In this document: positions 1-64,000 of the stretch, piece by piece | How positions within the stretch are numbered: position 1 is the stretch's first letter | How the letters are laid out: each line of letters starts with the position of its first letter | Origin: Armatimonadota bacterium | GTDB taxonomy: Bacteria > Armatimonadota > Fimbriimonadia > Fimbriimonadales > Fimbriimonadaceae | Assembly (NCBI GenBank): GCA_016789105.1 | Contig: JAEURN010000003.1 | Span: 1-64,000, forward strand | Length of the DNA: 64,000 nucleotides | Reading direction: 5' to 3' | The notes under the pieces: model-generated | Database searches by the model: none | What the model saw: only the letters and a program-made list of their open reading frames with translations | Told to the model about the DNA's origin: nothing | Made by a program: the position numbers and the translations under genes

Positions 1-257
1 TCGACATCGGGGGGGACGAGCAGCAGATCACTAGCTACCAAACCCAGTACGACCGGTTGACCTTCAAACACGTCCTGCTGCCGATTTGGAGCGGTGCCTA
101 CCGGTACGGCGGCCGGAGTTGGGCTTACTTGGTCAACGGCCAAACTGGTGAAGTGAGGGGCGAGGCACCTGTCAGCCCCTGGAAAGTCGCAATTGCCGTG
201 ATTTTGGGGCTTATCGTCGTCGGCCTTATCATCTACTTGACTTCGAAATCCAAATAG
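1..257 (+). CDS. C-terminal part of a zinc-ribbon-type membrane protein (5' end outside window)
   Basis: The reading frame is open from the left edge to a TAG stop, so only the last ~85 residues are visible and the true start lies upstream. The visible part has an aromatic-rich segment (LLPIWSGAYRY, then YLVNGQTGEV) followed by one strong transmembrane helix (AVILGLIVVGLIIYL) and a short basic tail. From memory this tail is typical of bacterial proteins that carry N-terminal zinc ribbons, sometimes annotated as replication-factor-Y or TFIIB-type zinc-ribbon proteins. No biochemical role is established that I know of. An internal TTG at 57 could be mistaken for a start, but the frame continues upstream without a stop. 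A strong terminator follows directly. Confidence 0.6.
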   Translation, partial: DIGGDEQQITSYQTQYDRLTFKHVLLPIWSGAYRYGGRSWAYLVNGQTGEVRGEAPVSPWKVAIAVILGLIVVGLIIYLTSKSK

Positions 258-266
258 CCATCAACA

Positions 267-301
267 AAAGAGCCCCGCCGGATCAACCAGCGGGGCTCTT
301 T
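267..301. terminator. Bidirectional rho-independent terminator
   Basis: A perfect 12-bp stem (AAAGAGCCCCGC at 267-278 with GCGGGGCTCTTT at 290-301) has an 11-base loop. A T-rich run follows on the + strand and the stem opens with A residues, so it can work in both directions. It separates the rightward partial gene from the leftward PEP-CTERM gene. Confidence 0.85.
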
Positions 302-322
302 CTTGTTTAGTGGGAGCGCAAG

Positions 323-919
323 TTATTTCTTGCGGCGGCGGGCCGCAGCAAGAGCAGCAACGCCGAGGATGGCCATCGTGGCCGGTTCGGGAACCGCGCC
401 AGCATGGACGGTGCCCTGGCCGCCACCGATCCCGTAGTCAAACGACCCTTGGTCGGTGTTGCCGAACCCGGACACGATCAGGTAGTACTGGCTGTTGGCG
501 ACCAAGACCGGAGCCGTGCCACCGGTAAAGTTCGACGTTTCGCCAGCTGCCATCCGGGACGATGCGAGGCCTTGGCCCGACCCAGTAAGGACGGTGAACG
601 TGCCGCTGAAGTCGTCGTCGCCATCAAGCAGGTTCGTCAGCGGGGTGGCCGCGTTGAACGACGAGCCGTAAAGGAAGATATAGGTGTCGGTGTGGGGGGC
701 CGCACCGGCGCCGTTGGCTTCCATCACGTAGCTGCCGGTCACATCAACCCAGAACGGGATGACGACATACGGAGTGGCGGTGCCGACACCGGACAGGCCT
801 GAGAGGCTCGACGGGCGGTTCCACACGGGCGCGCCAGTGGTGGTGCCAGAACCGAGCAGGTTTTGGGCAAATGCGCCAGTCGAAACAAGGGCAAGCGCGA
901 TCAAAGCGATCTTTTTCAT
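323..919 (-). CDS. PEP-CTERM sorting-domain exported protein
   Basis: About 198 residues. It begins with a clear Sec signal peptide (MKKIALIALALVSTGAFA, then Q) and ends with a textbook PEP-CTERM tag: VPEPAT, a hydrophobic helix and RRRKK. Such tags are recognised by exosortase, which cleaves and anchors the protein during export. The middle is a secreted, Gly/Thr/Asp-rich domain of unknown role, containing a YYLIVSGFG strand like those of pre-peptidase C-terminal domains. The start is set at the MKK methionine, which has GAGG seven bases upstream; the frame remains open for eight more codons. It stands alone with its own predicted promoter. Function beyond surface or extracellular location is unknown. 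No exosortase gene is in this window. Confidence 0.85.
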   Translation of the reverse strand: MKKIALIALALVSTGAFAQNLLGSGTTTGAPVWNRPSSLSGLSGVGTATPYVVIPFWVDVTGSYVMEANGAGAAPHTDTYIFLYGSSFNAATPLTNLLDGDDDFSGTFTVLTGSGQGLASSRMAAGETSNFTGGTAPVLVANSQYYLIVSGFGNTDQGSFDYGIGGGQGTVHAGAVPEPATMAILGVAALAAARRRKK

Positions 920-962
920 TTGGTTTCCTCTTCCAGTCTCCAATTAGACCGAGAATGCCTCT

Positions 963-991
963 ACTATAGCAAGAATTTGACGGCTTGTCCC
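963..991 (-). promoter_or_regulatory. Predicted sigma-70-type promoter of the PEP-CTERM gene
   Basis: On the minus strand GGGACA (986-991) is followed after 17 bases by TATAGT (963-968), which is preceded by TGC as in extended -10 promoters. It lies about 44 bases upstream of the chosen start. This is a sequence match only. Confidence 0.5.
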
Positions 992-1127
992 CCGCAATAT
1001 TACTAGTTGAAGTAAATCCATTCTGACAAACGAACTTTTCTATAGGCAAGCTTTTTGTGAATTTCTTGTCTAAAAACAGGATCAAGATTAAGGCGCGCCG
1101 CGATTGCTGGGCCCTTTGGTCGGTGCC

Positions 1128-1155
1128 GGGCCGGTCCACTCATGCAGACCGGCCC
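1128..1155 (-). terminator. Hairpin downstream of dnaK, possible terminator
   Basis: A 9-bp perfect GC-rich stem (GGGCCGGTC with GACCGGCCC) lies 15 bases past the dnaK stop. On the transcribed strand no U-run follows, so it may be a weak terminator or an mRNA 3' protective hairpin. Confidence 0.4.
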
Positions 1156-1169
1156 ATTCCAATCAAGGA

Positions 1170-3056
1170 TTACTTATCTTCCTTGAAATCGGCATCGACG
1201 ACATCTTCGGCTGGTGCCCCGGAAGCGACGCCCGCCCCTTCTTTCGGGGCCTCGGATTGTTGATACAGGGCTTCCGAAAGCTTGTGGAACTCTTCTTCCA
1301 ACGCGGTTTTAGCGGCCGCCATGGCGTCCAGGTCCTGGCGTTCGATGGCCTGTTGGAGTTCACCGATTCGTTCTTCGATCCGGCCGCGATCCGACTCTGA
1401 AACCTTGTCACCCAAGGATTTCAGCGTCTTTTGCGTTTCGCTGATCAGCTTTTCGCTATCGTTTTTGAGCTCTGCCGCTTCGCGGGCCTTCTTGTCGATG
1501 TCGGCGTTGGCTTCCGCATCCTTGACCATCCCCTCGATCTCTTCCTTTCCAAGGTTGCCCGAACCGGTCACCGTGATCTTTTGTTGAGTTCCGGTGGCCT
1601 TGTCGGTTGCCGTCACATTCAGGATTCCGTTGGCATCGATGTCGAATGTGACCTCAACCTGGGGAACCCGTGCCGGAGCTGGGGGAATCCCGCTGAGGTT
1701 GAACTGTCCAAGCGACTTGTTGTCTTTGGCAAGGCTCCGCTCACCTTGGAGGATGTGAATTGTCACCTCGGTTTGGTTATCCGCGGCTGTGGTGTAAACC
1801 CGGCTCTTGGTCGTCGGGATCGTGGTGTTCCGTTCGATCAACACGTCAGTGATGCCGCCTTGGGTTTCGACACCCAAACTGAGTGGGGTCACGTCGAGCA
1901 ACAGGATGTCGGTCTTGTCCCCGCTGAGAACACCGGCTTGGATGGCGGCCCCAAGGGCGACCACCTCGTCGGGGTTCACGCTCTTGTTCGGATCTTTCCC
2001 GGCCATCTTCTTGACCAGTTCCTGAACCATCGGGATCCGGGTTGAACCACCGACCAAGACGATTTCGTTGATTTCGCTAAAACTGAGCTTGGCATCCTTC
2101 ACCGAGCGCTCCACCGGCCCCTTGATCCGCTCAAGCAGGTCGGAACACAGGTCTTCGAACTTGCTCCGGCTCAGGGTCGTTTCCAGGTGGATCGGTTCGC
2201 TTTCCACCGCAGTAATGAACGGCAGGCTGATATCGGTGCCGACAGAACTGGAAAGCTCGATCTTCGCTTTTTCGGCAGCTTCCCGGAGGCGTTGCAACGC
2301 CTTGCTGTCTTTGCGCAGGTCGACTCCATGCTCGGCGCGGAACCCGTCGGCCAGCCAATCGACGATCTTTTGGTCAAAATCGTCTCCGCCCAGGTGGCTA
2401 TCGCCTGCGGTGGACTTGACTTCGATCACGCCATCGCCGACATCGAGGATCGAGACGTCGAATGTCCCGCCGCCGAGGTCGAAGACCAAAATGGTTTCAC
2501 TGGATTTTTTGTCCAAGCCATAGGCCAAGCTGGCAGCTGTCGGTTCATTGATGATCCGCAGAACTTCCAGGCCGGCGATCTCCCCGGCATTCTTGGTTGC
2601 CGTCCGCTGGCTGTCGTTGAAATAGGCGGGCACTGTGATCACCGCCTTGGTGACCGGTTCGCCCAAGTATGCTTCGGCATCCGCCTTGAGCTTTTGCAAA
2701 ATAACGGCACTAATCTCCTCGGGGGTGAAATCTTTGTCTACCGCCGGGATGTGCACGGCTGCATTGCCCCGCTTGTCCTTGATGACCTTGTACGAAACCC
2801 GTTTGGCTTCTTCGGCCACTTCTTCCAACTTGTGGCCCATGAACCGCTTGATGCTCGCCACGGTGTTGCCAGGGTTTGTGACGGCTTGGCGCTTGGCGGT
2901 CACACCGACCAACCGCTCGCCATTGGCTTTGAATGCGACCACGCTCGGGAGGGTGCGGGCCCCGTCGGCGGTGGCGATAACCTTGGCCTCGCCTCCTTCC
3001 ATCACGGCGACGACGCTATTGGTGGTTCCTAAGTCGATTCCTACAGTTCGTGACAT
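1170..3056 (-). CDS. dnaK: Chaperone DnaK (Hsp70)
   Basis: 628 residues, the normal DnaK size. The ATPase domain starts with GIDLGTTNS (6-14), and has the GGGTFDVS phosphate loop and the VGGSTRIP adenosine motif. It is followed by the [11 protein letters not shown] interdomain linker, the substrate-binding beta domain and a helical lid ending in an acidic tail. It folds and refolds cytosolic proteins with DnaJ and GrpE. Neither grpE nor dnaJ is adjacent, so the gene appears monocistronic, unlike the common hrcA-grpE-dnaK or dnaK-grpE-dnaJ-hspR operons. Upstream is a perfect HAIR operator, implying HspR control. The ATG start is directly followed by the conserved N-terminus, so the start is secure. 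Confidence 0.98.
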
Positions 3057-3098
3057 GGCTTTCTTGTTCCAACCCTTGATAGTCTTTCGTGCAGACTT

Positions 3099-3119
3099 CT
3101 TGAGTCTCTTACACTCAAG
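3099..3119 (-). promoter_or_regulatory. HAIR element (HspR operator) upstream of dnaK
   Basis: A perfect inverted repeat, CTTGAGT-N7-ACTCAAG, lies 42 bases upstream of the dnaK start. This equals the published HAIR consensus bound by the HspR repressor in Streptomyces and other actinobacteria. In those systems DnaK acts as co-repressor, so the element would make dnaK autoregulated. No hspR gene is in the window. Confidence 0.85.
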
Positions 3120-3181
3120 TGACGAAGAGCAACGCGGTCAGGTTACGCTCGCGGGCCGAAATGGGCCATTTGGAAACAAGC

Positions 3182-3208
3182 AGGAGCCTGGCCGTGGGCC
3201 AGGCTCCT
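3182..3208 (-). terminator. Terminator hairpin of the DUF1800-DUF1501 unit
   Basis: A perfect 12-bp stem (AGGAGCCTGGCC with GGCCAGGCTCCT) has a 3-base loop and sits 22 bases past the DUF1501 stop. On the minus strand it is followed by GCTTGTTTCC, a short U-rich stretch. It insulates dnaK regulation from read-through. Confidence 0.75.
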
Positions 3209-3230
3209 ATAAGCACCGTCTATGGATTCG

Positions 3231-4511
3231 TCAGGCGGCCTTGAAGAATCCTTGCGGCTGACTGGGGATTGATTTGGACGGGAAGACCAATTGCGTATTC
3301 CCGTTTTGCAGGCGGCATTGCAACAAGTCGCCTAGAATGTCCCGGTCGTCGGTCGTTGGCATCACATCCACGCCTTCGTAAAGGTTTTCGTGTTCCAAGC
3401 CAGGCCAAGTCCCGTGGATCCCGCCGATCACGTTGGGACCCATCGTAAAGACGGTCCCACCCGTGCCATGGTCGGTTCCAAACGAGCCGTTTTCGGCCAC
3501 TTGGCGGCCAAATTCTGAAATGACCACAACCGTCCAATTGGTTTTCCCCGAGTTCGTCAGGTCATGGTAGAACGTGTGGAGCGCATTGCCGAGTTCGGTC
3601 AACATCACGTGAAGGAGCCCGCCGTTTGTTCCCTGCCCGGCGTGCGTATCCCAACCCGCGCGGCTGACATGGGCGATCTCTAAGCCGATGTCGGCCTTGA
3701 TCATTGAGGCGATGTGCTTGAGGGCATTGCCAAGTTCTGTGTCCTCATAGGGGTTCGCACCAACCGCCGGAGCTTCAAAATCGATCCCGGAAAATGTGTC
3801 AATCGTCCGCCGCGCGTTTTGAACCAGGTGCCGGGTCTCATCTTTCACGCGCGAGTAGATCCGGGTGATGGAGTCCAGCACTTCGTCTCCGCCTTGGAGA
3901 TTGCCGCCCAAACCCAGGGATTCGGGTTTTCCAGAAGAGATCAATTGCGGAGCTCCGGCCAAGCAAAGCGGGGTCAGCGCGCTGTGGGTAAAGGCCCGTA
4001 CCGCGGCATCCGGCTTGATTGGGGACGAGCTCAAAAGGTGCCGGGCGATCCACCCGCCATCTTCGACATTCTTGGAGTCCAGCTGCATCCAGGCTTGGGC
4101 TTCAAAATGCGAGCGGGTGTAGTTGGCGCGGCCCACGGCCGGGATGATGCCCAAGTGTTGACCATCGAAAATCGGCTTGAGGATCGAAAGTGCCGGGGGA
4201 AGGCCCCAATATCCGTTGATGTCGGTGGCCCGGTAGGAACTCCCCGAACCTGGCTGGGGCACGGCTGTGGTCGGGCGCAAGGCATAGTAGAGGGGGTCGC
4301 CATGCGGGACGAGCGTTGTCAACCCATCGCACCCGCCCATGAGGTAGATGAGAACCACAGTGTCCTTGATGGACGAATCTTGCGCAAACGCCAGCCGGGG
4401 CGCCCAAACCGGCAATGTGGCCATGGCCGACATCGCAGCCGCTCCCCCGAGGAATTTGCGGCGGCTCAGCTGCCGGTATTCGTTGCATGCGTTCTCAAAT
4501 CTGTCCATCAA
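3231..4511 (-). CDS. DUF1501 family Tat-exported protein
   Basis: 426 residues with a twin-arginine signal (SRRKFLGG, residues 16-23, then a hydrophobic Ala/Met stretch ending AFA), so it is probably folded before export. The body matches the DUF1501 family of the alkaline-phosphatase-like fold: VVLIYLMGGCDG near residue 50, the WDTHAGQ motif and the SEFGR segment near the C-terminal third. The family often pairs with DUF1800 in planctomycetes, Armatimonadota and many other bacteria, and these two genes are adjacent here (12-base gap, same strand). A sulfatase-like hydrolase role has been suggested from the fold, but no substrate is known. Product name is secure at family level only. Confidence 0.9.
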   Translation of the reverse strand: MMDRFENACNEYRQLSRRKFLGGAAAMSAMATLPVWAPRLAFAQDSSIKDTVVLIYLMGGCDGLTTLVPHGDPLYYALRPTTAVPQPGSGSSYRATDINGYWGLPPALSILKPIFDGQHLGIIPAVGRANYTRSHFEAQAWMQLDSKNVEDGGWIARHLLSSSPIKPDAAVRAFTHSALTPLCLAGAPQLISSGKPESLGLGGNLQGGDEVLDSITRIYSRVKDETRHLVQNARRTIDTFSGIDFEAPAVGANPYEDTELGNALKHIASMIKADIGLEIAHVSRAGWDTHAGQGTNGGLLHVMLTELGNALHTFYHDLTNSGKTNWTVVVISEFGRQVAENGSFGTDHGTGGTVFTMGPNVIGGIHGTWPGLEHENLYEGVDVMPTTDDRDILGDLLQCRLQNGNTQLVFPSKSIPSQPQGFFKAA

Positions 4512-4523
4512 GGTGCTCCGAAG

Positions 4524-6140
4524 TCAAAACCACTGGTGTGCCGGGCTTGCCAAGGCCATAGCCAAGGCGTTGCGGCCACGTTCAGTAGAGTTCGACCCTT
4601 TCATATATCGGCGGAACCATATCTGGTCGGATACCGGTAATTCTCCTAGGAACAGCTTTTGGTTGATCCAATCCATGCGCTGAGGGTCGCTCATGTTCTG
4701 GAATACCGCCGGGTCGAACCATTCAACGGACCACACTTGGCCGTTCGAGATCCCCAAGCCGAAATTCAGCCTTTGGACCATGCTGGTCGACCAATGCACA
4801 AAGGAATCCGGGTAGGCGTCTGGCTGTTCCCACTTGTATGGTTCGTGGGACATCTCGGCAATCTGGTTCAAAATGCCGCTCGGCTCGTTGACATAGAGCC
4901 CCAACTGGCGGATCGAGCCGACAACCAAATGGAAGGGCCGCTTGAACTTGGGCACAGACTTTTGCATCTGGTTCGATGACAGGATGATGCGGAGCAACGC
5001 TTTGATATCGCCCTTTGGGCCCCATGCGTTGCCCAAGGATTGCAACAGTCCCGCATCGGGATCACGGCCCAAAAAGAACCGGCACAGTTTGCTGCAAATG
5101 TTGTACACCGTGTAAGGGTGGGTGGCCAACCAGGTGAGGAAGGCATCGCCCTGGGCTTTGCCCGATTGCGGGAATGAATGCCCCATCACGGTGCGCGTGC
5201 CAGGCGCATGGGCAGAATCGGTGTATTCAAAAATCCCCGTGTGCAACGGGTCGCCTTCCCGCGAAGGGGTTCCCCATCCGGTCAGGATGTTAGCGACTTC
5301 ATAGATGTCCGCCTCGGTGTATCCGCTGGCCGGGGTCACCGTATGGAGTTCCAGGATCTCGCGGGCGTAGTTGACGTTGATGCTCCCCGCCACCGAACCG
5401 CGGTTGTCTAGATAGTCCATCATCGCGCCGTGGTTAGCCGACCAGACCAACTGGTCGTAAAACGTGGTCATCGCCAAATTGCGCTGCCCACGGTAATAGT
5501 CCATGACGCCGCCATAGTAGGGCTTCTCGTTCAAGTAAAAGTGGTCGCCCCAAAACTCTGACATCCGCTGCAACAGTTGGCGCTTTGAAAAGATTGCCCG
5601 GTATGTCAGGGCATTCTTCAACTGGTACATGGTGGGCCACGAGTTCGGCCCTTGGTATTGGTTCAGTTGGAGCAACGATAGTTGCAAGCGGGGGCAATTG
5701 GCAGACACCCAGCTTTCGCAGACCGAATCGTCGATGGATTCCCAGTTGAGCTGCTTTTCGAGATAGGCGTCATAACCCAGGGTTGTCAGCTCCGTCAAGT
5801 CGGCTTGCGTCGGCCCGTAGGTGACGCGCCTCAATAAGCGTTTGTTGACGTCGGTCCAGAACCGCCCGACATTGGTGACCCCGGCCCCGCCGCTGGATCC
5901 AAAGCGATTGCCGGAATTCCCGAATCCGTTGCCGCCGGGAGGCTTGGCGCCAGGAAGATTTGCCCCGGTACGACCCTTCCCTAACATCTGCTGGGCGGAA
6001 GCCATCCCCGTCGCCGCGGCCAAGGCGGCCGTCAAGCCGCCAGCCAGGATCGTGCGGCGAGATTGCAGGGTGGGGGTCGTTGCCAAGGGGGATTCCCTTT
6101 CCGCCGTGGCAGTGGGTGAGCCGGTCGATTCCATCAACAT
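4524..6140 (-). CDS. DUF1800 family Tat-exported protein
   Basis: 538 residues. A twin arginine (SRRTILAGG, residues 27-35) precedes an Ala-rich hydrophobic stretch ending MASAQ, so Tat export is likely. After a Gly/Asn-rich linker comes the DUF1800 body: LLRRVTYGPTQADL near 110, the LNEKPYYGGVMDYYRGQ region, REILELHT and a NILTGWG segment. DUF1800 proteins almost always sit next to DUF1501 partners, as here, and the two are presumed to act together outside the cytoplasm. The biochemical role is unknown. The start could be the first or third codon (both ATG). Confidence 0.9.
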   Translation of the reverse strand: MLMESTGSPTATAERESPLATTPTLQSRRTILAGGLTAALAAATGMASAQQMLGKGRTGANLPGAKPPGGNGFGNSGNRFGSSGGAGVTNVGRFWTDVNKRLLRRVTYGPTQADLTELTTLGYDAYLEKQLNWESIDDSVCESWVSANCPRLQLSLLQLNQYQGPNSWPTMYQLKNALTYRAIFSKRQLLQRMSEFWGDHFYLNEKPYYGGVMDYYRGQRNLAMTTFYDQLVWSANHGAMMDYLDNRGSVAGSINVNYAREILELHTVTPASGYTEADIYEVANILTGWGTPSREGDPLHTGIFEYTDSAHAPGTRTVMGHSFPQSGKAQGDAFLTWLATHPYTVYNICSKLCRFFLGRDPDAGLLQSLGNAWGPKGDIKALLRIILSSNQMQKSVPKFKRPFHLVVGSIRQLGLYVNEPSGILNQIAEMSHEPYKWEQPDAYPDSFVHWSTSMVQRLNFGLGISNGQVWSVEWFDPAVFQNMSDPQRMDWINQKLFLGELPVSDQIWFRRYMKGSNSTERGRNALAMALASPAHQWF

Positions 6141-6299
6141 TGCAGTTCCTCAAGCGAAGGGCGTCCCGGAATTCGGGCCGGCCCAAGGTGCAAATTCCAT
6201 CGAGGCTTGTCCGTCCGGCCCGGCACCCTTGCGGGGGAAGGCCAAACCCCGCAATTGCACGGCCCAGGAATCTACCGGCAACCGAGTAGCCTCTTGCCG

Positions 6300-7118
6300 A
6301 TGCCCAAAATCGCGCTGGCAACCTGTTTGAACCTCTATGAACCGGACAATGACCAAGAAATGATGCTGGCCAGGTTCAACGAAGCCGGGTTCGACACCTG
6401 CCTCGCCGCCTGGGATGACAACCAGGTCGAATGGTCAGGGTTCGATGGGGTCGTCGTGCGCTCGACCTGGAATTATTTCGAGCATCTCCCTGAGTTCAGG
6501 GCGTGGGTCTCAGCGGTCGACGGGGTCACCGTGCTCATGAACCCGGCCGACGAAATGTTCGATAACACGGATAAGCGCTACCTCCTGGAATTGCCCCGTC
6601 ACTGCATCCCCATCGTCCCAACCGTCATCGGCCAAGCCGACCACGGGTTTGCCAGCAAACGGGTGGTTGTCAAACCTTCCGTCGGGGCAGGCAGCTACCT
6701 CACCCGATTCTTTGAAGCAGGCGATTCCGCCCGGATCGCGGCCCACATTGAGGAAATCGAACAATCAGGATGCGAGGCATTGGTCCAGCCCTATTTGGAA
6801 TCCGTCGAATCAGGCGGAGAGCGCTCGCTGATCTGGGTCGATGGCGAAATCACCCACGCCATTGTCAAGCGTCCGCGGTTTGATGGGGAGGATGAGTCCG
6901 TTTCCGATGCGCAAATGCCCAGCAATGCCGACTTGGCGGCCGCCGAGCCGGTCATGGATCTTCTCACATCCAAAACCCTGTACGCTCGAATCGACTTCAT
7001 CGTTCAAGACGGCAAGCATTTGCTCAGCGAGTTGGAAGTCGTCGAACCCTCCCTTTTCCTTTCCCAGCACCCGCCGGCCCTCGACCGTTTGATCGACGGA
7101 GTCCGCAAACGGATCTAA
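6300..7118 (+). CDS. ATP-grasp family ligase
   Basis: 272 residues. The frame is open further left, but the chosen ATG begins a well-formed protein (PKIALATCLNLYE), and the upstream extension is low-complexity divergent-promoter sequence. Features fit ATP-grasp enzymes of the RimK/glutathione-synthetase type: an N-terminal Rossmann-like half (VVVRSTWNYFE), DKRYLLELP, the RVVVKPSVGAGSYLTR glycine-rich ATP loop near residue 120, ALVQPYLES, and a C-terminal ARIDFIVQDG with SELEVVEPSLFL carrying acidic Mg ligands. Similar proteins in many phyla are annotated as RimK-domain or cephalosporin-hydroxylase-like ATP-grasp proteins without a proven substrate. It converges on the thioredoxin-like gene, overlapping its stop by 4 bases. 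Confidence 0.75.
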   Translation: MPKIALATCLNLYEPDNDQEMMLARFNEAGFDTCLAAWDDNQVEWSGFDGVVVRSTWNYFEHLPEFRAWVSAVDGVTVLMNPADEMFDNTDKRYLLELPRHCIPIVPTVIGQADHGFASKRVVVKPSVGAGSYLTRFFEAGDSARIAAHIEEIEQSGCEALVQPYLESVESGGERSLIWVDGEITHAIVKRPRFDGEDESVSDAQMPSNADLAAAEPVMDLLTSKTLYARIDFIVQDGKHLLSELEVVEPSLFLSQHPPALDRLIDGVRKRI

Positions 7119-8278
7119 GGCCAGGGCACTTGTACTGGGCTCAGAGGATCCAGGTATTCCGCCCAGAAATAACTTTGTTGGGGAGGAACCGTCCTGGAAA
7201 TCTCGTCATCCACCGCCCGGAAACCGATTTTGAGGGGGTATTTGCCAGCTGGAGCGCCACTTGTGTTTTCATGGTCGCCCCAGGCATAACCTTCGGCGAC
7301 CGCTTCAAATCCGGTCGCGATTCGGCGGGCCGGGTCGATGGCGATCTCGCCGACTAACCGACCGGCAATCCCCTTTTCTGAACCTCCATGGCCCTCGTTG
7401 TTTGTCAGTTTATAAAGTCCTTCAAACCGGTACCGGCCGTTGCCTATCCGGCTCATTTGGATGTCGAGGACGCGGATGTCGTCGTACCGCCAGCGGGTTG
7501 GTTCCCCCCGGACGTCGTCGATGAGGTGGAACCTGGCGATCCGTCGGGCCATTTTGGGAGGCATCGGGAATTGGTCGCCTTTAGCCGCCAAAATTGCCGC
7601 TGCGTCTTCTGGCAAAACCCAATAGTGATCCCGTCCGATCCCGCTGTTCTTATCCGAGCAGCCCTCGGGTAAGGGGGTGATCCGGGCGATCGTGCGGACG
7701 GTCAGGGTGCCCGGAGGCCGGGCTTGAGTCCACCGCTTGACCGGCCCAAGATCCAGCTTCACCGACTTGGAGGGGCTCGCCTTGAACTTGGCAAGCCCCT
7801 CATCAAGGATCTTCATGAACTCGTCGTGCTGGCGACCATGCATGCTGAAAACGTAGGCTTGGCCATCGGCGCCGACAATGTAGAACCCTTGCGCGGTGAC
7901 CCCCTTGGCCGCATTGGGGTGGACTTTCACCGCCGTATCCATGAACCAGGTCTTTTCTGGAGAATCCCACTTGCTGACCTGCAATTCGTTCGTGTTCCCG
8001 GCAAAGGGAATGAATTCGGTTTTGAGCCGGGCGATCACATCAGGGTTGGTGAACAAGACACGCTTGTCCGCTTGGCCGTTATTTCACGTGCATCCCGTTG
8101 GGTGGCCGTTCATCATCCAAAGGAAGAGCGGCTTGCCAGAGTCGGATGCTTCTTGGCGGGCTTGGAACAAATTCAGTCGCCATCCGACTTCCATCCACTT
8201 TTCTTCTTCAGGCCCTGGCCAAAGGGCATCAACCCGGTCGGTCACATCGGACCAGGTACACGAAGCAACGGCCAGCAT
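7115..8278 (-). CDS. Thioredoxin-like protein with in-frame UGA: candidate selenoprotein
   Basis: The reading frame runs from ATG 8278 (or ATG 8290) to 7115 with a single UGA at 8084-8086; both sides are in the same frame and read as one protein of about 387 residues. Around the UGA the protein reads PLFLWMMNGHPTGCT-U-NNGQADKRVLF. This resembles the helix-1 redox site of thioredoxin-fold proteins, with Cys-Thr preceding the presumed selenocysteine (residue 65, CTU). A following region (GFYIVGADGQAYVFSMHG) fits the thioredoxin cis-Pro half; the C-terminal ~220 residues are an unassigned beta-rich domain. AAGGAGG at 8291-8297 abuts ATG 8290 and lies 12 bases from ATG 8278, favouring the latter. 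The longer start would give a short VASC lipobox-like N-terminus. Alternatives are a nonsense mutation or sequencing error in a Cys or Trp codon. Confidence 0.65.
8051..8086 (-). promoter_or_regulatory. Candidate bacterial SECIS element (UGA plus downstream hairpin)
   Basis: The in-frame UGA at 8086-8084 is followed after 14 bases by a 7-bp stem GGACAAG/CUUGUUC (8069-8063 and 8057-8051, one G-U pair) with a 5-base apical loop CGUGU. The apical loop starts 21 bases after the UGA and has G among its first two bases. These values match the published bacterial SECIS rule: loop 16-37 bases from the UGA, G in the first two loop positions, short upper stem. The fit is by inspection only. Confidence 0.55.
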
Positions 8279-8305
8279 GAACGGAATCATCCTCCTTCAT
8301 TGTAT

Positions 8306-9124
8306 TCAAACCAGACTCAGCATTTGGCGGATCGCCTGGCATTCCGACAAGATTTCTTGTCGATCGGAGCGCCAGGAAAACTTATCTCCGAACCCGCCGT
8401 ATTCCAAGGCGACGATCGAGGGGCGGGCGGCGTGCCCCTCCCGGATTGCCGCCACAACAAAGGCCGTTGCCTGCCAATCTTCCTCCGACATTGGCATGCT
8501 GTCCAGCAGGAGATCCCCACCGAGCCTCGTCCCGACCCCGCAGATATGCCACTCCCGCAATGAATGCAAGGGGAATTTCAAGACCTCGTCGCGGAATTCA
8601 AGCCCTGATTCCAAGCATGTGATCCGCAAATGGGCCGTGTCAAGGAGCATTCCACAGCCTGTCTCGGCGACCAACCAGGTAAAGAACCCGCCCAGGGCCG
8701 CTTCTTTGACCGGGGCCGGATCATCTGACCGGGCGACGACGTTTTCGACGACGACCTGGGAAACTGGGACGTGTTCGGCCAGGCGGCTAATGCACTGCAC
8801 GCAATCACGCAAAACCCCTTCCACGCCCGTCAAACCCGGGTAATCGGATTCCCGGATTTTGATGTGCAAGTTGAGGTGGTCGGTTTCGGTCTCGTCCATC
8901 AACCGGAACACCCAACTCCAGTCCGTTTCCTCATGATCGAAGTTGACAACCCCGCCTGGCGAGATCCCAAATGGAAAATGGACGTAAACCGGCCCGTCCG
9001 CTGCCTGTTCGATCCATTCGGATTGCAACGCGAGCTTGAGCAGGTCGGCGGGCAGGCGGCCTTCGTCCCGCAGCGCAATGGCCTCGGGGGAGGCGTTGAC
9101 GGCAAGCCTCACCTTTGCCCCCAA
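8306..9124 (-). CDS. TIM-barrel protein resembling DUF692 (MNIO) enzymes
   Basis: 272 residues, with no signal peptide. Segments that recall the DUF692 multinuclear non-heme iron oxidative enzymes are VVVENVV in mid-protein, CGMLLDTAHLRIT about 40 residues later, EWHICGVG, and LLLDSMPMSEEDW. In classical members these carry metal-binding Glu, Asp, Asn and His; here some positions (for example DS-M-P where DtH-P is usual) look altered, so a xylose-isomerase-like barrel is an alternative. MNIO enzymes oxidatively modify cysteines or asparagines in peptides, often with a partner protein; no precursor peptide is seen. It overlaps the upstream dehydratase gene by 16 bases and lies just upstream of the UGA-containing thioredoxin-like gene, so the three are likely cotranscribed. 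Confidence 0.5.
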   Translation of the reverse strand: MGAKVRLAVNASPEAIALRDEGRLPADLLKLALQSEWIEQAADGPVYVHFPFGISPGGVVNFDHEETDWSWVFRLMDETETDHLNLHIKIRESDYPGLTGVEGVLRDCVQCISRLAEHVPVSQVVVENVVARSDDPAPVKEAALGGFFTWLVAETGCGMLLDTAHLRITCLESGLEFRDEVLKFPLHSLREWHICGVGTRLGGDLLLDSMPMSEEDWQATAFVVAAIREGHAARPSIVALEYGGFGDKFSWRSDRQEILSECQAIRQMLSLV

Positions 9125-10074
9125 TATCTAGATAGGTCGGCCAAATCCACATTGCCCCCGCTGATCACAACCCCGATCCGCTTGCCCGCGATTTCTTTTT
9201 GCGCACCCAGCAATGGTGCCAAGCTCAAGCTGCCTGTCGGCTCGACAACCATTTTCATCCGCTCGGCATAGAACGCCATGCACACCAAGAGCTGGGAGTC
9301 GGGCACCGATGCCATCTCATCCACATGTTCCCTGATCAGGGAAAACGTTAAATCGCTGGCACTGGGCGTCCTGGCCCCGTCGGCGATTGTCTCCGGGTTG
9401 TGAACCGTCTCGATCTTGCCGCTGGCAAACGACCGGCAAATATCGTCCCCGGCCTCCGGTTCGACACCCACCACCCGGCAGCCCGGACACATCGTTTTTG
9501 CCGCGACCGCCGAGCCACTCAGCAAGCCTCCGCCACCAACGGGGATGTAGATTTCATCGAAGGCGCCACATTCCTGGATCATTTCCTTGACCGCCGTGCC
9601 GGCTCCGGCGACGATATGAGCGTGGTCATAAGGGGGGATCAAGGACAGGCCCCGTTCTTGGCTGAGCTTGCGGCTGAGTTCTTCCCGGTTCGTCTCGTCG
9701 CGGTCGTAGAGGATGACCTCGGCCCCGTAACCTTCGGTTGCCGCCCGTTTGACCCGGGGGGCGTCATTGGGCATAACAACCGTCACCCGAACCCCGTGAA
9801 CTTGGCCAGCTCGCGCCAGCGCCTGGGCGTGGTTGCCGGAAGAATAGGTCATGACGCCCCTCTCTCTCTGCTCCGGACCAAGTTGGAGCAGGGCATTTGT
9901 CGCCCCGCGGTACTTGAATGCGCCTGCAACCTGGAAGTTCTCGCACTTGAAGTAAACCGATGCACCGAGCTTTTCGTTTAGCGTTCGGTTTGTTCGAACC
10001 GGAGTTCGGTGGATGTACGGCGCGATGCGATCGTGGGCTGCCGCCACATCCGCGAAGGTGACCATGGAACCCAA
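9109..10074 (-). CDS. PLP-dependent threonine dehydratase / serine racemase-like
   Basis: 321 residues, a fold-type II PLP enzyme. Lys54 in AFKYRGA is the PLP Schiff-base lysine, SSGNHAQA is the substrate/cofactor loop, and GGGGLLSG near residue 180 binds the PLP phosphate. There is no C-terminal ACT regulatory domain, so it is the short catabolic type (threonine ammonia-lyase or serine/aspartate racemase-like) rather than feedback-regulated IlvA. The start may be residue 1 or Met4. It is the first gene of a leftward unit with the MNIO-like and thioredoxin-like genes and diverges from an aminotransferase gene 58 bases away. Substrate specificity cannot be read from the sequence. Confidence 0.88.
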   Translation of the reverse strand: MGSMVTFADVAAAHDRIAPYIHRTPVRTNRTLNEKLGASVYFKCENFQVAGAFKYRGATNALLQLGPEQRERGVMTYSSGNHAQALARAGQVHGVRVTVVMPNDAPRVKRAATEGYGAEVILYDRDETNREELSRKLSQERGLSLIPPYDHAHIVAGAGTAVKEMIQECGAFDEIYIPVGGGGLLSGSAVAAKTMCPGCRVVGVEPEAGDDICRSFASGKIETVHNPETIADGARTPSASDLTFSLIREHVDEMASVPDSQLLVCMAFYAERMKMVVEPTGSLSLAPLLGAQKEIAGKRIGVVISGGNVDLADLSRYWGQR

Positions 10075-10132
10075 ATGCTACCTGGCTGAGTCTGGGGACC
10101 GCCCTTGTCCGGAGTACACTCGCAACATCCCG

Positions 10133-11350
10133 ATGGCACTCCCCATTTCCGACCGGGCCCAAGCCATGCCGGCTTCGCCGATCCGCAAGCTGGCCCCCTA
10201 CGCCGACGCCGCCAAAAAGGCCGGTGTCACCGTCTACCACCTCAACATCGGCCAGCCGGACATCCCCAGCCCTGAGTCGTATTGGAAGGCCGTCAAAGAG
10301 TGCGGGCTTTCGGTCTTGGAATACTCGAATTCGGCGGGGATCGCCGAGTTGCGCGACAAAGCCGCCGCCGACTATTGCCGCCAAGGCATCGAAGTGACCC
10401 CGGCCCAGGTTTTGATCACGACGGCGGGATCAGAATCTCTCAGCATTGCCATGAACGTCATGTGCAATGCCGGGGACGAAGTCATCATCCCCGAACCGCT
10501 TTATGCCAATTACATCGGCTTTGCGGCGGGTACCGGGGTTAATGTTGTCCCCATCCCGACCCGCATCGAAGACAACTTCGCCCTTCCTCCAAGCATCGAG
10601 TTCGAGAAAAGGATCACCGACCGCACGCGCGCCATCGTCGTCTGCAACCCGGGAAATCCAACCGGTTCCATCTACTCGCCAGCCCAACTAAAGGAGCTCC
10701 TTGCCATGGCCAGGGCCAACAACGTCTACATCGTGGCCGACGAGGTGTATCGAGAGTTCTACTTCGATGGAGTCCGGCCGACCAGCGTCTTGCAACTCGA
10801 AGGGTCGGACGAAAATGTCGTGATGGTGGATTCCGTGAGCAAGCGGTACAGCCTTTGTGGGGCCCGAATCGGCTTCTTTGTCACGCGCAACCCGGCTTTG
10901 ATCGATCCGGCCGTGCGGTTCGCCCAAGCGCGGCTGAGCAGCCCCACGTTGGAAATGCTCGGCGTCATCGGGGCATTGGACACACCGGAAGAGTATTTCC
11001 AATCGCTCCGATCCGAATACACCGCCCGCCGGGATCTCCTTATCAAACGGCTGCGCGCCATGCCCGGCGTTCTTTGCCCTGATGTTCAAGGGGCGTTCTA
11101 TGCAATGGTGAGGCTGCCCATCGACGACAGCGACCGGTTCTGCCAATGGATGCTTGAAGAGTTCCGCCATGGGAACGAAACCGTGATGATGGCGCCCGGA
11201 ACCGGCTTTTACAGCACCCCCGGATCCGGTAAGGATGAAGTCCGCATCGCCTATGTCTTGGGGACGGATCGGATCGCCAAGGCGATGGACTGCCTGGAGG
11301 CTGCGCTGGCGGTCTATCCGGGCCGGATTCTCGCGGGGACGCACCACTGA
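10133..11350 (+). CDS. Pyridoxal-phosphate-dependent class I/II aminotransferase
   Basis: 405 residues from the ATG that starts MALPISDRAQ. Fold-type I motifs are complete: NIGQPDIPSP near the N-terminus, TTAGSESLS (PLP phosphate loop), VVCNPGNPTGS, VADEVYREF, the PLP lysine Lys237 in SVSKRYSLCGARIG, and an Arg-containing C-terminal VRIAYVLG. The set is typical of aspartate-aminotransferase-like enzymes that transfer amino groups between amino acids and 2-oxoglutarate. The exact amino acid is not predictable. The frame extends 40 codons upstream into the divergent promoter region, but those codons do not look like protein. A strong terminator follows. Confidence 0.92.
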   Translation: MALPISDRAQAMPASPIRKLAPYADAAKKAGVTVYHLNIGQPDIPSPESYWKAVKECGLSVLEYSNSAGIAELRDKAAADYCRQGIEVTPAQVLITTAGSESLSIAMNVMCNAGDEVIIPEPLYANYIGFAAGTGVNVVPIPTRIEDNFALPPSIEFEKRITDRTRAIVVCNPGNPTGSIYSPAQLKELLAMARANNVYIVADEVYREFYFDGVRPTSVLQLEGSDENVVMVDSVSKRYSLCGARIGFFVTRNPALIDPAVRFAQARLSSPTLEMLGVIGALDTPEEYFQSLRSEYTARRDLLIKRLRAMPGVLCPDVQGAFYAMVRLPIDDSDRFCQWMLEEFRHGNETVMMAPGTGFYSTPGSGKDEVRIAYVLGTDRIAKAMDCLEAALAVYPGRILAGTHH

Positions 11351-11359
11351 TTAAGGAAA

Positions 11360-11387
11360 GCCTCCTGCCGGCAAGCCGGCAGGAGGC
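11360..11387. terminator. Convergent terminator hairpin
   Basis: A perfect 13-bp stem (GCCTCCTGCCGGC with GCCGGCAGGAGGC) with only two loop bases sits between the aminotransferase stop and the rpmB stop. The stem could close as a shorter 11-12-bp helix with a tetraloop. U-runs are poor on both sides. Confidence 0.7.
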
Positions 11388-11411
11388 GTATCTCGGTACT
11401 TTGATCTGGCT

Positions 11412-11678
11412 CTAGAGGCTGTAATCGGCCCGGGCGAGCCATTCTTTCGGAATGGGCTTCAAACCGCAGATCACCTTGGCGAATTCTTCAGTCTTCATCA
11501 CGCTGGCCGCCACCAACAGGCGGACTTTGCCGTTCGGCGTGTTGATGGTCACGCGCTGAAGGTTGGCGTGTTGCCACCGGTTCTTGTGGGGGGCGCGGAA
11601 CTTCCACGCGGAGTGGCGGTGCCGCACGTGCTTGGCTTTGTTCGCCTTCTTTCCACTGACCTGACAGACCTTTGCCAT
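11412..11678 (-). CDS. rpmB: 50S ribosomal protein L28 (bL28)
   Basis: 88 residues. The start at ATG 11678 gives MAKVCQVSGKKANKAKHVRH, the canonical bL28 N-terminus (C-x-x-TGKKP-like turn, then a His/Arg-rich stretch), followed by NRWQHANLQRVTI and a C-terminal VSASVIKT-like VAASVMKTEEF. It is a small basic protein of the large ribosomal subunit. The frame continues open upstream through the tRNA genes, but that part is not protein. It lies downstream of tRNA-Asp and tRNA-Phe on the same strand, which may be cotranscribed. Confidence 0.95.
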   Translation of the reverse strand: MAKVCQVSGKKANKAKHVRHRHSAWKFRAPHKNRWQHANLQRVTINTPNGKVRLLVAASVMKTEEFAKVICGLKPIPKEWLARADYSL

Positions 11679-11773
11679 TGCTCTTGATTCCTTTTTGCGC
11701 TCGCGCGCTCTCCCGCGACCCATCACTATACTCGGTCGCGCGCTTTCCCTTTTGGGCCGTTTTGGCAAAGGGA

Positions 11774-11849
11774 TGGTGCCGCAAGCCGGACTCGAACCGG
11801 CGACCCAAGCATTTTCAGTGCTTTGCTCTACCAACTGAGCTACCGCGGC
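11774..11849 (-). tRNA. tRNA-Phe (GAA)
   Basis: A 76-base cloverleaf is complete. The acceptor stem is GCCGCGG/TTGCGGC with two G-U pairs, the D-arm GCTC...GAGC, the anticodon loop CTGAAAA with anticodon GAA, and the T-arm GCCGG-TTCGAGT-CCGGC. Discriminator A and an encoded CCA follow. Confidence 0.95.
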
Positions 11850-11853
11850 ACTC

Positions 11854-11929
<76 letters not shown>

Positions 11930-11991
11930 GCTTCGGGATTCAAATTATGGCCAACCCGGACGGGCAAACGCAACAAACAGGTCGGTTAGCC

Positions 11992-13086
11992 CTAGACGGA
12001 TAGAAACCCCCGCACCAACCGGCCTTGCTCCACCTCTTCCAAAAGGAACGCATCGTGGCCCCATGGGCAGTTGATCTCCACAAACTCCGATTGGCAACCG
12101 GCCAGCTGCGCCAAGCGGTGCAATTCCCGGCTTTGGTGCGATGGGTAGATCCAATCGGAGTCAAAGGCCGTGAACAGGAACCGGGCGCCGGCACCGGAAA
12201 AAGACTCCAACCGGTAGTAGTCGATCGCCCGGGTGAGCACCAGGTGAGAATTGGCGTCGAACCGCTGGTTGAACTTGTCCCCTTGGTAGTTCAGATAGCT
12301 TTCCACTGCGAATTCGGTGCCGCCATTGTAAGAAAATGCCTCTTTGCCCTGCAATGCGCGGCCGAATTTGCTGGCAAAACTCGATTCGCTCAGGAACGTG
12401 AGGTGCCCGATCATTCGGGCCACCGCCAGTCCGTTGACGGGCCCCGGGCCAGGATAATAGTCGCCGCCGAGGAACGCAGGGTCGCGGAGCACCGCTTGCC
12501 GACCCGCCTCATTGAAGCCGATCTGCATCGCGCTGTGGGCCGCACAACTGGCGGTGCACCAAACCCGATCTACCATTTGTGGGCACTGCACGGACCATTG
12601 AATGGCCTGCATCCCGCCCATGCTCCCGCCGGCGACCAAGGCCCATTTCCCCACCCCTAAAGCTTCCGTCAGGCGCTTCTGTGCCTCCACCATGTCCTCA
12701 ACCAGGATCGTGGGGAACCGCGAGCCGTAGGGCTTGCCGTCTTCTGCCATGGAACAAGGTCCGGTGGTGCCCCGGCAACCGCCGAGAACGTTCGTCCCGA
12801 CGACAAAATACTTTTCGGTGTCTATGGTGCGGCCCGGACCTACCAACCGATCCCACCAACCGACGGCGTGGCTGTCGCCACTCAAGGCGTGGCAGATCAA
12901 AACCGCATTACTGCGCGAGGGGTTCAGTTCGCCCCATGTTTCATACGCGACCGTGACCGACGGCAGGAACCCTCCGGCCTTGAGTTGCATATCCCCGGCG
13001 TCAAAATACCGGCGTCCATCGCCGAGCGGGGTCTGCCGCTCATTTTCTTGGAACAGGGCATTGTCCGTCTCGGGCTCTTGCTCCAT
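11992..13086 (-). CDS. metX: Homoserine O-acetyltransferase
   Basis: 364 residues, an alpha/beta hydrolase of the MetX family. The nucleophile is Ser155 in the elbow GGSMGGMQ; the catalytic Asp is in FDSDWIYP and the His in GHDAF near the C-terminus. NVLGGCRGTTGPCS and CHALSGDSHA are family signatures. It acetylates (or succinylates) homoserine for direct sulfhydrylation, and a MetY gene lies at 46.3 kb, consistent with that route. It is the last protein-coding gene of a leftward run that starts with the three PilT-like genes, with 47 bases between. Acetyl versus succinyl specificity is set by a few residues that I cannot judge here. Confidence 0.94.
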   Translation of the reverse strand: MEQEPETDNALFQENERQTPLGDGRRYFDAGDMQLKAGGFLPSVTVAYETWGELNPSRSNAVLICHALSGDSHAVGWWDRLVGPGRTIDTEKYFVVGTNVLGGCRGTTGPCSMAEDGKPYGSRFPTILVEDMVEAQKRLTEALGVGKWALVAGGSMGGMQAIQWSVQCPQMVDRVWCTASCAAHSAMQIGFNEAGRQAVLRDPAFLGGDYYPGPGPVNGLAVARMIGHLTFLSESSFASKFGRALQGKEAFSYNGGTEFAVESYLNYQGDKFNQRFDANSHLVLTRAIDYYRLESFSGAGARFLFTAFDSDWIYPSHQSRELHRLAQLAGCQSEFVEINCPWGHDAFLLEEVEQGRLVRGFLSV

Positions 13087-13133
13087 GGGTTGCCGAGGAA
13101 TCTACCTTCAGACCCGGGGCGGATGTTGGGAGG

Positions 13134-14336
13134 TCAGGTCTGGTTGCCGCCGACCCGCGGCCGGTTCGGCTGCCCGCGCACGGCCCCCGGCGGCGGCGTA
13201 TTGGGCTCGGCCCTTTGCCCGTCATCGGTCCCCGCGGCCTCGGTGGAACCGGACGGACGCGCCGCGTTGGAAGACCCCAGCGAGACGATTCGGTCGAATT
13301 CGAAGGGATCTTTAGCCTTGGTTCTGGCTTCGTTGTAATCCACCAACCCAGCCTCCACCAGCCTGGCTAGCGATTGATCCAAAGTGTGCATTTTTTGGCG
13401 GGCCCCCGTTTGGATGATCGACCCGATTTGGTACGACTTGTTTTCGCGGATCAGGTTCCGAACGGCGCTGGTGGCATTCAGGATCTCGTATGCGGCGATG
13501 CGGCCCCGGCCATCTTTGCGCCGCACCAACGTTTGGCTGACTACCCCGAGGAGGTTGACCGAAAGCTGCATCCGGATCTGCTGCTGCTGGTGCATGGGGA
13601 ACACGTCGACGATGCGGTCGACCGTTTGCAGCGCATCGACAGTGTGCAAGGTGGCAAAAACTAGGTGCCCGGTTTCCGCGGCGGTGATCGCCAAATGGAT
13701 CGTTTCCAGGTCTCTCATCTCCCCAACCAGGATGACATCGGGGTCTTGCCGCAACACGTATTTGAGCGCGTTGGCAAAACTCAGGGTGTCCACATCCAGT
13801 TCGCGTTGGTTGATCAAAGCCTTGTGGTCGTCGTGGACGAACTCGATCGGGTCTTCTACCGTCACGATATGGAGTTCTTGGGTGCGGTTGATGCGGTCGA
13901 CCATGGCCGCCAAACTGGTCGACTTCCCGCTCCCGGCCGGGCCGGTAACCAAAACCAGTCCCCGGGGACGTTCAATGAACTCAAAGCACGCCGGCGGAAG
14001 GTGAAGTTCCTCCATCGTGGAAATCTCGAACGGGATGACCCGGAATGCCGCTTGCGCATGCTCCCGTTGTTGGTAGAGGTTCCCGCGGAACCGGCTGACC
14101 CCGGGAATCTCAAGCGCAAAGTCCAGCTCAAAATCCCGGTCGAATTTCTCGATTTGATCGGGCCGGAGGAGCTCCTTGACCGCGGCGCGAAAATCCGCAT
14201 CCGTGAATTCCGGCACCCCATCCATGGAATACAGTTCCCCGAAGACGCGGATATAGACCTTTCCGGTATCCGTTTTGAAGTGCAGGTCCGACCCGTTGCG
14301 CCGGACGCATTCTTTCAGCAGTTCTTCAATGTGCAA
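13134..14336 (-). CDS. PilT-like type IV pilus retraction ATPase (copy 1)
   Basis: About 400 residues if TTG 14336 is the start (LHIEELLKECVRRNGSDLH), which overlaps the upstream PilT-like gene by 11 bases. The frame runs further upstream without protein-like sequence. Motifs: SDLH near the N-terminus, Walker A GPAGSGKST, the Asp box ITVEDPIEFVH-like TVEDPIEF, Walker B VILVGEMRDLET and the His box TLHTVDALQT. The AIRMRNL-type motif is replaced by EILNATSAVRNLI. It has a disordered Pro/Gly/Asn-rich C-terminal tail of about 45 residues absent from the other copies. Family role: hexameric ATPase that depolymerises type IV pili. Walker A has Ala where the other copies have Thr (GPAGSGKS). Confidence 0.9.
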   Translation of the reverse strand: MHIEELLKECVRRNGSDLHFKTDTGKVYIRVFGELYSMDGVPEFTDADFRAAVKELLRPDQIEKFDRDFELDFALEIPGVSRFRGNLYQQREHAQAAFRVIPFEISTMEELHLPPACFEFIERPRGLVLVTGPAGSGKSTSLAAMVDRINRTQELHIVTVEDPIEFVHDDHKALINQRELDVDTLSFANALKYVLRQDPDVILVGEMRDLETIHLAITAAETGHLVFATLHTVDALQTVDRIVDVFPMHQQQQIRMQLSVNLLGVVSQTLVRRKDGRGRIAAYEILNATSAVRNLIRENKSYQIGSIIQTGARQKMHTLDQSLARLVEAGLVDYNEARTKAKDPFEFDRIVSLGSSNAARPSGSTEAAGTDDGQRAEPNTPPPGAVRGQPNRPRVGGNQT

Positions 14337-15420
14337 GGGTTGTCGCCTCCGCCAATCCTTCTTTCTCCGCCCTGCGGTGGAACTCGGCCGTGTTCGAACT
14401 TTTTGCCAAGGCATGCTCAAAGTCAATCTTGCCTTCGCGCAAGAGCTTGAGGAGCGAGCCATCCAAGGTTTGCATGCCGAAATCGATCCCGGTCTGGATA
14501 TGGGGCAGGATCTGGTGGGTCTTGCCGTCGCGGATCAAAGTCCGGATCGCCGGGGTGACGGCCATCACCTCGTGCGCGGCAATCCGGCCCTTGCCGTCTT
14601 TGGTCGGCAAAAGGGTCTGCGAGATAACCGCCTGAAGGGTCACGCTCAGCTGGGTGCGGATCTGCGACTGCTGCTCGCTGTCGAATACGTCGACGATCCG
14701 GTCGATCGTCTGGGCAGCATCCACCGTGTGCAAGGTGGAAAAAACCAAGTGGCCGGTTTCCGCGGCGGTGATTGCCAGTTGGATGGTCTCCAAATCGCGC
14801 ATCTCCCCAACCAGGATGACATCAGGGTTTTGCCGCATCACATGTTTCAGGGCTTCGGAGAAACTGTGGGTATCGGTGCCAAGTTCGCGTTGGTTGATGA
14901 TGCTCGTCTTGTCGGCATGGACGTATTCGATCGGGTCTTCCACCGTGATGATGTGCCGCCGCGCATTGATGTTGATATGGTCGATCATCGCGGCCAACGA
15001 AGTCGACTTGCCACTTCCCGTGGGGCCGGTGACAAGGATGAGCCCCCGAGGCAACAATGCCAAAGTTTTGCAAACGGGAGGGAGCCTCAGTTCGTCGATC
15101 GTCCGGATCTCATATGGGATCAGCCTGAAAACCCCGCCCACCTGGTGCCGCTGCCAAAAGAGGTTGACCCGGAACCGCGCCAATCCGGGCACGGCCACCG
15201 AAAGGTCGCACTCTTTGAAGTTTTCAAGCCGTTCCCTCCGATCCTCGGTCAGGATGCTGTCGAAAATCTGGTGCAACTCATCACCAGACAGGGCCGGGAA
15301 ATCGGTCCGGCGCAAATCGCCGTGGGTCCGCATGAGCGGCGGGTTGCCAGCCTTAAGGTGGAGGTCGCTGGCCTGGACCTCCACGACCCGGCGCAATAGT
15401 GCTTCAAGCGTGGGATGCAT
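14326..15420 (-). CDS. PilT-like type IV pilus retraction ATPase (copy 2)
   Basis: 364 residues from ATG 15420. Motifs: ASDLHLKAGNPP (11-30 region), Walker A GPTGSGKST, ITVEDPIEYVH, Walker B VILVGEMRDLET, STLHTVDAAQT, and AAHEVMAVTPAIRTLIR, which is the best match of the three copies to the PilT AIRNLIRE motif. This makes it the most canonical PilT here. The start codon is 1 base past the stop of the upstream copy, and its 3' end overlaps the downstream copy, so translation of all three is probably coupled. Confidence 0.93.
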   Translation of the reverse strand: MHPTLEALLRRVVEVQASDLHLKAGNPPLMRTHGDLRRTDFPALSGDELHQIFDSILTEDRRERLENFKECDLSVAVPGLARFRVNLFWQRHQVGGVFRLIPYEIRTIDELRLPPVCKTLALLPRGLILVTGPTGSGKSTSLAAMIDHININARRHIITVEDPIEYVHADKTSIINQRELGTDTHSFSEALKHVMRQNPDVILVGEMRDLETIQLAITAAETGHLVFSTLHTVDAAQTIDRIVDVFDSEQQSQIRTQLSVTLQAVISQTLLPTKDGKGRIAAHEVMAVTPAIRTLIRDGKTHQILPHIQTGIDFGMQTLDGSLLKLLREGKIDFEHALAKSSNTAEFHRRAEKEGLAEATTLAH

Positions 15421-15421
15421 C

Positions 15422-16501
15422 TTATCGGCGGAGCATCTGCTTGAGTTCGGAAAGGATGCCCGCGTAATTGTACGCAACCTCTTCCGTCACTATCCCTGCC
15501 TTAACATAACGGGCCAGAGATTGGTTCATCGTCTGCATTCCCCAGAATCCGCCCTCGTTCATGAGGTGGTACAGATCGCCGAAGTGGCCGTCTTCAATCG
15601 CTTTGCTGACGGTTGGCGTGCAGATCAGAATCTCAGCCGCGACCACCCGGCCATTCCCATCGGCCCTCGGAACGAGCTTTTGGGCGACAATCGCCCTCAG
15701 CGAGTTGGAAAGGCGCTGGCAAAGGTGAATCTTTTCATGCGGCGGGAACATGTTGATGACCCGGTCGAGTGTTTCGTATGCTGAAGCGGTGTGCACGGTT
15801 GAGAACACCAAGTGGCCGGTTTCCCCAGCTTGCAACGCGACGTTCATGGTTGTGGTATCGCGCATTTCACCAACCAGGATCACGTCCGGCGCTTCCCGGA
15901 CTACGGCCCGCATGGCCGGATAAAAGTCTTCGGTGTCGATCCCGATCTCGCGCTGGCTGACATAGCTGTTCTTGTCTTGGTGCTCGACTTCCAACGGGTC
16001 TTCGATCGTGACGATGTGGCACCGCCGCTGTTCGTTGATGATATCGATGAGGGCGGAAAGGGTTGTCGTTTTCCCAGAACCAGTCGGTCCGGTGACAAGA
16101 ACCAGCCCCTGTCGGTTCTTGGTGACCTCGCTCAAGCTGGGCGGCAAGCCAAGCTCTTCAAGTGTCCGGATCCGGCTGGGGACGATCCGCATAACGGCTG
16201 CCATTGAGCCCCGTTGACTGTAAACGTTCGTCCGAACCCGGCATTTGCCTTCCAACACAAAGGCAAGGTCCATTTCCCGCGTGTCTTCGAACTTTCGCCA
16301 CTGACGTTCGCTCATAACGGTGCGGACCAGGCGTTCCACATCGGCTTCCTTCAATACCGGCCACTCGCCCGGAAGATCGCGGACAAAGCTGTACTGCTTC
16401 ATCCGGGGTCGGCTGTTCGCCTTAAGGAAGATGTCCGAGGCGGTTTCGTTGTATCCGAGCTCGATCAGTTCGAGGAGTTCGATGGAATCAGGGTCACGCA
16501 T
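15422..16501 (-). CDS. PilT/PilU-like ATPase (copy 3)
   Basis: 359 residues, the first and most divergent of three tandem paralogues. N-terminal SDIFLKANSRPRM replaces the usual SDLHL. Walker A is GPTGSGKTT, the Asp box IVTIEDPLEVEH, Walker B VILVGEMRDTTT, the His box STVHTASAYETLDR, and AAEILICTPTVSKAIED stands where AIRNLIRE is expected. This divergence at the retraction motif suggests a PilU-like accessory ATPase or another specialised motor. It sits 11 bases downstream of a gene for a membrane-anchored protein. Confidence 0.9.
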   Translation of the reverse strand: MRDPDSIELLELIELGYNETASDIFLKANSRPRMKQYSFVRDLPGEWPVLKEADVERLVRTVMSERQWRKFEDTREMDLAFVLEGKCRVRTNVYSQRGSMAAVMRIVPSRIRTLEELGLPPSLSEVTKNRQGLVLVTGPTGSGKTTTLSALIDIINEQRRCHIVTIEDPLEVEHQDKNSYVSQREIGIDTEDFYPAMRAVVREAPDVILVGEMRDTTTMNVALQAGETGHLVFSTVHTASAYETLDRVINMFPPHEKIHLCQRLSNSLRAIVAQKLVPRADGNGRVVAAEILICTPTVSKAIEDGHFGDLYHLMNEGGFWGMQTMNQSLARYVKAGIVTEEVAYNYAGILSELKQMLRR

Positions 16502-16512
16502 GGATGGTTCTC

Positions 16513-17307
16513 TTACTTTTTCCGTTTGGGATGGCCCGGTTTGAGCAGGGCAAAGTATACCAAAGCGCCGGCTGCCAACGCCCCGGCGCCGAGGATTGGG
16601 ACGACAAGCGGGTTCATCGCCGGAGCCTTGGCGGCCGTTTTTTCCGGCGCGGGAACTTCGGACAAATTGCCGGGGATCTTGAGGAGGCGGGTGTCTTGGG
16701 TCAACAGCTCCAACCGGTATTCGATGCCGTCGGGATTCGAAAAGGCCTTCCCTTCAACAATCACCTGGCGGTCAGAGTAGTTTTGCAAGGTTTCGCCCCC
16801 GGCTTTTTCCCCTGCAAACTGCACGACGAGGCTGGTGACCATCGGCTTCGCGCTTCCCATAAAGCCTTTGGCGATCGCGTCGATGTTCAACCGGTGGTTC
16901 GCCCGGTCGATCAAGTTGTCGCATCCAAAGGTTGCCCGGATCACTTTGCCGTTCGACCCTCCGCCGACGTCAGCGGTCGTCACGTTGATCCCCCGGGCAT
17001 TCCCATTGGAGAATTTGCCGATCAACCCGCATTGCAGCTGCAGCAAAGCCGGGCTGTAGTTCGGGTCGATTGCCGTTACTTGAACTAGATCCCAACCCAT
17101 TTCGTGCTTGGTCACCGTCACAAAAACCTGCGGCGGAGTCACAATCTGCGGCGCGCCGGTCTTGTCCGGATCACTAACGGAACCGGTCTGACCCGAAGCG
17201 GCAACGGCCACGGCAACCAAAATCGCACACACGCCGGTACGCACTCCCCAAGTATGACTCTTCAAGTTGACCCCGCGCGCCCAGCCCCAAAAACTGGCGA
17301 TCCACAC
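16513..17307 (-). CDS. Membrane-anchored exported protein of unknown function
   Basis: 264 residues from GTG 17307; a TTG at 17265 is an alternative start. It has an N-terminal signal-like helix (VCAILVAVAVAASGQ), a ~170-residue extracytoplasmic domain with a Cys pair far apart (LQCGLIG and TFGCDNL), then a Pro/Ala linker and one C-terminal transmembrane helix (VVPILGAGALAAGALVYFALL) ending in a basic KRKK stop-transfer. I do not recognise the domain. Being directly upstream of three PilT-like genes on the same strand (11-base gap) suggests a link to pili or envelope, but nothing in the protein proves it. It diverges from greA. Confidence 0.7.
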   Translation of the reverse strand: MWIASFWGWARGVNLKSHTWGVRTGVCAILVAVAVAASGQTGSVSDPDKTGAPQIVTPPQVFVTVTKHEMGWDLVQVTAIDPNYSPALLQLQCGLIGKFSNGNARGINVTTADVGGGSNGKVIRATFGCDNLIDRANHRLNIDAIAKGFMGSAKPMVTSLVVQFAGEKAGGETLQNYSDRQVIVEGKAFSNPDGIEYRLELLTQDTRLLKIPGNLSEVPAPEKTAAKAPAMNPLVVPILGAGALAAGALVYFALLKPGHPKRKK

Positions 17308-17367
17308 CTTTTGCCCGGACTATGGAACAAAAGCCCAAAAGCGGCGTAATACGTCAAACAGAACCGA

Positions 17368-17373
17368 TATAAT
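17368..17373 (+). promoter_or_regulatory. -10 box (TATAAT) of greA
   Basis: A perfect TATAAT lies 31 bases upstream of the greA ATG in the divergent region. No good -35 hexamer is found at 16-18 bases, so the promoter call rests on the -10 box and position. Confidence 0.45.
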
Positions 17374-17404
17374 ACGCGTCTCATTGGGGAGCAACGGTCG
17401 ATCG

Positions 17405-17902
17405 ATGGAAGAATTAGATTTAGAACAGAGTGCACCGGTCCTGCTGACCGCCGAAGGACACCAGCGGCTCAAAGAAGAGCTCAAGCATCTGACCGTCAAC
17501 AAGCGGAATGAGATCGCCGAAAGGATTCGCGAAAGCAAGGATCACGGAGAATTCAGCGAAGACAACAATGAGCTCGACGAAATCAAAATCGAGCAAGCAA
17601 TGGTCGAAAGCCGTATCGCCGAACTGAAATCGATCCTCTCCGGCGCCGAGATCCTCGATCCTAGCCAGGTTGACACCTCAAAGGTCAGCCTCGGCACGCT
17701 CGTCAAAGTCAAAGATGCCGACCGGGGGATCGAATTCGAAGTCCGCATGGTCGCCAGCATCGAAGCCAATCCGGACGAGGATATGATCAGCGAAGAATCG
17801 CCCATGGGTGAAGCCCTGATGGGCTGCCAAGTCGGGGATACCGCCGAGTTTGAAGTGCCGGCCGGCAAAATCCGGTACACCGTCGCGTCGATCAGGTCCT
17901 AA
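17405..17902 (+). CDS. greA: Transcription elongation factor GreA
   Basis: 165 residues from ATG 17405, close to the family norm of 158. The N-terminal coiled-coil begins LLTAEGHQRLKEELKHL and contains ERIRESKDHGEFSEDNNELDEIK, where the tip acidic pair (Asp and Glu of the D-x-x-E type) needed for transcript cleavage is present. The C-terminal FKBP-like domain has SLGTLVKVKD, SPMGEALMGCQVGD and FEVPAGKIRYTV. It rescues backtracked RNA polymerase. The short N-terminal extension (EELDLEQSAP) is unusual but minor. It is followed by a hairpin and then secE-nusG, a cluster of transcription and secretion genes. Confidence 0.96.
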   Translation: MEELDLEQSAPVLLTAEGHQRLKEELKHLTVNKRNEIAERIRESKDHGEFSEDNNELDEIKIEQAMVESRIAELKSILSGAEILDPSQVDTSKVSLGTLVKVKDADRGIEFEVRMVASIEANPDEDMISEESPMGEALMGCQVGDTAEFEVPAGKIRYTVASIRS

Positions 17903-17907
17903 ACCTT

Positions 17908-17946
17908 GGCCCGGCCTCTGACAACAGGCTTTCCTGTTGAAGGGCC
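17908..17946 (+). terminator. Two-tier hairpin after greA
   Basis: An inner stem CAACAGG-CTTT-CCTGTTG (17922-17939) is flanked by GGCCC (17908-17912) and GGGCC (17942-17946). No U-run follows, so it is either an imperfect terminator or an mRNA end structure. Confidence 0.4.
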
Positions 17947-17969
17947 CAGGCAGATCAAATTTGCTGCAA

Positions 17970-18025
17970 GCAGTGGTATGATCCCGGAATCCCCCCTTTC
18001 AGAGGCCTAGCCACTGCATTCCGGG
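17970..18025 (+). promoter_or_regulatory. secE upstream region with interleaved inverted repeats and extended -10
   Basis: Two perfect inverted repeats are interleaved: GCAGTGG (17970-17976) with CCACTGC (18011-18017), and CCCGGAAT (17983-17990) with ATTCCGGG (18018-18025). The last arm abuts the AAGGA ribosome-binding site of secE. An extended -10, TGGTATGAT (17974-17982), overlaps the first arm, so the repeats may act in DNA or, in read-through RNA from greA, as a pseudoknot-like fold. Function is inferred only. Confidence 0.4.
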
Positions 18026-18039
18026 AAGGATCGCACAAC

Positions 18040-18291
18040 ATGTCCGAAAAGACGTCGGGGCAAACCCCCTCCAAGTCAACCGGGTCGCTCCCCACGCCGA
18101 ATATGCGGCGCGGACTCGGCAGCTTTTTCAAAGACCTGCAACGGGAGGCCAAGCAAGTGAGCTGGCCGACACCAAGCGAAACCACCCGATTGACCGGAAC
18201 CGTCTTGGCGGTGTGCTTCTTGACATCGTTTTTCCTGTTCCTGCTGACCTTGCTGGTGCAGACCTTGTTCAAAATGGTGGGGGTGCAATAA
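18040..18291 (+). CDS. secE: Preprotein translocase subunit SecE
   Basis: 83 residues with the single-helix SecE layout: a polar N-terminal ~25 residues, the conserved amphipathic FFKDLQREAKQVSWPTPSE helix, then one transmembrane segment (LAVCFLTSFFLFLLTLLVQTLF). It clamps SecY in the Sec translocon. AAGGA lies 9 bases before the ATG. nusG follows after 4 bases, the usual bacterial pairing. Confidence 0.95.
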   Translation: MSEKTSGQTPSKSTGSLPTPNMRRGLGSFFKDLQREAKQVSWPTPSETTRLTGTVLAVCFLTSFFLFLLTLLVQTLFKMVGVQ

Positions 18292-18295
18292 GCCG

Positions 18296-18823
18296 ATGGC
18301 GCGAGCATGGTATGCCGTCCACACCATCTCCGGACATGAGAAAAAGGTCAGCGAAATGCTTCGGCGCCGGGCCGACATCGCAAACCTCTGGAATGTCGAT
18401 GTCTTCGACATCATGATCCCCACCGAAAAGGAGTTGGTCACCCGGAATGGCAAGCGGGCCGAGCGCGACCGAAAGGTCTTCCCTGGCTATATTTTGGTGC
18501 AGATGTACCTAAACGACGACACTTTCAAACTCGTCAAGGGCACCAACGGCGTCACGGGCTTCGTCAGTAGCGGCAACCGCCCTGTCCCCCTTGAAGATTA
18601 TGAAGTTCGCCGGATCCTCAGCAACCTGGAGCAAAGCCAGGAAGCACCGAAGGTCTCCTTCAACAAGACCGATATCGTCCGCGTGATCGAAGGCCCGTTT
18701 GCCGATTACACCGGCCGGATCGAGGAAGTGAACCCAGACCGCGAGAAAGTCAAAGTGATGATCTCGATCTTTGGCCGGGATACTGCCGTCGAGCTCGACT
18801 TCGCCCACGTTCAAAAGGAATAG
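18296..18823 (+). CDS. nusG: Transcription termination/antitermination factor NusG
   Basis: 175 residues. The NGN domain starts ARAWYAVHTISGHEKKV and contains RKVFPGYILVQM and GVTGFVSSGNRPVPL. The C-terminal KOW domain has DIVRVIEGPFADYTGRIEEVNPDREKVKVMISIFGRDTAVELDFAHVQ. It binds RNA polymerase and couples transcription to Rho or the ribosome. The expected downstream ribosomal genes rplK-rplA are missing; instead a leftward Feo cluster converges on it. Confidence 0.97.
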   Translation: MARAWYAVHTISGHEKKVSEMLRRRADIANLWNVDVFDIMIPTEKELVTRNGKRAERDRKVFPGYILVQMYLNDDTFKLVKGTNGVTGFVSSGNRPVPLEDYEVRRILSNLEQSQEAPKVSFNKTDIVRVIEGPFADYTGRIEEVNPDREKVKVMISIFGRDTAVELDFAHVQKE

Positions 18824-18845
18824 CCGGCAAAGCCACCGAATCCGT

Positions 18846-18868
18846 GTCGGCCCGTTATTAGGGCCGGC
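18846..18868. terminator. Convergent hairpin between nusG and the Feo cluster
   Basis: GTCGGCCC and GGGCCGGC form an 8-bp stem (one G-U pair) with loop GTTATTA. On the + strand GCGATTTGATTT follows. The stem overlaps the last codons of the small FeoB-associated gene. Confidence 0.5.
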
Positions 18869-19025
18869 GCGATTTGATTTGGTCTTTGATTGCGCAGCCG
18901 CAAACGTCCCCGCAGCTCTTGCAACTGCCCTTTTCGCCTTTGGATGCGGCAGCGACTCGCCGCAACAACATCAGGGCCGCCACGCTGACCACGGTGCCCA
19001 CAATGGCGATCTCCAAACCGCTCAC
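18858..19025 (-). CDS. FeoB-associated Cys-rich small membrane protein
   Basis: 55 residues from GTG 19025, which overlaps the feoB stop in a GTGA junction, so translation is coupled. It has one N-terminal transmembrane helix (IAIVGTVVSVAALMLL), then a short basic/cysteine-rich tail with four Cys in the pattern C-x2-C-x3-C-x-C (SCKSCGDVCGC). This matches the small FeoB-associated Cys-rich proteins found after feoB in many bacteria, thought to bind iron or help the transporter; no direct function is proven. A longer open frame exists upstream but lies inside feoB. Confidence 0.75.
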   Translation of the reverse strand: MSGLEIAIVGTVVSVAALMLLRRVAAASKGEKGSCKSCGDVCGCAIKDQIKSRRP

Positions 19026-21190
19026 CCGAAGAGCCTCCCTAATTGTTGGATGCCCACAGAAACGATATACGCCAATACCGTCATGTAGGTGAACGCAAAC
19101 GCCGCCCATTTCCAACTGTTTGTTTCGCGTTTGATCGCAGCCAGCGTGGCCGTGCATTGGCAGCAAAGCGCAAAGAACACCATCAAGCTGGCGGATGTCC
19201 ATGGGGTCATCAGGGGGCGGCCATCCGGCCATTTCGCCTTTTGGATCGATGTCCGGAGCGTGGGGGATTCTTCATCCGTGTCGCGACCTTCCCCGAACAG
19301 GATCCCCATGGCCGGGACGACCACCTCGCGGGCTGGGAACGCCGCCAAAATGGCGGTGGTGATCCGCCAATCGAACCCGGCGGGGACAAAAGCCGGCTCA
19401 ATTGCCCGGCCAAAGCGGCCGAGGACGGAATCCTCCCGTTGGCGCATTTCAAAGTAGTGTTCTAAGGCAACTGGATCTGCCTTGGCCGCAGCCACCCCGC
19501 TTTTCGCCAGATACTCCTTCCGGTAACGGGCCTCATCTCCCCTTGGGAAATAGAGGAGGGCCCAAATCACAACTGTCATCGCGAAAATGATCGTCCCCGC
19601 CGTTGAAAGGAATACTTTGGCCCGGCTGAACACCGTCAGCCCCACATCCCGCCATCGCGGCCATTGGTATTTGGGGAGCTCCATCATAAATGGCAGGCGC
19701 TTCCCTTTGAACACCCCCTTGTTCAACACCAAGACGACCGGGATCGCCACCGCCAAGCCAACGAAGTGCATCAAAAACAGACAGGCCCCAGCCCAAACCG
19801 GGCCATACCTCGGCTCAATGACGGCTCCAATCAACAAGACATACACCGGGAGCCGGGCCGAACAACTCATCAGCGGCGCCACCAAAATGGTCATCATGCG
19901 GCTCCGCTGGTCTGGCATCACCCGGGCGGCCATCACTCCCGGGACCGCACAAGCGTAACTGCTCAGCAATGGAATGAATGCCCGGCCATTCAAGCCGCAC
20001 CATCCCAGCAAGCGATCCATCAGGAACGCCGCCCGGGCCAGATATCCGGTCCCTTCCAATACCGAGATGAAAAAGAAAAGGATCATGATCTGCGGCAAAA
20101 ACACCAACACACTGCCGATCCCTTCGATGACCCCATCGACCACAAGGCTGCGCACCGTGGGCATGGGGGCCAAAGCCGTGCCGACCCAATCCGCCAAGAG
20201 GTTCTTGCCCGTGTCGATCAAATCCATGAACGGCGTTGCCAAGGTGTAGATGGATTGGAAGACCACGTACATGATCGCCAAAAAAACGACAACGCCAAAC
20301 AGGCGGTGGGTGAGCACGGCATCGACTAGGTCGGTTTTCGTCCGCCCCCGAGGGACGGAAGGCGGAAGGTAGCTGTCCTTTTTGACCCGGCTTGACCAGG
20401 CATACCTTGCTTGGGCATCGACCGTTTTTGCCTGGACCGAATGGCCGAACACAACCTTGCGTTCCTCCTCGACGACCTGCCAAAGCTCGGGGATTTCTCG
20501 GAAGCGGTCGCCGGTCGAGCAATGTTCGTCCAGCAGCACACACCTGGCTTCCCGCGGCTTGAGGTCAACGCCCCAACGGTTGACCTTTTCGACCACCCGG
20601 TCGGCCGCGTCGGTGACCACTTTAGGAAACCCCACGTCAAGCTCCAGTTCACGGGGGTCTTCAATGCCCCGGGCAATCGCATCCCGAAGTTCTCCCAACC
20701 CTTCCCCCTTGTGGGCGACGACCGGAACGACCTCGCACCCCAGATGCTTGGTCAAGGCCACCAGGTCGATGTCCGCCGATTCCCGATGGACGACGTCGAT
20801 CAGGGTGAGCGCGACGATCACGTTCAGGCCCGTATCGCTGAGTTGGCTAAATAAGAAGAGGTTGCGCTCCAGATTGCTGGCATCCAGGACGTAAACCACC
20901 AAATCAGGATGCCCATCGGCCCCGGAGATTGCCCCGACGGCGACTTCTTCATCAGTTGAAATGGCTGATAGCGAATAAAGCCCGGGGACATCAAGGACTT
21001 CGACTTTGACTCCGTCGATCTCCATCCAACCGGAGACCCGTTCCACCGTGACCCCAGGATAGTTCCCCACCTTTTGGTTTGAACCCGTCAGGGCATTGAA
21101 CAAACTCGTTTTGCCGGCATTTGGGTTGCCCACCAGGGCGACGAGGGGGTGGGTTCTTGGATCAACCGGCGACTCAATCGACTTGGACAA
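19022..21190 (-). CDS. feoB: Ferrous iron transport protein B
   Basis: 722 residues. The N-terminal G domain has G1 GNPNAGKTSLFN, G3 DVPGLYSL and the GDI-like helical region. The C-terminal membrane half has two Gate motifs (GTGYLARAAFLMDR and the later FPAREVVV) with conserved Cys in SYACAVPG and SCSARLPVY. It imports Fe(II) across the cytoplasmic membrane. It overlaps feoA by 17 bases upstream and the small Cys-rich gene by 4 bases downstream, so the three form one operon. Length is normal. Confidence 0.96.
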   Translation of the reverse strand: MSKSIESPVDPRTHPLVALVGNPNAGKTSLFNALTGSNQKVGNYPGVTVERVSGWMEIDGVKVEVLDVPGLYSLSAISTDEEVAVGAISGADGHPDLVVYVLDASNLERNLFLFSQLSDTGLNVIVALTLIDVVHRESADIDLVALTKHLGCEVVPVVAHKGEGLGELRDAIARGIEDPRELELDVGFPKVVTDAADRVVEKVNRWGVDLKPREARCVLLDEHCSTGDRFREIPELWQVVEEERKVVFGHSVQAKTVDAQARYAWSSRVKKDSYLPPSVPRGRTKTDLVDAVLTHRLFGVVVFLAIMYVVFQSIYTLATPFMDLIDTGKNLLADWVGTALAPMPTVRSLVVDGVIEGIGSVLVFLPQIMILFFFISVLEGTGYLARAAFLMDRLLGWCGLNGRAFIPLLSSYACAVPGVMAARVMPDQRSRMMTILVAPLMSCSARLPVYVLLIGAVIEPRYGPVWAGACLFLMHFVGLAVAIPVVLVLNKGVFKGKRLPFMMELPKYQWPRWRDVGLTVFSRAKVFLSTAGTIIFAMTVVIWALLYFPRGDEARYRKEYLAKSGVAAAKADPVALEHYFEMRQREDSVLGRFGRAIEPAFVPAGFDWRITTAILAAFPAREVVVPAMGILFGEGRDTDEESPTLRTSIQKAKWPDGRPLMTPWTSASLMVFFALCCQCTATLAAIKRETNSWKWAAFAFTYMTVLAYIVSVGIQQLGRLFG

Positions 21191-21416
21191 AACGGAGGCA
21201 CCCCACCTCGCTCCGGCGGATGCACAGCTTGTACCCCCGGAGGTCGACTTCCACAGGATCTCCCAACGGGGCGACTTTTGTCACCGTGAAGACCGTGCCA
21301 GGAATGAGTCCGAGTTCCAGTAACCTTGGGCAAAGGTCTTCCTCATCCGATATTTGGATAACTCGGGCCTTCATCCCCTGCCGCAATTGGCTTGCCTTCA
21401 GAACCTTTTCCGTCAT
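21174..21416 (-). CDS. feoA: Ferrous iron transport protein A
   Basis: 80 residues from ATG 21416; an ATG ten codons upstream lacks a ribosome-binding site. It is an SH3-like small protein: LRQGMKARVIQISDEEDLCPRLLELGLIPGTVFTVTKVAPLGDPVEVDLRGYKLCIRRSEV, with the GLIPG and PLGDP signatures of FeoA. It supports FeoB-mediated iron uptake in the cytoplasm. Confidence 0.93.
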   Translation of the reverse strand: MTEKVLKASQLRQGMKARVIQISDEEDLCPRLLELGLIPGTVFTVTKVAPLGDPVEVDLRGYKLCIRRSEVGCLRFVQVD

Positions 21417-21499
21417 TTCCTGCTGTCCATGAATCTTACACGGCAAGTACAGATTGACACGGGGCCGACCTGTCCCATTGGCAACGCCGTGCCCTTCCC

Positions 21500-22246
21500 T
21501 TACCGCTTATCGACGAAATCGGTGCTGTAAAGTTTTTTGTCGATGGCGGTTTGGTCGTTGACTTTCAGCGAAACATCCCATTCGGTTTCGATGGCGACGG
21601 GTTTATTGTCGGCGCCCGGCAAAGTCCCTTGTACTTTAAAGAACCTGAGATCGCCTGCACTGTTGATGAAAAATGCGCAATTGACGGACCTGCTCGCGCT
21701 GGGGAACGGCTTGAACTGGCCGAAAACGATGTTCACCGTCTCCCCCTTGTAATCCGTCGTCCCGCCGTCCCGCAATTTGCTGAGCAGCGAGCTGATGGTC
21801 TGCAGATCCTTGTCGCGGCCGACAGCAATTTCCAACGGGACAGATCGGTCGACAACCGTTTCGCTGATGATCCCATACATGCCCTTGTAGTCCATCAAGA
21901 GGCCGTTGTTCTGCAAAACCGGTTCCACAAGATAGGTGGTGGTGTCCATGTTGGGGTCAGTCGGACGCGGAGCCGGGTAGGCATATCGCTTGCCATCGCT
22001 AATCGCCCGGACTTTCAACTTGGGATTCACCGAGGAGAATTGTTCAAAAAAGAACCGATCGGGGCTTGATATCTGCAGACGGGTCGTCACGGTCGCCACC
22101 TTCCCCCTGTCCTTGATCGTCGTCACGATCGTCCCGCTAATGTTGCCGGCATAGTAGTAGTGCGAGATGCAGTCCGAGATCACTTGGCCGGGATCGGGAG
22201 AAACTGCCGGGCTCCCGATGGCGAGTGCGAGGGCTATCGTTGTCAT
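21500..22246 (-). CDS. LolA-like exported protein
   Basis: 248 residues from ATG 22246, which overlaps the stop of the upstream adenosyltransferase gene in ATGA. It has a short N-terminal hydrophobic segment (MTTIALALAIGSPAVS). The body alternates beta-strands (GTIVTTIKDRGKVATVTTRLQISSPDRFFFEQFS; KVRAISDGKRYAYPAP) as in LolA/LolB or DUF2092 lipoprotein-carrier folds, with a C-terminal half rich in strands. I infer a periplasmic lipid- or lipoprotein-handling fold, but similarity is at pattern level only and the partner is unknown. It sits in an operon with cobalamin and wecG-like genes, which gives no functional hint. Confidence 0.55.
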   Translation of the reverse strand: MTTIALALAIGSPAVSPDPGQVISDCISHYYYAGNISGTIVTTIKDRGKVATVTTRLQISSPDRFFFEQFSSVNPKLKVRAISDGKRYAYPAPRPTDPNMDTTTYLVEPVLQNNGLLMDYKGMYGIISETVVDRSVPLEIAVGRDKDLQTISSLLSKLRDGGTTDYKGETVNIVFGQFKPFPSASRSVNCAFFINSAGDLRFFKVQGTLPGADNKPVAIETEWDVSLKVNDQTAIDKKLYSTDFVDKR

Positions 22247-22782
22247 TGCTTTTCCCAAACGACGTCGGCGACGCCGCAGCATCTGTTCTCATGACGGGCC
22301 ATCACAAACAGCCAGTCCGAGAGCCGGTTAACATATTTTACTCCTTGCAGCCGCACGGTTGGCTCGGCGTGGCGGAGGGCGACCAGCGACCGTTCCGCGC
22401 GGCGGCAAACCGCCCTTGCCAAGTGCAAGGAGGCTGCTCCCGGGGATCCGCCCGGCAAAATGAATGCTGTCAACGTCGGCAGACCGGATTCGGCCTCGTC
22501 GATTTCCCGCTCAAGCCTTTCCGTCGCATCCGAAGCCAATTCGAACAAGAACCGCGGGTCGGCTGAAAACGAGGCGACTTCAGCACCCAACGAGAGCAGC
22601 TCTGACTGCACGGTCCGGATCTGGCATGCTGGGACGCCCAGGAGGGTGCCACATTGACCCAAGCATGCGTTGAGTTCATCGAGGTCGCCAAGGGCGTGGA
22701 AGACCAAATCTTCCTTTAGGCGGCGGCCCTGCCCCAACGTGCCCGAAGTGCCATCGTCGCCGGTTCGAGTGTAAATGTCCAT
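22243..22782 (-). CDS. Cob(I)yrinic acid a,c-diamide adenosyltransferase, PduO type
   Basis: 179 residues from ATG 22782. PduO-type motifs are clear: MDIYTRTGDDGTSG at the N-terminus (ATP-binding), LGDLDELNACLG, FILPGGSPGAASLHLARAVCRRAER, and a C-terminal VKYVNRLSDWLFVMARHEN. It adenosylates corrinoids to make adenosylcobalamin in the cytoplasm. The ATG overlaps the stop of the upstream glycosyltransferase gene by one base (TGATG). A MetH-type enzyme elsewhere in the window uses methylcobalamin, so the organism handles corrinoids. Confidence 0.93.
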   Translation of the reverse strand: MDIYTRTGDDGTSGTLGQGRRLKEDLVFHALGDLDELNACLGQCGTLLGVPACQIRTVQSELLSLGAEVASFSADPRFLFELASDATERLEREIDEAESGLPTLTAFILPGGSPGAASLHLARAVCRRAERSLVALRHAEPTVRLQGVKYVNRLSDWLFVMARHENRCCGVADVVWEKQ

Positions 22783-23543
22783 CACTTTTCGCGGCGGCTC
22801 AGGAGCCAAAACCGAGGGAGTGTCTTGGCTTTGCTGAATTTCTTTGGGTTGGAGAGGGTGCGCCAAAGCCACTCGATTTTGAGCTTTTGAACCCATATGG
22901 GCGCCCGCTTAACCTGTCCGCTCATCACGTCGAATGTCCCGCCGACCCCCATGGCGATCTTGGCCCGGTGGATGGACTGGGTCCGGGCCATGAATTTCTC
23001 TTGCCTCGGAATGCCCATGGCCACCAACAGAATGTCCGGCTCCAGAGCGGCGACCTCCCGGGCGACAAACTCGAACTCCGACTCCGGAAAATGCCCGTGG
23101 TGGACGCCGACGATGTTGCAACCGGGGTGTTTCAGCAACATCTGTTCCTTTGCCGCTTCGGCCACGCCGGGGGCGGCTCCCAAGAACACGACCCGGTAAC
23201 CTTTCCGGGCGCTCAGGGCCAAGAGTTCTTCGGCGAGGTCGCAACCGCTGACGCGCGGGACGGCCACGCCCTTGCGTTTGAGCGCCCCGACAACACCATA
23301 GCTATCGGCCGTGACCCAGGCGCACGATCGGTAGACCGCCATTAACTCGGGGTCTTCTTGGGCGATGACGATGCCGCTGGCATCGGCAGTGGCCACCAAG
23401 TGGGGGCCACCATCGGCGACCAACGCTTCGAGGCAAGACACCGTTTCGCCCATTGTTGCGGGATACACCGGGACCCCGAGCACCGGAACCGGCGTGGGAA
23501 AGCCCCCCAAGGAATTGCGAACCGCTTCCACTGTCAGGATCAT
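22782..23543 (-). CDS. WecG/TagA/CpsF family glycosyltransferase (GT26)
   Basis: 253 residues from ATG 23543, with GGAG 9 bases upstream; the frame is open upstream but lies in the divergent region. Motifs of GT26: VLGVPVYPATMGE, HLVATADASGIVIAQEDPEL with the catalytic-region Asp, WVTADSYGVV, RVSGCDLAEELL, GYRVVFLGAAPGVAE and LLVAMGIPRQEKFM, then GVGGTFDVMSGQ. These enzymes add ManNAcA, ManNAc or similar sugars to lipid-linked precursors of cell-surface polymers. The C-terminal basic/aromatic tail (KIEWLWRTLSNPKKF) is the usual membrane-association tail. Confidence 0.9.
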   Translation of the reverse strand: MILTVEAVRNSLGGFPTPVPVLGVPVYPATMGETVSCLEALVADGGPHLVATADASGIVIAQEDPELMAVYRSCAWVTADSYGVVGALKRKGVAVPRVSGCDLAEELLALSARKGYRVVFLGAAPGVAEAAKEQMLLKHPGCNIVGVHHGHFPESEFEFVAREVAALEPDILLVAMGIPRQEKFMARTQSIHRAKIAMGVGGTFDVMSGQVKRAPIWVQKLKIEWLWRTLSNPKKFSKAKTLPRFWLLSRREK

Positions 23544-23607
23544 AGACGGTATCTCCGGGCCTGGAGTGCCAAACCCGGGCCCGATTGCGTAGAATGGAGC
23601 GAAGAGC

Positions 23608-24393
23608 ATGTCTGCTGCGGCAAACGCGACCACGATCCGATTCGAAATCAAGCGACAGAACAACGCCAACAGCGCCCCGTTCACCCATGTTTTCGAAATC
23701 CCCTACCGGGAGGATGCCAACGTCATTTCCACCCTCATGGAAATCCGAAAGAACCCGGTCACGGTCGATGGACAGGCCGTTGAGCCGGTCGCCTGGGAAG
23801 CCGCCTGCCTGGAGACCGTCTGCGGGACTTGCACGATGTATGTCAATGGGCACATCCGCCAAGCCTGCACGGCACTGATCGACGAGGTTGCCGAACGGGT
23901 GGGCGACAAACTCGTCGTCCGGTTGGAGCCGATGAGGAAGTTCCCAGTTATCCGCGACCTCATCGTGGATCGCAGCCAGATGTTCAAAAACCTGATCAAG
24001 GTCAAAGCCTGGGTGCCCATCGACGGCTCCTACGACCTAGGGATGGCGCCTCCGCAAGACGACCATGTCCGCAAACTCAGGTACGACATCAGCCGGTGCA
24101 TGACCTGCGGCTGTTGCATGGAAGCCTGCCCCCAAGTCAACGAGCGCACGGAGTTCGTTGGCCCGGCAGCCATCGCCCAGGCCCTGTTGTTCAACCTGCA
24201 CCCGGTCGGCAAGACCTTTTCCGAAGACCGACTCGAGTACTTGACATCCGCTGAAGGGATGACCAATTGCGGCAATGCCCAAAACTGCGTCAAGGTCTGC
24301 CCGAACGAAGTGCCATTGACCCTGGCCATAGCGGAAATGAACAGGCAAACCACGGTCTACAAAGTCAAAAAGTTCCTCGGCCTTGCTGGCTGA
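23608..24393 (+). CDS. sdhB: Succinate dehydrogenase / fumarate reductase iron-sulfur subunit
   Basis: 261 residues. The [2Fe-2S] ligands are Cys67, Cys72, Cys75 and Cys87; the [4Fe-4S] group is C164-x2-C167-x2-C170-x3-C174-P; the [3Fe-4S] group is C221-x5-C227-x3-C231-P, with one further Cys of the usual set. Together these match SdhB/FrdB. The protein transfers electrons from the flavoprotein to quinone. It is odd that no sdhA, sdhC or sdhD lies on either side; the neighbours are unrelated envelope and disulfide genes, so the other subunits must be elsewhere. It diverges from the wecG-like gene (64 bases). Confidence 0.94.
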   Translation: MSAAANATTIRFEIKRQNNANSAPFTHVFEIPYREDANVISTLMEIRKNPVTVDGQAVEPVAWEAACLETVCGTCTMYVNGHIRQACTALIDEVAERVGDKLVVRLEPMRKFPVIRDLIVDRSQMFKNLIKVKAWVPIDGSYDLGMAPPQDDHVRKLRYDISRCMTCGCCMEACPQVNERTEFVGPAAIAQALLFNLHPVGKTFSEDRLEYLTSAEGMTNCGNAQNCVKVCPNEVPLTLAIAEMNRQTTVYKVKKFLGLAG

Positions 24394-24474
24394 CCCATGG
24401 AACCAAAGGCTCGTCGCGGGAACATTCAGGCCGCGCCGGTCATTCGTCTACCCAAGTAAAATCGGAAAATCCCC

Positions 24475-24978
24475 ATGTTGCCCACTGCGATTTTTTTCTT
24501 AGGAGCCTTGCGTGAGCCGCTCCAAGCCGAGCCTCCGGCCATGAAGGTCACCCTGAACCAAAGTTCAGGGCCATCCGGGTCAGCTGTTCGCGGCAAAGTG
24601 ATTTTAACTTTCGAACCCGGTCTGCACGCCTACCAAAACCCACCAAGCCAGGATTACCAAATTCCCGTCACCGTGTCGCTCGATGGAGCCACAGGGCCGT
24701 TCCTCCTGAACTATCCGGTCGGTGAACCGGTCGCGGTGGGAGGCGAAAGCGAGGCATCCTTCACCTATTCCGGAGTGGTTGAGATTCCCTTCATGCTCAA
24801 GGCACCGGCCAAGCCTGGAAAACACACGCTCACCGTCAAAGTCCGTTACCAGCAATGCACCGATTCCATGTGCTTCCCGCCAAAAACGATTACAGCCCCT
24901 GTTGCGTTCACGACGACAAAGGGGTCTGCCGTCGCTGGCACGGCCAACTGGGCCCGGGCTATGGCCGGCTGGAAGTAA
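24475..24978 (+). CDS. Exported DsbD alpha-domain-like protein
   Basis: 167 residues with a weak N-terminal signal (MLPTAIFFLGAL). The body is one immunoglobulin-like domain matching the DsbD N-terminal (alpha) domain: KVTLNQSSGPSGSAVRGKVILTFEPGLHAYQNPP, then a pair of cysteines in YQQCTDSMCFPP, the redox CxxxxC of DsbD-alpha. In DsbD this domain passes electrons from the membrane part to periplasmic proteins. It ends 7 bases before a full-length DsbD gene that has its own alpha-like domain, so this is probably an extra or substrate-specific adaptor. The start is the first ATG; no strong ribosome-binding site is seen. Confidence 0.7.
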   Translation: MLPTAIFFLGALREPLQAEPPAMKVTLNQSSGPSGSAVRGKVILTFEPGLHAYQNPPSQDYQIPVTVSLDGATGPFLLNYPVGEPVAVGGESEASFTYSGVVEIPFMLKAPAKPGKHTLTVKVRYQQCTDSMCFPPKTITAPVAFTTTKGSAVAGTANWARAMAGWK

Positions 24979-24985
24979 CACAGCG

Positions 24986-27004
24986 ATGAGAGCTTTCAAA
25001 CGATTGTTTTCCGCGCTGGTGCTGACCGTTGCCGCAGTCAGCGCATTTGCTGCGCAGACCCCGGCCGAAAGCACAGTCGAGTCCGGGAAAGTCACCTGGA
25101 CCGCCAAGCTGAAGGACGCCGACACCAGGGTTGGGGAGACCACCCAGATCCTCGTGACCGGGAAACTGCCGGCAGGCTGGCACACGTATGGCCCCCAAAT
25201 CGACAAAGGCGATTTTATCAAAACTAGCATCAAATCGGATCTGGATGGCAACGTCGCCGAACCGGCCGGCGACCCGTTGTTCCCGGCGGCGCACATCGTC
25301 TTCGACGAAGGATTCCAAATCCCGGTCGCCGTTTACAGCGGCGAATTTACGATTGCCGTCCCGGTTCGAATCATCGCAGCCCCAGAGGGCTCAACCCAAA
25401 TCCAAGTGCAAGCTCGAGCGCAGGCTTGCGACGACAGCGGGTGCGATTCCCCTAAAAATGCCATTTTGGGGATTGATTTCACCGCCGCCGCGGGCGAACC
25501 AAGGCCCGATCGGATCCAGCCCGACCTGGCCGCGCCGGACCAGCCGGCTGGATACGCCGCACCCCCCGATGCGGAAAGCACCGCCAACGCATCCGTCCTT
25601 GAAGCAGCCCTGGCCGGCAAGGCTCCGGGGGCCGAGAGTCAAACGACCGGAACTCCCGTTACACCTTCCGGCACCCAAGAACCGGCCGCTGACGACGCCA
25701 CGTCCAAGGGGATCGCCGAAGCCAAGGCTCAGGGGCTTCTTCCATTCTTCTTGTTTAGCTTTGCGGCGGGCTTACTCGCTCTCCTCACTCCGTGCGTCTG
25801 GCCCATGATCCCGATTACGGTCAGCTATTTCACAAAAAAGGCCGAAGAAGGGCCAGGAGCGGTTGTGAAATATGCCGTTGCCTATTGCCTGGGCATCATG
25901 GTCACATTTGTCGGCCTTGGCCTGATCGTGACCTCCATTGCCGGGGCGACCGGAGTCCAAAGGATTGCAGCGAGCCCGGTTGCCAACGGGTTCCTCGCCC
26001 TCCTGTTCATCGCTCTCGCGCTCAATCTCTTCGGGGTGTTCGAGATTCAGGTTCCGGCAAAGTTCGTCAACCAGATCCAAGGCAAAACCAAGGTTGCCGG
26101 GTTGGCGGCGCCAATCCTCCTCGGGTTCGTTTTCAGCTTGACCACCTTCACTTGCACTGTGCCCTTCGTCGGGACGATCCTCGTCAGTTCCACGACCGGC
26201 GACATGCTCTATCCGGTCGTCGGGATGCTCGGGTTCAGTCTGGCCTTTGCCCTGCCGTTCTTTTTACTGGCCATGGTGCCGAATGCGTTGAAGAAACTCC
26301 CGAAGTCCGGGACGTGGCTCAACTCAGTCAAAGCCTACATGGGATTTTTGGAGCTCGCCGCCGCGATGAAGTTCGTCTCCAACATGGACGTCATTGTCAA
26401 CGAACGGCTCTGGCTGCCTTTTGCCGGGTTCGGGGCAATCTGGATCACGATCTTCGTGGTTGCCGCGCTCTACCTGTTCGGCCTCGTCAAAATGCCCCAC
26501 GACGACGGATCCAAGGTCGGCACCGGGCGGCGTTTGTTCGGGGTATTCAACGTTTTGGTCGCGGTTTGGCTGATGGCCGGATTCTCAAATGCCCAAGTGC
26601 TCGGCCCGCTGATCGGCTTCTATCCGCCCACTCCATCAGGTTGGAGCGAAGACCTAGAAGGAGTCAAAACAAGGGCGGCCGCCGAAGGAAAGCCGATCTT
26701 CATCAACTTCACGGGCAAGACATGCACCAATTGCCGCGTGATGGAATACCAAAAGTTCCCCACCGAGGCGTACCGCAAGGAACTCGCCAAGTTCGCCCTT
26801 GCCGAACTCTACACGGACCGAGAAACCCCGGCCGACAATGCAAACGCCGAATACCGGGAGAAATTGACCAAGTCGTCGACCAACCCCACCTATGCCATCA
26901 TCAAGCCGGATGGGACGCTGGTGGGCGTCTACCAGGGCCTCGCAAAATCGGACAAGGACTTCCTTGACTGGATGAGGGCAAACTACACAAAGGCGCTTCA
27001 GTGA
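24986..27004 (+). CDS. dsbD: Thiol:disulfide interchange protein DsbD
   Basis: 672 residues: signal peptide (LFSALVLTVAAVSAFA), alpha-type domain with Cys pair in RAQACDDSGCDSP, a Pro/Thr-rich linker, an eight-helix membrane domain with Cys270 in LTPCVWPMIP and Cys390 in TFTCTVPF (the transmembrane redox pair), and a C-terminal thioredoxin domain with CTNC (Cys580, Cys583). It moves electrons from cytoplasmic thioredoxin to the periplasm. The chosen ATG starts the signal peptide; longer upstream sequence in the frame overlaps the previous gene. It ends in a GTGA overlap with kdsA. The layout is complete; I see no missing redox residue. Confidence 0.93.
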   Translation: MRAFKRLFSALVLTVAAVSAFAAQTPAESTVESGKVTWTAKLKDADTRVGETTQILVTGKLPAGWHTYGPQIDKGDFIKTSIKSDLDGNVAEPAGDPLFPAAHIVFDEGFQIPVAVYSGEFTIAVPVRIIAAPEGSTQIQVQARAQACDDSGCDSPKNAILGIDFTAAAGEPRPDRIQPDLAAPDQPAGYAAPPDAESTANASVLEAALAGKAPGAESQTTGTPVTPSGTQEPAADDATSKGIAEAKAQGLLPFFLFSFAAGLLALLTPCVWPMIPITVSYFTKKAEEGPGAVVKYAVAYCLGIMVTFVGLGLIVTSIAGATGVQRIAASPVANGFLALLFIALALNLFGVFEIQVPAKFVNQIQGKTKVAGLAAPILLGFVFSLTTFTCTVPFVGTILVSSTTGDMLYPVVGMLGFSLAFALPFFLLAMVPNALKKLPKSGTWLNSVKAYMGFLELAAAMKFVSNMDVIVNERLWLPFAGFGAIWITIFVVAALYLFGLVKMPHDDGSKVGTGRRLFGVFNVLVAVWLMAGFSNAQVLGPLIGFYPPTPSGWSEDLEGVKTRAAAEGKPIFINFTGKTCTNCRVMEYQKFPTEAYRKELAKFALAELYTDRETPADNANAEYREKLTKSSTNPTYAIIKPDGTLVGVYQGLAKSDKDFLDWMRANYTKALQ

Positions 27005-27834
27005 ATCCAGCCGCAAAACCATTTTCCGCCGGATCCGTCACGGTTGGGGGCGGAACCCTTGTCTTGATCGCCGGGCCATGCCTTGCCGAATCTCGGGGGC
27101 TTTGCGAAGAAGTCGCTGGCTCCCTCAAGGAGACTTGCTTTAGCCTCGGCATCCCCTATATTTTCAAAGCAAGTTTCGACAAGGCAAACCGCACATCGTC
27201 CGACTCCACCCGGGGGGCGGGGATTGAATCGGGGTTGGAAATCCTATCCCATATTAAACGCACGTTCGACCTCCCGGTGACCACCGATGTCCACGATGCG
27301 TTCCAACCCGGGATCGTGGCCGAGGTTGCCGACCTGCTCCAGGTTCCGGCATTCCTTTGCCGGCAAACCGACATCCTGCAGGCCTGTGCCGCCACCGGAA
27401 AACCCGTCAACGTGAAAAAGGGGCAGTTCCTGGCCCCCTGGGATACCAAGAACATCGTTGAAAAACTTACGTCCTTCCAAGCCGGAGGCATCATGCTCAC
27501 CGACCGGGGGACGAGCTTTGGCTACAACACGCTCGTCGTCGATATGCCCGGACTTGAGATCATGCGGGGCTTTGGAACCCCGGTTTGTTTTGATGCCACC
27601 CATTCCGCCCAAAGGCCAGGAGGGGCAGGGACAAGCACCGGTGGAAACCGGGATTCCATCCCGGCTATGGCCCGGGCCGCCGTTTCCGTCGGGATCGATG
27701 CCCTGTTCCTGGAGGTTCACCCCGACCCCGAAAACGCGGCCAGCGATGCTGCTACGCAATGGCCGCTGGACCGGGCCGCAACGCTCTTGGAACAGCTGGC
27801 TGCACTCGACCGCGTCCGGCGCTCATTCAATTAG
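27001..27834 (+). CDS. kdsA: 3-deoxy-8-phosphooctulonate (Kdo-8-P) synthase
   Basis: 277 residues, starting with GTG in a GTGA overlap with dsbD. TIM-barrel motifs: LIAGPCLAES, FKASFDKANRTSSDS, TTDVHDAFQP, PAFLCRQTDIL, VNVKKGQFLAPWD, LTDRGTSFGYN, FDATHSAQRPG (binding site), and LEVHPDPENAASDA with the metal-site region. It condenses PEP with arabinose-5-phosphate, the first committed step of Kdo for LPS. Its presence implies an outer membrane with LPS-like inner core. Translational coupling to dsbD is likely. Sequence alone does not tell whether it is metal-dependent. Confidence 0.96.
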   Translation: MNPAAKPFSAGSVTVGGGTLVLIAGPCLAESRGLCEEVAGSLKETCFSLGIPYIFKASFDKANRTSSDSTRGAGIESGLEILSHIKRTFDLPVTTDVHDAFQPGIVAEVADLLQVPAFLCRQTDILQACAATGKPVNVKKGQFLAPWDTKNIVEKLTSFQAGGIMLTDRGTSFGYNTLVVDMPGLEIMRGFGTPVCFDATHSAQRPGGAGTSTGGNRDSIPAMARAAVSVGIDALFLEVHPDPENAASDAATQWPLDRAATLLEQLAALDRVRRSFN

Positions 27835-27870
27835 GCCCGGATCCGATGCAGGGCATAATCTGATCCAGGC

Positions 27871-28512
27871 ATGAACGAACTTCAACTCCGGGCCGCGGTC
27901 TGCGAAGTCGGGCGGCGCCTGTGGCAACGGAACTTGATCGGGGGGGCCGAAGGTAACCTCAGCTGCCGCCTCAGCCCCCGGCAGATCCTGATCACCCCTT
28001 CTGGAGTCAGCAAGGGCCACCTCAAACCTAACGACCTCTTGGTGATCGACCTAAAGGGTGTCTTGGCCAAAGGCGACGGCAAAGTCAGCAGCGAATACCG
28101 TCTGCACACCGCCATTTATGCCCATCGGCCGGATTGCCAGGCCGTGGTTCACGCCCACCCGCCCGTCGCAACCGGTTACGCCTTGGCCGGAGAAGATATT
28201 CCGGACAACCTCTTGCCCGAAAGCGCCATCGTCCTGGGCAGCGTCGCTACCGTCCCCTTTGCCATGCCGGGAACAGAAGAAGTGGCTGATTCGCTGGCAC
28301 CTTTGGTAGAAGACCACAAGACTTTCCTGCTTTCCAACCACGGGGCCGCCGCGATGGGCTCCGACATCTACGATGCCGGATACCGGATGGAAACTTTGGA
28401 GCGTGTAGCGACCGTGATCCTCCATGCCCGCATGCTCGGCGGCGTCCGGCCCCTCCCGGACAAGGCGTTTGACCACCTCTTGGAAACATCTCTCAACGGG
28501 AGCCTGAATTGA
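27871..28512 (+). CDS. Class II aldolase/adducin family protein (fuculose-phosphate aldolase-like)
   Basis: 213 residues with the class II aldolase fold: IGGAEGNLSCR, TPSGVSKGHLKP, SSEYRLHTAIYAHRPDC with Glu75 as candidate catalytic acid, zinc ligands His94 and His96 in VVHAHPP, and His157 in SNHGAAAMG. Family members cleave sugar phosphates (L-fuculose-1-P, L-ribulose-5-P) or make related molecules. The true substrate is not deducible. It lies between kdsA and hisS, the latter overlapping its stop, so it is probably a housekeeping or salvage enzyme in this run. Confidence 0.85.
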   Translation: MNELQLRAAVCEVGRRLWQRNLIGGAEGNLSCRLSPRQILITPSGVSKGHLKPNDLLVIDLKGVLAKGDGKVSSEYRLHTAIYAHRPDCQAVVHAHPPVATGYALAGEDIPDNLLPESAIVLGSVATVPFAMPGTEEVADSLAPLVEDHKTFLLSNHGAAAMGSDIYDAGYRMETLERVATVILHARMLGGVRPLPDKAFDHLLETSLNGSLN

Positions 28513-28514
28513 GC

Positions 28515-29813
28515 ATGAAATTCCAGGCCCCGCGGGGAACCAACGACATCATTCCCGGGCCGTTCCAAAAAGAGCCGATCTTTGAGACCCACCGGTGGCA
28601 ATACGTCGAAGGCGAGTTCCTCGGTACCGCCTGGCTCTATGGGTACCAAGAAATCCGCACGCCGATGTTCGAGGAAGTTGAACTGTTCATTCGGTCGAGC
28701 GGCGAGGCAAGCGACATCGTCAGCAAGGAGATGTACGACTTCCACGACAAAGGGCAGCGGCACGTCGCACTCAAACCCGAAGGCACCGCCCCTGTCATGA
28801 GGGCCTTTTTGGAACATGGGCTCGGGAACTCCGGCGGTCCCGTCCGGCTCTGCTACATCAACCACAGCTTTCGCTACGGACGGCCCGGCAAGGGACGGTA
28901 TCGGCAACTCCACCAACTGGGGCTTGAAATCGTCGGGTCGGATTCCCCGTTGGCCGACGCCGAGATCATCACGGCCTCACATGACTTTTTCTCCCGCATC
29001 GGTTTGGGATCCGTCCGGGTGATGCTCAATTGCATTGGCGATTTCGAAGCTCGGTTGAATTACGGGAAAATCATCTTGGATCATGTCGCCCCATTGCTGG
29101 AAGGCATGGATCCGGCGCAAGCCGAAAGGCTCCGGAAAAACCCCGTCCGGCTCCTCGATACCAAAGACGAGGCCCTGAAGTCGGCCCTGCAAGGACTGCC
29201 GCCGATCACTGATTCCGTGGGTGCCGAGAGCCGGGAGAAATTCCTCGCCGTCCAATCTGAATTGCAAAGCGCAGGCGTCCCGTTCGCGGTCGATCCCGGC
29301 ATCGTCCGGGGACTGGACTATTACAACGACACGGTCTTTGAGTTCGTCGATGATGCGTTGCCTGGTCTCTCGCTTTGTGGTGGCGGGCGATACGATTCGC
29401 TCCTTTCCCAAATCGGCGGAAAGCCCACTCCCAGCGCGGGAGTGGGGATCGGACTGGAACGGCTTTTGCTCGCGCTCCAACAAAAGGAAGTCGAAATCCC
29501 GGTGCCGGCGCCCGAAGTGTTCGTCGTTGCCGCCACCGAAGCTGCCCAACCGGCTGCCCGTGACCTCGCCCGCGAACTCCGCGCCGTCGATATCGCCGCA
29601 CTTTTGGATATCGATGGCCGGAACATCAAGCAGCAGATGAAAGCAGCCGACCGGTCGGGATCGCTCTTCAGCCTCATCATCGGTGACGATGAGATCAAAA
29701 AGGGCTCTGTGACCGTCAAAGTCATGGAAACCCAGGAGCAGTTTCCGGTCAACCGTTCGGAGATCACCCAATGGTTGATCGATGCCACTCAAATGGAAGG
29801 TGATGACGAGTGA
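28515..29813 (+). CDS. hisS: Histidyl-tRNA synthetase
   Basis: 432 residues from ATG 28515; a TTG at 28509 with better-spaced GGGAG overlaps the aldolase stop and is an alternative. Class II synthetase motifs: FQAPRGTNDI, motif 1 region YGYQEIRTPMFEEVELF, motif 2 with ALKPEGTAPVMRAFLEH and FRYGRPGKGRYRQLHQLGLE, and motif 3 SAGVGIGLERLLLAL. HisA signature GLDYYNDTVFEF binds histidine. A C-terminal anticodon-binding domain follows. It charges tRNA-His. The stop overlaps the next gene in GTGA. Confidence 0.96.
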   Translation: MKFQAPRGTNDIIPGPFQKEPIFETHRWQYVEGEFLGTAWLYGYQEIRTPMFEEVELFIRSSGEASDIVSKEMYDFHDKGQRHVALKPEGTAPVMRAFLEHGLGNSGGPVRLCYINHSFRYGRPGKGRYRQLHQLGLEIVGSDSPLADAEIITASHDFFSRIGLGSVRVMLNCIGDFEARLNYGKIILDHVAPLLEGMDPAQAERLRKNPVRLLDTKDEALKSALQGLPPITDSVGAESREKFLAVQSELQSAGVPFAVDPGIVRGLDYYNDTVFEFVDDALPGLSLCGGGRYDSLLSQIGGKPTPSAGVGIGLERLLLALQQKEVEIPVPAPEVFVVAATEAAQPAARDLARELRAVDIAALLDIDGRNIKQQMKAADRSGSLFSLIIGDDEIKKGSVTVKVMETQEQFPVNRSEITQWLIDATQMEGDDE

Positions 29814-30685
29814 GGGGATTCTTTTTGGCCGTTGCGCTCGCCTTGGCAGCCTGGTCCGCCGCGCAAGCGCCGGAAACCGTTATCGCGGTCGACCTCCGTC
29901 CAACCATCCTTTTTGGCGATGGGCGCAACGCGTGGCTCCGTTGGTATGATGCTTACGCCTTCCCTTCCACCTTCGGCATCAAGGGCCGCTTCAGCGATGG
30001 CCAAAGGTTCGCCGTCACGCAACGGTTGGCCAAACAGCTTTCCGACGGGGATCCGGATCAAGTCGATGAATTCTATTTGGAAAACCCAGGCGAATGGAAA
30101 ATCGGTAAACAAGCCATTCCCTTCGGCCAAAAGGTGCTTTACCGAGAAACCGCACCGGCCCTGAGGCTGAGCACCCAATTGCTGTTCGAGGGAGCCCGGG
30201 TGGACTTTGCCGTATTGGATGCGGGGCCAGGCCGGCCCCGGGGGGTAATCGGTCGCATTGGCGGCAATTCGGGCCTTAGCTTTGCCTTTGGCGAACATTT
30301 CGCCGTGCAAGACACCGCCCTGGCCATCTTGCGGCAAGATGTCGCCGGACTTGGTCGCGGGCGGGGATATCAGTCGATGTACGGTGCCGACACGACGATC
30401 TTTGCCTTCCCCTATACGTTTGAAGCCGAAGCCATCTCGCTCCGGCAAGGCCACACCCCCTTGGATGGCGACCGCGACATCACCGACCTACGGGCCGGAT
30501 ACCAACTGCCGAATGGCCGGGATCGGCTCCGGGTGGCTTGGTCCCATGATTGGAGCGACAAGATCGACTCGTTTCGCATCGATGGGGAGTTTGTGCTGGC
30601 GAACCAAGTCGTTTTGATGCCCCACATCCGGTTTGGTAGCAATGGGCTCGGGCAATATGGAACCACTTTGCGGTTCAGGCTGTAA
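29810..30685 (+). CDS. Outer-membrane beta-barrel (porin-like) protein
   Basis: 291 residues starting GTG (GTGA overlap with hisS). A signal peptide (MRGFFLAVALALAAWSAAQA) is followed by alternating hydrophobic strands with aromatic ends (for example WLRWYDAYAF, FRIDGEFVLANQVVLMPHIRF) and a C-terminal aromatic residue pattern TLRFRL, as expected for an outer-membrane barrel ending. I do not recognise a named family. Its position after hisS is unusual for a porin and may be incidental to promoter sharing. It is possibly a small transport or structural barrel of the outer membrane. Confidence 0.55.
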   Translation: MRGFFLAVALALAAWSAAQAPETVIAVDLRPTILFGDGRNAWLRWYDAYAFPSTFGIKGRFSDGQRFAVTQRLAKQLSDGDPDQVDEFYLENPGEWKIGKQAIPFGQKVLYRETAPALRLSTQLLFEGARVDFAVLDAGPGRPRGVIGRIGGNSGLSFAFGEHFAVQDTALAILRQDVAGLGRGRGYQSMYGADTTIFAFPYTFEAEAISLRQGHTPLDGDRDITDLRAGYQLPNGRDRLRVAWSHDWSDKIDSFRIDGEFVLANQVVLMPHIRFGSNGLGQYGTTLRFRL

Positions 30686-30696
30686 ATAAGGAACCC

Positions 30697-31263
30697 ATGG
30701 CATTCGGCGGCATTTCTCTCTTAGTTTTGGCCGGGATCCTGGCCCTGGGAACTGCCTTTGTGATCCTGATGCTCTCAAAGTCCATGAAAGGTGCCGCCAA
30801 CACCCCACACCCCTCCGAGCTTTCAAGCGAAGGGCGGGCTGCAATCCGGCCCTTGCGCCAGGCTGTCGAGGCTTATGAGGCCGCACTTAAGGCGAATTCA
30901 CATAGCGAAGCATCGAAAATCCTTGGGAACCAGACACGGGAGACCGTCCGGCAAACCCTCCGAGAAGCCAGCAAAATGGTTGCCGAACGGGACATCCTTT
31001 CTAACATGGTCAAACGCCTTGAGGGAAATGGCCAAGATGCCACCGTGCCAAAACAAGCCCTGGCCAAAATCGACCGGCACTTTGGCGAAGCGGCGGATGC
31101 CATCGATGCCTTGACCATCAAAATCACCGCCGCCGCATTGGAAGCCGACTCCCCGATGCCTGAAACCGAGTCGGAACTCCCAGACCTTGTCGCCAGGCTC
31201 CAAAATGTCAGCAAGTCGTTTGACGAAGTCAATCAAACCATCGAGGCGGCCAACCACCCATGA
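30697..31263 (+). CDS. Membrane-anchored coiled-coil protein of unknown function
   Basis: 188 residues. One N-terminal transmembrane helix (ISLLVLAGILALGTAFVILML) precedes a cytoplasmic or periplasmic helical region rich in Ala, Glu, Lys and Arg that runs almost to the end (REASKMVAERDILSNMVKRL and following). No recognisable family. The stop overlaps the next gene's ATG by 4 bases (ATGA), so the two are translated together. It is the second of four small genes between hisS and leuB. Confidence 0.6.
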   Translation: MAFGGISLLVLAGILALGTAFVILMLSKSMKGAANTPHPSELSSEGRAAIRPLRQAVEAYEAALKANSHSEASKILGNQTRETVRQTLREASKMVAERDILSNMVKRLEGNGQDATVPKQALAKIDRHFGEAADAIDALTIKITAAALEADSPMPETESELPDLVARLQNVSKSFDEVNQTIEAANHP

Positions 31264-31676
31264 GCGAAGCAAAAAGAGCCTATAACCTCCTGCGATCTTT
31301 TGTGAACCAAGAGTGGGAACGTGTCAAAGGATTCGACATGAATGAGGCCTGGAAAGAACTGAATGAAAATCCGGCCGAAGCCGAAGCCAGACGCGCGGCA
31401 CCCGAAGCCAAGCAACCGGACACCACGATGGATGCGACGGAACTCGAGGCGACCGCCCGCACCATCCTAAATGTGACCGCCAAGGCCAGCTACGACGAAA
31501 TCCGCAAATCTTACGAAAAGGTCAGCAACCGGGTGCAGCCCCAAAACTTCGACAGCGGCACCGAAGAAGCGCGCCAAGCCCAAGAGCTCCTCCGCAAAGC
31601 CACTTGGGCCTATCAATACCTGACCAAAGACATGAGCCCCGTTCAAAGACGGTTCCGAAGCTTGGAAATCGAATGA
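31260..31676 (+). CDS. Small protein with a degenerate J-like domain
   Basis: 138 residues. Residues ~65-135 resemble a J domain: ARTILNVTAKASYDEIRKSYEKV (helix I-II of DnaJ), then RQAQELLRKATWAYQYLTK and SPVQRRFRSL (helix III-IV). The invariant HPD loop between helices II and III is absent; the loop reads NRVQPQNF. True J proteins need HPD to stimulate DnaK, so this one probably cannot, and may bind DnaK or another partner passively. N-terminal ~60 residues are acidic/Ala-rich and likely disordered. It is translationally coupled to the preceding membrane protein. The similarity is weak and by eye. Confidence 0.5.
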   Translation: MSEAKRAYNLLRSFVNQEWERVKGFDMNEAWKELNENPAEAEARRAAPEAKQPDTTMDATELEATARTILNVTAKASYDEIRKSYEKVSNRVQPQNFDSGTEEARQAQELLRKATWAYQYLTKDMSPVQRRFRSLEIE

Positions 31677-31698
31677 TCCCCACCAATCGAGAGATCCC

Positions 31699-32127
31699 AT
31701 GAACAAAGACAAATTCATCCTCCTCACCGTTGCCTTGGGATTCCTCTTCCTTGTCATCGAAACCCGGCATGCCCACGCCGGCGTGTGGAAACAGGATCCG
31801 AAAGCCTACATCTCGCCAATCGCGTGCGGGATCGGTTTCATTTGCTGCCTGGCCGGCTTGGCTGCCGAAAAGAAACTTGCAACTGTTCTCGGCTGGATCC
31901 TCGTGCTCTTGAGCTCGGTTGGGGTACTCGGGGTTTGGTTCCACACCCAAGGCGACCTCGCCAAACTCCAGACCATGCTGACGTCCAATGTAAGGCAAGA
32001 ACGGCTCGACCACGATGGCCAGTTTTTCGACGAACGACCGCTTTTGGCCCCCATGAGCATCTCCGGCCTTGCCATCGTTGGGGCAACTGTCGTCTTGGCA
32101 AACCGGAAGAAGCCGCAGGCGCGCTGA
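31699..32127 (+). CDS. Small polytopic membrane protein of unknown function
   Basis: 142 residues with about four hydrophobic segments: FILLTVALGFLFLVIE, ISPIACGIGFICCLAGLAA, VLGWILVLLSSVGVLGVWF and a C-terminal SISGLAIVGATVVLA. A soluble acidic/basic loop lies before the last. No motif identified. It is last in the small-gene cluster before leuB (18-base gap). Confidence 0.6.
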   Translation: MNKDKFILLTVALGFLFLVIETRHAHAGVWKQDPKAYISPIACGIGFICCLAGLAAEKKLATVLGWILVLLSSVGVLGVWFHTQGDLAKLQTMLTSNVRQERLDHDGQFFDERPLLAPMSISGLAIVGATVVLANRKKPQAR

Positions 32128-32145
32128 GGGTGCCATAATACCGCC

Positions 32146-33216
32146 ATGCCATTCAAAGTCGCGGTGTTGCCGGGCGATGGGATCGGCCCCGAGGTCACCG
32201 CGGAAGCCATCAAAGTGCTCCGGGCGACCGGGATTGACCTAGAGTTTGAAGAAGCCCTGTTTGGAGGGGCGGCCTACGACGATTGCGGCGATCCGCTGCC
32301 GGCCGCCACGCTCGAACTCTGCCGGGCCAGTGACGCCGTCCTGATGGGCGCGGTGGGCGGTCCCAAGTGGGATACCGTCGAACCCATCACGAAAAGACCG
32401 GAGATCGGGGGGCTCTTGCCCCTTAGGCGGGAACTGAACCTTTATGCCAACCTCCGGCCGGCCAAAACGTTAGCCCCGCTCATCCACGCTAGCCCGCTTA
32501 AAGAAGGCCGCAGCATGATGGATCTGCTGGTCGTGCGGGAACTGACCGGCGGCATCTATTTTGGTGAGCCGCGCGGCCGTCGCGACGGGGGGGATACCGC
32601 GTTTGACACCTGCGTCTACTCCCGCCACGAAGTAGAAAGGATCGCTATCCGGGGTTTTGAAACCGCCATGCAGCGGCGCAAAAACCTGGTGAGCGTCGAC
32701 AAAAGCAACGTGCTTGAAACAAGTCGGCTTTGGAGGGAGGTTGTGACAGAAGTCGCCACTGGATACCCCCAAGTTTCGCTGTCATTCATGCTCATCGACA
32801 ACTGCGCGATGCAACTTGTGCGCGACCCCGGCCAGTTCGACGTAATCCTCACCGAAAATATGTTCGGCGACATCTTGAGCGATGAGGCCTCCATGATCAC
32901 CGGCTCACTGGGATTGCTCCCTAGCGCTTCTCTCAGCGACCCTAAAGGCGAGATCGTATTCGGGCTTTATGAACCAGTCCATGGTTCGGCACCAGATATT
33001 GCCGGACAAAGCCGGGCAAACCCCTTGGCGGCCATCTTGAGTGCGGCCATGCTTGTGCAATATTCGCTACGCGACGACGAAACCGCCAAAAGAATCGAAA
33101 CGGCCGTCGAATCGGCCCTTAACGAAAAAATCAGGACCGCCGACATTTTTGAAAAAGGGTGCGAACTTGTTTCCACCGCGGAAATGGGCGACGCCGTGGT
33201 CAAAAACCTCGGCTGA
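32146..33216 (+). CDS. leuB: 3-isopropylmalate dehydrogenase
   Basis: 356 residues. Family motifs: [12 protein letters not shown] at the start, [25 protein letters not shown], the [15 protein letters not shown] active-site loop, [15 protein letters not shown] with the catalytic Lys, and [25 protein letters not shown] with metal-binding Asp residues, then [12 protein letters not shown]. It oxidatively decarboxylates 3-isopropylmalate in leucine synthesis. The arginine in the ELxxxxYFGxxR loop indicates LeuB rather than isocitrate dehydrogenase. Its TGA stop abuts that of the convergent pafA (sharing the palindrome TGATCA). Confidence 0.96.
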
Positions 33217-34698
33217 TCACCGGCTGCCATCGACGATCCACCCTTGGCCCACTTCGGCATAAGGGTGGAACGGATCGGGCATCTCATAAAACTCGTTGCG
33301 GCCCAACACGGCACTGCTCCAATCGAACAGGTAGGGTGACCCCAGTCCGCGTTCGACGGCCTTGGCCACAAGCTTTCCCCGGCCGCAAGCCCGCGTGTCT
33401 TTGGGCGGCTCGGTCATCGCTTCGATGGTCGCCACCTCATCCAGTTGCCGCAACGGCAAGTCATCAGGCAAGGCATAAAAAAGCGATTGGCTGGGATTGA
33501 TGTTGTGGTACTCCAGGTCCAGGCTGTGGAGGACATCGGCCCCCCATTCTGCCCCGCCGTCAGCGATGAACGATTCGACCATCTGTTTTTTGGCCACCCA
33601 GTCCAACCGGTCACCCAGGGACATGGGATCCGACTTGAGCGCATCCAGGACAGCCGACCATTCCCGCAGTATCCAGTCGATGTCTTTGGAGTTTCCGGCA
33701 TAACCTTGGGCCTTCTCCAGCAGACGGTATTGGATGTCGAGGGCAGAGGTTTCCACCCCGTCCTCGGTCGTCACCCGCCATTTGTAGTCCTCGTCGCGGG
33801 AGATGTCCCTTAGCGCGATCAAAGGCTGGTGCAATTCGGGCTCGCCAATCAGTTCGCCGTCTTCCAACAATTGCAAAACAAGGCTCGTCGTCCCGACCTT
33901 AAGCTTGTAGGCGTAGGTGCTCTGGTTGGCTTCGCCGAACAATAGGTGCAAACGGTTCATGCCGCCATGGGCATAAAAATGCTCCCATTTTGGGTTGATC
34001 AAGGCGCGGTTGAACCGGACTCGGCTGGCCACCGTCCGCAAAATGTGGTCGGCCCTCTGGGATAGCTGGAAGTTGACTTCGTCGTCCGGATAGGCATGGT
34101 AGATCTGGGACACCCAGATGTAATCGATCGGGTTTTGGTTGAGTTGCCGGGTGCTCGGCTCTCCTCCTTCAATCAGCACATGCCCCCCTACCCGGCCCAC
34201 ACCGGCAAAAAGTTGCCGGGTCACCAAAAAAGCGAACAAGGCGTTGACGTCCTCGGCAAAGAAAGATTCCGACATCTCCACAAAGTAGTTTTCGTGGCAG
34301 CCAAAGGTGTGTCCGCCGAAGTGGTCGATCGAATTGTTGTAAATCCGCACTTGGTCCGACAACCCCAAACCCTCGATGGCCCGGACGATGACCCGTTGTC
34401 CGGCCCGGTCGTTCAGAACGAGGTCATCCAATTGCCGGCATTCGGCCGTTGCGTATTCCAAATGGGAGCCTACGGCATCGACGTAAAGCCGGGAGCCGTT
34501 CAGCATGAACCCTCCGCTCGCCATGGGTTCAAACACCTCGTCCCGGGCATGCAAATCGATCGCCCCCAGGTTCAGCTCCAGGAAGATGTGGTTCTTCAGA
34601 TCCTCGACAACCCGTTCCGGGCGTGTGCCGGGATCCTCTACTAAGCACCCGAATTCTGTTTCGATGCCAAATATGCGATCCCCAGGTCGTCGATCCAT
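33217..34698 (-). CDS. pafA: Pup-protein ligase PafA-like (Pup ligase/depupylase family)
   Basis: 493 residues, glutamine-synthetase-like fold. The start RIFGIETEFG matches PafA, followed by GSRLYVDAVGSHLEYATAEC and NNSIDHFGGHTFGCHENY. Cys-His-Glu-Asn-Tyr is the PafA form, whereas Dop usually has Thr before HENY. LKVGTTSLVLQLLED and SGYA-like QGYAGN follow. PafA attaches the small protein Pup to lysines, targeting proteins to a proteasome (Mpa/20S). Pup itself, Dop, Mpa and proteasome subunits are not in this window, so the gene is isolated here. It diverges from hrcA (97 bases). The Pup system is known in Actinobacteria and a few diderm phyla, so finding it here supports such an assignment. 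PafA versus Dop is inferred from motif choice. Confidence 0.85.
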   Translation of the reverse strand: MDRRPGDRIFGIETEFGCLVEDPGTRPERVVEDLKNHIFLELNLGAIDLHARDEVFEPMASGGFMLNGSRLYVDAVGSHLEYATAECRQLDDLVLNDRAGQRVIVRAIEGLGLSDQVRIYNNSIDHFGGHTFGCHENYFVEMSESFFAEDVNALFAFLVTRQLFAGVGRVGGHVLIEGGEPSTRQLNQNPIDYIWVSQIYHAYPDDEVNFQLSQRADHILRTVASRVRFNRALINPKWEHFYAHGGMNRLHLLFGEANQSTYAYKLKVGTTSLVLQLLEDGELIGEPELHQPLIALRDISRDEDYKWRVTTEDGVETSALDIQYRLLEKAQGYAGNSKDIDWILREWSAVLDALKSDPMSLGDRLDWVAKKQMVESFIADGGAEWGADVLHSLDLEYHNINPSQSLFYALPDDLPLRQLDEVATIEAMTEPPKDTRACGRGKLVAKAVERGLGSPYLFDWSSAVLGRNEFYEMPDPFHPYAEVGQGWIVDGSR

Positions 34699-34795
34699 TG
34701 ACCCATTCTACGGTGGGTCAACGGCCCAAAATGCGCGCTTGGCGCAAATTGTGCCGGACAACCGTCAGGTTTAATACCGGTGGCTAGGTTTTGAC

Positions 34796-35827
34796 ATGGG
34801 TGAACTGAGCGAACGCAAAGGGCTCATTATCCGCGCGATCATCTTGGAATATGTCGCGGGGGCGGAACCCGTTTCCAGCGACCTCCTGGCCTCCAAATAC
34901 GACTTGGGAGTCCGCAGTGCCACGATCCGCAACGAATTGGCGGAAATCACCGACCTTGGTTACCTGGATCAGCCGCACACCTCTGCAGGCCGGATCCCCA
35001 GCGACCGGGGGTACCGCTACTTTGTGGATAACCTTATGCCGGCCGGGCGAACCGAGCAGTCGGAAAAGCGCACACTCCGGGAAGCCACTCGGGATGAAGA
35101 CACGCTCCGCGACCTCGTCCAAGAAACTACAAAGGCCCTAAGCCGCATGACCAAACTGATGTCCGCCGCCGTCACGGTGCGAGACGCCCAGGTCAAAGTC
35201 CGCAACGCCGTTGTCACCGCCCTCGGCCCCGACCGAGCGCTTTTTGTTTTGGTCTTGGAAAACGGACACACCGAAAACCGGATCCTCGACTGCCCCGCTG
35301 GACTCACCCTGGAACAAATCGGGCAAGTCAACGAGGCCTTGGATCGCTCGGCCGCCGGGCTCACGTTAGGGGAAGCCGCCAAATTCAAAGCGCCCGCTGT
35401 CCGGGAACCGGTCGCCCAGGCATTGGCCAACTCTGCGGCCGCGGCGGTCAAATCTTCGGCCCGGGAGCTCACCCGCGGGTACCTCTTCGTAGAAGGTGAG
35501 GAATACGTGCTTGGCCAACCGGAATTCCAGCGAGAACCTGAAGCGTTGCGCCAAATCATCGATTCATTGTCCAACGAGGACGCTTTGCGAGAAGAAGTCG
35601 CCGCCATGCCGGAACCCGGGCAATCGGTGACAATCGGCCGTGAAAACCACGTGGAACCCCACTACCCGCTGACCTTTATTCGGCAGACCTTTCGCGTTGG
35701 CGGCCAGGATGCCGGCATCATCTCGATCATCGGCCCGCGCCGCATGGACTACCCGCGCAACATGAGCCTGTTGGATTACACCGCCGATTCGATCAGCGAT
35801 GTGTTGACCAGGCTTTTTGGCAAGTAG
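34796..35827 (+). CDS. hrcA: Heat-inducible transcription repressor HrcA
   Basis: 343 residues. N-terminal winged helix: ERKGLIIRAIILEYVAGAEPVSSDLLASKYDLGVRSATIRNELAEITDLGYLDQPHTSAGRIPSDRGYR in several consecutive blocks, as in HrcA. A GAF-like central part (VFVLVLENGHTENRILD...) and a C-terminal HTH-associated part (VTIGRENHVEPHYPLTFIRQTF; IISIIGPRRMDYPRNMSLLDYTADSI) follow. HrcA binds the CIRCE operator to repress groESL and sometimes dnaK. I see no CIRCE in the promoter region, and dnaK at 3 kb has a HAIR element instead. It stands apart from grpE or dnaJ. Confidence 0.96.
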   Translation: MGELSERKGLIIRAIILEYVAGAEPVSSDLLASKYDLGVRSATIRNELAEITDLGYLDQPHTSAGRIPSDRGYRYFVDNLMPAGRTEQSEKRTLREATRDEDTLRDLVQETTKALSRMTKLMSAAVTVRDAQVKVRNAVVTALGPDRALFVLVLENGHTENRILDCPAGLTLEQIGQVNEALDRSAAGLTLGEAAKFKAPAVREPVAQALANSAAAAVKSSARELTRGYLFVEGEEYVLGQPEFQREPEALRQIIDSLSNEDALREEVAAMPEPGQSVTIGRENHVEPHYPLTFIRQTFRVGGQDAGIISIIGPRRMDYPRNMSLLDYTADSISDVLTRLFGK

Positions 35828-35839
35828 CCAGTCGGCGGT

Positions 35840-36907
35840 TCAATGCCCAAGGGACATCGCCGCGTCAAAGGCGAGGTCAAAGAATGCGGGGCGCGCTTGG
35901 GCGATTTTCGAATCGGTGTCATCGGGGTGGACTCGGTTTGTCAACAATGCGGCGAAGATCTTGGCATCTGGGTCGACCCAGATGCATGTCCCGGTGTATC
36001 CGGTGTGCCCATAGCTGTTCGGCCCAAACCGGGAGCCAGCACTAGACCCGTCGGAGGACTTGGTGTCGAATCCCAGCGCCCGAGTGGATTGCCCTTGGCG
36101 TTTGACCCAACTTTCCAAAAGCCCGCCAAAAATTTCGTGGTTTGCCGCAAGGGCCTGGCCGAATTTGGCGACACCCCCGATAGGGGCAAACAGCCCGGCA
36201 TTCCCGCTTAGGCCTCCAAGAATGTAGGCTATGGGGTCGTGGACGGAACCCTGGATAAATTCGCCCACTGTCCACTCCTCACCCCGGTTACGGGCGATCT
36301 GTTTGCGCCAAGCCGGGGTGGCTTCCGTCGGCGCGCAATGCGGAACCAAGGCCGGGGAGGGCCGGTATGTTGCCTGAATCCCGAGCGGACCATAAAAATT
36401 GTCCTGAATAAAGGCTCCCAGATTCGTCCCGCTAGACCGTTCAATCACCGCCATCAAGTTGACAAATCCAAGGCACGAATAAGTCGTCTGCTCCCCTGGC
36501 TTCGCAGCGGGAACCGCGGTCAAAATCCGGGTCTTGGCCTCGCTTGCATCGCTGACCTTCCCTGCCATCGAATCATAAGCTTTGAATCCGCAATTGTGGA
36601 GCAACAGGTTCCTCACCGTACCCGTCCCCACTTTGGTCTCGGGGAGGTACAGCTCCACCGGGTCATCCAGCCGGAACAACTCTTGCCGGACGGCACAAAT
36701 TGCCGCCATGGTTGTGGACATCACCTTTGTTACACTGGCAAGATCCCACCAGGTGCCTTCAGAGACCGCTGGTGATTCAGCGGCATAGGTTTGCTGGCCA
36801 ACCCACCCCATCTGGAGTGTCTTGGCATTGCCAAAGCAATAGGCCGCGCCCGGGAACGACCTTTCGGCGATGTAGCGCGAAAGCAGGGATTCGATCTCGG
36901 TCGACAT
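35840..36907 (-). CDS. Serine hydrolase of the beta-lactamase / D-Ala-D-Ala carboxypeptidase family
   Basis: 355 residues from ATG 36907, directly after the GH20 stop. The class C-type serine hydrolase motifs are Ser58-x-x-Lys61 (SVTK) in WWDLASVTKVM, YSC in the second box (usually YxN), and HTG in the third (GYTG after it). Such proteins hydrolyse amide or ester bonds; many are esterases or peptidases rather than antibiotic resistance enzymes. No signal peptide is obvious. Its gene follows the envelope genes for GH20 and VanW on the same strand. Substrate unknown. The altered YxN box argues against classical beta-lactamase activity. Confidence 0.85.
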   Translation of the reverse strand: MSTEIESLLSRYIAERSFPGAAYCFGNAKTLQMGWVGQQTYAAESPAVSEGTWWDLASVTKVMSTTMAAICAVRQELFRLDDPVELYLPETKVGTGTVRNLLLHNCGFKAYDSMAGKVSDASEAKTRILTAVPAAKPGEQTTYSCLGFVNLMAVIERSSGTNLGAFIQDNFYGPLGIQATYRPSPALVPHCAPTEATPAWRKQIARNRGEEWTVGEFIQGSVHDPIAYILGGLSGNAGLFAPIGGVAKFGQALAANHEIFGGLLESWVKRQGQSTRALGFDTKSSDGSSAGSRFGPNSYGHTGYTGTCIWVDPDAKIFAALLTNRVHPDDTDSKIAQARPAFFDLAFDAAMSLGH

Positions 36908-36909
36908 GG

Positions 36910-39438
36910 TTAGAGCAGGGTCACCCCGTGCAATCGTAACCCACCCGCCGGGTTGGTTGCAACCACGGTCAGGGATTTCAGGGTTTTGCCGTGGAGTTGC
37001 ACCGCCACTGCGCTGACCGAACCCGTCCGCGGGCAAGAAAGCGTTGCCCGCTTATCGGTGACCGACCGCACATCGGCCCCATACCAAAGGACTTCTGTGG
37101 TCTTTGTGCCATCCGTGAACTCAAAAACCAGTTGCCCAGCCGGTGCCATCGCATCCAAAGTCGCCAAGCAATCCAGGGCTACGACGGCCTCTTCCGCCTC
37201 GCGACCCACTGGGAGTTGAATTTCATGAGGGGCCCCTGCTGCAGCCGGACTGGTCACGCCATAAAGTTGCCGCGGCGCAAAGGTCCGCAGCCAGTAGGGG
37301 CCAATCTGGGTCAGGCCGGGCCTTTCACCGGCCAAGGCCAATCCCGGTCGCGTCCTGACGGTTTGGCGCTCGCCGAAATAGAGGCGTTGAAAGACGACGT
37401 CAGGGTCATAACCCAGCTTGTCGGGCATTTCTTGCCGGCCGCTCCAGGCGTAATCGGCCATCATGACCATCGCACTGAACTGGTCGAATTCGCGAACCAT
37501 GTTCGCCTCATCGCTGGAATAGCCCGCCCACGTCGTCTGCAAAATCCCGGCCCGATTCTTGATGGCACTCAACACAAAACCCCGGATATTCCCAGGCCGG
37601 AACCATGTCGCCGCCACCGGTTTCATCCCCAAGGAGTTCCACAACTCCAAAGATTTGTCGAACACCGCCGGTTGCGGGTTGTCCCGGTAATGCCAGTCGG
37701 CCACGTATGTCCCCCGCTCCAAAGCGCTACGGCGAGCCTTGGCTGCGGCCAAGCTCGGAGCGTGGCATGCATCGACCGCCTCGCCTTCGGCCAACAGCAT
37801 GTCGCTCCAAACCATCGGCGTAAAGCCGTGCTTTCTGGCGATCCCCTGCAACAGCGGGAGCCCCTTTTCCCACAGCCGGTTTGTCAGATCGGGGTCGTCG
37901 ATCCCCCGCATGTCGATTTCATCCAAGCCGAAGTGACCAACCTGTGGTTTGACGACATCTGTCACCTCATCCCAAACTTGGGAAATCCGGTCCCGGGCTT
38001 CGGCCTTGCGGACGTCGAGTGTGTACGGGATCTTGGGGTTGACGGCTAGCGACGTGTTCTTTTGGTTGGCAAAGAACCATTCCATGTGCCCAAGGCTCTG
38101 CACCAGGGGAATAGGCTCAAACCCGAGGGCGCGGTAATTTTCCGCCAGTTTGCCCAAGTCAGACTTCTTCATGGTGATGTTGGTCTCGATCCCCGGCAGG
38201 GCATCCCAAACAGTGCGCTCGCACTGCAACACCACTTTGTTGAGCTTAAATGGCGCCAAAATGCGGTCGGCCAACTTGCCTTGGAAAGACACCGCTTGGG
38301 GGCCGACGAACAAATGGACACCCCGCCACTGGGCCGACGGGTAGTCGACAATATCGACCCAAGGTAACTCCATGTGCCCCGACTGCGCGCGCACGAGTTG
38401 GGCTAAGGTTCGGATCCCATAACGCAACCCCTCTAGGCTCTGCCCGGTCAGCACCGCTCCTGTGGAATCGATTTGCAGGCGGTAACCGTTTTCCTTGGCC
38501 ACACCTGGCTGGATCCGGATTTCGACCCGGGTTGGCGGTCCAGAGCGTTCCCAGGCCCAACGCCCGTTCAAGAACCGGTCAAACCAATCCGCTTCGGATT
38601 CGAGGCCCTTGGGGAGTTGGAATTCCAGCCCCCCGTCGATGCGGGTGGAACCCGAAAGCTTCGTCATTTGCTTTGGGTTCGGCAATATCGGAAGGTCAAC
38701 TGCTTCCGGCCCCTGCGCCCTATCCAGCGGCTCAAGCGGAAGCGTCACCGTTTCCGCCGAGTGATCCGCCCACGGTTCTGGTTCGACCGACACTTCGTAT
38801 TCAAAATGCGCTCCCTGTTGGGAGGTCACATCCTGATCGGTGAACCCCAGCCAAAAGAGCTCTTTGCCATCGGCCCAGTCGATCGAGTAGTTCCGGGCAT
38901 CCATCACGCTCAGCGGGACATTCGATTTCACGGTCACCTTGGCCGCCGGAGCCCGGAAAACCGCAGACTTTGCCGACCCATAAAGCCTCTGTTCAAAAGT
39001 GGCTCCGGCAGAAATCGCTGTGTCCAGCCGGTTCGCCGGAACCCCGTCCAACATCAACTCGCCCTGGTCAAAGTAAGGGGCCCAAAGCCGGCCGATTGTG
39101 TATTCAATCTTCGCTGGGGAGGCATTGTGCCAATTGAAATCGGCAGTCACTTTGAAGCCGCTTTCGGTCGGGGTGATGGTTTGGCGGCAACCCACTTGGC
39201 CGTCATCGCTGTTGGCGATCACGGTGAAGGCCCCGTTGCCATGGGGATAGACGTTGACCGGCTTCCAGGCAGAGCTGAAGTAGCCCTTCTTCCACCCCTT
39301 TTCGTAATACTGAAACCCGGAGCCTTCAATCACTGTGACCCCACCCACTTTCATTTGGAGTCCGCGGAAAGCCGCATAGTCCACCTGGATGGGCACTGGC
39401 CGGGCCAGGGCGGCAAGCAACAAGGCGGTGAGTGGCAT
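36910..39438 (-). CDS. GH20 family beta-hexosaminidase-like protein
   Basis: 842 residues. N-terminal hydrophobic signal-like start (MPLTALLLAALARPVPIQ) suggests export. After a ~250-residue beta-rich region, residues ~270-380 form a GH20b-like domain (LPILPNPKQM..., ITLRYGIRTLAQLV-like). The catalytic TIM barrel contains VDIVDYPSAQWRGVHLF, the canonical HFGLDEIDM catalytic Asp-Glu near 510 and ARKHGFTPMVWSDM. C-terminal ~100 residues are a carbohydrate-binding-like beta-domain. The family removes terminal GlcNAc/GalNAc. The gene is in a leftward envelope block with VanW and alpha-2-macroglobulin genes and the beta-lactamase-fold gene. Confidence 0.85.
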   Translation of the reverse strand: MPLTALLLAALARPVPIQVDYAAFRGLQMKVGGVTVIEGSGFQYYEKGWKKGYFSSAWKPVNVYPHGNGAFTVIANSDDGQVGCRQTITPTESGFKVTADFNWHNASPAKIEYTIGRLWAPYFDQGELMLDGVPANRLDTAISAGATFEQRLYGSAKSAVFRAPAAKVTVKSNVPLSVMDARNYSIDWADGKELFWLGFTDQDVTSQQGAHFEYEVSVEPEPWADHSAETVTLPLEPLDRAQGPEAVDLPILPNPKQMTKLSGSTRIDGGLEFQLPKGLESEADWFDRFLNGRWAWERSGPPTRVEIRIQPGVAKENGYRLQIDSTGAVLTGQSLEGLRYGIRTLAQLVRAQSGHMELPWVDIVDYPSAQWRGVHLFVGPQAVSFQGKLADRILAPFKLNKVVLQCERTVWDALPGIETNITMKKSDLGKLAENYRALGFEPIPLVQSLGHMEWFFANQKNTSLAVNPKIPYTLDVRKAEARDRISQVWDEVTDVVKPQVGHFGLDEIDMRGIDDPDLTNRLWEKGLPLLQGIARKHGFTPMVWSDMLLAEGEAVDACHAPSLAAAKARRSALERGTYVADWHYRDNPQPAVFDKSLELWNSLGMKPVAATWFRPGNIRGFVLSAIKNRAGILQTTWAGYSSDEANMVREFDQFSAMVMMADYAWSGRQEMPDKLGYDPDVVFQRLYFGERQTVRTRPGLALAGERPGLTQIGPYWLRTFAPRQLYGVTSPAAAGAPHEIQLPVGREAEEAVVALDCLATLDAMAPAGQLVFEFTDGTKTTEVLWYGADVRSVTDKRATLSCPRTGSVSAVAVQLHGKTLKSLTVVATNPAGGLRLHGVTLL

Positions 39439-39474
39439 AGACCCTTAGTTTACTGAAGCGAGACAGTTGGCAGG

Positions 39475-40218
39475 TTACCGATGGCTGGCACCATCGAGCA
39501 CCCGATCCATCACCGGGTAGCTATCGGTGCTCAAACGCTCCACAACGCCATCCACCGAACGCCAGGTTTCGACGATGTGCCCGGTTTTCCCGGGGTTGCG
39601 CACCCACGTTCGGGGTTCTGGGCTCAGTCGGATCGTCCGGGGTTCAATGGATTCGACCGGCCGTTGCCAAACTTCGACTTTGGCGCGCTGGCCGGTTTTG
39701 GCCCAAAGCTCCGCGCGCAATTGGTCGCCGACCACCCGCACATGCATGACCACCGCCACGGGCAGCCGGTTGACGAACCGCAAGTCGATATTGGGATAGG
39801 CAACCGCCGCATCCCGGCCCGGCGAGACGTAACCCGGGGCATAAGTGTGCGGATGGCGGGACACAACCCGGAACCCGGCCAACAAGGCGGCGTTGTAAAG
39901 GGTGGTGCTTGTCTGGCACACCCCTCCCCCCCAGGCATCGATTAGTTGCCCTCCATAGCTCACCGGTGCCCGGCGAAAACCCTGGTCGCGGCTCCACGGT
40001 CCGACGGTCTTGTTGAAACTGAACTCGCCTCCGGCGGGAATGAGTGTCCCATCCAGCTTTTTGGCGCAAAGTTCTGCGTTGTGCCGTTGGGCACTCGACC
40101 GGCCATCCAGCGGCGTCACGTAACTCGCCACCAATTGGGAAGGCTCTTGGTGCCCCTGGCTGTAAAACGCGGCCCCCATAGCCGCCAAAAACGCCCCCGC
40201 CGCCAGGTAGCGGATCAC
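39475..40218 (-). CDS. VanW family protein
   Basis: 247 residues with an N-terminal transmembrane anchor (YLAAGAFLAAMGAAFYS). The VanW domain is evident: SYVTPLDG, RHNAELCAKKLDGTLIPAGGEFSFNKTVGPWS, YGGQLIDAWGGGVCQTSTTLYNAALLAG and IDLRFVNRLPVAVVMHV. VanW occurs in some vancomycin-resistance loci and in many cell-wall or spore-related contexts; its activity is not established. Overlaps the alpha-2-macroglobulin gene by 4 bases, so it is likely cotranslated. Not evidence of glycopeptide resistance. Confidence 0.88.
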   Translation of the reverse strand: MIRYLAAGAFLAAMGAAFYSQGHQEPSQLVASYVTPLDGRSSAQRHNAELCAKKLDGTLIPAGGEFSFNKTVGPWSRDQGFRRAPVSYGGQLIDAWGGGVCQTSTTLYNAALLAGFRVVSRHPHTYAPGYVSPGRDAAVAYPNIDLRFVNRLPVAVVMHVRVVGDQLRAELWAKTGQRAKVEVWQRPVESIEPRTIRLSPEPRTWVRNPGKTGHIVETWRSVDGVVERLSTDSYPVMDRVLDGASHR

Positions 40219-43200
40219 GGCTTGACCTCCACCCGGTTTTGGCCTGTCGAAGCCGAAACGTCACGAAGATACATCGGGAAGGCCCGAGCCGGCAAGGCAT
40301 TGCACAGCCCCGGTGCCTCGGCCCGAACCGCGTATTCGATGGTGTGCTGCCCTTTGGGCAAGTTCCAAATGAAGAAGGCCGCCCGGTCGTCGCCAAAGGT
40401 GCTGTTGCTCCACCAGTTCGTCCAATCGTAGCCCGATTCCGGCTCGTCGGCATCCACGATACGGCAGTTGCTCGGAACCGGATCCTCGATGGCGACGTAA
40501 TCCAGGTCGGTATCGGTAGTCAGAGTCAATCGGCACCGGAACACTTGCCCGGAGCGGTAACTTTCACTCGTGCGTTTGGAGGGCAAGAGCCGTTGGCTCC
40601 CATCTTCCAACTTGGTGACTTCCATCGGCACGTAAGACCGTTGGATGCGGAAACCGGGCGGGTTGCTGACCGGCTGGCTGGTTTGTGTGTAGACATCCTG
40701 GTCAAGTTCCACTGCAAACGGGGCCGCCCCGGCACCTTCATAGACGATCTCGACTTTGTTCTCGCCCGATTTGAGCGCGGCAAATGGAACGGATACCGTT
40801 TTGGCTGCCCCGGAAGCCTCCATGCTGATGGATCCGGCCTCTTCCCCATTGACAAGCACCTTGGCAGTCCCGGATGCGGGTTCAAACCCTTTGGCCCGGA
40901 CATAGGTGACACTCGCCTTGAGGGCCTCCGATGTGCGCCAGGTATCTCCCCAACCATGGGGATCCCGTGAAGCCATCAAATGGGACACAAGCTTTTCGGC
41001 GAGCCCGGATTCAGGTTCCCACGCCAAAGCCAATTCGATACCTGCGGAATCGAGCAGCGGATCGGCGAAACCTGCCGTTTCGGATGTTTGAGTTGCCGCT
41101 TTCTTCAACTTGGCCCAAGCCGCCGCGCCCTTTGCCGCCGGATCGGGATCGGCAGCGCCAAGGCGCCGAAGAGATGTCCAGCCTTCGGCGACATCGGCCA
41201 ATTCCCGGTCAGTGAGCTTGTCTAATGGCCCATCCAGGATCTTCCTGATCTCCGGGGCATCTTGCCATTTTGCGGCTGCTGCAGCCAGCGAGAGCCACCG
41301 CCCGCGCACGCCCTCCTTTGAAAGATCCACTTCTGCCATGGCCTTGCGGGCCCCGTCCAAAGTCTGGGCCGCTAAATCGTCGCCGTCGTGCACACCCGCT
41401 GCGCTGATGCGGTAAAGGCCATCCAAGACTAACGCGGTCATTTCGGGATCCACTTGGTCGTAGGCAAACCATCCGAACGTGCCGTTGTCGTTTTGCAGCG
41501 CCCGCAATCGCTCGAAGCCGATGCGTGTCGCCTCATTGATCTTGGCGTCCATAGCCGGGTGCGGCTGGTTGGTTTCCCGCCAATACTGCCGAACCAAAAC
41601 CGCCGGTACAAACCGGCTCATGGTCTGTTCGACGCATCCATAGGGGTAATCGATGAGGCCCGTCAGAACAGGCTCCATCGCGGCGAAATACGAGGGGGCA
41701 ACCGTTAGCGTCAGACTCCCGCCCACCGCTTTCTGATCCAGGGAAAACTCCCGGACAAACGGTTTTCCTGCCGTTAGAGACCCCGTGGCATACTCTCGCC
41801 GGGATTCCGTCCGCGGACGGGTTGAAACCTTCATCTCAACCCCATCGGAAAACGACCCCGAACGGGCAACCATGCGCAGGGTTGCCGTCCCTGGCATGCC
41901 GGCCGCCACCATCCGGCGGACGACGCCGCGCGTCCGCGCGGCAACCTTTACCGTGCCCCGGGATTCGCCATCAATCTTCAATCCGCTGGCCGTCAACTCA
42001 TAGGCCACAGCCATGTCCGAATCGGTCGCGTTCGTCACCGTGAAGGCGACCTCTTGCCGGTCGTCTTGGGTCAGAAACTGCGGCAAAGACATGCGCAGCA
42101 TCAGTTCTTTGCGGGCAACCACATGCGCAACCCCTTTGCCGAACCGCGTGTCTTTGGAAAGGGCCGAAGCCGTGACCCGCCAATCCGTCAGGTTGTCGGG
42201 AAGTTTGACCGACACTGTCGCATGTCCGGAAGCATCCGTGTGGAGTCCCCCTTGCCAAAATGCAGTGTCGGCAAAGTCTTTGCGGATCGTCACTTCCGCC
42301 CCGCCTTTGTCTTCCCCATCCAGGTATGCCGCAGGGAACGAATATTCTGTCGAAACATTGGACCACCGCTCGGGATAGAACGACTCAATCCCGTTCTCCG
42401 AGTCTTCCCGGAGTTGGTAGATTCCTTCGTCCACTGCACGCAAAGCCACATCGGCAGCAACCGCTTTGCCATCTCGGCCTTTGGTTTCCACGGTCAGGTT
42501 GACGGTTTCCCCTGGATGGACTTCCTTTCTATCGGGAGTGACGGTCACCACAAGGTCCCGGTCTTCCAAGCCGACCTTGGCCGGACGGGAAACGGTGTCA
42601 AAGCTCTTGCCGGCCACCTGGCACACCGAGACCGAAAAATTAGGGGCATAGTCCGCGGTGATCGGGATTTGGATGATGGCCTCGTTGCCTTTGAATTCGA
42701 TGACTTGGCTGCTGAGAATCCCTTCACCTTCAGTCGTTAGCCAAGCGCAGCTTCCTGGCGTGTCGGTTTGAACCACGACTTGGGCGATGTCGCCGATCTG
42801 GTACTGCCGTTTGTCCAATGTGGCGGTCAAGCCGCTCTTAGCATCGAATTCCGAGCCGCCGGCCACCCAGAGATAGGCCTCTGTTTTCACGAGGTTGCCT
42901 CGCGAATCCCTGGCGGTCACCTCCGCTTTGTAGCTGCCCGATTTCTTGGGCGAGAACGTGACCATCGCCGATTTGTTTGCCAAAGCGACTTCCTGCTTCG
43001 CCTCTTCAACAAATTTGAAACCCCGCTCACCAAAAACCTCGCGGCCGAACTTCACTTCGACGCTCGCCGGTGTTTCGGCTTTGGCGGTTCCGGCCGATTG
43101 CAACTCCAGGGTCACCGACTGGCCCGGGTTTGCCACGTACTTTTGGAAATCTGCCCGGACGTCGAACTCCCCTCGGTAGGCCACGGCCTTGCCATCGGCC

Positions 43201-44879
43201 GAAAAATAACGACCGCCTTCATCCGAAACGCTTGCTTCCAGGCGGAAGGATGTGTCGGAGAAATCCGCATACTTCTGTTCCCCGGCCACGCGGCCGGTAT
43301 CGACCCGCACCGTCGCTTCCCCGTTCGCGTCGGTGACGACCTCGTATTGCCGGTTGAACTCCAATCCGTAATCGTCGCTCCAATCCGAGTAGTAATCGTC
43401 TTCAAAGGGGGAGGATGCGTATTGATAGCCCGAATACAGGTCAGCGTTGACTTTGGCACCGACGACGGGCTCCCCGGTCAGGCTGGTGCACCGGATTGTG
43501 AATTTAAGTTCGTCGCCACGGACGACCTTTTCGGCGCTGGGCGCGACCTCGATTTCAAACTGGGGTTTGCGGTAACTCGCAAGACCGATATAGCCGTATA
43601 GGCTCTGTTTTCCAAGCGTGACCTCAACCCCGTATTCGCCTTGCAGCTCCTCTTTGGATAGAGGCACATCGCCCTGGATCGCCCCCCAATCGTCGACTTT
43701 GGCCGTGAACCGCTTGATTTCGTCCCCATCTGTGTTGGTGATGCTCACCGTGGCAGTTTCACCCGCGGGGATCGAGTACGACCCCGGATCGCCGCGCCGC
43801 AAAGCCGCTTTGAAATGGGCGGTATCGCCAGGGCGGTAAAGCGGTCGGTCGGTCACCAAATGCATGGCGACCGGCTCGCCGTCCGTATAGGGTTTATAAA
43901 ACCAAGTGTAGGCATGGGATTCTCCATGCCGGGCCGAAACCAATGTCATCCGTTCGTCCCCTTGGATGGGGTTGAACTTGGCCCGCCCGTCCGGCCCAGA
44001 CTTGCCGACATCCACCCGTTTGCCGTTCCGCGTGAGCGCAAGATCTGCCCCAGCAACCGGCTTGCCCGATTCGATATCGCAAACAAACGCCTCGCCATGC
44101 TTCGGGTCGGTCTTGGTCACCAAGGCGATGTCGGTCACGGTGACCCAAGCAAATTGCGATTCCTTCCCAACCGACACTTGGATGAGGAAAACCCCATAGC
44201 CCAAACCGTCCAGGGTGCTTTCATGGACATATGCCCCTTCGATATCTTTGGTCTTGAGCTCTTCGGTCTGCTCGATTGCCGGTTCAAACGACGCCAGCGT
44301 TTGGGGGTCTTTTCGGTTGCGGCCGCTTGTGATCCCGTAGAAAAGGTCAGTCAGGCTTTGATTGTCCGAAAATGACTCTTCTTTGACTTTGAGGACTCGT
44401 AGGGTGAGGGTGGCGGCCTCCGTTATGCCATCAGCCCGGACTTTGACCGGCTCGCCGGGACGGAAAACACGGGATCCCGCGTTGATGGAGAGTTGGTCCG
44501 GGCTCCTTGGGGCCGACCAGTCGAAGTGCTGGGTCTTGCCTTCTTCAACCTTGACCGGGGCGCCGGGGATCTCGTGCGCTTTGCCATAAACGCGGACAAC
44601 ATAGCTCCCAGTCGGAAGCCCTCGGTAAGCAAAATCACCGGCACTGTCGGTTTCGGTGTAAAAAATCGTCCCGCCTTCCGGCCCATCTTGCGTTTTGCGC
44701 TCGATGATCACATCAGCATGCGGGAGACCAACCCCCTCCTTACCCATTTGGACGTGCCCGGTGATTCCGCCCACGGGGACTTCCGCCGTCACCCCCACAC
44801 TGAATAGGCCGACGGCGCAGGCCACCGCCAAAACAATGCTGGCGACGCCGCCCGGTTTAAGCCAATTCAGCGGCTTCAA
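40215..44879 (-). CDS. Bacterial alpha-2-macroglobulin family protein
   Basis: 1554 residues with an N-terminal signal/anchor (IVLAVACAVGLFSVG). Several MG-type beta domains with carboxypeptidase-regulatory-like repeats precede the thioester domain, which contains PYGCVEQTMSRF near residue 1080: the Cys-x-Glu-Gln thioester that traps proteases. The helical toroid of the TED follows (RLRALQNDNGTFGWF..., DLSKEGVRGRWLSL). C-terminal receptor-binding-like domain: VKVRCRLTLTTDTDLDYVAIEDPVPS. It would act in the periplasm as a protease trap. Usual partner PbpC is absent; neighbours are a VanW protein and a polytopic membrane protein. Unusually long gene. Confidence 0.9.
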   Translation of the reverse strand: MKPLNWLKPGGVASIVLAVACAVGLFSVGVTAEVPVGGITGHVQMGKEGVGLPHADVIIERKTQDGPEGGTIFYTETDSAGDFAYRGLPTGSYVVRVYGKAHEIPGAPVKVEEGKTQHFDWSAPRSPDQLSINAGSRVFRPGEPVKVRADGITEAATLTLRVLKVKEESFSDNQSLTDLFYGITSGRNRKDPQTLASFEPAIEQTEELKTKDIEGAYVHESTLDGLGYGVFLIQVSVGKESQFAWVTVTDIALVTKTDPKHGEAFVCDIESGKPVAGADLALTRNGKRVDVGKSGPDGRAKFNPIQGDERMTLVSARHGESHAYTWFYKPYTDGEPVAMHLVTDRPLYRPGDTAHFKAALRRGDPGSYSIPAGETATVSITNTDGDEIKRFTAKVDDWGAIQGDVPLSKEELQGEYGVEVTLGKQSLYGYIGLASYRKPQFEIEVAPSAEKVVRGDELKFTIRCTSLTGEPVVGAKVNADLYSGYQYASSPFEDDYYSDWSDDYGLEFNRQYEVVTDANGEATVRVDTGRVAGEQKYADFSDTSFRLEASVSDEGGRYFSADGKAVAYRGEFDVRADFQKYVANPGQSVTLELQSAGTAKAETPASVEVKFGREVFGERGFKFVEEAKQEVALANKSAMVTFSPKKSGSYKAEVTARDSRGNLVKTEAYLWVAGGSEFDAKSGLTATLDKRQYQIGDIAQVVVQTDTPGSCAWLTTEGEGILSSQVIEFKGNEAIIQIPITADYAPNFSVSVCQVAGKSFDTVSRPAKVGLEDRDLVVTVTPDRKEVHPGETVNLTVETKGRDGKAVAADVALRAVDEGIYQLREDSENGIESFYPERWSNVSTEYSFPAAYLDGEDKGGAEVTIRKDFADTAFWQGGLHTDASGHATVSVKLPDNLTDWRVTASALSKDTRFGKGVAHVVARKELMLRMSLPQFLTQDDRQEVAFTVTNATDSDMAVAYELTASGLKIDGESRGTVKVAARTRGVVRRMVAAGMPGTATLRMVARSGSFSDGVEMKVSTRPRTESRREYATGSLTAGKPFVREFSLDQKAVGGSLTLTVAPSYFAAMEPVLTGLIDYPYGCVEQTMSRFVPAVLVRQYWRETNQPHPAMDAKINEATRIGFERLRALQNDNGTFGWFAYDQVDPEMTALVLDGLYRISAAGVHDGDDLAAQTLDGARKAMAEVDLSKEGVRGRWLSLAAAAAKWQDAPEIRKILDGPLDKLTDRELADVAEGWTSLRRLGAADPDPAAKGAAAWAKLKKAATQTSETAGFADPLLDSAGIELALAWEPESGLAEKLVSHLMASRDPHGWGDTWRTSEALKASVTYVRAKGFEPASGTAKVLVNGEEAGSISMEASGAAKTVSVPFAALKSGENKVEIVYEGAGAAPFAVELDQDVYTQTSQPVSNPPGFRIQRSYVPMEVTKLEDGSQRLLPSKRTSESYRSGQVFRCRLTLTTDTDLDYVAIEDPVPSNCRIVDADEPESGYDWTNWWSNSTFGDDRAAFFIWNLPKGQHTIEYAVRAEAPGLCNALPARAFPMYLRDVSASTGQNRVEVKP

Positions 44880-46269
44880 CTGGAACCTCCGATTCCCGGT
44901 CGGTCAAAAACAAGACCGTGACAATGGTCAACGCCGCCAAGCCCGCAGAAGCCCAAACAAAAAGTGACATCTTTTCGTCCCTTGTCATTTCAAACGTTTC
45001 GCTGGCCTTGGCGTAACTCAAACCCACAAGCCCGCAAAGGCCGGCAAAGGCGGGCAAACCGCCCGCTGATTTCTTCCCCGCCACCCCAGCCATCCAGGTG
45101 CCCAATCCGAGGCCCACAATCAAACCCACGCCGCCTTTCACGCCAAAAAACTGCAACCCCACAACCGTCGCCCCTGCCGCCATCAGCGAAAGCACCCCAA
45201 AGCGGGCCCAGTTCCTTATCCCTGACTGCTCCGACAACCTGGGCATCCCCAGCAACAGCACCATCAAACCCGCCCCGATCATCAGGCCGACCATCCCATA
45301 GTGCTGGGCAATATCAAAGGCCCTCGTGGTCTCGGGATACTCAAGTCGGAACATCCGATAGAACGCCAACGCGGCCAAAGGCGCGACCGTCGATGCCAGA
45401 TCGGCGCGGCCCAGAAGCAAGTAGCACGCAACCCCCGTTAAGCCGGCCATCCCCAGACCAAATGTGCCATCTTGGGCAAAAGCCAAGGTCGCCACACCCA
45501 TCCAGATCAGACCGCCTAATACAACCTGGTTCCCGCGGCGAGAGCCCCCTCCCCCGCCCGACATCCAGCAAACCACGAAAGCCGCCGCCGCTGAAGCGAA
45601 AACCGTCACCGGAAGAGTTGAATCGTCACCGCCCCACTTGCCGATGAAGAAGGCGGCCGCTGTCACCAAGATGGAAGCAAGGCCACCGGTCAACAAAGTG
45701 CCCGCCCCCTGCTTTCCGCGCCTCAAAAGCACCGCGAGGATTGCCGACGCCACAACCGCAGTCGCCAACAAGGTGCCGGCCATATGTGGCGTTTTGCCAA
45801 AGCCCTCGGGCGTCCAGTAATCGGCTAACTTGGTCAGGGCCGCCGTCGCCGCAAAAGCCGTTCCCCCGGCGCTGTTGCCACCCCACGCCACTGCCGCGCC
45901 AACCCACCCGGCGGCAAGGAAAACAAAAAACACTGGATTGAGCAACATCCCCGACACATCAGAGGCTCCAGAACTTGCAGCAAGGGATTGGGCCGCCAAA
46001 GCCCCGCAAGCCGCAAGGCCATAAACAGAATCTGGCCGCCACCAATGAAGGGCCAAGCAGAGGGCGATGCCCCCGAACAGCAATGGGGGAACAGAGGACA
46101 AGTCGGCCCCCAACCCCTGCTTGGCAGCCAACACCAGAACCCCCAACCCGACCAACGCCACGGCCGGAACCGGCCACTTGCCCCGGGAACCAGGAGCGTC
46201 CCCGGCTTCAAGCCACCCGCACAACAACGCGGCGACCGCAAAAACAACCCAAAAGGCCCCGTCCATCAA
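44857..46269 (-). CDS. Polytopic membrane protein of unknown function
   Basis: 470 residues (start at the first or second Met) with about a dozen hydrophobic segments separated by short loops, many rich in Gly and Ala. The C-terminal part has SYAKASETFEMTRDEK before the last helix. No transporter signature is recognised. It overlaps the alpha-2-macroglobulin start by 23 bases and is first in that leftward unit, so it may be the membrane partner of the envelope proteins downstream. That link is inferred only from gene order. Confidence 0.65.
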   Translation of the reverse strand: MMDGAFWVVFAVAALLCGWLEAGDAPGSRGKWPVPAVALVGLGVLVLAAKQGLGADLSSVPPLLFGGIALCLALHWWRPDSVYGLAACGALAAQSLAASSGASDVSGMLLNPVFFVFLAAGWVGAAVAWGGNSAGGTAFAATAALTKLADYWTPEGFGKTPHMAGTLLATAVVASAILAVLLRRGKQGAGTLLTGGLASILVTAAAFFIGKWGGDDSTLPVTVFASAAAAFVVCWMSGGGGGSRRGNQVVLGGLIWMGVATLAFAQDGTFGLGMAGLTGVACYLLLGRADLASTVAPLAALAFYRMFRLEYPETTRAFDIAQHYGMVGLMIGAGLMVLLLGMPRLSEQSGIRNWARFGVLSLMAAGATVVGLQFFGVKGGVGLIVGLGLGTWMAGVAGKKSAGGLPAFAGLCGLVGLSYAKASETFEMTRDEKMSLFVWASAGLAALTIVTVLFLTDRESEVPVEAAELA

Positions 46270-46311
46270 TGCATTCAGACGCGTGGACGGGGCTGTTGGG
46301 ACCGATTGTTT

Positions 46312-47634
46312 TCAGCTTCCTTGGCTCAGGGCCAAGGCGCGATCCAAATCGGCAATCAGATCCTCGACATTTTCGATCCCGACACTCAACCGGATGAAAT
46401 CCGAGGTGACTCCGGTCGAAAGCTGTTCTTCCGGGTTAAGTTGCTGGTGTGTGGTACTCGCCGGGTGGATCACCAGCGATTTGGCGTCGCCAATGTTGGC
46501 CAACAAGCTAAAGACCTCAAGGGAATCAATGAACTTCTTAGCCGGCTCATACCCCCCTTTGACCCCGAATCCCAAAACCGCCCCGAACTTTCCGCGGGCG
46601 TGGTACTTCTTGGCCAGTTCGTGACCAGGGTTGGTTGGTAAGCCCGGGTAGTTCACCCAACTGACAGCCGGATGGGTAGCCAAGAACTCCGCAACCCTTT
46701 GGGCGTTTTCCGAGTGACGATCCATGCGCAGGTGCAAAGTCTCGATCCCTTGCAAAATCAGGAATGCATTGAATGGCGAGATGCATTGGCCTTGGTCACG
46801 CAGGCCCTGCAAGCGGGCCTTGATTGCAAAGGCGACGTTCCCGAGTCCCGGAAAATCGCCAAACACCTCCCATAGCTTCAGCCCGTGGTAGCTGGGATCC
46901 GGCTCCGTGAAGTTGGCAAATCGCCCTTGGCCCCAATCGAATTTCCCGGAATCAACTGCAATCCCCCCGATGCTGGTGCCGTGGCCGCCCATGAACTTGG
47001 TCAGAGATTCGACCACAATCGCCGCACCGAAGTCGAAGGGACGCACCAGATAGGATGTCGGCAAGGTGTTGTCCACCATGAGCGGGATTCCCTCGGCCAA
47101 ACCGATCTTTGCCACTTCTTCAATCGGGAACTGGTCGACTTTCGGGTTTCCCACGGTTTCGCCGTAGAACAATTTGGTTCGCTCGTTGATGTGGGCTTTG
47201 AAGCTCTCGGGGTCGCTGGAGTCAACAAAGTGGACTTTGACTCCGAGCTTTGGCAAGGTGTAGTGCAGCAAGTTATAGGTGCCGCCATAAAGGCTGCTGC
47301 CGGAAATCACCTCGTCGCCAGCTTCTACAACCGTGGTGATGGCCAAAGTCTGCGCGGCTTGGCCGCTTGCTGCCGCAACCGCCATTGAGCCTCCATGCAA
47401 TGCGGCAACTCGGCGCTCCAAAACGTCGGTGGTCGGATTCATGAGGCGGGTGTAGATGTTGCCGAATTCTTCCAGACCAAAAAGCCGCGCCGCGTGGTCG
47501 GTGTTGTCGAACAGATAGCTTGTCGTCTGATAGATGGGCACAGCGCGGGCCTTTGTCGCGGGATCGCCATCAAACCCCGCGTGGAGGGCCAGGGTTTCAA
47601 ACTGGGGTTCGGTCTTGGAGGTCGTTGTCGCCAT
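46312..47634 (-). CDS. metY: O-acetylhomoserine sulfhydrylase (aminocarboxypropyltransferase)
   Basis: 440 residues, Cys/Met metabolism PLP family, long MetY type. Motifs: [67 protein letters not shown] and Lys213 (PLP) in [16 protein letters not shown]. SAVSTTHxQ-like [10 protein letters not shown] in the C-terminal part is the sulfhydrylase signature. It converts O-acetylhomoserine plus sulfide to homocysteine, fitting metX at 12 kb and the MetH gene directly upstream. A TTGAGGA sequence lies just before the ATG. The 214-base upstream gap is AT-rich. Confidence 0.93.
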
Positions 47635-47848
47635 TCCTCAAGGTTATCAAGATTTCTTTCTCATCATTAGGTATTTCCCTCTTGATGTGGCTATTCTCCT
47701 AATTGTATTATTTTTCAGCTCAGACTTGATTCCATTTTCTTTGGCTTGATCGGTTGTCTCAAAAGAACCGCGCGCGGCGGGTTGGGACTACTTGTCTCGG
47801 GGATCCCCACGACTCAGGCGTTATGGGTGTGCCTTGAAAATCGCGTCC
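47635..47848 (-). other. AT-rich intergenic region between metH and metY
   Basis: 214 bases. The half next to metY (47641-47760) is markedly AT-rich compared with the rest of the window and probably holds the metY promoter; I find no confident -35/-10 pair and no SAM-I or SAM-II riboswitch core. The half next to metH is GC-rich and contains the palindrome GGGGATCCCC at 47799-47808. A short out-of-frame run after the metH stop reads MPKLLEDAIFKAHP and then stops. Confidence 0.5.
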
Positions 47849-49828
47849 TCAAGCAGTTTCGGCATAGCGGCGCCGGTCAAAGACCAAATCGCCGGCTATT
47901 TGCCAAACCTCAGGATCGATGCGGCCTTCCGGCAAGATCTTGCTGAAGTGGACGATCGCCGCTGTCAAACCCGCTTCTTGAGCATAGTGCAAGAACACCG
48001 AGTTCAAGATGACCCGGGCGGCCGGCTTAAGGCCGAAGCTCACATTGCTCACGCCGAGGATCGAATTGACGAGGGGGTGCCGCCGCTTGATTTCGGCGAT
48101 CGCCCGGATCGTCTCGACGGCCGAATTGCGGAACTCTTCGTCGCCCGACCCGAGCGTGAACGTCAGGCAATCCAGGAACACATCCTGGTCGGGCAGCCCG
48201 AATTCGCGGGTCCTCTCAAGAATCCGCTCGGCGACGGCAACCTTGTCCTCGCACGATTTGGCCATGCCACGCTCGTCGATTGTGAGGGCGACGACGGCGG
48301 CCCCATACCTTTTGCACATCCCCAACACTTTCCGTGTTCGCGCCTCCCCATCCTCAAAATTGATCGAATTGACGATCGGTTTGCCCGCTAGGGTTTGCAG
48401 TGCGGTTTCGATGACCGGGGCCTCAGTGGAATCCACCATCACCGGAACCGTTATGTGCTGGTTATACGCCCGCAACAGTGTTTGCATATCCTGTTGCTCG
48501 TTGCGGCCGACGTAGGCCGTGCAGACGTCGATCACGTGAGAGCCCTCGCCTTCAAGTTCACGGGCCAATTCGGTCAATCCATCCCAGTTCTCGGCGGCAA
48601 GCATGTCGCGAAACGCCTTGCTGCCATTGGCATTCGTCCGTTCGCCGACGATCAAAATGCTGCTGTCTTGTTTGTAAGGCACGAATTCGTAAAGGCTTGA
48701 AACCCCCTGGAGTTTGATTGCCGCCTGCTGTTCGGCTGTGCGGAGGCGGAAGTCGAACCCTGGGAACTGGCTTTGGACTCTTGCCCAGTGGCCAGAACGA
48801 TGCGGCCGGCCTTTCACCCGTCCGGCAACCTGCCGGATGTGCTCGGGGGTGGTTCCACAGCATCCGCCGACCAAGGCGGCCCCGCTTTCTTCAACAAACC
48901 GCTCGTGGGCCGCCGCGAGTTCCTCCGGAGTCAACTTGTAAACCGCCTGGCCGTGTTCCATCACGGGGAGACCCGCATTGGGCTGGATCGAAAGCGGCCG
49001 GGTCGAGTTTTCGCCGAGGAATTTGACAAAGGGTGCCATTTCGGCGGGCCCGGTGGCGCAGTTCATCCCCACCGCGACGACTTCCGGAAAGCACTCAACC
49101 ATGTTTAAGGCTGCGGCGATGTCGCTGCCCACCAACATCGTGCCGGTTTGCTCCATCGTCACTTGCACAATAATTGGCACGGCCTTGCCAACCGCCTCCA
49201 TGGCGTCACGGCAAGCGATAATGCCCGCCTTGACCATTAATAGGTCTTGCAAGGTTTCAAGCAGCAAGACGTCCACGCCGCCATCAAGAAGCCCACGGGC
49301 CGAGTCGGTGTATGTTTCCAACAGCGTGGCCCAGTCGGTTTGGCCCAGACTGATGAGCTTTGTCCCCGGCCCCATGCCCCCAGCGACAAACTTCGGGTCG
49401 GTTGCCGTGGCGCACGAATCCGCCGCCGCCCGGGCAATCCGGGCGGAAGCAAGGCTTGTTTCATAGACCAGTTCCGGAATCCCGTATTCACCCAAAACAA
49501 TGGAAGTCGAACCAAAGCTGTTCGTCTCGACAATATCGCTCCCGGCTTCGAAATACTGGCGGTGGATATCTTCCACGACATCGGGGCGCGTGAAATTCAA
49601 AATCTCATTGCATCCCTCTAGGAATTCGCCACCAAGACGCCCCGCCGCACGCCGGACAGCTTCGGGCAAGTGGCTGCAATCCTGCAAAGTAAAAGCCTCC
49701 GGCCCCAATCCCAATTTCTGGAATTCCGTCCCAGTTGCCCCGTCAAAAACGACGACGCCTTGGGCAAGACGGGCGAGGAATGCACTTTCCACCTCTTGAT
49801 TATTGCGCCGTTTGCCCCTTGGCCCCAT
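47849..49828 (-). CDS. metH: Methionine synthase, homocysteine- and folate-binding modules only
   Basis: 659 residues. Module 1 is the homocysteine S-methyltransferase barrel (FDGATGTEFQKLG; zinc ligands Cys257, Cys323 and Cys324 in GMNC and GGCC). Module 2 is the pterin-binding barrel starting near residue 380 (LIVGERTNANGSKAFRDML; DVCTAYVGRNEQQDM; PVMVDSTEAPVIETAL; LGVSNVSFGL). The gene stops at LVFDRRRYAETA, where full-length MetH continues into its cobalamin-binding and reactivation modules; those are absent. It may therefore work with a separately encoded corrinoid protein, or be a truncated gene. It transfers methyl from methyltetrahydrofolate to homocysteine. metY follows on the same strand. 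Confidence 0.9.
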   Translation of the reverse strand: MGPRGKRRNNQEVESAFLARLAQGVVVFDGATGTEFQKLGLGPEAFTLQDCSHLPEAVRRAAGRLGGEFLEGCNEILNFTRPDVVEDIHRQYFEAGSDIVETNSFGSTSIVLGEYGIPELVYETSLASARIARAAADSCATATDPKFVAGGMGPGTKLISLGQTDWATLLETYTDSARGLLDGGVDVLLLETLQDLLMVKAGIIACRDAMEAVGKAVPIIVQVTMEQTGTMLVGSDIAAALNMVECFPEVVAVGMNCATGPAEMAPFVKFLGENSTRPLSIQPNAGLPVMEHGQAVYKLTPEELAAAHERFVEESGAALVGGCCGTTPEHIRQVAGRVKGRPHRSGHWARVQSQFPGFDFRLRTAEQQAAIKLQGVSSLYEFVPYKQDSSILIVGERTNANGSKAFRDMLAAENWDGLTELARELEGEGSHVIDVCTAYVGRNEQQDMQTLLRAYNQHITVPVMVDSTEAPVIETALQTLAGKPIVNSINFEDGEARTRKVLGMCKRYGAAVVALTIDERGMAKSCEDKVAVAERILERTREFGLPDQDVFLDCLTFTLGSGDEEFRNSAVETIRAIAEIKRRHPLVNSILGVSNVSFGLKPAARVILNSVFLHYAQEAGLTAAIVHFSKILPEGRIDPEVWQIAGDLVFDRRRYAETA

Positions 49829-49875
49829 CGACGCGATAATTTCAAGCCGAGCGCAACGTCCGGATATCCAGAACC

Positions 49876-51015
49876 ATGTCAGGTTTGCGGTTATGGAAAG
49901 TTTTGATGCTGATCCTGTGTGCGGTCGGCATTGCCTTCGGTCAGGCCCCCGTCATCAAGCCGGGCGACACCGTCCAGTTGATCGCCCTTGAAGAGGGATC
50001 CATCAACCGTGACTACAAAGTCACCGCCGATGGGCTGATCCTCGTCGATTTCCTTGGGGCCGTCAAAGTGGCCGGGCTTACCGAAGAGCAAGCAGCGGCG
50101 AAAATCTCCAAGCAACTGGTCGATGAAAAAATTGTGAAAGTGGCCACCGTCCGGGTCAAAATAGTCAACCCGCAAGCTCGCATGGTCAAATTCACCGGAG
50201 CGGTCAAGGTTCCCGCCGAGACCCCATGGCGGGAAGGACTCAAGCTCTCCGACATCATTCGACTGGCCGAAACCCTGCCCGAAACCGACCTCGCGAAAAT
50301 CCAGGTCAAGTCAGAATCTGGCGAGATTCAGATTGCCGACACAACCAAAGGAGAGGATCCAGTTTTGAAGCCCGGGGACGAAGTCACCTTCTTCACCAAG
50401 TCGGCACAGCCGCAAGATCCAATCAACCCGCCAGTGAACCCCCCGGTCAAGGCTGGGCAAGTCACGGCAGAAGGCTCAGTTGTCTTACCTGGAACCTATG
50501 ACATCTCCCCCAATCTCACCGTCGGCGAATTTCTCGTCCGTTGCGGGGGATTCACCGCCACGGCCGACCTGCAGAGCGTCACATTGGAACGGGGCGGGGC
50601 AAAACGGACTCTGACGCTGCCCGCCGACCGAGAATTTCCGCTACTCGCCGGCGACATTGTGCGGGTGGGGGAAAGGCGCCGGCCAAAAATGTTCGTTATC
50701 CTCGACGGAGCCGTCAGGAATCCAGGCCGGTATGAAATAGAAGAGGGGGCGAAGCTGAGCGAGGTCATCCAACTTGCCGGAGGGTTCACCCAATCGGCCC
50801 GCACAAACCGGATCAGGATCTTTTCGACGGGCAACGAGAAACCAAGGGAAATCAATTACGATGATATCCTTTTGGGGTACCGGGGTGACCAAGAACTCAA
50901 ACCCGGACAAACCATCGAAGTTCCGGGAGCTGCCCTCCAAGAAGGACTGCATATCGACCAGAAGACCCGGCGGATCGCCGGGGCCATCGCCTTGCTGTTC
51001 TTGTTTGCGCCATAG
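49876..51015 (+). CDS. Polysaccharide biosynthesis/export (SLBB domain) protein
   Basis: 379 residues. Signal peptide (LWKVLMLILCAVGIAFG), then a poly-export domain (VIKPGDTVQLIALEEG; VTADGLILVDFLGAVKVAGLTEEQAAAKI), then SLBB domains (VKFTGAVKVPAE; AEGSVVLPGTYDISPNLTVGEFLVRCGGFT; VILDGAVRNPGRYEIEEGAKLSEVIQLAGGF), and a C-terminal helix (AIALLFLFAP). Family members form or gate outer-membrane pores for capsule or exopolysaccharide. No polymerase or kinase genes for such a polymer are nearby. Diverges from metH by 47 bases. Confidence 0.85.
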   Translation: MSGLRLWKVLMLILCAVGIAFGQAPVIKPGDTVQLIALEEGSINRDYKVTADGLILVDFLGAVKVAGLTEEQAAAKISKQLVDEKIVKVATVRVKIVNPQARMVKFTGAVKVPAETPWREGLKLSDIIRLAETLPETDLAKIQVKSESGEIQIADTTKGEDPVLKPGDEVTFFTKSAQPQDPINPPVNPPVKAGQVTAEGSVVLPGTYDISPNLTVGEFLVRCGGFTATADLQSVTLERGGAKRTLTLPADREFPLLAGDIVRVGERRRPKMFVILDGAVRNPGRYEIEEGAKLSEVIQLAGGFTQSARTNRIRIFSTGNEKPREINYDDILLGYRGDQELKPGQTIEVPGAALQEGLHIDQKTRRIAGAIALLFLFAP

Positions 51016-51026
51016 TCAAGGCACCG

Positions 51027-51794
51027 ATGCCGTGGGACAGGACGAAGGGCAGGCCCGAACCGATCAGGGCCCTGAACCGGATCAAAGAATCCGAGAACGG
51101 AGAGCCCCTCGTCCATTTGGCTTCCGGATCGCCAAGTGTCCGCATTGCCAGGCCGACAGTGATCCCCTATCTCCGACAGACCGTGGCCGAGATGTTGGAA
51201 ACGGCCGCCCGGCGGCTCCCCCCTGGCTACCACCTGGGCGTGGTGGACGCATGGCGCCCCTTTGACCGGCAAGTCAAGATTTACAAGTGGCTTTGGGAAT
51301 CATTGGAAAAAGCCCGGCCAGACCTGCCCTATGCTTCCAAACGGCGAATTGTGAACCGGTTTGTCGCCCCGGTCGACCAACCTGCCCCCCCGGGGCACAC
51401 CACCGGCGCGGCGGTCGACGTCTGGCTTTTCGACCCTGACAACGTGGAAGTTGACGTCACCTCGCCATTCGAGAGGTTGGCGGGGGCGCCGACTTACGTC
51501 TTTGGCCTGGAAGCCCGTGCCCACCAGAACCGAATGATTCTTGTTGAAGCGATGCTTTCCGCCGGGTTCAGCAATTGCCGTGACGAATGGTGGCACTATA
51601 GCTATGGCGATGCTGGCTGGGCCGTCCGCATGGACCTCCAAGAGTGCTTCTATGGGCGGATCGACCTCGATCCCGGGATCTATGCCGAGAACGAGGCCGA
51701 ATGGAACGAAAAGCTTCTGAGCCGGGTCAACCCGTTTTTGCAGGAGGGCGCGCCTGCTGCAAGGCGGCCCAAACCCAATCGGTCGGCGGGTTAG
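51027..51794 (+). CDS. D-Ala-D-Ala dipeptidase-like M15 metallopeptidase (VanX/DdpX-like)
   Basis: 255 residues. M15D motifs are complete: Arg77 in DAWRP, zinc ligands His124 and Asp131 in GHTTGAAVDVW, and Glu187 with His190 in DEWWHY. No signal peptide, consistent with the cytosolic VanX type. Such enzymes release D-Ala from peptidoglycan dipeptides; outside resistance loci they serve recycling (DdpX). Not accompanied by vanH/vanA, so resistance is not implied. The 3' end overlaps the convergent GH42-like gene by 68 bases. Confidence 0.88.
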   Translation: MPWDRTKGRPEPIRALNRIKESENGEPLVHLASGSPSVRIARPTVIPYLRQTVAEMLETAARRLPPGYHLGVVDAWRPFDRQVKIYKWLWESLEKARPDLPYASKRRIVNRFVAPVDQPAPPGHTTGAAVDVWLFDPDNVEVDVTSPFERLAGAPTYVFGLEARAHQNRMILVEAMLSAGFSNCRDEWWHYSYGDAGWAVRMDLQECFYGRIDLDPGIYAENEAEWNEKLLSRVNPFLQEGAPAARRPKPNRSAG

Positions 51795-54087
51795 GCCCGT
51801 TGGGGCGGAAATCTTCCGGCGCCACCATCAACAGGTCGATCTGGCAATCGATCGGCTCATCGGCTTGGGCCCTCAAAAACATCTGGGTTTGCCCAGCCGG
51901 AAGCTGGATCTCCCCACATTTGTACCAACCGAATCCCGCGCCGTAGTAGCTCACCGGATGAGGTTGTAAGGTCAGCTCTTGTCCCGCCACCGTGACTTTC
52001 AAAGCTCGGCGCGCCACGTCGTCCAGCCGAGCGGCAATCCAGACGGAATGCGTGTCGCCCAAACGATTCCGCACCGTGTATTGAGCCGTGTAGGGCACGA
52101 CGCTGCGGATTTTGGGGCTGAGTGAGAGCACTTTGCCGCTGGAGCATCCCGAGATTTCCGCGATTCCGCTGAAGTTGGTGCGCTCCGGCGATTCGGCCTC
52201 AAGCCAGTTGTAAGGCGAAGCCAAAATCGCCATGCGGCGGAATTGCTCGCGCACCGCCAAGTAGGAACCTAAGGGGCTCCGGTCAAATGAACCGCCTGCC
52301 CGCTGCAGATTCAAATACTCGGTGCCGCTGAGATCCACCAACTTCCCAAAGGTGTCGATCAGATAAGCACAGGCCAACTGGGTCGCGGCAAAGGCTTCCA
52401 CCGGGACAGGCATATCCGCCGACCCTTCGACGACGACCGGCGAAGTTGGGACATCCATTTCGATTTCATTGCGACGCTGCTTGATGTTCAACGGGGTCCC
52501 ATCCAGGGCCCGCATGGAAGGAACGACCTCGCTCGAAAGCCGCATCTTGAGATGCTGTTGCTTGGCAACCGCCCAAAAGACGAACGTCGTCACCCCGCGG
52601 TTGACGTAGCGGTAACCCTCGAGGTTAGGGCCGATGTCCAACCTTTCCCCAGAACCAGGGGTTGGGAGCCAAACGTAACCGCCTGGCAAACGGCTGGTTA
52701 CAGCCGGATTCGTCGCCGCCTCGGGGAAAAACACGGCTTGAACCGCGTTGCGGGCCAGGCTGGGCTGGTCGCGGTAGATTTCAGCGGCGGCAGCGACGCC
52801 AGCCAGGTCTTCGGCCGAATCCGCTGTAAAGAACCAACCCCGGGTGCCGAGCGGTTCCGTTTGTCGGATGGCCCGGGTCGCATCGAATCCATTCTCTCCT
52901 TTGGGGAGCTTGAGCCCGATCGCCAAGGCAGCCATGGGGTGAACCCGTCGCAGCGCACTGCTCATTGGTCGGGAGGAGACCTCCATTAGGTCGATGACCG
53001 ACTCCGGCTCCCCGCCAAAGGCGATCCCATCCAAAGAGCTGCCCTTGTCCTCATAGACCCCACCCCAACCATTCCAGGTTTGGATCACCGGCCGGTGGGT
53101 TTCTTCTTTAATCGTGTCGATCAACCGGTTGATCCGGCGGGTTGCACTCCCGCGGATCACAGTTCGGATGTCTTCCCAAACAATGTCCCGGCGGGATGCG
53201 CTGCTGACCCGGTCCGTGGATAGGTTCCAAACTGAATCGACCCCGCGGCCGCCTTGCCACAGGGGCACTGTCGCCGCATAATCGGCCAGCGACATCTCCC
53301 CCGAATAGGCCAGTTGCCACGTTGCCGCCACAACTTGCGGAGTCCCATATTTTTGGCGCAGGAACGATTCGAACTCCAGCCGGAACAATTTGCTGGTGGG
53401 CACAAGGGTGTCATCAGCCTGGAATCCGGTCAACCGTTGCCCGGCTGGGTTCACCAGACCCCGGTAGCCCGGCCCCAAGGTCGAATTGTGGAGCACCGCC
53501 AGCAAGTCGTCCCGGTATTTGTCAAATCCTTCCCAAAAATCGGGCATCCGCTGGTCGTTGACCTCGGGGTAAATGACCAAAACGTGTGGCAGGTCGGTTG
53601 CCAACCGGTAGCGGAACCTGAGTTTGCCGCCCGTGATCAGTTGGGTTCCTTCGTAGCTCACCCCGCCGTTCGATTCGTTGGCCAAAAGGCAATAGGCGCG
53701 TTGGCCACCAGGGATGTCGATGTTGATGTCGATTTGGCCAGACAGCCCTGATACGCGGTAACTGGTCGGTTCGACTGCCACGACACTTGCGCTTGGGGCC
53801 AGAGTGCTGATGCCGATCAAGTACCGGAGGTGCCGCGCTTCCAGCTCCGGAACGATTCTGCGCCATGTCCCCAGATCCAAGGGGAGTTCAACATAGACAT
53901 CTTGGATGCCCGCCTTTGCCGCGGCGTCGATCGATTCAATCGTCGGTTCCACTTTCACGCCGACCGGGATGTAGGGCTCGCCCCCGACTTCGAAGCACCG
54001 CTCCGGAGTGACGCGCCAATCGGCAGCTTGGGTGATGGGCGGATCCTGCAAACCCCCGAGCAAGGTCGCTAACAGAATTGAGACCAC
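51727..54087 (-). CDS. Exported glycoside-hydrolase-like protein (GH42-like TIM barrel)
   Basis: 786 residues with an N-terminal signal-like segment (MVSILLATLLGG). The first ~330 residues read as a TIM barrel: VPVGVKVEPTIESIDAAAKAGIQDVYVELP, GFQADDTLVPTSKLFRLEFESFLRQKYGTPQVVAATW as in GH42-type beta-galactosidases, and HRPVIQTWNGWGG. C-terminal domains look like beta-sandwiches (SVWIAARLDDVARRALKVTVAGQELTL). The catalytic Glu residues cannot be assigned with confidence, so activity is unproven. Its last 68 bases overlap the VanX-like gene on the other strand. Confidence 0.55.
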   Translation of the reverse strand: MVSILLATLLGGLQDPPITQAADWRVTPERCFEVGGEPYIPVGVKVEPTIESIDAAAKAGIQDVYVELPLDLGTWRRIVPELEARHLRYLIGISTLAPSASVVAVEPTSYRVSGLSGQIDINIDIPGGQRAYCLLANESNGGVSYEGTQLITGGKLRFRYRLATDLPHVLVIYPEVNDQRMPDFWEGFDKYRDDLLAVLHNSTLGPGYRGLVNPAGQRLTGFQADDTLVPTSKLFRLEFESFLRQKYGTPQVVAATWQLAYSGEMSLADYAATVPLWQGGRGVDSVWNLSTDRVSSASRRDIVWEDIRTVIRGSATRRINRLIDTIKEETHRPVIQTWNGWGGVYEDKGSSLDGIAFGGEPESVIDLMEVSSRPMSSALRRVHPMAALAIGLKLPKGENGFDATRAIRQTEPLGTRGWFFTADSAEDLAGVAAAAEIYRDQPSLARNAVQAVFFPEAATNPAVTSRLPGGYVWLPTPGSGERLDIGPNLEGYRYVNRGVTTFVFWAVAKQQHLKMRLSSEVVPSMRALDGTPLNIKQRRNEIEMDVPTSPVVVEGSADMPVPVEAFAATQLACAYLIDTFGKLVDLSGTEYLNLQRAGGSFDRSPLGSYLAVREQFRRMAILASPYNWLEAESPERTNFSGIAEISGCSSGKVLSLSPKIRSVVPYTAQYTVRNRLGDTHSVWIAARLDDVARRALKVTVAGQELTLQPHPVSYYGAGFGWYKCGEIQLPAGQTQMFLRAQADEPIDCQIDLLMVAPEDFRPNGPNPPTDWVWAALQQARPPAKTG

Positions 54088-54137
54088 ACTGGATAGGGTA
54101 CCCGTGTGGCCTCAAAGTTCGTTTGGATGCGAAACGC

Positions 54138-54689
54138 CTACTTTTTTTTCTTTTTGCCGCCAGGGCCCAGCTCCATGCCCACATGCGGTTCGACAAAGTC
54201 GGCGCGGAACTTGATGTGCCGCTTCATTTCGCCACCAGACCGGGTTGCCCAATTGACCCGCTCAAGGGTCCAATGCCAACCGATGTCGGTGGAGGAGAAC
54301 AGGAATTCCACACCTTCTTGGAGGATGTCCCCCATCAGGGTTTTCAAGTCGTTGCGATTGCCGAGAATGCGCTCGCCCGCCTTCATGGAGGGCCGGAGTT
54401 TGACCGTCAGAGTCACGGCTTCTTCCTCTGCCGCTTTAGCCTTGGCCTTTTTGGTGTCTTCCACCGTGTCTTGAACCTGGGTGACTTCCCGCGCCACGGC
54501 ATTGGCCATATTGTCGTACTGGTCGCCCGTCCAGGTGTAGGATTGGTCGTCATACACCGCATCGGCCATGCGGCCAGCCTCAACCAGAGCCGTGGCCAGC
54601 AAGGCGGCGTCGGTCGGTTTCAAATCCTTGTACGCTTTGCGGATCGTGTCGAAAGTGCTTTCGGGTTTTGTGAGGTTGCAAGTGATCAA
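54138..54689 (-). CDS. Hypothetical protein with Lys-rich C-terminus
   Basis: 183 residues, no signal or membrane segment. It has a helical centre with KKAKAKAAEEEA, and ends in GPGGKKKKK. No family recognised; FDTIRKAYKDLKPTDAALLATALVEAGRMADAVYDD suggests a helix bundle. The K-rich tail could bind nucleic acid or be disordered. Isolated between a GH42-like and a BMP lipoprotein gene. Confidence 0.5.
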   Translation of the reverse strand: MITCNLTKPESTFDTIRKAYKDLKPTDAALLATALVEAGRMADAVYDDQSYTWTGDQYDNMANAVAREVTQVQDTVEDTKKAKAKAAEEEAVTLTVKLRPSMKAGERILGNRNDLKTLMGDILQEGVEFLFSSTDIGWHWTLERVNWATRSGGEMKRHIKFRADFVEPHVGMELGPGGKKKKK

Positions 54690-54749
54690 AAGGAATCATC
54701 CTGGGCGGCCCGGTGCACGGGCCAGCCATATCGTGCCATGATTCTACCT

Positions 54750-55844
54750 ATGCGAAGCTCGACCATCGCCCGACCTTGGGCGGCATGGGCCATGACATCC
54801 CTGTTCGTGGTGGGAACCCTAGGCCTATTTGCCGGTTGCACCCCCCCTGGCGAAAAGCCCGATGACACACCTGGCAATACCCAGCCAGCCACCCAAGATG
54901 GCAAGAAGCCGGAAGGCAAACTCAAAGTCGGGATCGTCTTCGACAGCGGCGGGATCGGGGACAAATCGTTCAACGATTCGGCGTGGGCCGGCATCCAAAA
55001 GGCTGAAAAAGAGTTTGGGATCGAAGTCAGCAAGATCGAAAGTAAAGTCGAAAAGGACTACGAGCCAAACCTAACCGCCATGGCGGACGATGGCAACGAC
55101 CTGGTGATCGCCGTCGGTCTGGCCCAGGGCAAAGCCCTTGAAAAAGTCGCCAAGCAATACCCCGACACCAAGTTCGCCATTGTCGACGGTTTTGTCACCG
55201 CCGATAACGTTCGGATGCTCCACTTCAGTGAGGAGCAGGGCTCCTACCTCGTCGGGTACATCGCCGGCAAAATGACCAAGACCGGCAAAGTCGGCTTCGT
55301 CGGCGGCGAGGCCCTAGACCTCATCAAGAAGTTCCAATATGGATTCCAGGCCGGAGTGAAAGCCGCCAACGCCAAAGCCGAGATCTTGCCGCCCAAATAC
55401 ACCGGGAGTTGGGAAAACATCGACGAGGCCAAAATCGCCGCCAACCTTCTGTTCGATAGCGGCGCCGACATCGTCTATCATGCCGCGGGCCGGGCCGGCC
55501 TTGGCGTGATCCAAGCCGCTAAGGAACGCAAAAAATTCGCCATTGGCGTCGACCGGGATCAAGACGACGAAGCCCCTGGTTTTGTCCTCACTTCAATGGT
55601 CAAAAATGTCGATGCCGCCGTCTATGAGACCATCAAAGACATGGTCGATGGCAAGTTCACCGCGGGTGAAGTTAGTTACGATGTCGCCCATGGCGGCGTC
55701 GGCATCAGTGCCTTGCGATTTACCAAAGATATGATCGGTCCCGATGTCCTTGCGGAAATCGAAGCGATCAAACAAAAAATCGCCGACGGGTCGCTCAAAG
55801 TCCCCAGCACAGAAGCCGAATATGCGGCGTTCAAGCCTGAATAG
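54750..55844 (+). CDS. BMP family ABC-type substrate-binding lipoprotein
   Basis: 364 residues from ATG 54750 (an ATG four codons upstream is possible). Lipobox LFAGC with Cys30 after a hydrophobic segment, so lipid-anchored. The body matches basic membrane protein/Med family: KVGIVFDSGGIGDKSFNDSAWAGI, DLVIAVGLAQGKALEKVA, YPDTKFAIVDGFV, EEQGSYLVGYIAGKMTKTGKVGFVGG, YHAAGRAGLGVIQAAKE and IGVDRDQDDEAPG. These bind nucleosides for ABC import. The permease and ATPase genes are not adjacent. Followed by a strong terminator. Confidence 0.92.
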   Translation: MRSSTIARPWAAWAMTSLFVVGTLGLFAGCTPPGEKPDDTPGNTQPATQDGKKPEGKLKVGIVFDSGGIGDKSFNDSAWAGIQKAEKEFGIEVSKIESKVEKDYEPNLTAMADDGNDLVIAVGLAQGKALEKVAKQYPDTKFAIVDGFVTADNVRMLHFSEEQGSYLVGYIAGKMTKTGKVGFVGGEALDLIKKFQYGFQAGVKAANAKAEILPPKYTGSWENIDEAKIAANLLFDSGADIVYHAAGRAGLGVIQAAKERKKFAIGVDRDQDDEAPGFVLTSMVKNVDAAVYETIKDMVDGKFTAGEVSYDVAHGGVGISALRFTKDMIGPDVLAEIEAIKQKIADGSLKVPSTEAEYAAFKPE

Positions 55845-55860
55845 GCTTTGCACCTCTTCA

Positions 55861-55902
55861 ACCAAGATGACCCCAGACGATGTCCGGGGTCATCTTGGTT
55901 TT
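55861..55902 (+). terminator. Rho-independent terminator after the BMP gene
   Basis: A perfect 14-bp stem (ACCAAGATGACCCC at 55861-55874 with GGGGTCATCTTGGT at 55886-55899) is followed by TTT on the + strand. Confidence 0.85.
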
Positions 55903-55941
55903 CGGCACCGTACGGCAACTTCGGGTACCCCTGGCGGTTGC

Positions 55942-56664
55942 TCACCCGCCAGCAACAAAATTGAAGGGGCCGAGGAACGTTCCCCAGTCGGGGGAATCGC
56001 CATATTCGAATTCAGGGTGTTGCCAGTAAACGGCGATGTCGTCGGCCTCTGTCGGCTCGATCTCCGTGTAGAACCAAGCGAATTTGGTGCCGGTGACCTT
56101 GTGGGGCTTTTTAGGCAAGCCAAAGTGGGTTCCCCGCACAAACCCAGAGGTATCCACCTCGATCCTGAGTTGGCCGATCGGGCCCTTCCACGTCCGGGCC
56201 GTGTGGACGATGTATTGGAAAAACCGGCGCGGATTGGCGTCGGTCCCGTAATTGCTGGCGTATGCGTTCTTGACCGTCCGGGTCTGGCCGGGTTCGAAAT
56301 CAACTTTTTTGACCCACCAGACTTTGTATCCCAAGTCGGATTCCACTGAGGGGTCATCGACTTTCTGGACCAAGACCGGAGTCGGCTTTCCATCGACCCA
56401 ACTCTTAAACGATTTGAACCAAGTCTTCTGCTTGCTGTCCAAGTAGGCGTCCTGCCCTTCTTCAGGAAATCCCATGGTTACGGATTCTTTCTTCCCCGTA
56501 TTCCTGAACTTGTAAACCACGGTGACTTCGCACGACGGCACCTTAATCCGGATGTCTGCCGAAACCATCTCCACCGCCGACGTGTTGCCCATCGGCCGGG
56601 GAGTCCCGCTAACCGCCGAGAAGCTCGTGTCGTTGAGGATGAGGGCCAAGGCGAAGCTCGTCAT
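55942..56664 (-). CDS. DUF4424-like exported protein
   Basis: 240 residues from ATG 56664, the first methionine after the divergent promoter; upstream sequence in frame is GNAT-gene antisense. A short hydrophobic N-terminus (FALALIL) suggests export. MVSADIRIKVPSCEVTVVYKFRNTGKKESVTMGFPEEG recalls DUF4424-type domains that form an interdomain beta sandwich; WFYTEIEPTEADDIAVYW closes the domain. Function unknown. Confidence 0.6.
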   Translation of the reverse strand: MTSFALALILNDTSFSAVSGTPRPMGNTSAVEMVSADIRIKVPSCEVTVVYKFRNTGKKESVTMGFPEEGQDAYLDSKQKTWFKSFKSWVDGKPTPVLVQKVDDPSVESDLGYKVWWVKKVDFEPGQTRTVKNAYASNYGTDANPRRFFQYIVHTARTWKGPIGQLRIEVDTSGFVRGTHFGLPKKPHKVTGTKFAWFYTEIEPTEADDIAVYWQHPEFEYGDSPDWGTFLGPFNFVAGG

Positions 56665-56715
56665 GGTGCCTATTGTACGACGTGCGGGCGTGGGCCGGCG
56701 ATATGCTTCTGCACC

Positions 56716-57333
56716 GTGGAATTGTTCGAACCCCGTGTGCTCAACCTGGAAATGGAAGGAGTCCGCATCGAACCGCTCACTGCCGATCATGCCCGGGAGT
56801 TTCGTTCGGCCTTGCAGGAAGACCCTGACACCATGCAGTTCTTCACCGAATTTCCGGCCAGTTTGGAACCGGGCGACATCTCGGAATTCATCGGGCGACG
56901 AACCCGGCCGGGGTTCTTGGCCCACGCCATTTATGCCGATGGCGTGTTCGCCGGCTCCTCAAGCTACATGGACATCCGGCCCGAGCACTATGGTCTCGAG
57001 ATTGGACACACCTGGTACGCACCGCGGTACCGGCGTACCCGGCTGAACCCGGCGGTGAAATTCTTGATGATCCGGGCGGCCCTTGAGTTGTTCGGCGCGA
57101 TGAGGGTTCAACTAAAAACCGGGGGCGAGAACATCCAATCTCAAAGGGCTATGCGCAACATCGGATTGACCGAAGAAGGAGTGCTCCACAACCACCTGCG
57201 GCTCCCGAGCGGTAAGTGGCGCGACACGGTGATGTTCAGCGTCACGCCCCAAACTTGGCCCCGGGTGCAAAGCCGCCTGCAGGAACTGATGGCAACCCGC
57301 CCGAATTGGCAGGCCGTCCCAGGATTGGATTAG
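56716..57333 (+). CDS. GNAT family N-acetyltransferase
   Basis: 205 residues starting GTG. RimJ/RimL-like: RIEPLTADHAREFRSALQ, FAGSSSYMDIRPEHYGLEIGHTWYAPRYRRTRLNPAVKFLMIRAALE, where the conserved pyrophosphate-binding Q/R-x-x-G/A is partly replaced, then NIQSQRAMRNIGLTEEGVLHNHLRLPSGKWRDTVMFS. Acceptor unknown. Precedes rpsB by 147 bases. Confidence 0.8.
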   Translation: MELFEPRVLNLEMEGVRIEPLTADHAREFRSALQEDPDTMQFFTEFPASLEPGDISEFIGRRTRPGFLAHAIYADGVFAGSSSYMDIRPEHYGLEIGHTWYAPRYRRTRLNPAVKFLMIRAALELFGAMRVQLKTGGENIQSQRAMRNIGLTEEGVLHNHLRLPSGKWRDTVMFSVTPQTWPRVQSRLQELMATRPNWQAVPGLD

Positions 57334-57394
57334 GCTCAAACCGGTATCCTGTTGCGCGTCTGGGGAATCCCAGGCAAATTCTCACGGGATCCGC

Positions 57395-57428
57395 GCCCCC
57401 TGGGTCGGCTTAAACAGCCGGAAGGGGC
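57395..57428 (+). promoter_or_regulatory. Hairpin in the rpsB leader
   Basis: In the 147-base rpsB leader, GCCCC/GGGGC encloses CGGCT-TAAAC-AGCCG with an asymmetric internal loop. rpsB leaders in some bacteria bind S2 for autogenous control; this is a structural candidate only. Confidence 0.3.
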
Positions 57429-57480
57429 GGCCATCGAGGCGGTTTCCCGGCGGCAAAAACCCACAAAGGAAAAGCAACAT

Positions 57481-58431
57481 ATGCCCGAACTCAGTATGAA
57501 AGACCTGCTCGAAGCAGGCGTCCACTTTGGCCACCAAACCCGGCGTTGGAACCCCAAGATGAAGCGCTATATTTACGGCGCCCGCAACGGGATCTATATC
57601 GTCGACCTCCATCAAACCATCAAGCTGTTTCAAGATGCCCTGGATTTCGTCCAAGACATCGTCAAAGATGGCGGGAGCGTCCTTTTCGTCGGCACCAAAA
57701 AGCAAGCCCAATCGGCCGTTAAAGAAGCCGCTTCCAAGTCTGGCCAATACTACGTGACCGACCGCTGGCTGGGCGGCATGCTCACCAACTGGGAAACGAT
57801 CAGCCAACGCATCGTCCGGCTCAAAGAACTCGACCGGATGGAAGAAGAAGGCTACCTGGCCCGGCTCCCCAAAAAGGAAGCCTTGAAACGACGGGAAGAA
57901 CGCGAAAAGCTTTCCCGCTACTTTGAAGGGATCCGCGAGATGGACCAGATGCCCAAGTGCATCTTCATCGTCGACCTGAACAAAGAATCTATCGCTGTCC
58001 AAGAAGCCCGCAAGCTCCGGATCCCGGTCGTTGCCATTGTCGACACCAACTGCGACCCGGATGACGCCGACATGGTCATCCCGGGTAACGACGACGCCAT
58101 CCGCTCCATCCGGCTTGTGACCAGCAAGTTCTGCGAAGCAATTTTGGAAGTCAAGCCGATCGAAAAGGAAATCGAAGACGAGTTCTTGGCCGGGGATAGC
58201 GAGGGCGAATCACAATCCGAAGTCGATGGCGAAGACTCGGCGCCCGTCCACTTTGGCGAGGTGGAGCAAGAATTCCTGAGGTCGTTCGAAGAATCGGCCA
58301 AATCCGCTTCCAAAGCCGAAGTCGCGCCGACTGAGGCGAAAGCCGCAGAGGGAGAAGTTACCGCTGCTGCAGACGTCAAAGAGGAGGCGCCTGCCGAAGC
58401 AGCCGCCGAAACCACGGAGGAAACAAACTAA
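57481..58431 (+). CDS. rpsB: 30S ribosomal protein S2 (uS2)
   Basis: 316 residues from ATG 57481 (AAAGGAAA upstream). Core motifs: [66 protein letters not shown] and [13 protein letters not shown]. The core ends near residue 235; a ~80-residue Ala/Glu/Ser-rich acidic tail (ending [12 protein letters not shown]) extends it beyond the usual ~240-260. First gene of the conserved rpsB-tsf-pyrH-frr-uppS run. Confidence 0.97.
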
Positions 58432-59271
58432 ATGGCTATCACCGCACAAGATGTCAAAAAGCTGCGCGATCTTACCGATGCGCCGATGATGGATTGCAAA
58501 AACGCCCTGACCGAAGCGGACGGGGACATGGATCGCGCCAAAGAAATCCTCCGCGAGAAAGGGGCGGCCGCCGGGGCCAAAAAGGCCGGCCGAGCCACCA
58601 AGGAAGGGATTGCGAAATTCGTAGTCGCTGCTGACGGCAAGACCGCCGCAGGGATCGTCGTGGAATGCGAAACCGACTTTGTGAGCCGGAACGATGACTT
58701 CAAAGCCATGGTCGACAGCCTGGTCAACGGGATGCTCCAGGCCGGCCGCGCCGGCGGTGACGTCGTCGTTGACGGCAAGAGCGTCGATGAGCATATCGCC
58801 GATGCCGTCGGCAAAATCCGGGAGAACATCCAACTCCGCGCGTCCGAATTCGTGACGGCGGAAGGGGATGCCAAACTCGCTTCTTACAACCACCACGACG
58901 GCAAATGGGCCAGCGTCGTTGCCTATACCGGAGGCGAGGAAGCTGCCAAGCAAGTGGCCGTCCATGTCGTCGCCTTCAAGCCGTCTTTCCTTTCGCGTGA
59001 CGACATTTCAAAAGATGTGATCGACAAGGAATACAACTTCCAAAAGAAGCGTGCCCTTGATGAAGGCAAGCCGGAAAACATCGCCGAAAACATTGCCCAG
59101 GGGCGGATCAACAAGGAGTTCTACCAAGAGAACGTCCTGCTTGAGCAGTTGATTTACCTGGACAACAAAACCAAGGTGAGCGACTATCTGGCGCAAAACG
59201 GCGGCGGAACCATTCTGGCTTACACTCTCCTCGCCGTCGGCCTTTCCGGCGAAGGCACCGAAGAGGACTGA
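58432..59271 (+). CDS. tsf: Elongation factor Ts
   Basis: 279 residues. N-terminal UBA-like domain: ITAQDVKKLRDLTDAPMMDCKNALTEADGD. TDFVSRNDDF of the core binds EF-Tu, and ending VSDYLAQNGG. It recycles EF-Tu-GDP. Starts the base after the rpsB stop. Confidence 0.97.
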   Translation: MAITAQDVKKLRDLTDAPMMDCKNALTEADGDMDRAKEILREKGAAAGAKKAGRATKEGIAKFVVAADGKTAAGIVVECETDFVSRNDDFKAMVDSLVNGMLQAGRAGGDVVVDGKSVDEHIADAVGKIRENIQLRASEFVTAEGDAKLASYNHHDGKWASVVAYTGGEEAAKQVAVHVVAFKPSFLSRDDISKDVIDKEYNFQKKRALDEGKPENIAENIAQGRINKEFYQENVLLEQLIYLDNKTKVSDYLAQNGGGTILAYTLLAVGLSGEGTEED

Positions 59272-59277
59272 ACCGCC

Positions 59278-60015
59278 ATGGGCGATGGAGTCAAATACCG
59301 CCGCGTCTTGCTTAAGATCAGCGGGGAGATGTTGGGTGGCGAGTCCGGATTTGGGCTCGACACCGCAACGTTGGACTACATTGCCCAAGAAATCAAAGCC
59401 GTCCACGCCTGTGGCGCTCAAGTCGCCGTCGTCGTCGGCGGGGGAAATTTCATCCGGGGTTCCGCGTTCAGCGAAACGGGCGGCATCAACCGCACCGTGG
59501 CTGACCACATGGGGATGATGGGAACCATCATGAACGGGCTAGCCCTGCAGAGCGCCATAGAAAAAAGCGAAATCCCAACCCGGGTGCAATCCGCCCTTGG
59601 AATCAGCGAAGTCGCCGAACCGTTCATCCGGCGCCGGGCAATCCGCCACCTCGAAAAAGGGCGAGTCGTCGTTTTTGCCGGGGGCACAGGCAACCCCTAC
59701 TTCACCACCGATACCGCCGCGGTTCTCCGCGCGCTCGAAATCGATGCCGACGTGTTGCTCAAAGCCACCAAAGTCGATGGCGTCTATGACAAAGACCCCC
59801 GCAAACACGCCGATGCCACAAAGTACGACTCCCTCACATTCGACGAGGCGATCAACCAAAACCTCGCCGTCATGGATCAGACCGCCTTCACCATGTGCCG
59901 CGAGCATGGGCTGCCTCTGATTGTGCTAGATTTACTCAAACCAGGAGGAATGGCCAGGACAGTTAACGGCCAAACCGAAGGAACGCTTGTCCAAGCAGGA
60001 TCAACAAAACCATGA
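59278..60015 (+). CDS. pyrH: Uridylate kinase (UMP kinase)
   Basis: 245 residues, amino-acid-kinase fold: RVLLKISGEMLGG, VVVGGGNFIRG, GGINRTVADHMGMMGTIMNGLALQ, RRAIRHLEKGRVVVFAGGTGNPYFTTDTAA, LKATKVDGVYDKDPR. Phosphorylates UMP to UDP. Overlaps frr by 4 bases. Confidence 0.97.
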   Translation: MGDGVKYRRVLLKISGEMLGGESGFGLDTATLDYIAQEIKAVHACGAQVAVVVGGGNFIRGSAFSETGGINRTVADHMGMMGTIMNGLALQSAIEKSEIPTRVQSALGISEVAEPFIRRRAIRHLEKGRVVVFAGGTGNPYFTTDTAAVLRALEIDADVLLKATKVDGVYDKDPRKHADATKYDSLTFDEAINQNLAVMDQTAFTMCREHGLPLIVLDLLKPGGMARTVNGQTEGTLVQAGSTKP

Positions 60016-60566
60016 GCGAAGTGCTGAAAGACGCCGAACACAAAATGCAGAGCGCGGTGGAAGCCACCGTCCACGATTTTGGCCGGATCCGAACCGGGCG
60101 GGCCAGCGCACAGGTTCTCGAACCGATCATGGTCGACTATTACGGCACCCCAACGCCTATCACCCAATGTGCCAACGTCAGCGTGCCCGAGCCGCGACAA
60201 ATCTTGATCTCGCCCTACGACAAATCCATGACGGGTGCCATCGAACGGGCTATCCAAAACAGCGACCTTGGAATCAACCCCAACAACGATGGAACTGGGA
60301 TCCGGCTCAACTTCCCCCCGATGAACGAAGAACGCCGCAAAGACCTTGTCAAAGAAGTCGCAAAACGGTCTGAAGAAGGGTGCGTCGCCATCCGGAACGT
60401 GCGGCACCATGCCCTCAACGCTCTGCGCGACCAGCAGAAAAACAAGGAAATCACCGAGGACGACCTCAAAGGGCTCGAAAAGAAACTTCAAGACCTCACC
60501 GACAAGTACGTCGCCAACACGCACGAGGCTCAAAAGAAGAAAGAAGCCGAAGTGATGGAAATCTGA
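60012..60566 (+). CDS. frr: Ribosome recycling factor
   Basis: 184 residues: RTGRASAQVLEPIMVDYYGTPTPI, VSVPEPRQILISPYDKS, NPNNDGTGIRLNFPPMNEERRKDLVKEV and the helix bundle with VRHHALNALR. Splits post-termination ribosomes with EF-G. ATG overlaps the pyrH stop (ATGA). Confidence 0.97.
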   Translation: MSEVLKDAEHKMQSAVEATVHDFGRIRTGRASAQVLEPIMVDYYGTPTPITQCANVSVPEPRQILISPYDKSMTGAIERAIQNSDLGINPNNDGTGIRLNFPPMNEERRKDLVKEVAKRSEEGCVAIRNVRHHALNALRDQQKNKEITEDDLKGLEKKLQDLTDKYVANTHEAQKKKEAEVMEI

Positions 60567-60570
60567 GGGG

Positions 60571-61344
60571 TTGTATACTCCCCCACCCACCGTGGCCCAA
60601 AGTAGCCTCAACCCGGTACAAGAACGCGCCCGACAAGCCGGCATCGACTTGAACGGGCTTCCCAACCACGTTGCCATCATCATGGACGGCAATGGCCGGT
60701 TTGCCCAAGGGCAGGGTCTCAAACGGCTTTGGGGCCACCGACAAGGCTACAAAACCCTCAAGAATGTTCTCCTAACCGCCGCCCAACTCGGCATCGGCTA
60801 CCTCACCGTCTACGCCTTTTCAGCCGAAAATTGGCGGCGGCCTGAAGACGAAGTGGGCGGCCTCATGACCTTGATCGAAGAAGCGGCACGTCACGAGCTT
60901 AGGGGCCTCAAGGAAAACAACGTCCGCGCCCAAGCCATCGGCCGACTCAGCGAAGTCCCCATCGGGTTAAGAAACGCTTTGAGTGAAATGCGCGAAGACA
61001 CCGCCGGAAACACCGGAATCGTTTTCACGCTGGCCATCAATTATGGCGGAAGGGCCGAAATCATCGATGCGGTCAAAAGGCTTTTGGAAAACCCACCCGA
61101 AATCCTCACGGAAGAATCCCTGTCCGAGGCGCTCTACGACCCTTCCCTGCCAGACCCCGACTTGATGATCCGTACGGCTGGGGAATTAAGGTGGAGCAAC
61201 TTTCTGATTTGGCAGGCCGCCTATGCTGAACTCTTCGTCACGCCCGTCACCTGGCCGGAGTTTGGAGAAGTCGAGCTGCTGGAAGCCGTTCTGCAATTCC
61301 AAAAAAGGACCCGAAAATTTGGCGGGCTCGCCGACAGCAAATAG
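60571..61344 (+). CDS. uppS: Isoprenyl transferase (undecaprenyl diphosphate synthase)
   Basis: 257 residues if TTG 60571 is used; a GTG at 60592 (250 residues) is also plausible because GAGGGG directly abuts the TTG. A TATACT box at 60573-60578 could be a promoter -10 for the shorter form. Motifs: VAIIMDGNGRFAQ (catalytic Asp), GHRQGYKTLKNV, YAFSAENWRRP, NYGGRAEI, DPDLMIRTAGELRWSNFLIWQAAYAEL. Makes the lipid carrier for peptidoglycan and glycans. Confidence 0.95.
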   Translation: MYTPPPTVAQSSLNPVQERARQAGIDLNGLPNHVAIIMDGNGRFAQGQGLKRLWGHRQGYKTLKNVLLTAAQLGIGYLTVYAFSAENWRRPEDEVGGLMTLIEEAARHELRGLKENNVRAQAIGRLSEVPIGLRNALSEMREDTAGNTGIVFTLAINYGGRAEIIDAVKRLLENPPEILTEESLSEALYDPSLPDPDLMIRTAGELRWSNFLIWQAAYAELFVTPVTWPEFGEVELLEAVLQFQKRTRKFGGLADSK

Positions 61345-61426
61345 GTTCAATCTACAACTTTTGTCCCTGGCATCCCATCGTTTTCGGCCCGATTCCCGTA
61401 TCATTCGAGTAGAGGGGGTTTGAAAT

Positions 61427-62299
61427 ATGGGTGCAAGCCGCCGTTCTGGGGAGCCGATGAGCCGCCCGAAGCACAGCCGCCGAACTGCCGCAAACCTGGC
61501 GAAAGCAGGGTTGATGGCGGGGTTTGTCGCGCTGACCCCCATGCTCCGGCTGACCGCTTCGGCCGAGTCTGAAATGACCCTCCCACCGGAAGAGATCCAG
61601 GCGATTCAGTTGGCCCAATCCCAATCTGGCGGTTCCTTGCAGACGCCCCGCGGGCCCGTGAAGGAGTTTTTGCAGTCGCTCGATTACAACCGGGATGAGG
61701 CGACTGAAATTGTGACGCGCAATGCCGAGTCCATCCGGGCCGACGCCAAGCTCTACAACGTCCCCGATTGGATGATCGCCACCGTCATCTATGTCGAAAC
61801 CGCCCAGGGATTACCCGGGGCCTGGCGGTGGAACGACGCCGCCAGCCGCGACCTTTTCGTCAACATCGGCCGGCCAACAAGCATGGGGGTGATGCAAGTC
61901 CGCCAAGACCCCGAAGAACTGGGGCTGGAAACCCACTGGCAACGGATGATGTTTGCCAGCGATTATGAGCAAAACGAATCCTGGCAGATTGACGACGGGG
62001 CGCGGCACCTGCAGGCCGTGCTCAACCAGCAAAACCGGCTCGGTGGGCGGGATGCCACGGCTTTTCAATGGAGCACCCACAAGCTTGCCGTGGTCGCCCA
62101 TGAATACAATGTCGGACCTAGCAATTGGCGCGGCACCGAATGGGAAGAAGCGATCCCGAACGACTACGGCGAGCTCTTCAACAAATACCTCCCGACGGCT
62201 TACCGGGCGCTTTACGGCGAAGACCTTTCGGCATGGCCCTTGATGGAAGTCCCGGAGGAACTGTTGACCCCGGCAAAGTCCGAGCCGGATCGCCTTTAA
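61427..62299 (+). CDS. Lytic transglycosylase / lysozyme-fold exported protein
   Basis: 290 residues with a Tat- or Sec-type N-terminus (SRRTAANLAKAGLMAGFVALTPM). Central VPDWMIATVIYVETAQG places a Glu as in the catalytic position of SLT/lysozyme folds, followed by GRPTSMGVMQVR (the GxMQ-like motif) and AVVAHEYNVGPSNW (the AYN-G motif). These match lysozyme-like transglycosylases that cleave peptidoglycan glycan strands; the family assignment is by motif. Its stop overlaps the convergent DUF1385 gene by 4 bases. Confidence 0.7.
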   Translation: MGASRRSGEPMSRPKHSRRTAANLAKAGLMAGFVALTPMLRLTASAESEMTLPPEEIQAIQLAQSQSGGSLQTPRGPVKEFLQSLDYNRDEATEIVTRNAESIRADAKLYNVPDWMIATVIYVETAQGLPGAWRWNDAASRDLFVNIGRPTSMGVMQVRQDPEELGLETHWQRMMFASDYEQNESWQIDDGARHLQAVLNQQNRLGGRDATAFQWSTHKLAVVAHEYNVGPSNWRGTEWEEAIPNDYGELFNKYLPTAYRALYGEDLSAWPLMEVPEELLTPAKSEPDRL

Positions 62300-63564
62300 C
62301 CGGCTTGTGGGCTGGGCGAAACCGCTGGGACTTCCGTGTTTTCGCACACCCCAGATTCTTCGGCAGCCAAAACGGCCTTTAAACTCCGGATTGCGACTTC
62401 TACATGCTTAGCTTCAGGTTCTTCGGTGGTGATGAGCTGAGTGGCCAAGCCCGGCTTGAGCAGGATTCCAACCCACTTCTGGTCCTTCATCTTGCCCGCC
62501 GCGCGAATCACTTCGTAACTGATCCCGGCGATCACCGGCATCAGAACAAAAAGCTCTAATGTTAATCGGGTGACAACGGCGGCACCGCCCGTGACTTGGT
62601 ATCCGAACAAAGTTGGGTAACGCGGGATCCAAACCGACATCAAGAACCCCAGGATGACGACGATGATCGCGAAGTTGGTGCCACAACGCGGGTGGAGACG
62701 AGTTTGCGCCAAGCAGTTGGCTTCGTTCAACTCCACATTGGCTTCAATCGCATTGATGGCCTTGTGCTCGGCCCCGTGGTACTTGAACGTATCCAAAATC
62801 GCCGGGATCCGCCTGATCAACAACAGGTAGCCCACAAACATCACAACCTTCAGCGACTCGGCCACAAAGTTCGTCCAAACCCCTTGCAGATAAGTGGCAT
62901 GGCCCAATGACGAAGGCCGGTACCCGGTTACAAACTCCGCCGACCCTTCTGGTACCGCTTTGAAAAGGACAAATCCAAAACCCAGGCTAAAAACCACGGC
63001 GACACCGATGGCCAGCTTCTCGTTGGTGCTCAAGGCCCGTTTTATGGGCGCCCAGAAGAGCGTGAAAACAAGACAGATTCCGGCTGCGATAGGAACCATG
63101 ATTGGAGCCAACATCTTGTTGGCGTCAAACGCCTCGCCCCGGGTCAGGCCAGCCCAAAAGGGGTAGAAGACGAACGAAAGGATGGCCAACACCAGGGTTG
63201 CAACCACCAAGTTGCGGTACTCCTTGGCCGTCGGTTTCAACATCGCTTCCGACTCTTCGCGGGCCTTGGCCCGGTCATCTTCGTGCAAATAGCGTTCGTC
63301 GAGTTGGACTTGGCTCGCAAAGTTCATTGCCCGCATGCCGAGTGCCATCGTGTCCAGCAAGGCCAGTGTTCCCCGCGAAAACGGCTTCTTGAGGAATTCG
63401 AGTTTGCCAATCCACGTCTTTTCCAGCGGTTCGGTTTTGACGATGATCTCGCCATTTGGGGCCCGGCACGCCACCGCATAAAATTTCGGCGACCGCATCA
63501 TCACGCCCTCGGGCACGGCCATCCCCCCGAATTGCAAATACTCCGCCTGCGGCTCCTTCGACAT
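62296..63564 (-). CDS. DUF1385 family membrane protein
   Basis: 422 residues. N-terminal QFGGMAVPEGVMMRSP and KTWIGKLEFLKKPFSRGTLALLDTMALGMRAMNFA, then several helices, then the DUF1385 signature YHGAEHKAINAIE, followed by LAQTRLHPRCGTNF. The family is conserved in Firmicutes, Chloroflexi and Armatimonadota, often near prfA or rpmE; function unknown, possibly a metal-dependent membrane enzyme (His, Glu, Cys in the signature). Confidence 0.88.
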   Translation of the reverse strand: MSKEPQAEYLQFGGMAVPEGVMMRSPKFYAVACRAPNGEIIVKTEPLEKTWIGKLEFLKKPFSRGTLALLDTMALGMRAMNFASQVQLDERYLHEDDRAKAREESEAMLKPTAKEYRNLVVATLVLAILSFVFYPFWAGLTRGEAFDANKMLAPIMVPIAAGICLVFTLFWAPIKRALSTNEKLAIGVAVVFSLGFGFVLFKAVPEGSAEFVTGYRPSSLGHATYLQGVWTNFVAESLKVVMFVGYLLLIRRIPAILDTFKYHGAEHKAINAIEANVELNEANCLAQTRLHPRCGTNFAIIVVILGFLMSVWIPRYPTLFGYQVTGGAAVVTRLTLELFVLMPVIAGISYEVIRAAGKMKDQKWVGILLKPGLATQLITTEEPEAKHVEVAIRSLKAVLAAEESGVCENTEVPAVSPSPQAG

Positions 63565-63633
63565 GCTGTTCCAGTCTACCTACGCCCTTTAGCGCGGCCC
63601 TTGATGCCATTGTCGGCAAATGGCCCCCACATA

Positions 63634-64000
63634 CTAACCAGAGACCGCCACCTTTGGCCGGTATCCCCAGCGAACCCAAGCGGCAAAGCCTCCGGCCGCC
63701 GCCGCACCGGCCACAACCCACGCCCAACCCACGGTTTCAACCAACAGATAAACGTTCAGACCGCCGATGATCACGGCAAGCAAATAACCCAACGACTTCA
63801 CCCACGGCTTGTTGACGTGCCGGCCCATCCGCCGCCGGTCGCTGGTGACCGCCACCAACGGGAAGATGGCGAACGGGAGCTGCATTGACAGGACGACTTG
63901 CGAGACGACCAGCAGGTGGACCGTTCCCTTGCCGCCGGAAAGCAGGATCACCACGACGGCCGGGACGATCGCCAAACTGCGGGTGACAAGGCGCCGGATC
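63634..64000 (-). CDS. mntH: NRAMP-type divalent metal transporter, C-terminal part (5' end outside window)
   Basis: The frame is open to the right edge, giving the last ~121 residues. The segments RRLVTRSLAIVPAVVVILL, LLVVSQVVLSMQLPFAIFPLVAVTSDRRRMG and two further helices match the C-terminal helices of MntH/NRAMP. It takes up Mn(II) or Fe(II) with protons. It is followed after 69 bases by the DUF1385 gene on the same strand. Confidence 0.85.
   Translation of the reverse strand, partial: IRRLVTRSLAIVPAVVVILLSGGKGTVHLLVVSQVVLSMQLPFAIFPLVAVTSDRRRMGRHVNKPWVKSLGYLLAVIIGGLNVYLLVETVGWAWVVAGAAAAGGFAAWVRWGYRPKVAVSG

Follow-up and report, generated by a model that had tools for sequence, protein, structure and literature searches.

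A probable thioredoxin-like selenoprotein family with a Cys-x-Sec site, unlisted in the sources searched and almost devoid of cysteine versions

Analysis of the minus strand of the window (the whole 64,000-nucleotide stretch of DNA studied here) revealed a frame from 8290 to 7115 that comprises 391 residues plus a TAG stop. The first-pass annotation had described one UGA splitting an otherwise continuous frame at GCT-U-NNG and had read the gene as a candidate selenoprotein. When the frame was re-read, it contained exactly one internal stop, TGA 8084-8086, within the peptide WMMNGHPTGCT-U-NNGQADKRVLF, and the selenoprotein interpretation is supported by homologues, decoding machinery and hairpin selection alike, with Sec incorporation itself being inferred. 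The following features were assigned:

7115..8290, minus strand: selenoprotein gene of 391 residues with Sec at residue 69; start at ATG 8290 or ATG 8278, stop TAG at 7115-7117
8233..8290, minus strand: short hydrophobic N-terminus, inferred to be an export signal (read from sequences by eye, without a predictor)
8084..8086, minus strand: in-frame UGA read as selenocysteine (U69), HPTGCT-U-NNG; kept in orthologues and paralogues
8051..8069, minus strand: SECIS hairpin GGACAAG-CGUGU-CUUGUUC; 7 bp stem, 5-nt loop, G in loop position 2
7772..8200, minus strand: thioredoxin-fold domain, residues 31-173, with Sec at the N-terminus of helix 70-77 (predicted model)
7118..7729, minus strand: beta-rich domain at the C-terminus (residues 188-391), which carries the conserved motif RFHLVDNVRG(E/Q) and lacks a clear match among known folds

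A Shine-Dalgarno-like AAGGAGG immediately abuts ATG 8290, so the true start may instead be ATG 8278 (M5). The Thr codon that precedes Sec (8087-8089) is ACG in nearly all family members, possibly a sign that recoding needs a particular context. Many other frames in the window are split by one TGA, and none of these has a Sec motif that could be recognised by eye.

Whole-genome searches of 61 relatives located the family in 26, and nearly every full-length match has exactly one in-frame TGA, which is common to close orthologues (50-69% identity) and paralogues (20-30%). The TGA lies at the same column, HPxGCT-U-NNG, in the 27 homologues read, and homologues with UGA at this column span 20-69% identity and six phyla. 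Across the alignments the Sec column is invariant and W/MNGHPxGCTUxNG nearly so, the motif NGHPxGCTUxNG being present in 90 distinct members. GTDB (one genome per species) was scanned with the peptide pattern MNGHPx[GC][CD]T, which stops before Sec and therefore does not select for UGA. This yielded 191 relatives; the best 80 of the 191 were examined further, and TGA was the next codon at all 80 loci. The phyla named among these best 80 are Armatimonadota, Planctomycetota, Latescibacterota, Gemmatimonadota, Marinimicrobia and Chloroflexi, and the label Bacillota stands on one record.

Within single phyla, a profile search (E up to 0.001) placed the family in 86 of 291 Armatimonadota genomes, the weakest of which hold thioredoxin-domain matches that may not be true members, and the family was found in 101 of 392 Planctomycetota genomes at E up to 1e-15. 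It is present in about a quarter of the genomes searched in these two phyla, often in several copies. Planctomycetota rows spanning the site (E up to 1e-20) were counted by hand, giving about 120 with TGA versus 8 without. The family expands within genomes, as judged from neighbouring copies at G292:C42:50016-52281 and from up to eight matches in the Armatimonadota genome G079; no relatives were detected in the plasmids and viral contigs searched.

The first-pass annotation had proposed a check for selA, selB, selC and selD, and the window's genome (G000) does carry selA (contig C3, 432 bits), selB (contig C5, 293 bits, cut-off 242), selD (contig C8, 350 bits) and tRNA-Sec with anticodon TCA (contig C8, 72.7 bits). 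The selD gene (L099, G000:C8:168775-169692:-) has one in-frame TGA, and its product, selenophosphate synthetase, is therefore probably itself a selenoprotein. Of the 61 relatives, 37 have selA, and the family occurs in 25 of these 37 versus 1 of the 24 that lack it; the exception, G054, is an assembly that is 73% complete. selA also scores above its cut-off in 19 of 20 family holders from other phyla, the remaining one being a Chloroflexi draft genome.

The putative SECIS element begins shortly after the UGA, with its stem formed by bases 15-21 and 27-33 past the UGA, the loop by bases 22-26, and the apical loop beginning 21 nt past the UGA. Published limits for bacterial SECIS elements are a loop of 3-9 nt and a stem of 4-16 bp located 16-37 nt after the UGA (PMC13188914 section 5), together with a G in the first two loop positions and an MFE of -7.5 or lower (PMC13188914). 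The SECIS-like hairpin noted earlier is within these limits for position, stem, loop, G2 and distance, and the energy criterion is met marginally (-7.7 kcal/mol for 47 nt; -4.9 for the bare hairpin). Folding bore out the proposed geometry but did not show the element to be thermodynamically exceptional by itself: the MFE of the 47 nt is no stronger than chance when compared with dinucleotide shuffles (z 0.29). The case for the hairpin therefore rests on its homologues.

Among six orthologues within the genus, codons of identical residues agree in 100 of 100 cases (100%) from U+5 to U+11 versus 45% gene-wide; no seven-codon stretch of the gene is better conserved than this one and the one that starts a codon earlier. 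In 92 distinct family genes the best SECIS-like hairpin has a mean of -7.1 kcal/mol versus -3.2 once their synonymous codons are permuted (paired Wilcoxon p 8e-14, which is optimistic because the genes are related). A sizeable minority of the relatives tested have no simple hairpin that is clearly better than their own codon-permuted control. The stem occurs in three registers that differ among subfamilies. In the commonest register (65 sequences), 80% of cells pair versus 37-49% when the register is slid by 1-3 bases, double changes are found at five of seven pairs, and the covariation score was reached by none of 500 shuffles. A second subfamily displays a similar but weaker pattern of pairing and covariation. 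On this comparative sequence evidence, the hairpin is under selection at the RNA level.

That the UGA is merely an ordinary stop, arising by a Cys- or Trp-to-stop mutation or a base-call error and leaving a pseudogene or two separate products, would suit gene callers of the standard type, which would end or start a gene here, and the separate 313-residue ORF that starts at TTG downstream, but we give it practically no weight, as the identical UGA recurs in more than 200 independently sequenced homologues from six phyla (which rules out base-call error, mutation and pseudogene), strong protein conservation extends to either side of it, the codons of the stem do not vary and, among the 61 relatives, the family is found almost only in selA-containing genomes. 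There is no measurement of Sec insertion, which leaves formal room for a suppressor tRNA that reads the UGA as some other amino acid, for example Trp or Cys, without Sec. This is very improbable given that tRNA-Sec(TCA), SelA, SelB and SelD are all present and that a covarying hairpin occupies the place required by SelB; a Trp reading was rejected, since no homologue read has Trp at the Sec column. What speaks for selenoprotein status is the conserved UGA, together with the hairpin, the Sec decoding genes and the predicted fold; this support is comparative, and Sec insertion is an inference.

The proposal of a thioredoxin-like protein is upheld by a high-confidence AlphaFold model of the window protein (pLDDT 92.4, pTM 0.90) and by structural matches of residues 31-173 in this model. 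The closest is 3f9u (VIA Z 13.7, rmsd 3.3, 128 aligned), 1sen also matches (VIA Z 12.3, rmsd 2.4, 119 aligned), and the close matches include ERp18, AGR3, Thioredox_DsbH and DsbD-gamma. In the model Sec69 comes immediately ahead of helix 70-77, at the spot where thioredoxins hold their attacking Cys, the start of the active-site helix; the thioredoxin-fold criterion is satisfied on the model only. A sequence search of solved structures with the window protein gave no match, and the family profile reached 3f9u only at E 0.004. The C-terminal domain reaches pLDDT 96 when modelled alone, and no Pfam model fits residues 188-391. Its best structural match, OmpX (Z 6.9, rmsd 3.6, 119 aligned), is within the range of chance barrel matches, may reflect no more than a common arrangement and was given no interpretation. 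The N-termini of the family are hydrophobic, and many relatives have one that resembles a signal peptide or lipoprotein signal; from these N-termini, read by eye, we infer that the window protein is probably exported.

A review of May 2026 lists 119 prokaryotic selenoprotein families and subfamilies (PMC13188914), none of which has the NGHPxGCTUxNG motif or a matching domain. The CTU arrangement, which the first-pass annotation had suspected of not belonging to a well-described family, is thus absent from this catalogue. Of 55 diverse members, not one scores above a cut-off in NCBIfam (June 2026) or Pfam, the nearest models being those of VPGUxxT. The families of Haft and Tolstoy 2025 (PMC12013261) entered this comparison by way of the catalogue table and NCBIfam. 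The motif NGHPLGCT was not found in the literature searched. A 2026 groundwater-genome survey (Deng et al., cited in PMC13188914) reports unvalidated candidates, and an unlabelled earlier sighting of the family there is not excluded.

Thioredoxin_7 (PF13899), the DsbD C-terminal domain and ERp18/AGR share the predicted fold (VIA Z 9.6-13.7), and the Sec of the present family occupies the place of their attacking Cys; their CxxC is replaced by C-x-U, and a C-terminal domain is added. The gathering cut-off of Thioredoxin_7 (27 bits) is not met, the window protein giving no match to PF13899 and the best family member 23.6 bits. The CxxC of classical thioredoxins and DsbD (or UxxC/CxxU) is absent from the family, which has C-T-U and no Cys at +3. 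Sec likewise follows Cys by two residues in the thioredoxin-like selenoprotein Sec.1 (PF13192, CxU) and in other catalogued CxU families (rhodanese form 3, UshA-like and ferredoxin-thioredoxin reductase); these catalogued families have Pfam or NCBIfam models, whereas members of the present family match none of them (E up to 0.01). The P-x-G-x-x-U spacing in the printed motif of TsoC, the NEPxGxxU selenoprotein (NF045708), resembles NGHPxGCTU, and the window protein has no match to NF045708 at E up to 1.

The family could still be merely a remote branch of a catalogued thioredoxin-like selenoprotein family, above all VPGUxxT (NF041382 and NF041383; OS_HP5 in the catalogue). Both have a thioredoxin-like N-terminal domain with Sec, a downstream domain and a similar length, with weak similarity over about 65 residues; the Cys homologue L016 matches NF041383 at E 4e-6 and 26.7 bits, the best score in the family, and some Sec members reach 12-17 bits (12.4 bits for the window protein). 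These family scores of 12-27 bits are about a tenth of the cut-offs (350 for NF041382 and 275 for NF041383), only those 65 or so residues match, the C-terminal domain is unmatched, and the site reads NGHPxGCTUxNG (HPTGCTUNNG in the window protein) in place of VPGUxxT. Membership of VPGUxxT thus failed on both score and motif, and a remote relationship of this kind seems unlikely without being closed off. NF041383 (VPGUxxT type 2) was also unmatched in the 291 Armatimonadota genomes, but control genomes gave no match either, so that this absence carries little weight by itself.

The first-pass annotation had expected homologues to align Cys or Sec with the UGA. This holds for all Sec homologues, which have UGA, and for the single Cys homologue, but not for a small minority, mostly from selA-less genomes, that carries Ser, Asp or another residue. 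Among the non-Sec members read there is a single Cys version (L016/L214, GQPSCDDC), five Ser versions (L211, L212, L226, L228 and L231), one Asp version (L213) and six rearranged sites that have neither Cys nor Sec (L026, L225, L227, L229b, L230 and L232), that is, one Cys versus twelve others, in the phyla sampled only. So Sec is seldom exchanged for Cys, and where it is lost both C67 and U69 are gone. A tree of 67 rows, one of them a Cys row, calls for five changes of the Sec label, of which starred branches force at least four. No selA match was obtained in five genomes with only non-Sec copies (G170, G152, G405, G478 and G599), nor in G031. selA is present in G012 (L026), G612 and G677 despite their non-Sec copies; G612 and G677 (L228 and L231) have selA yet showed only Ser versions of the family protein.

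Cys-containing homologues appear to exist for all known selenoproteins, according to the 2025 deep-Sep paper (PMC12013277), and the deep-Sep method may discard selenoproteins without Cys homologues, as did earlier Cys/Sec-pair searches (PMC12013277); the present family fits this blind spot. The finders published to date depend on Cys homologues and would discard the family, and the scarcity of Cys versions is the probable reason why it escaped homology-based searches. A family that is large and nearly Cys-free suggests that the blind spot in selenoproteome surveys is systematic. It also provides a natural experiment on the reasons for using Sec, in that loss of Sec decoding has left lineages with Ser, Asp or other residues at this site and not with Cys. 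We tentatively suggest, with somewhat less than even confidence, an almost obligate selenoenzyme family whose reaction is impossible with Cys, so that loss of Sec decoding leaves either no enzyme or a redox-dead Ser or Asp copy; it would stand for a class of such families that is invisible to Cys-demanding finders, with a C-terminal domain of perhaps new fold and perhaps a new reaction. Annotation pipelines probably truncate the family protein, which one new family model would correct.

Taken together, we consider it very likely that this is the gene of a selenoprotein from a family unlisted in the sources searched, with UGA 8084-8086 decoded as Sec via the hairpin at 8069-8051. Its product most likely acts as an exported C-x-U redox enzyme; Sec insertion, export and the redox cycle are all inferred. 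Neither the decoding system nor the thioredoxin fold is new, while the sources searched describe no such C-x-U site, no such C-terminal domain and no comparable scarcity of Cys versions. A mechanism is proposed where SelB and tRNA-Sec(TCA), directed by the hairpin, would insert Sec69 at the N-terminus of the active-site helix, two residues after Cys67. The Sec69 selenolate would attack an oxidised substrate such as a disulfide or peroxide, Cys67 would resolve the adduct to a Cys67-Sec69 selenenylsulfide, and a separate reductant would reset it, while the C-terminal domain may bind substrate or a partner. Cys67 is 97% conserved in a set that is mainly pattern-selected, and its resolving role is only a guess because Thr or Ser replaces it in L027 and L028 and because the divergent relatives L025, L215, L217, L233 and L235 have adjacent C-U, not C-x-U. 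The sites of these five relatives are HCUQNG, RCUGFAS, PCUVGGT, RCUGGAY and NCUAGSV, respectively, and they are perhaps further separate selenoprotein subfamilies.

Alternatively, the C-x-U pair could bind a soft metal or metalloid (Hg, Cu or As) with no redox cycle, in line with the exported appearance of many members and with the several catalogued selenoproteins that are metal-related (PMC13188914 Table 1). This remains an outside chance, in view of the thioredoxin fold, which in the predicted model puts the chalcogen at the nucleophile position, and of the lack of recurring metal-handling neighbours. An exported redox enzyme with a C-x-U centre is the most likely identity of the window protein, export and redox cycle being inferences.

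No conserved gene neighbour pointed to a substrate. Operon context was discarded as a clue to function, as neighbours are conserved only within the genus and do not recur outside it. The gene directly upstream (window 8306-9124, minus strand) lies on the same strand after a 15-base gap and matches PF05114, MbnB/TglH/ChrH, which are enzymes that modify small peptides. A similar gene stands at that place in three other loci of the genus, and a functional link with the selenoprotein gene is possible, though not general. Further along, window 13134-16501 (minus strand) contains three consecutive overlapping genes that each match PF00437 (T2SSE), a secretion/pilus ATPase.
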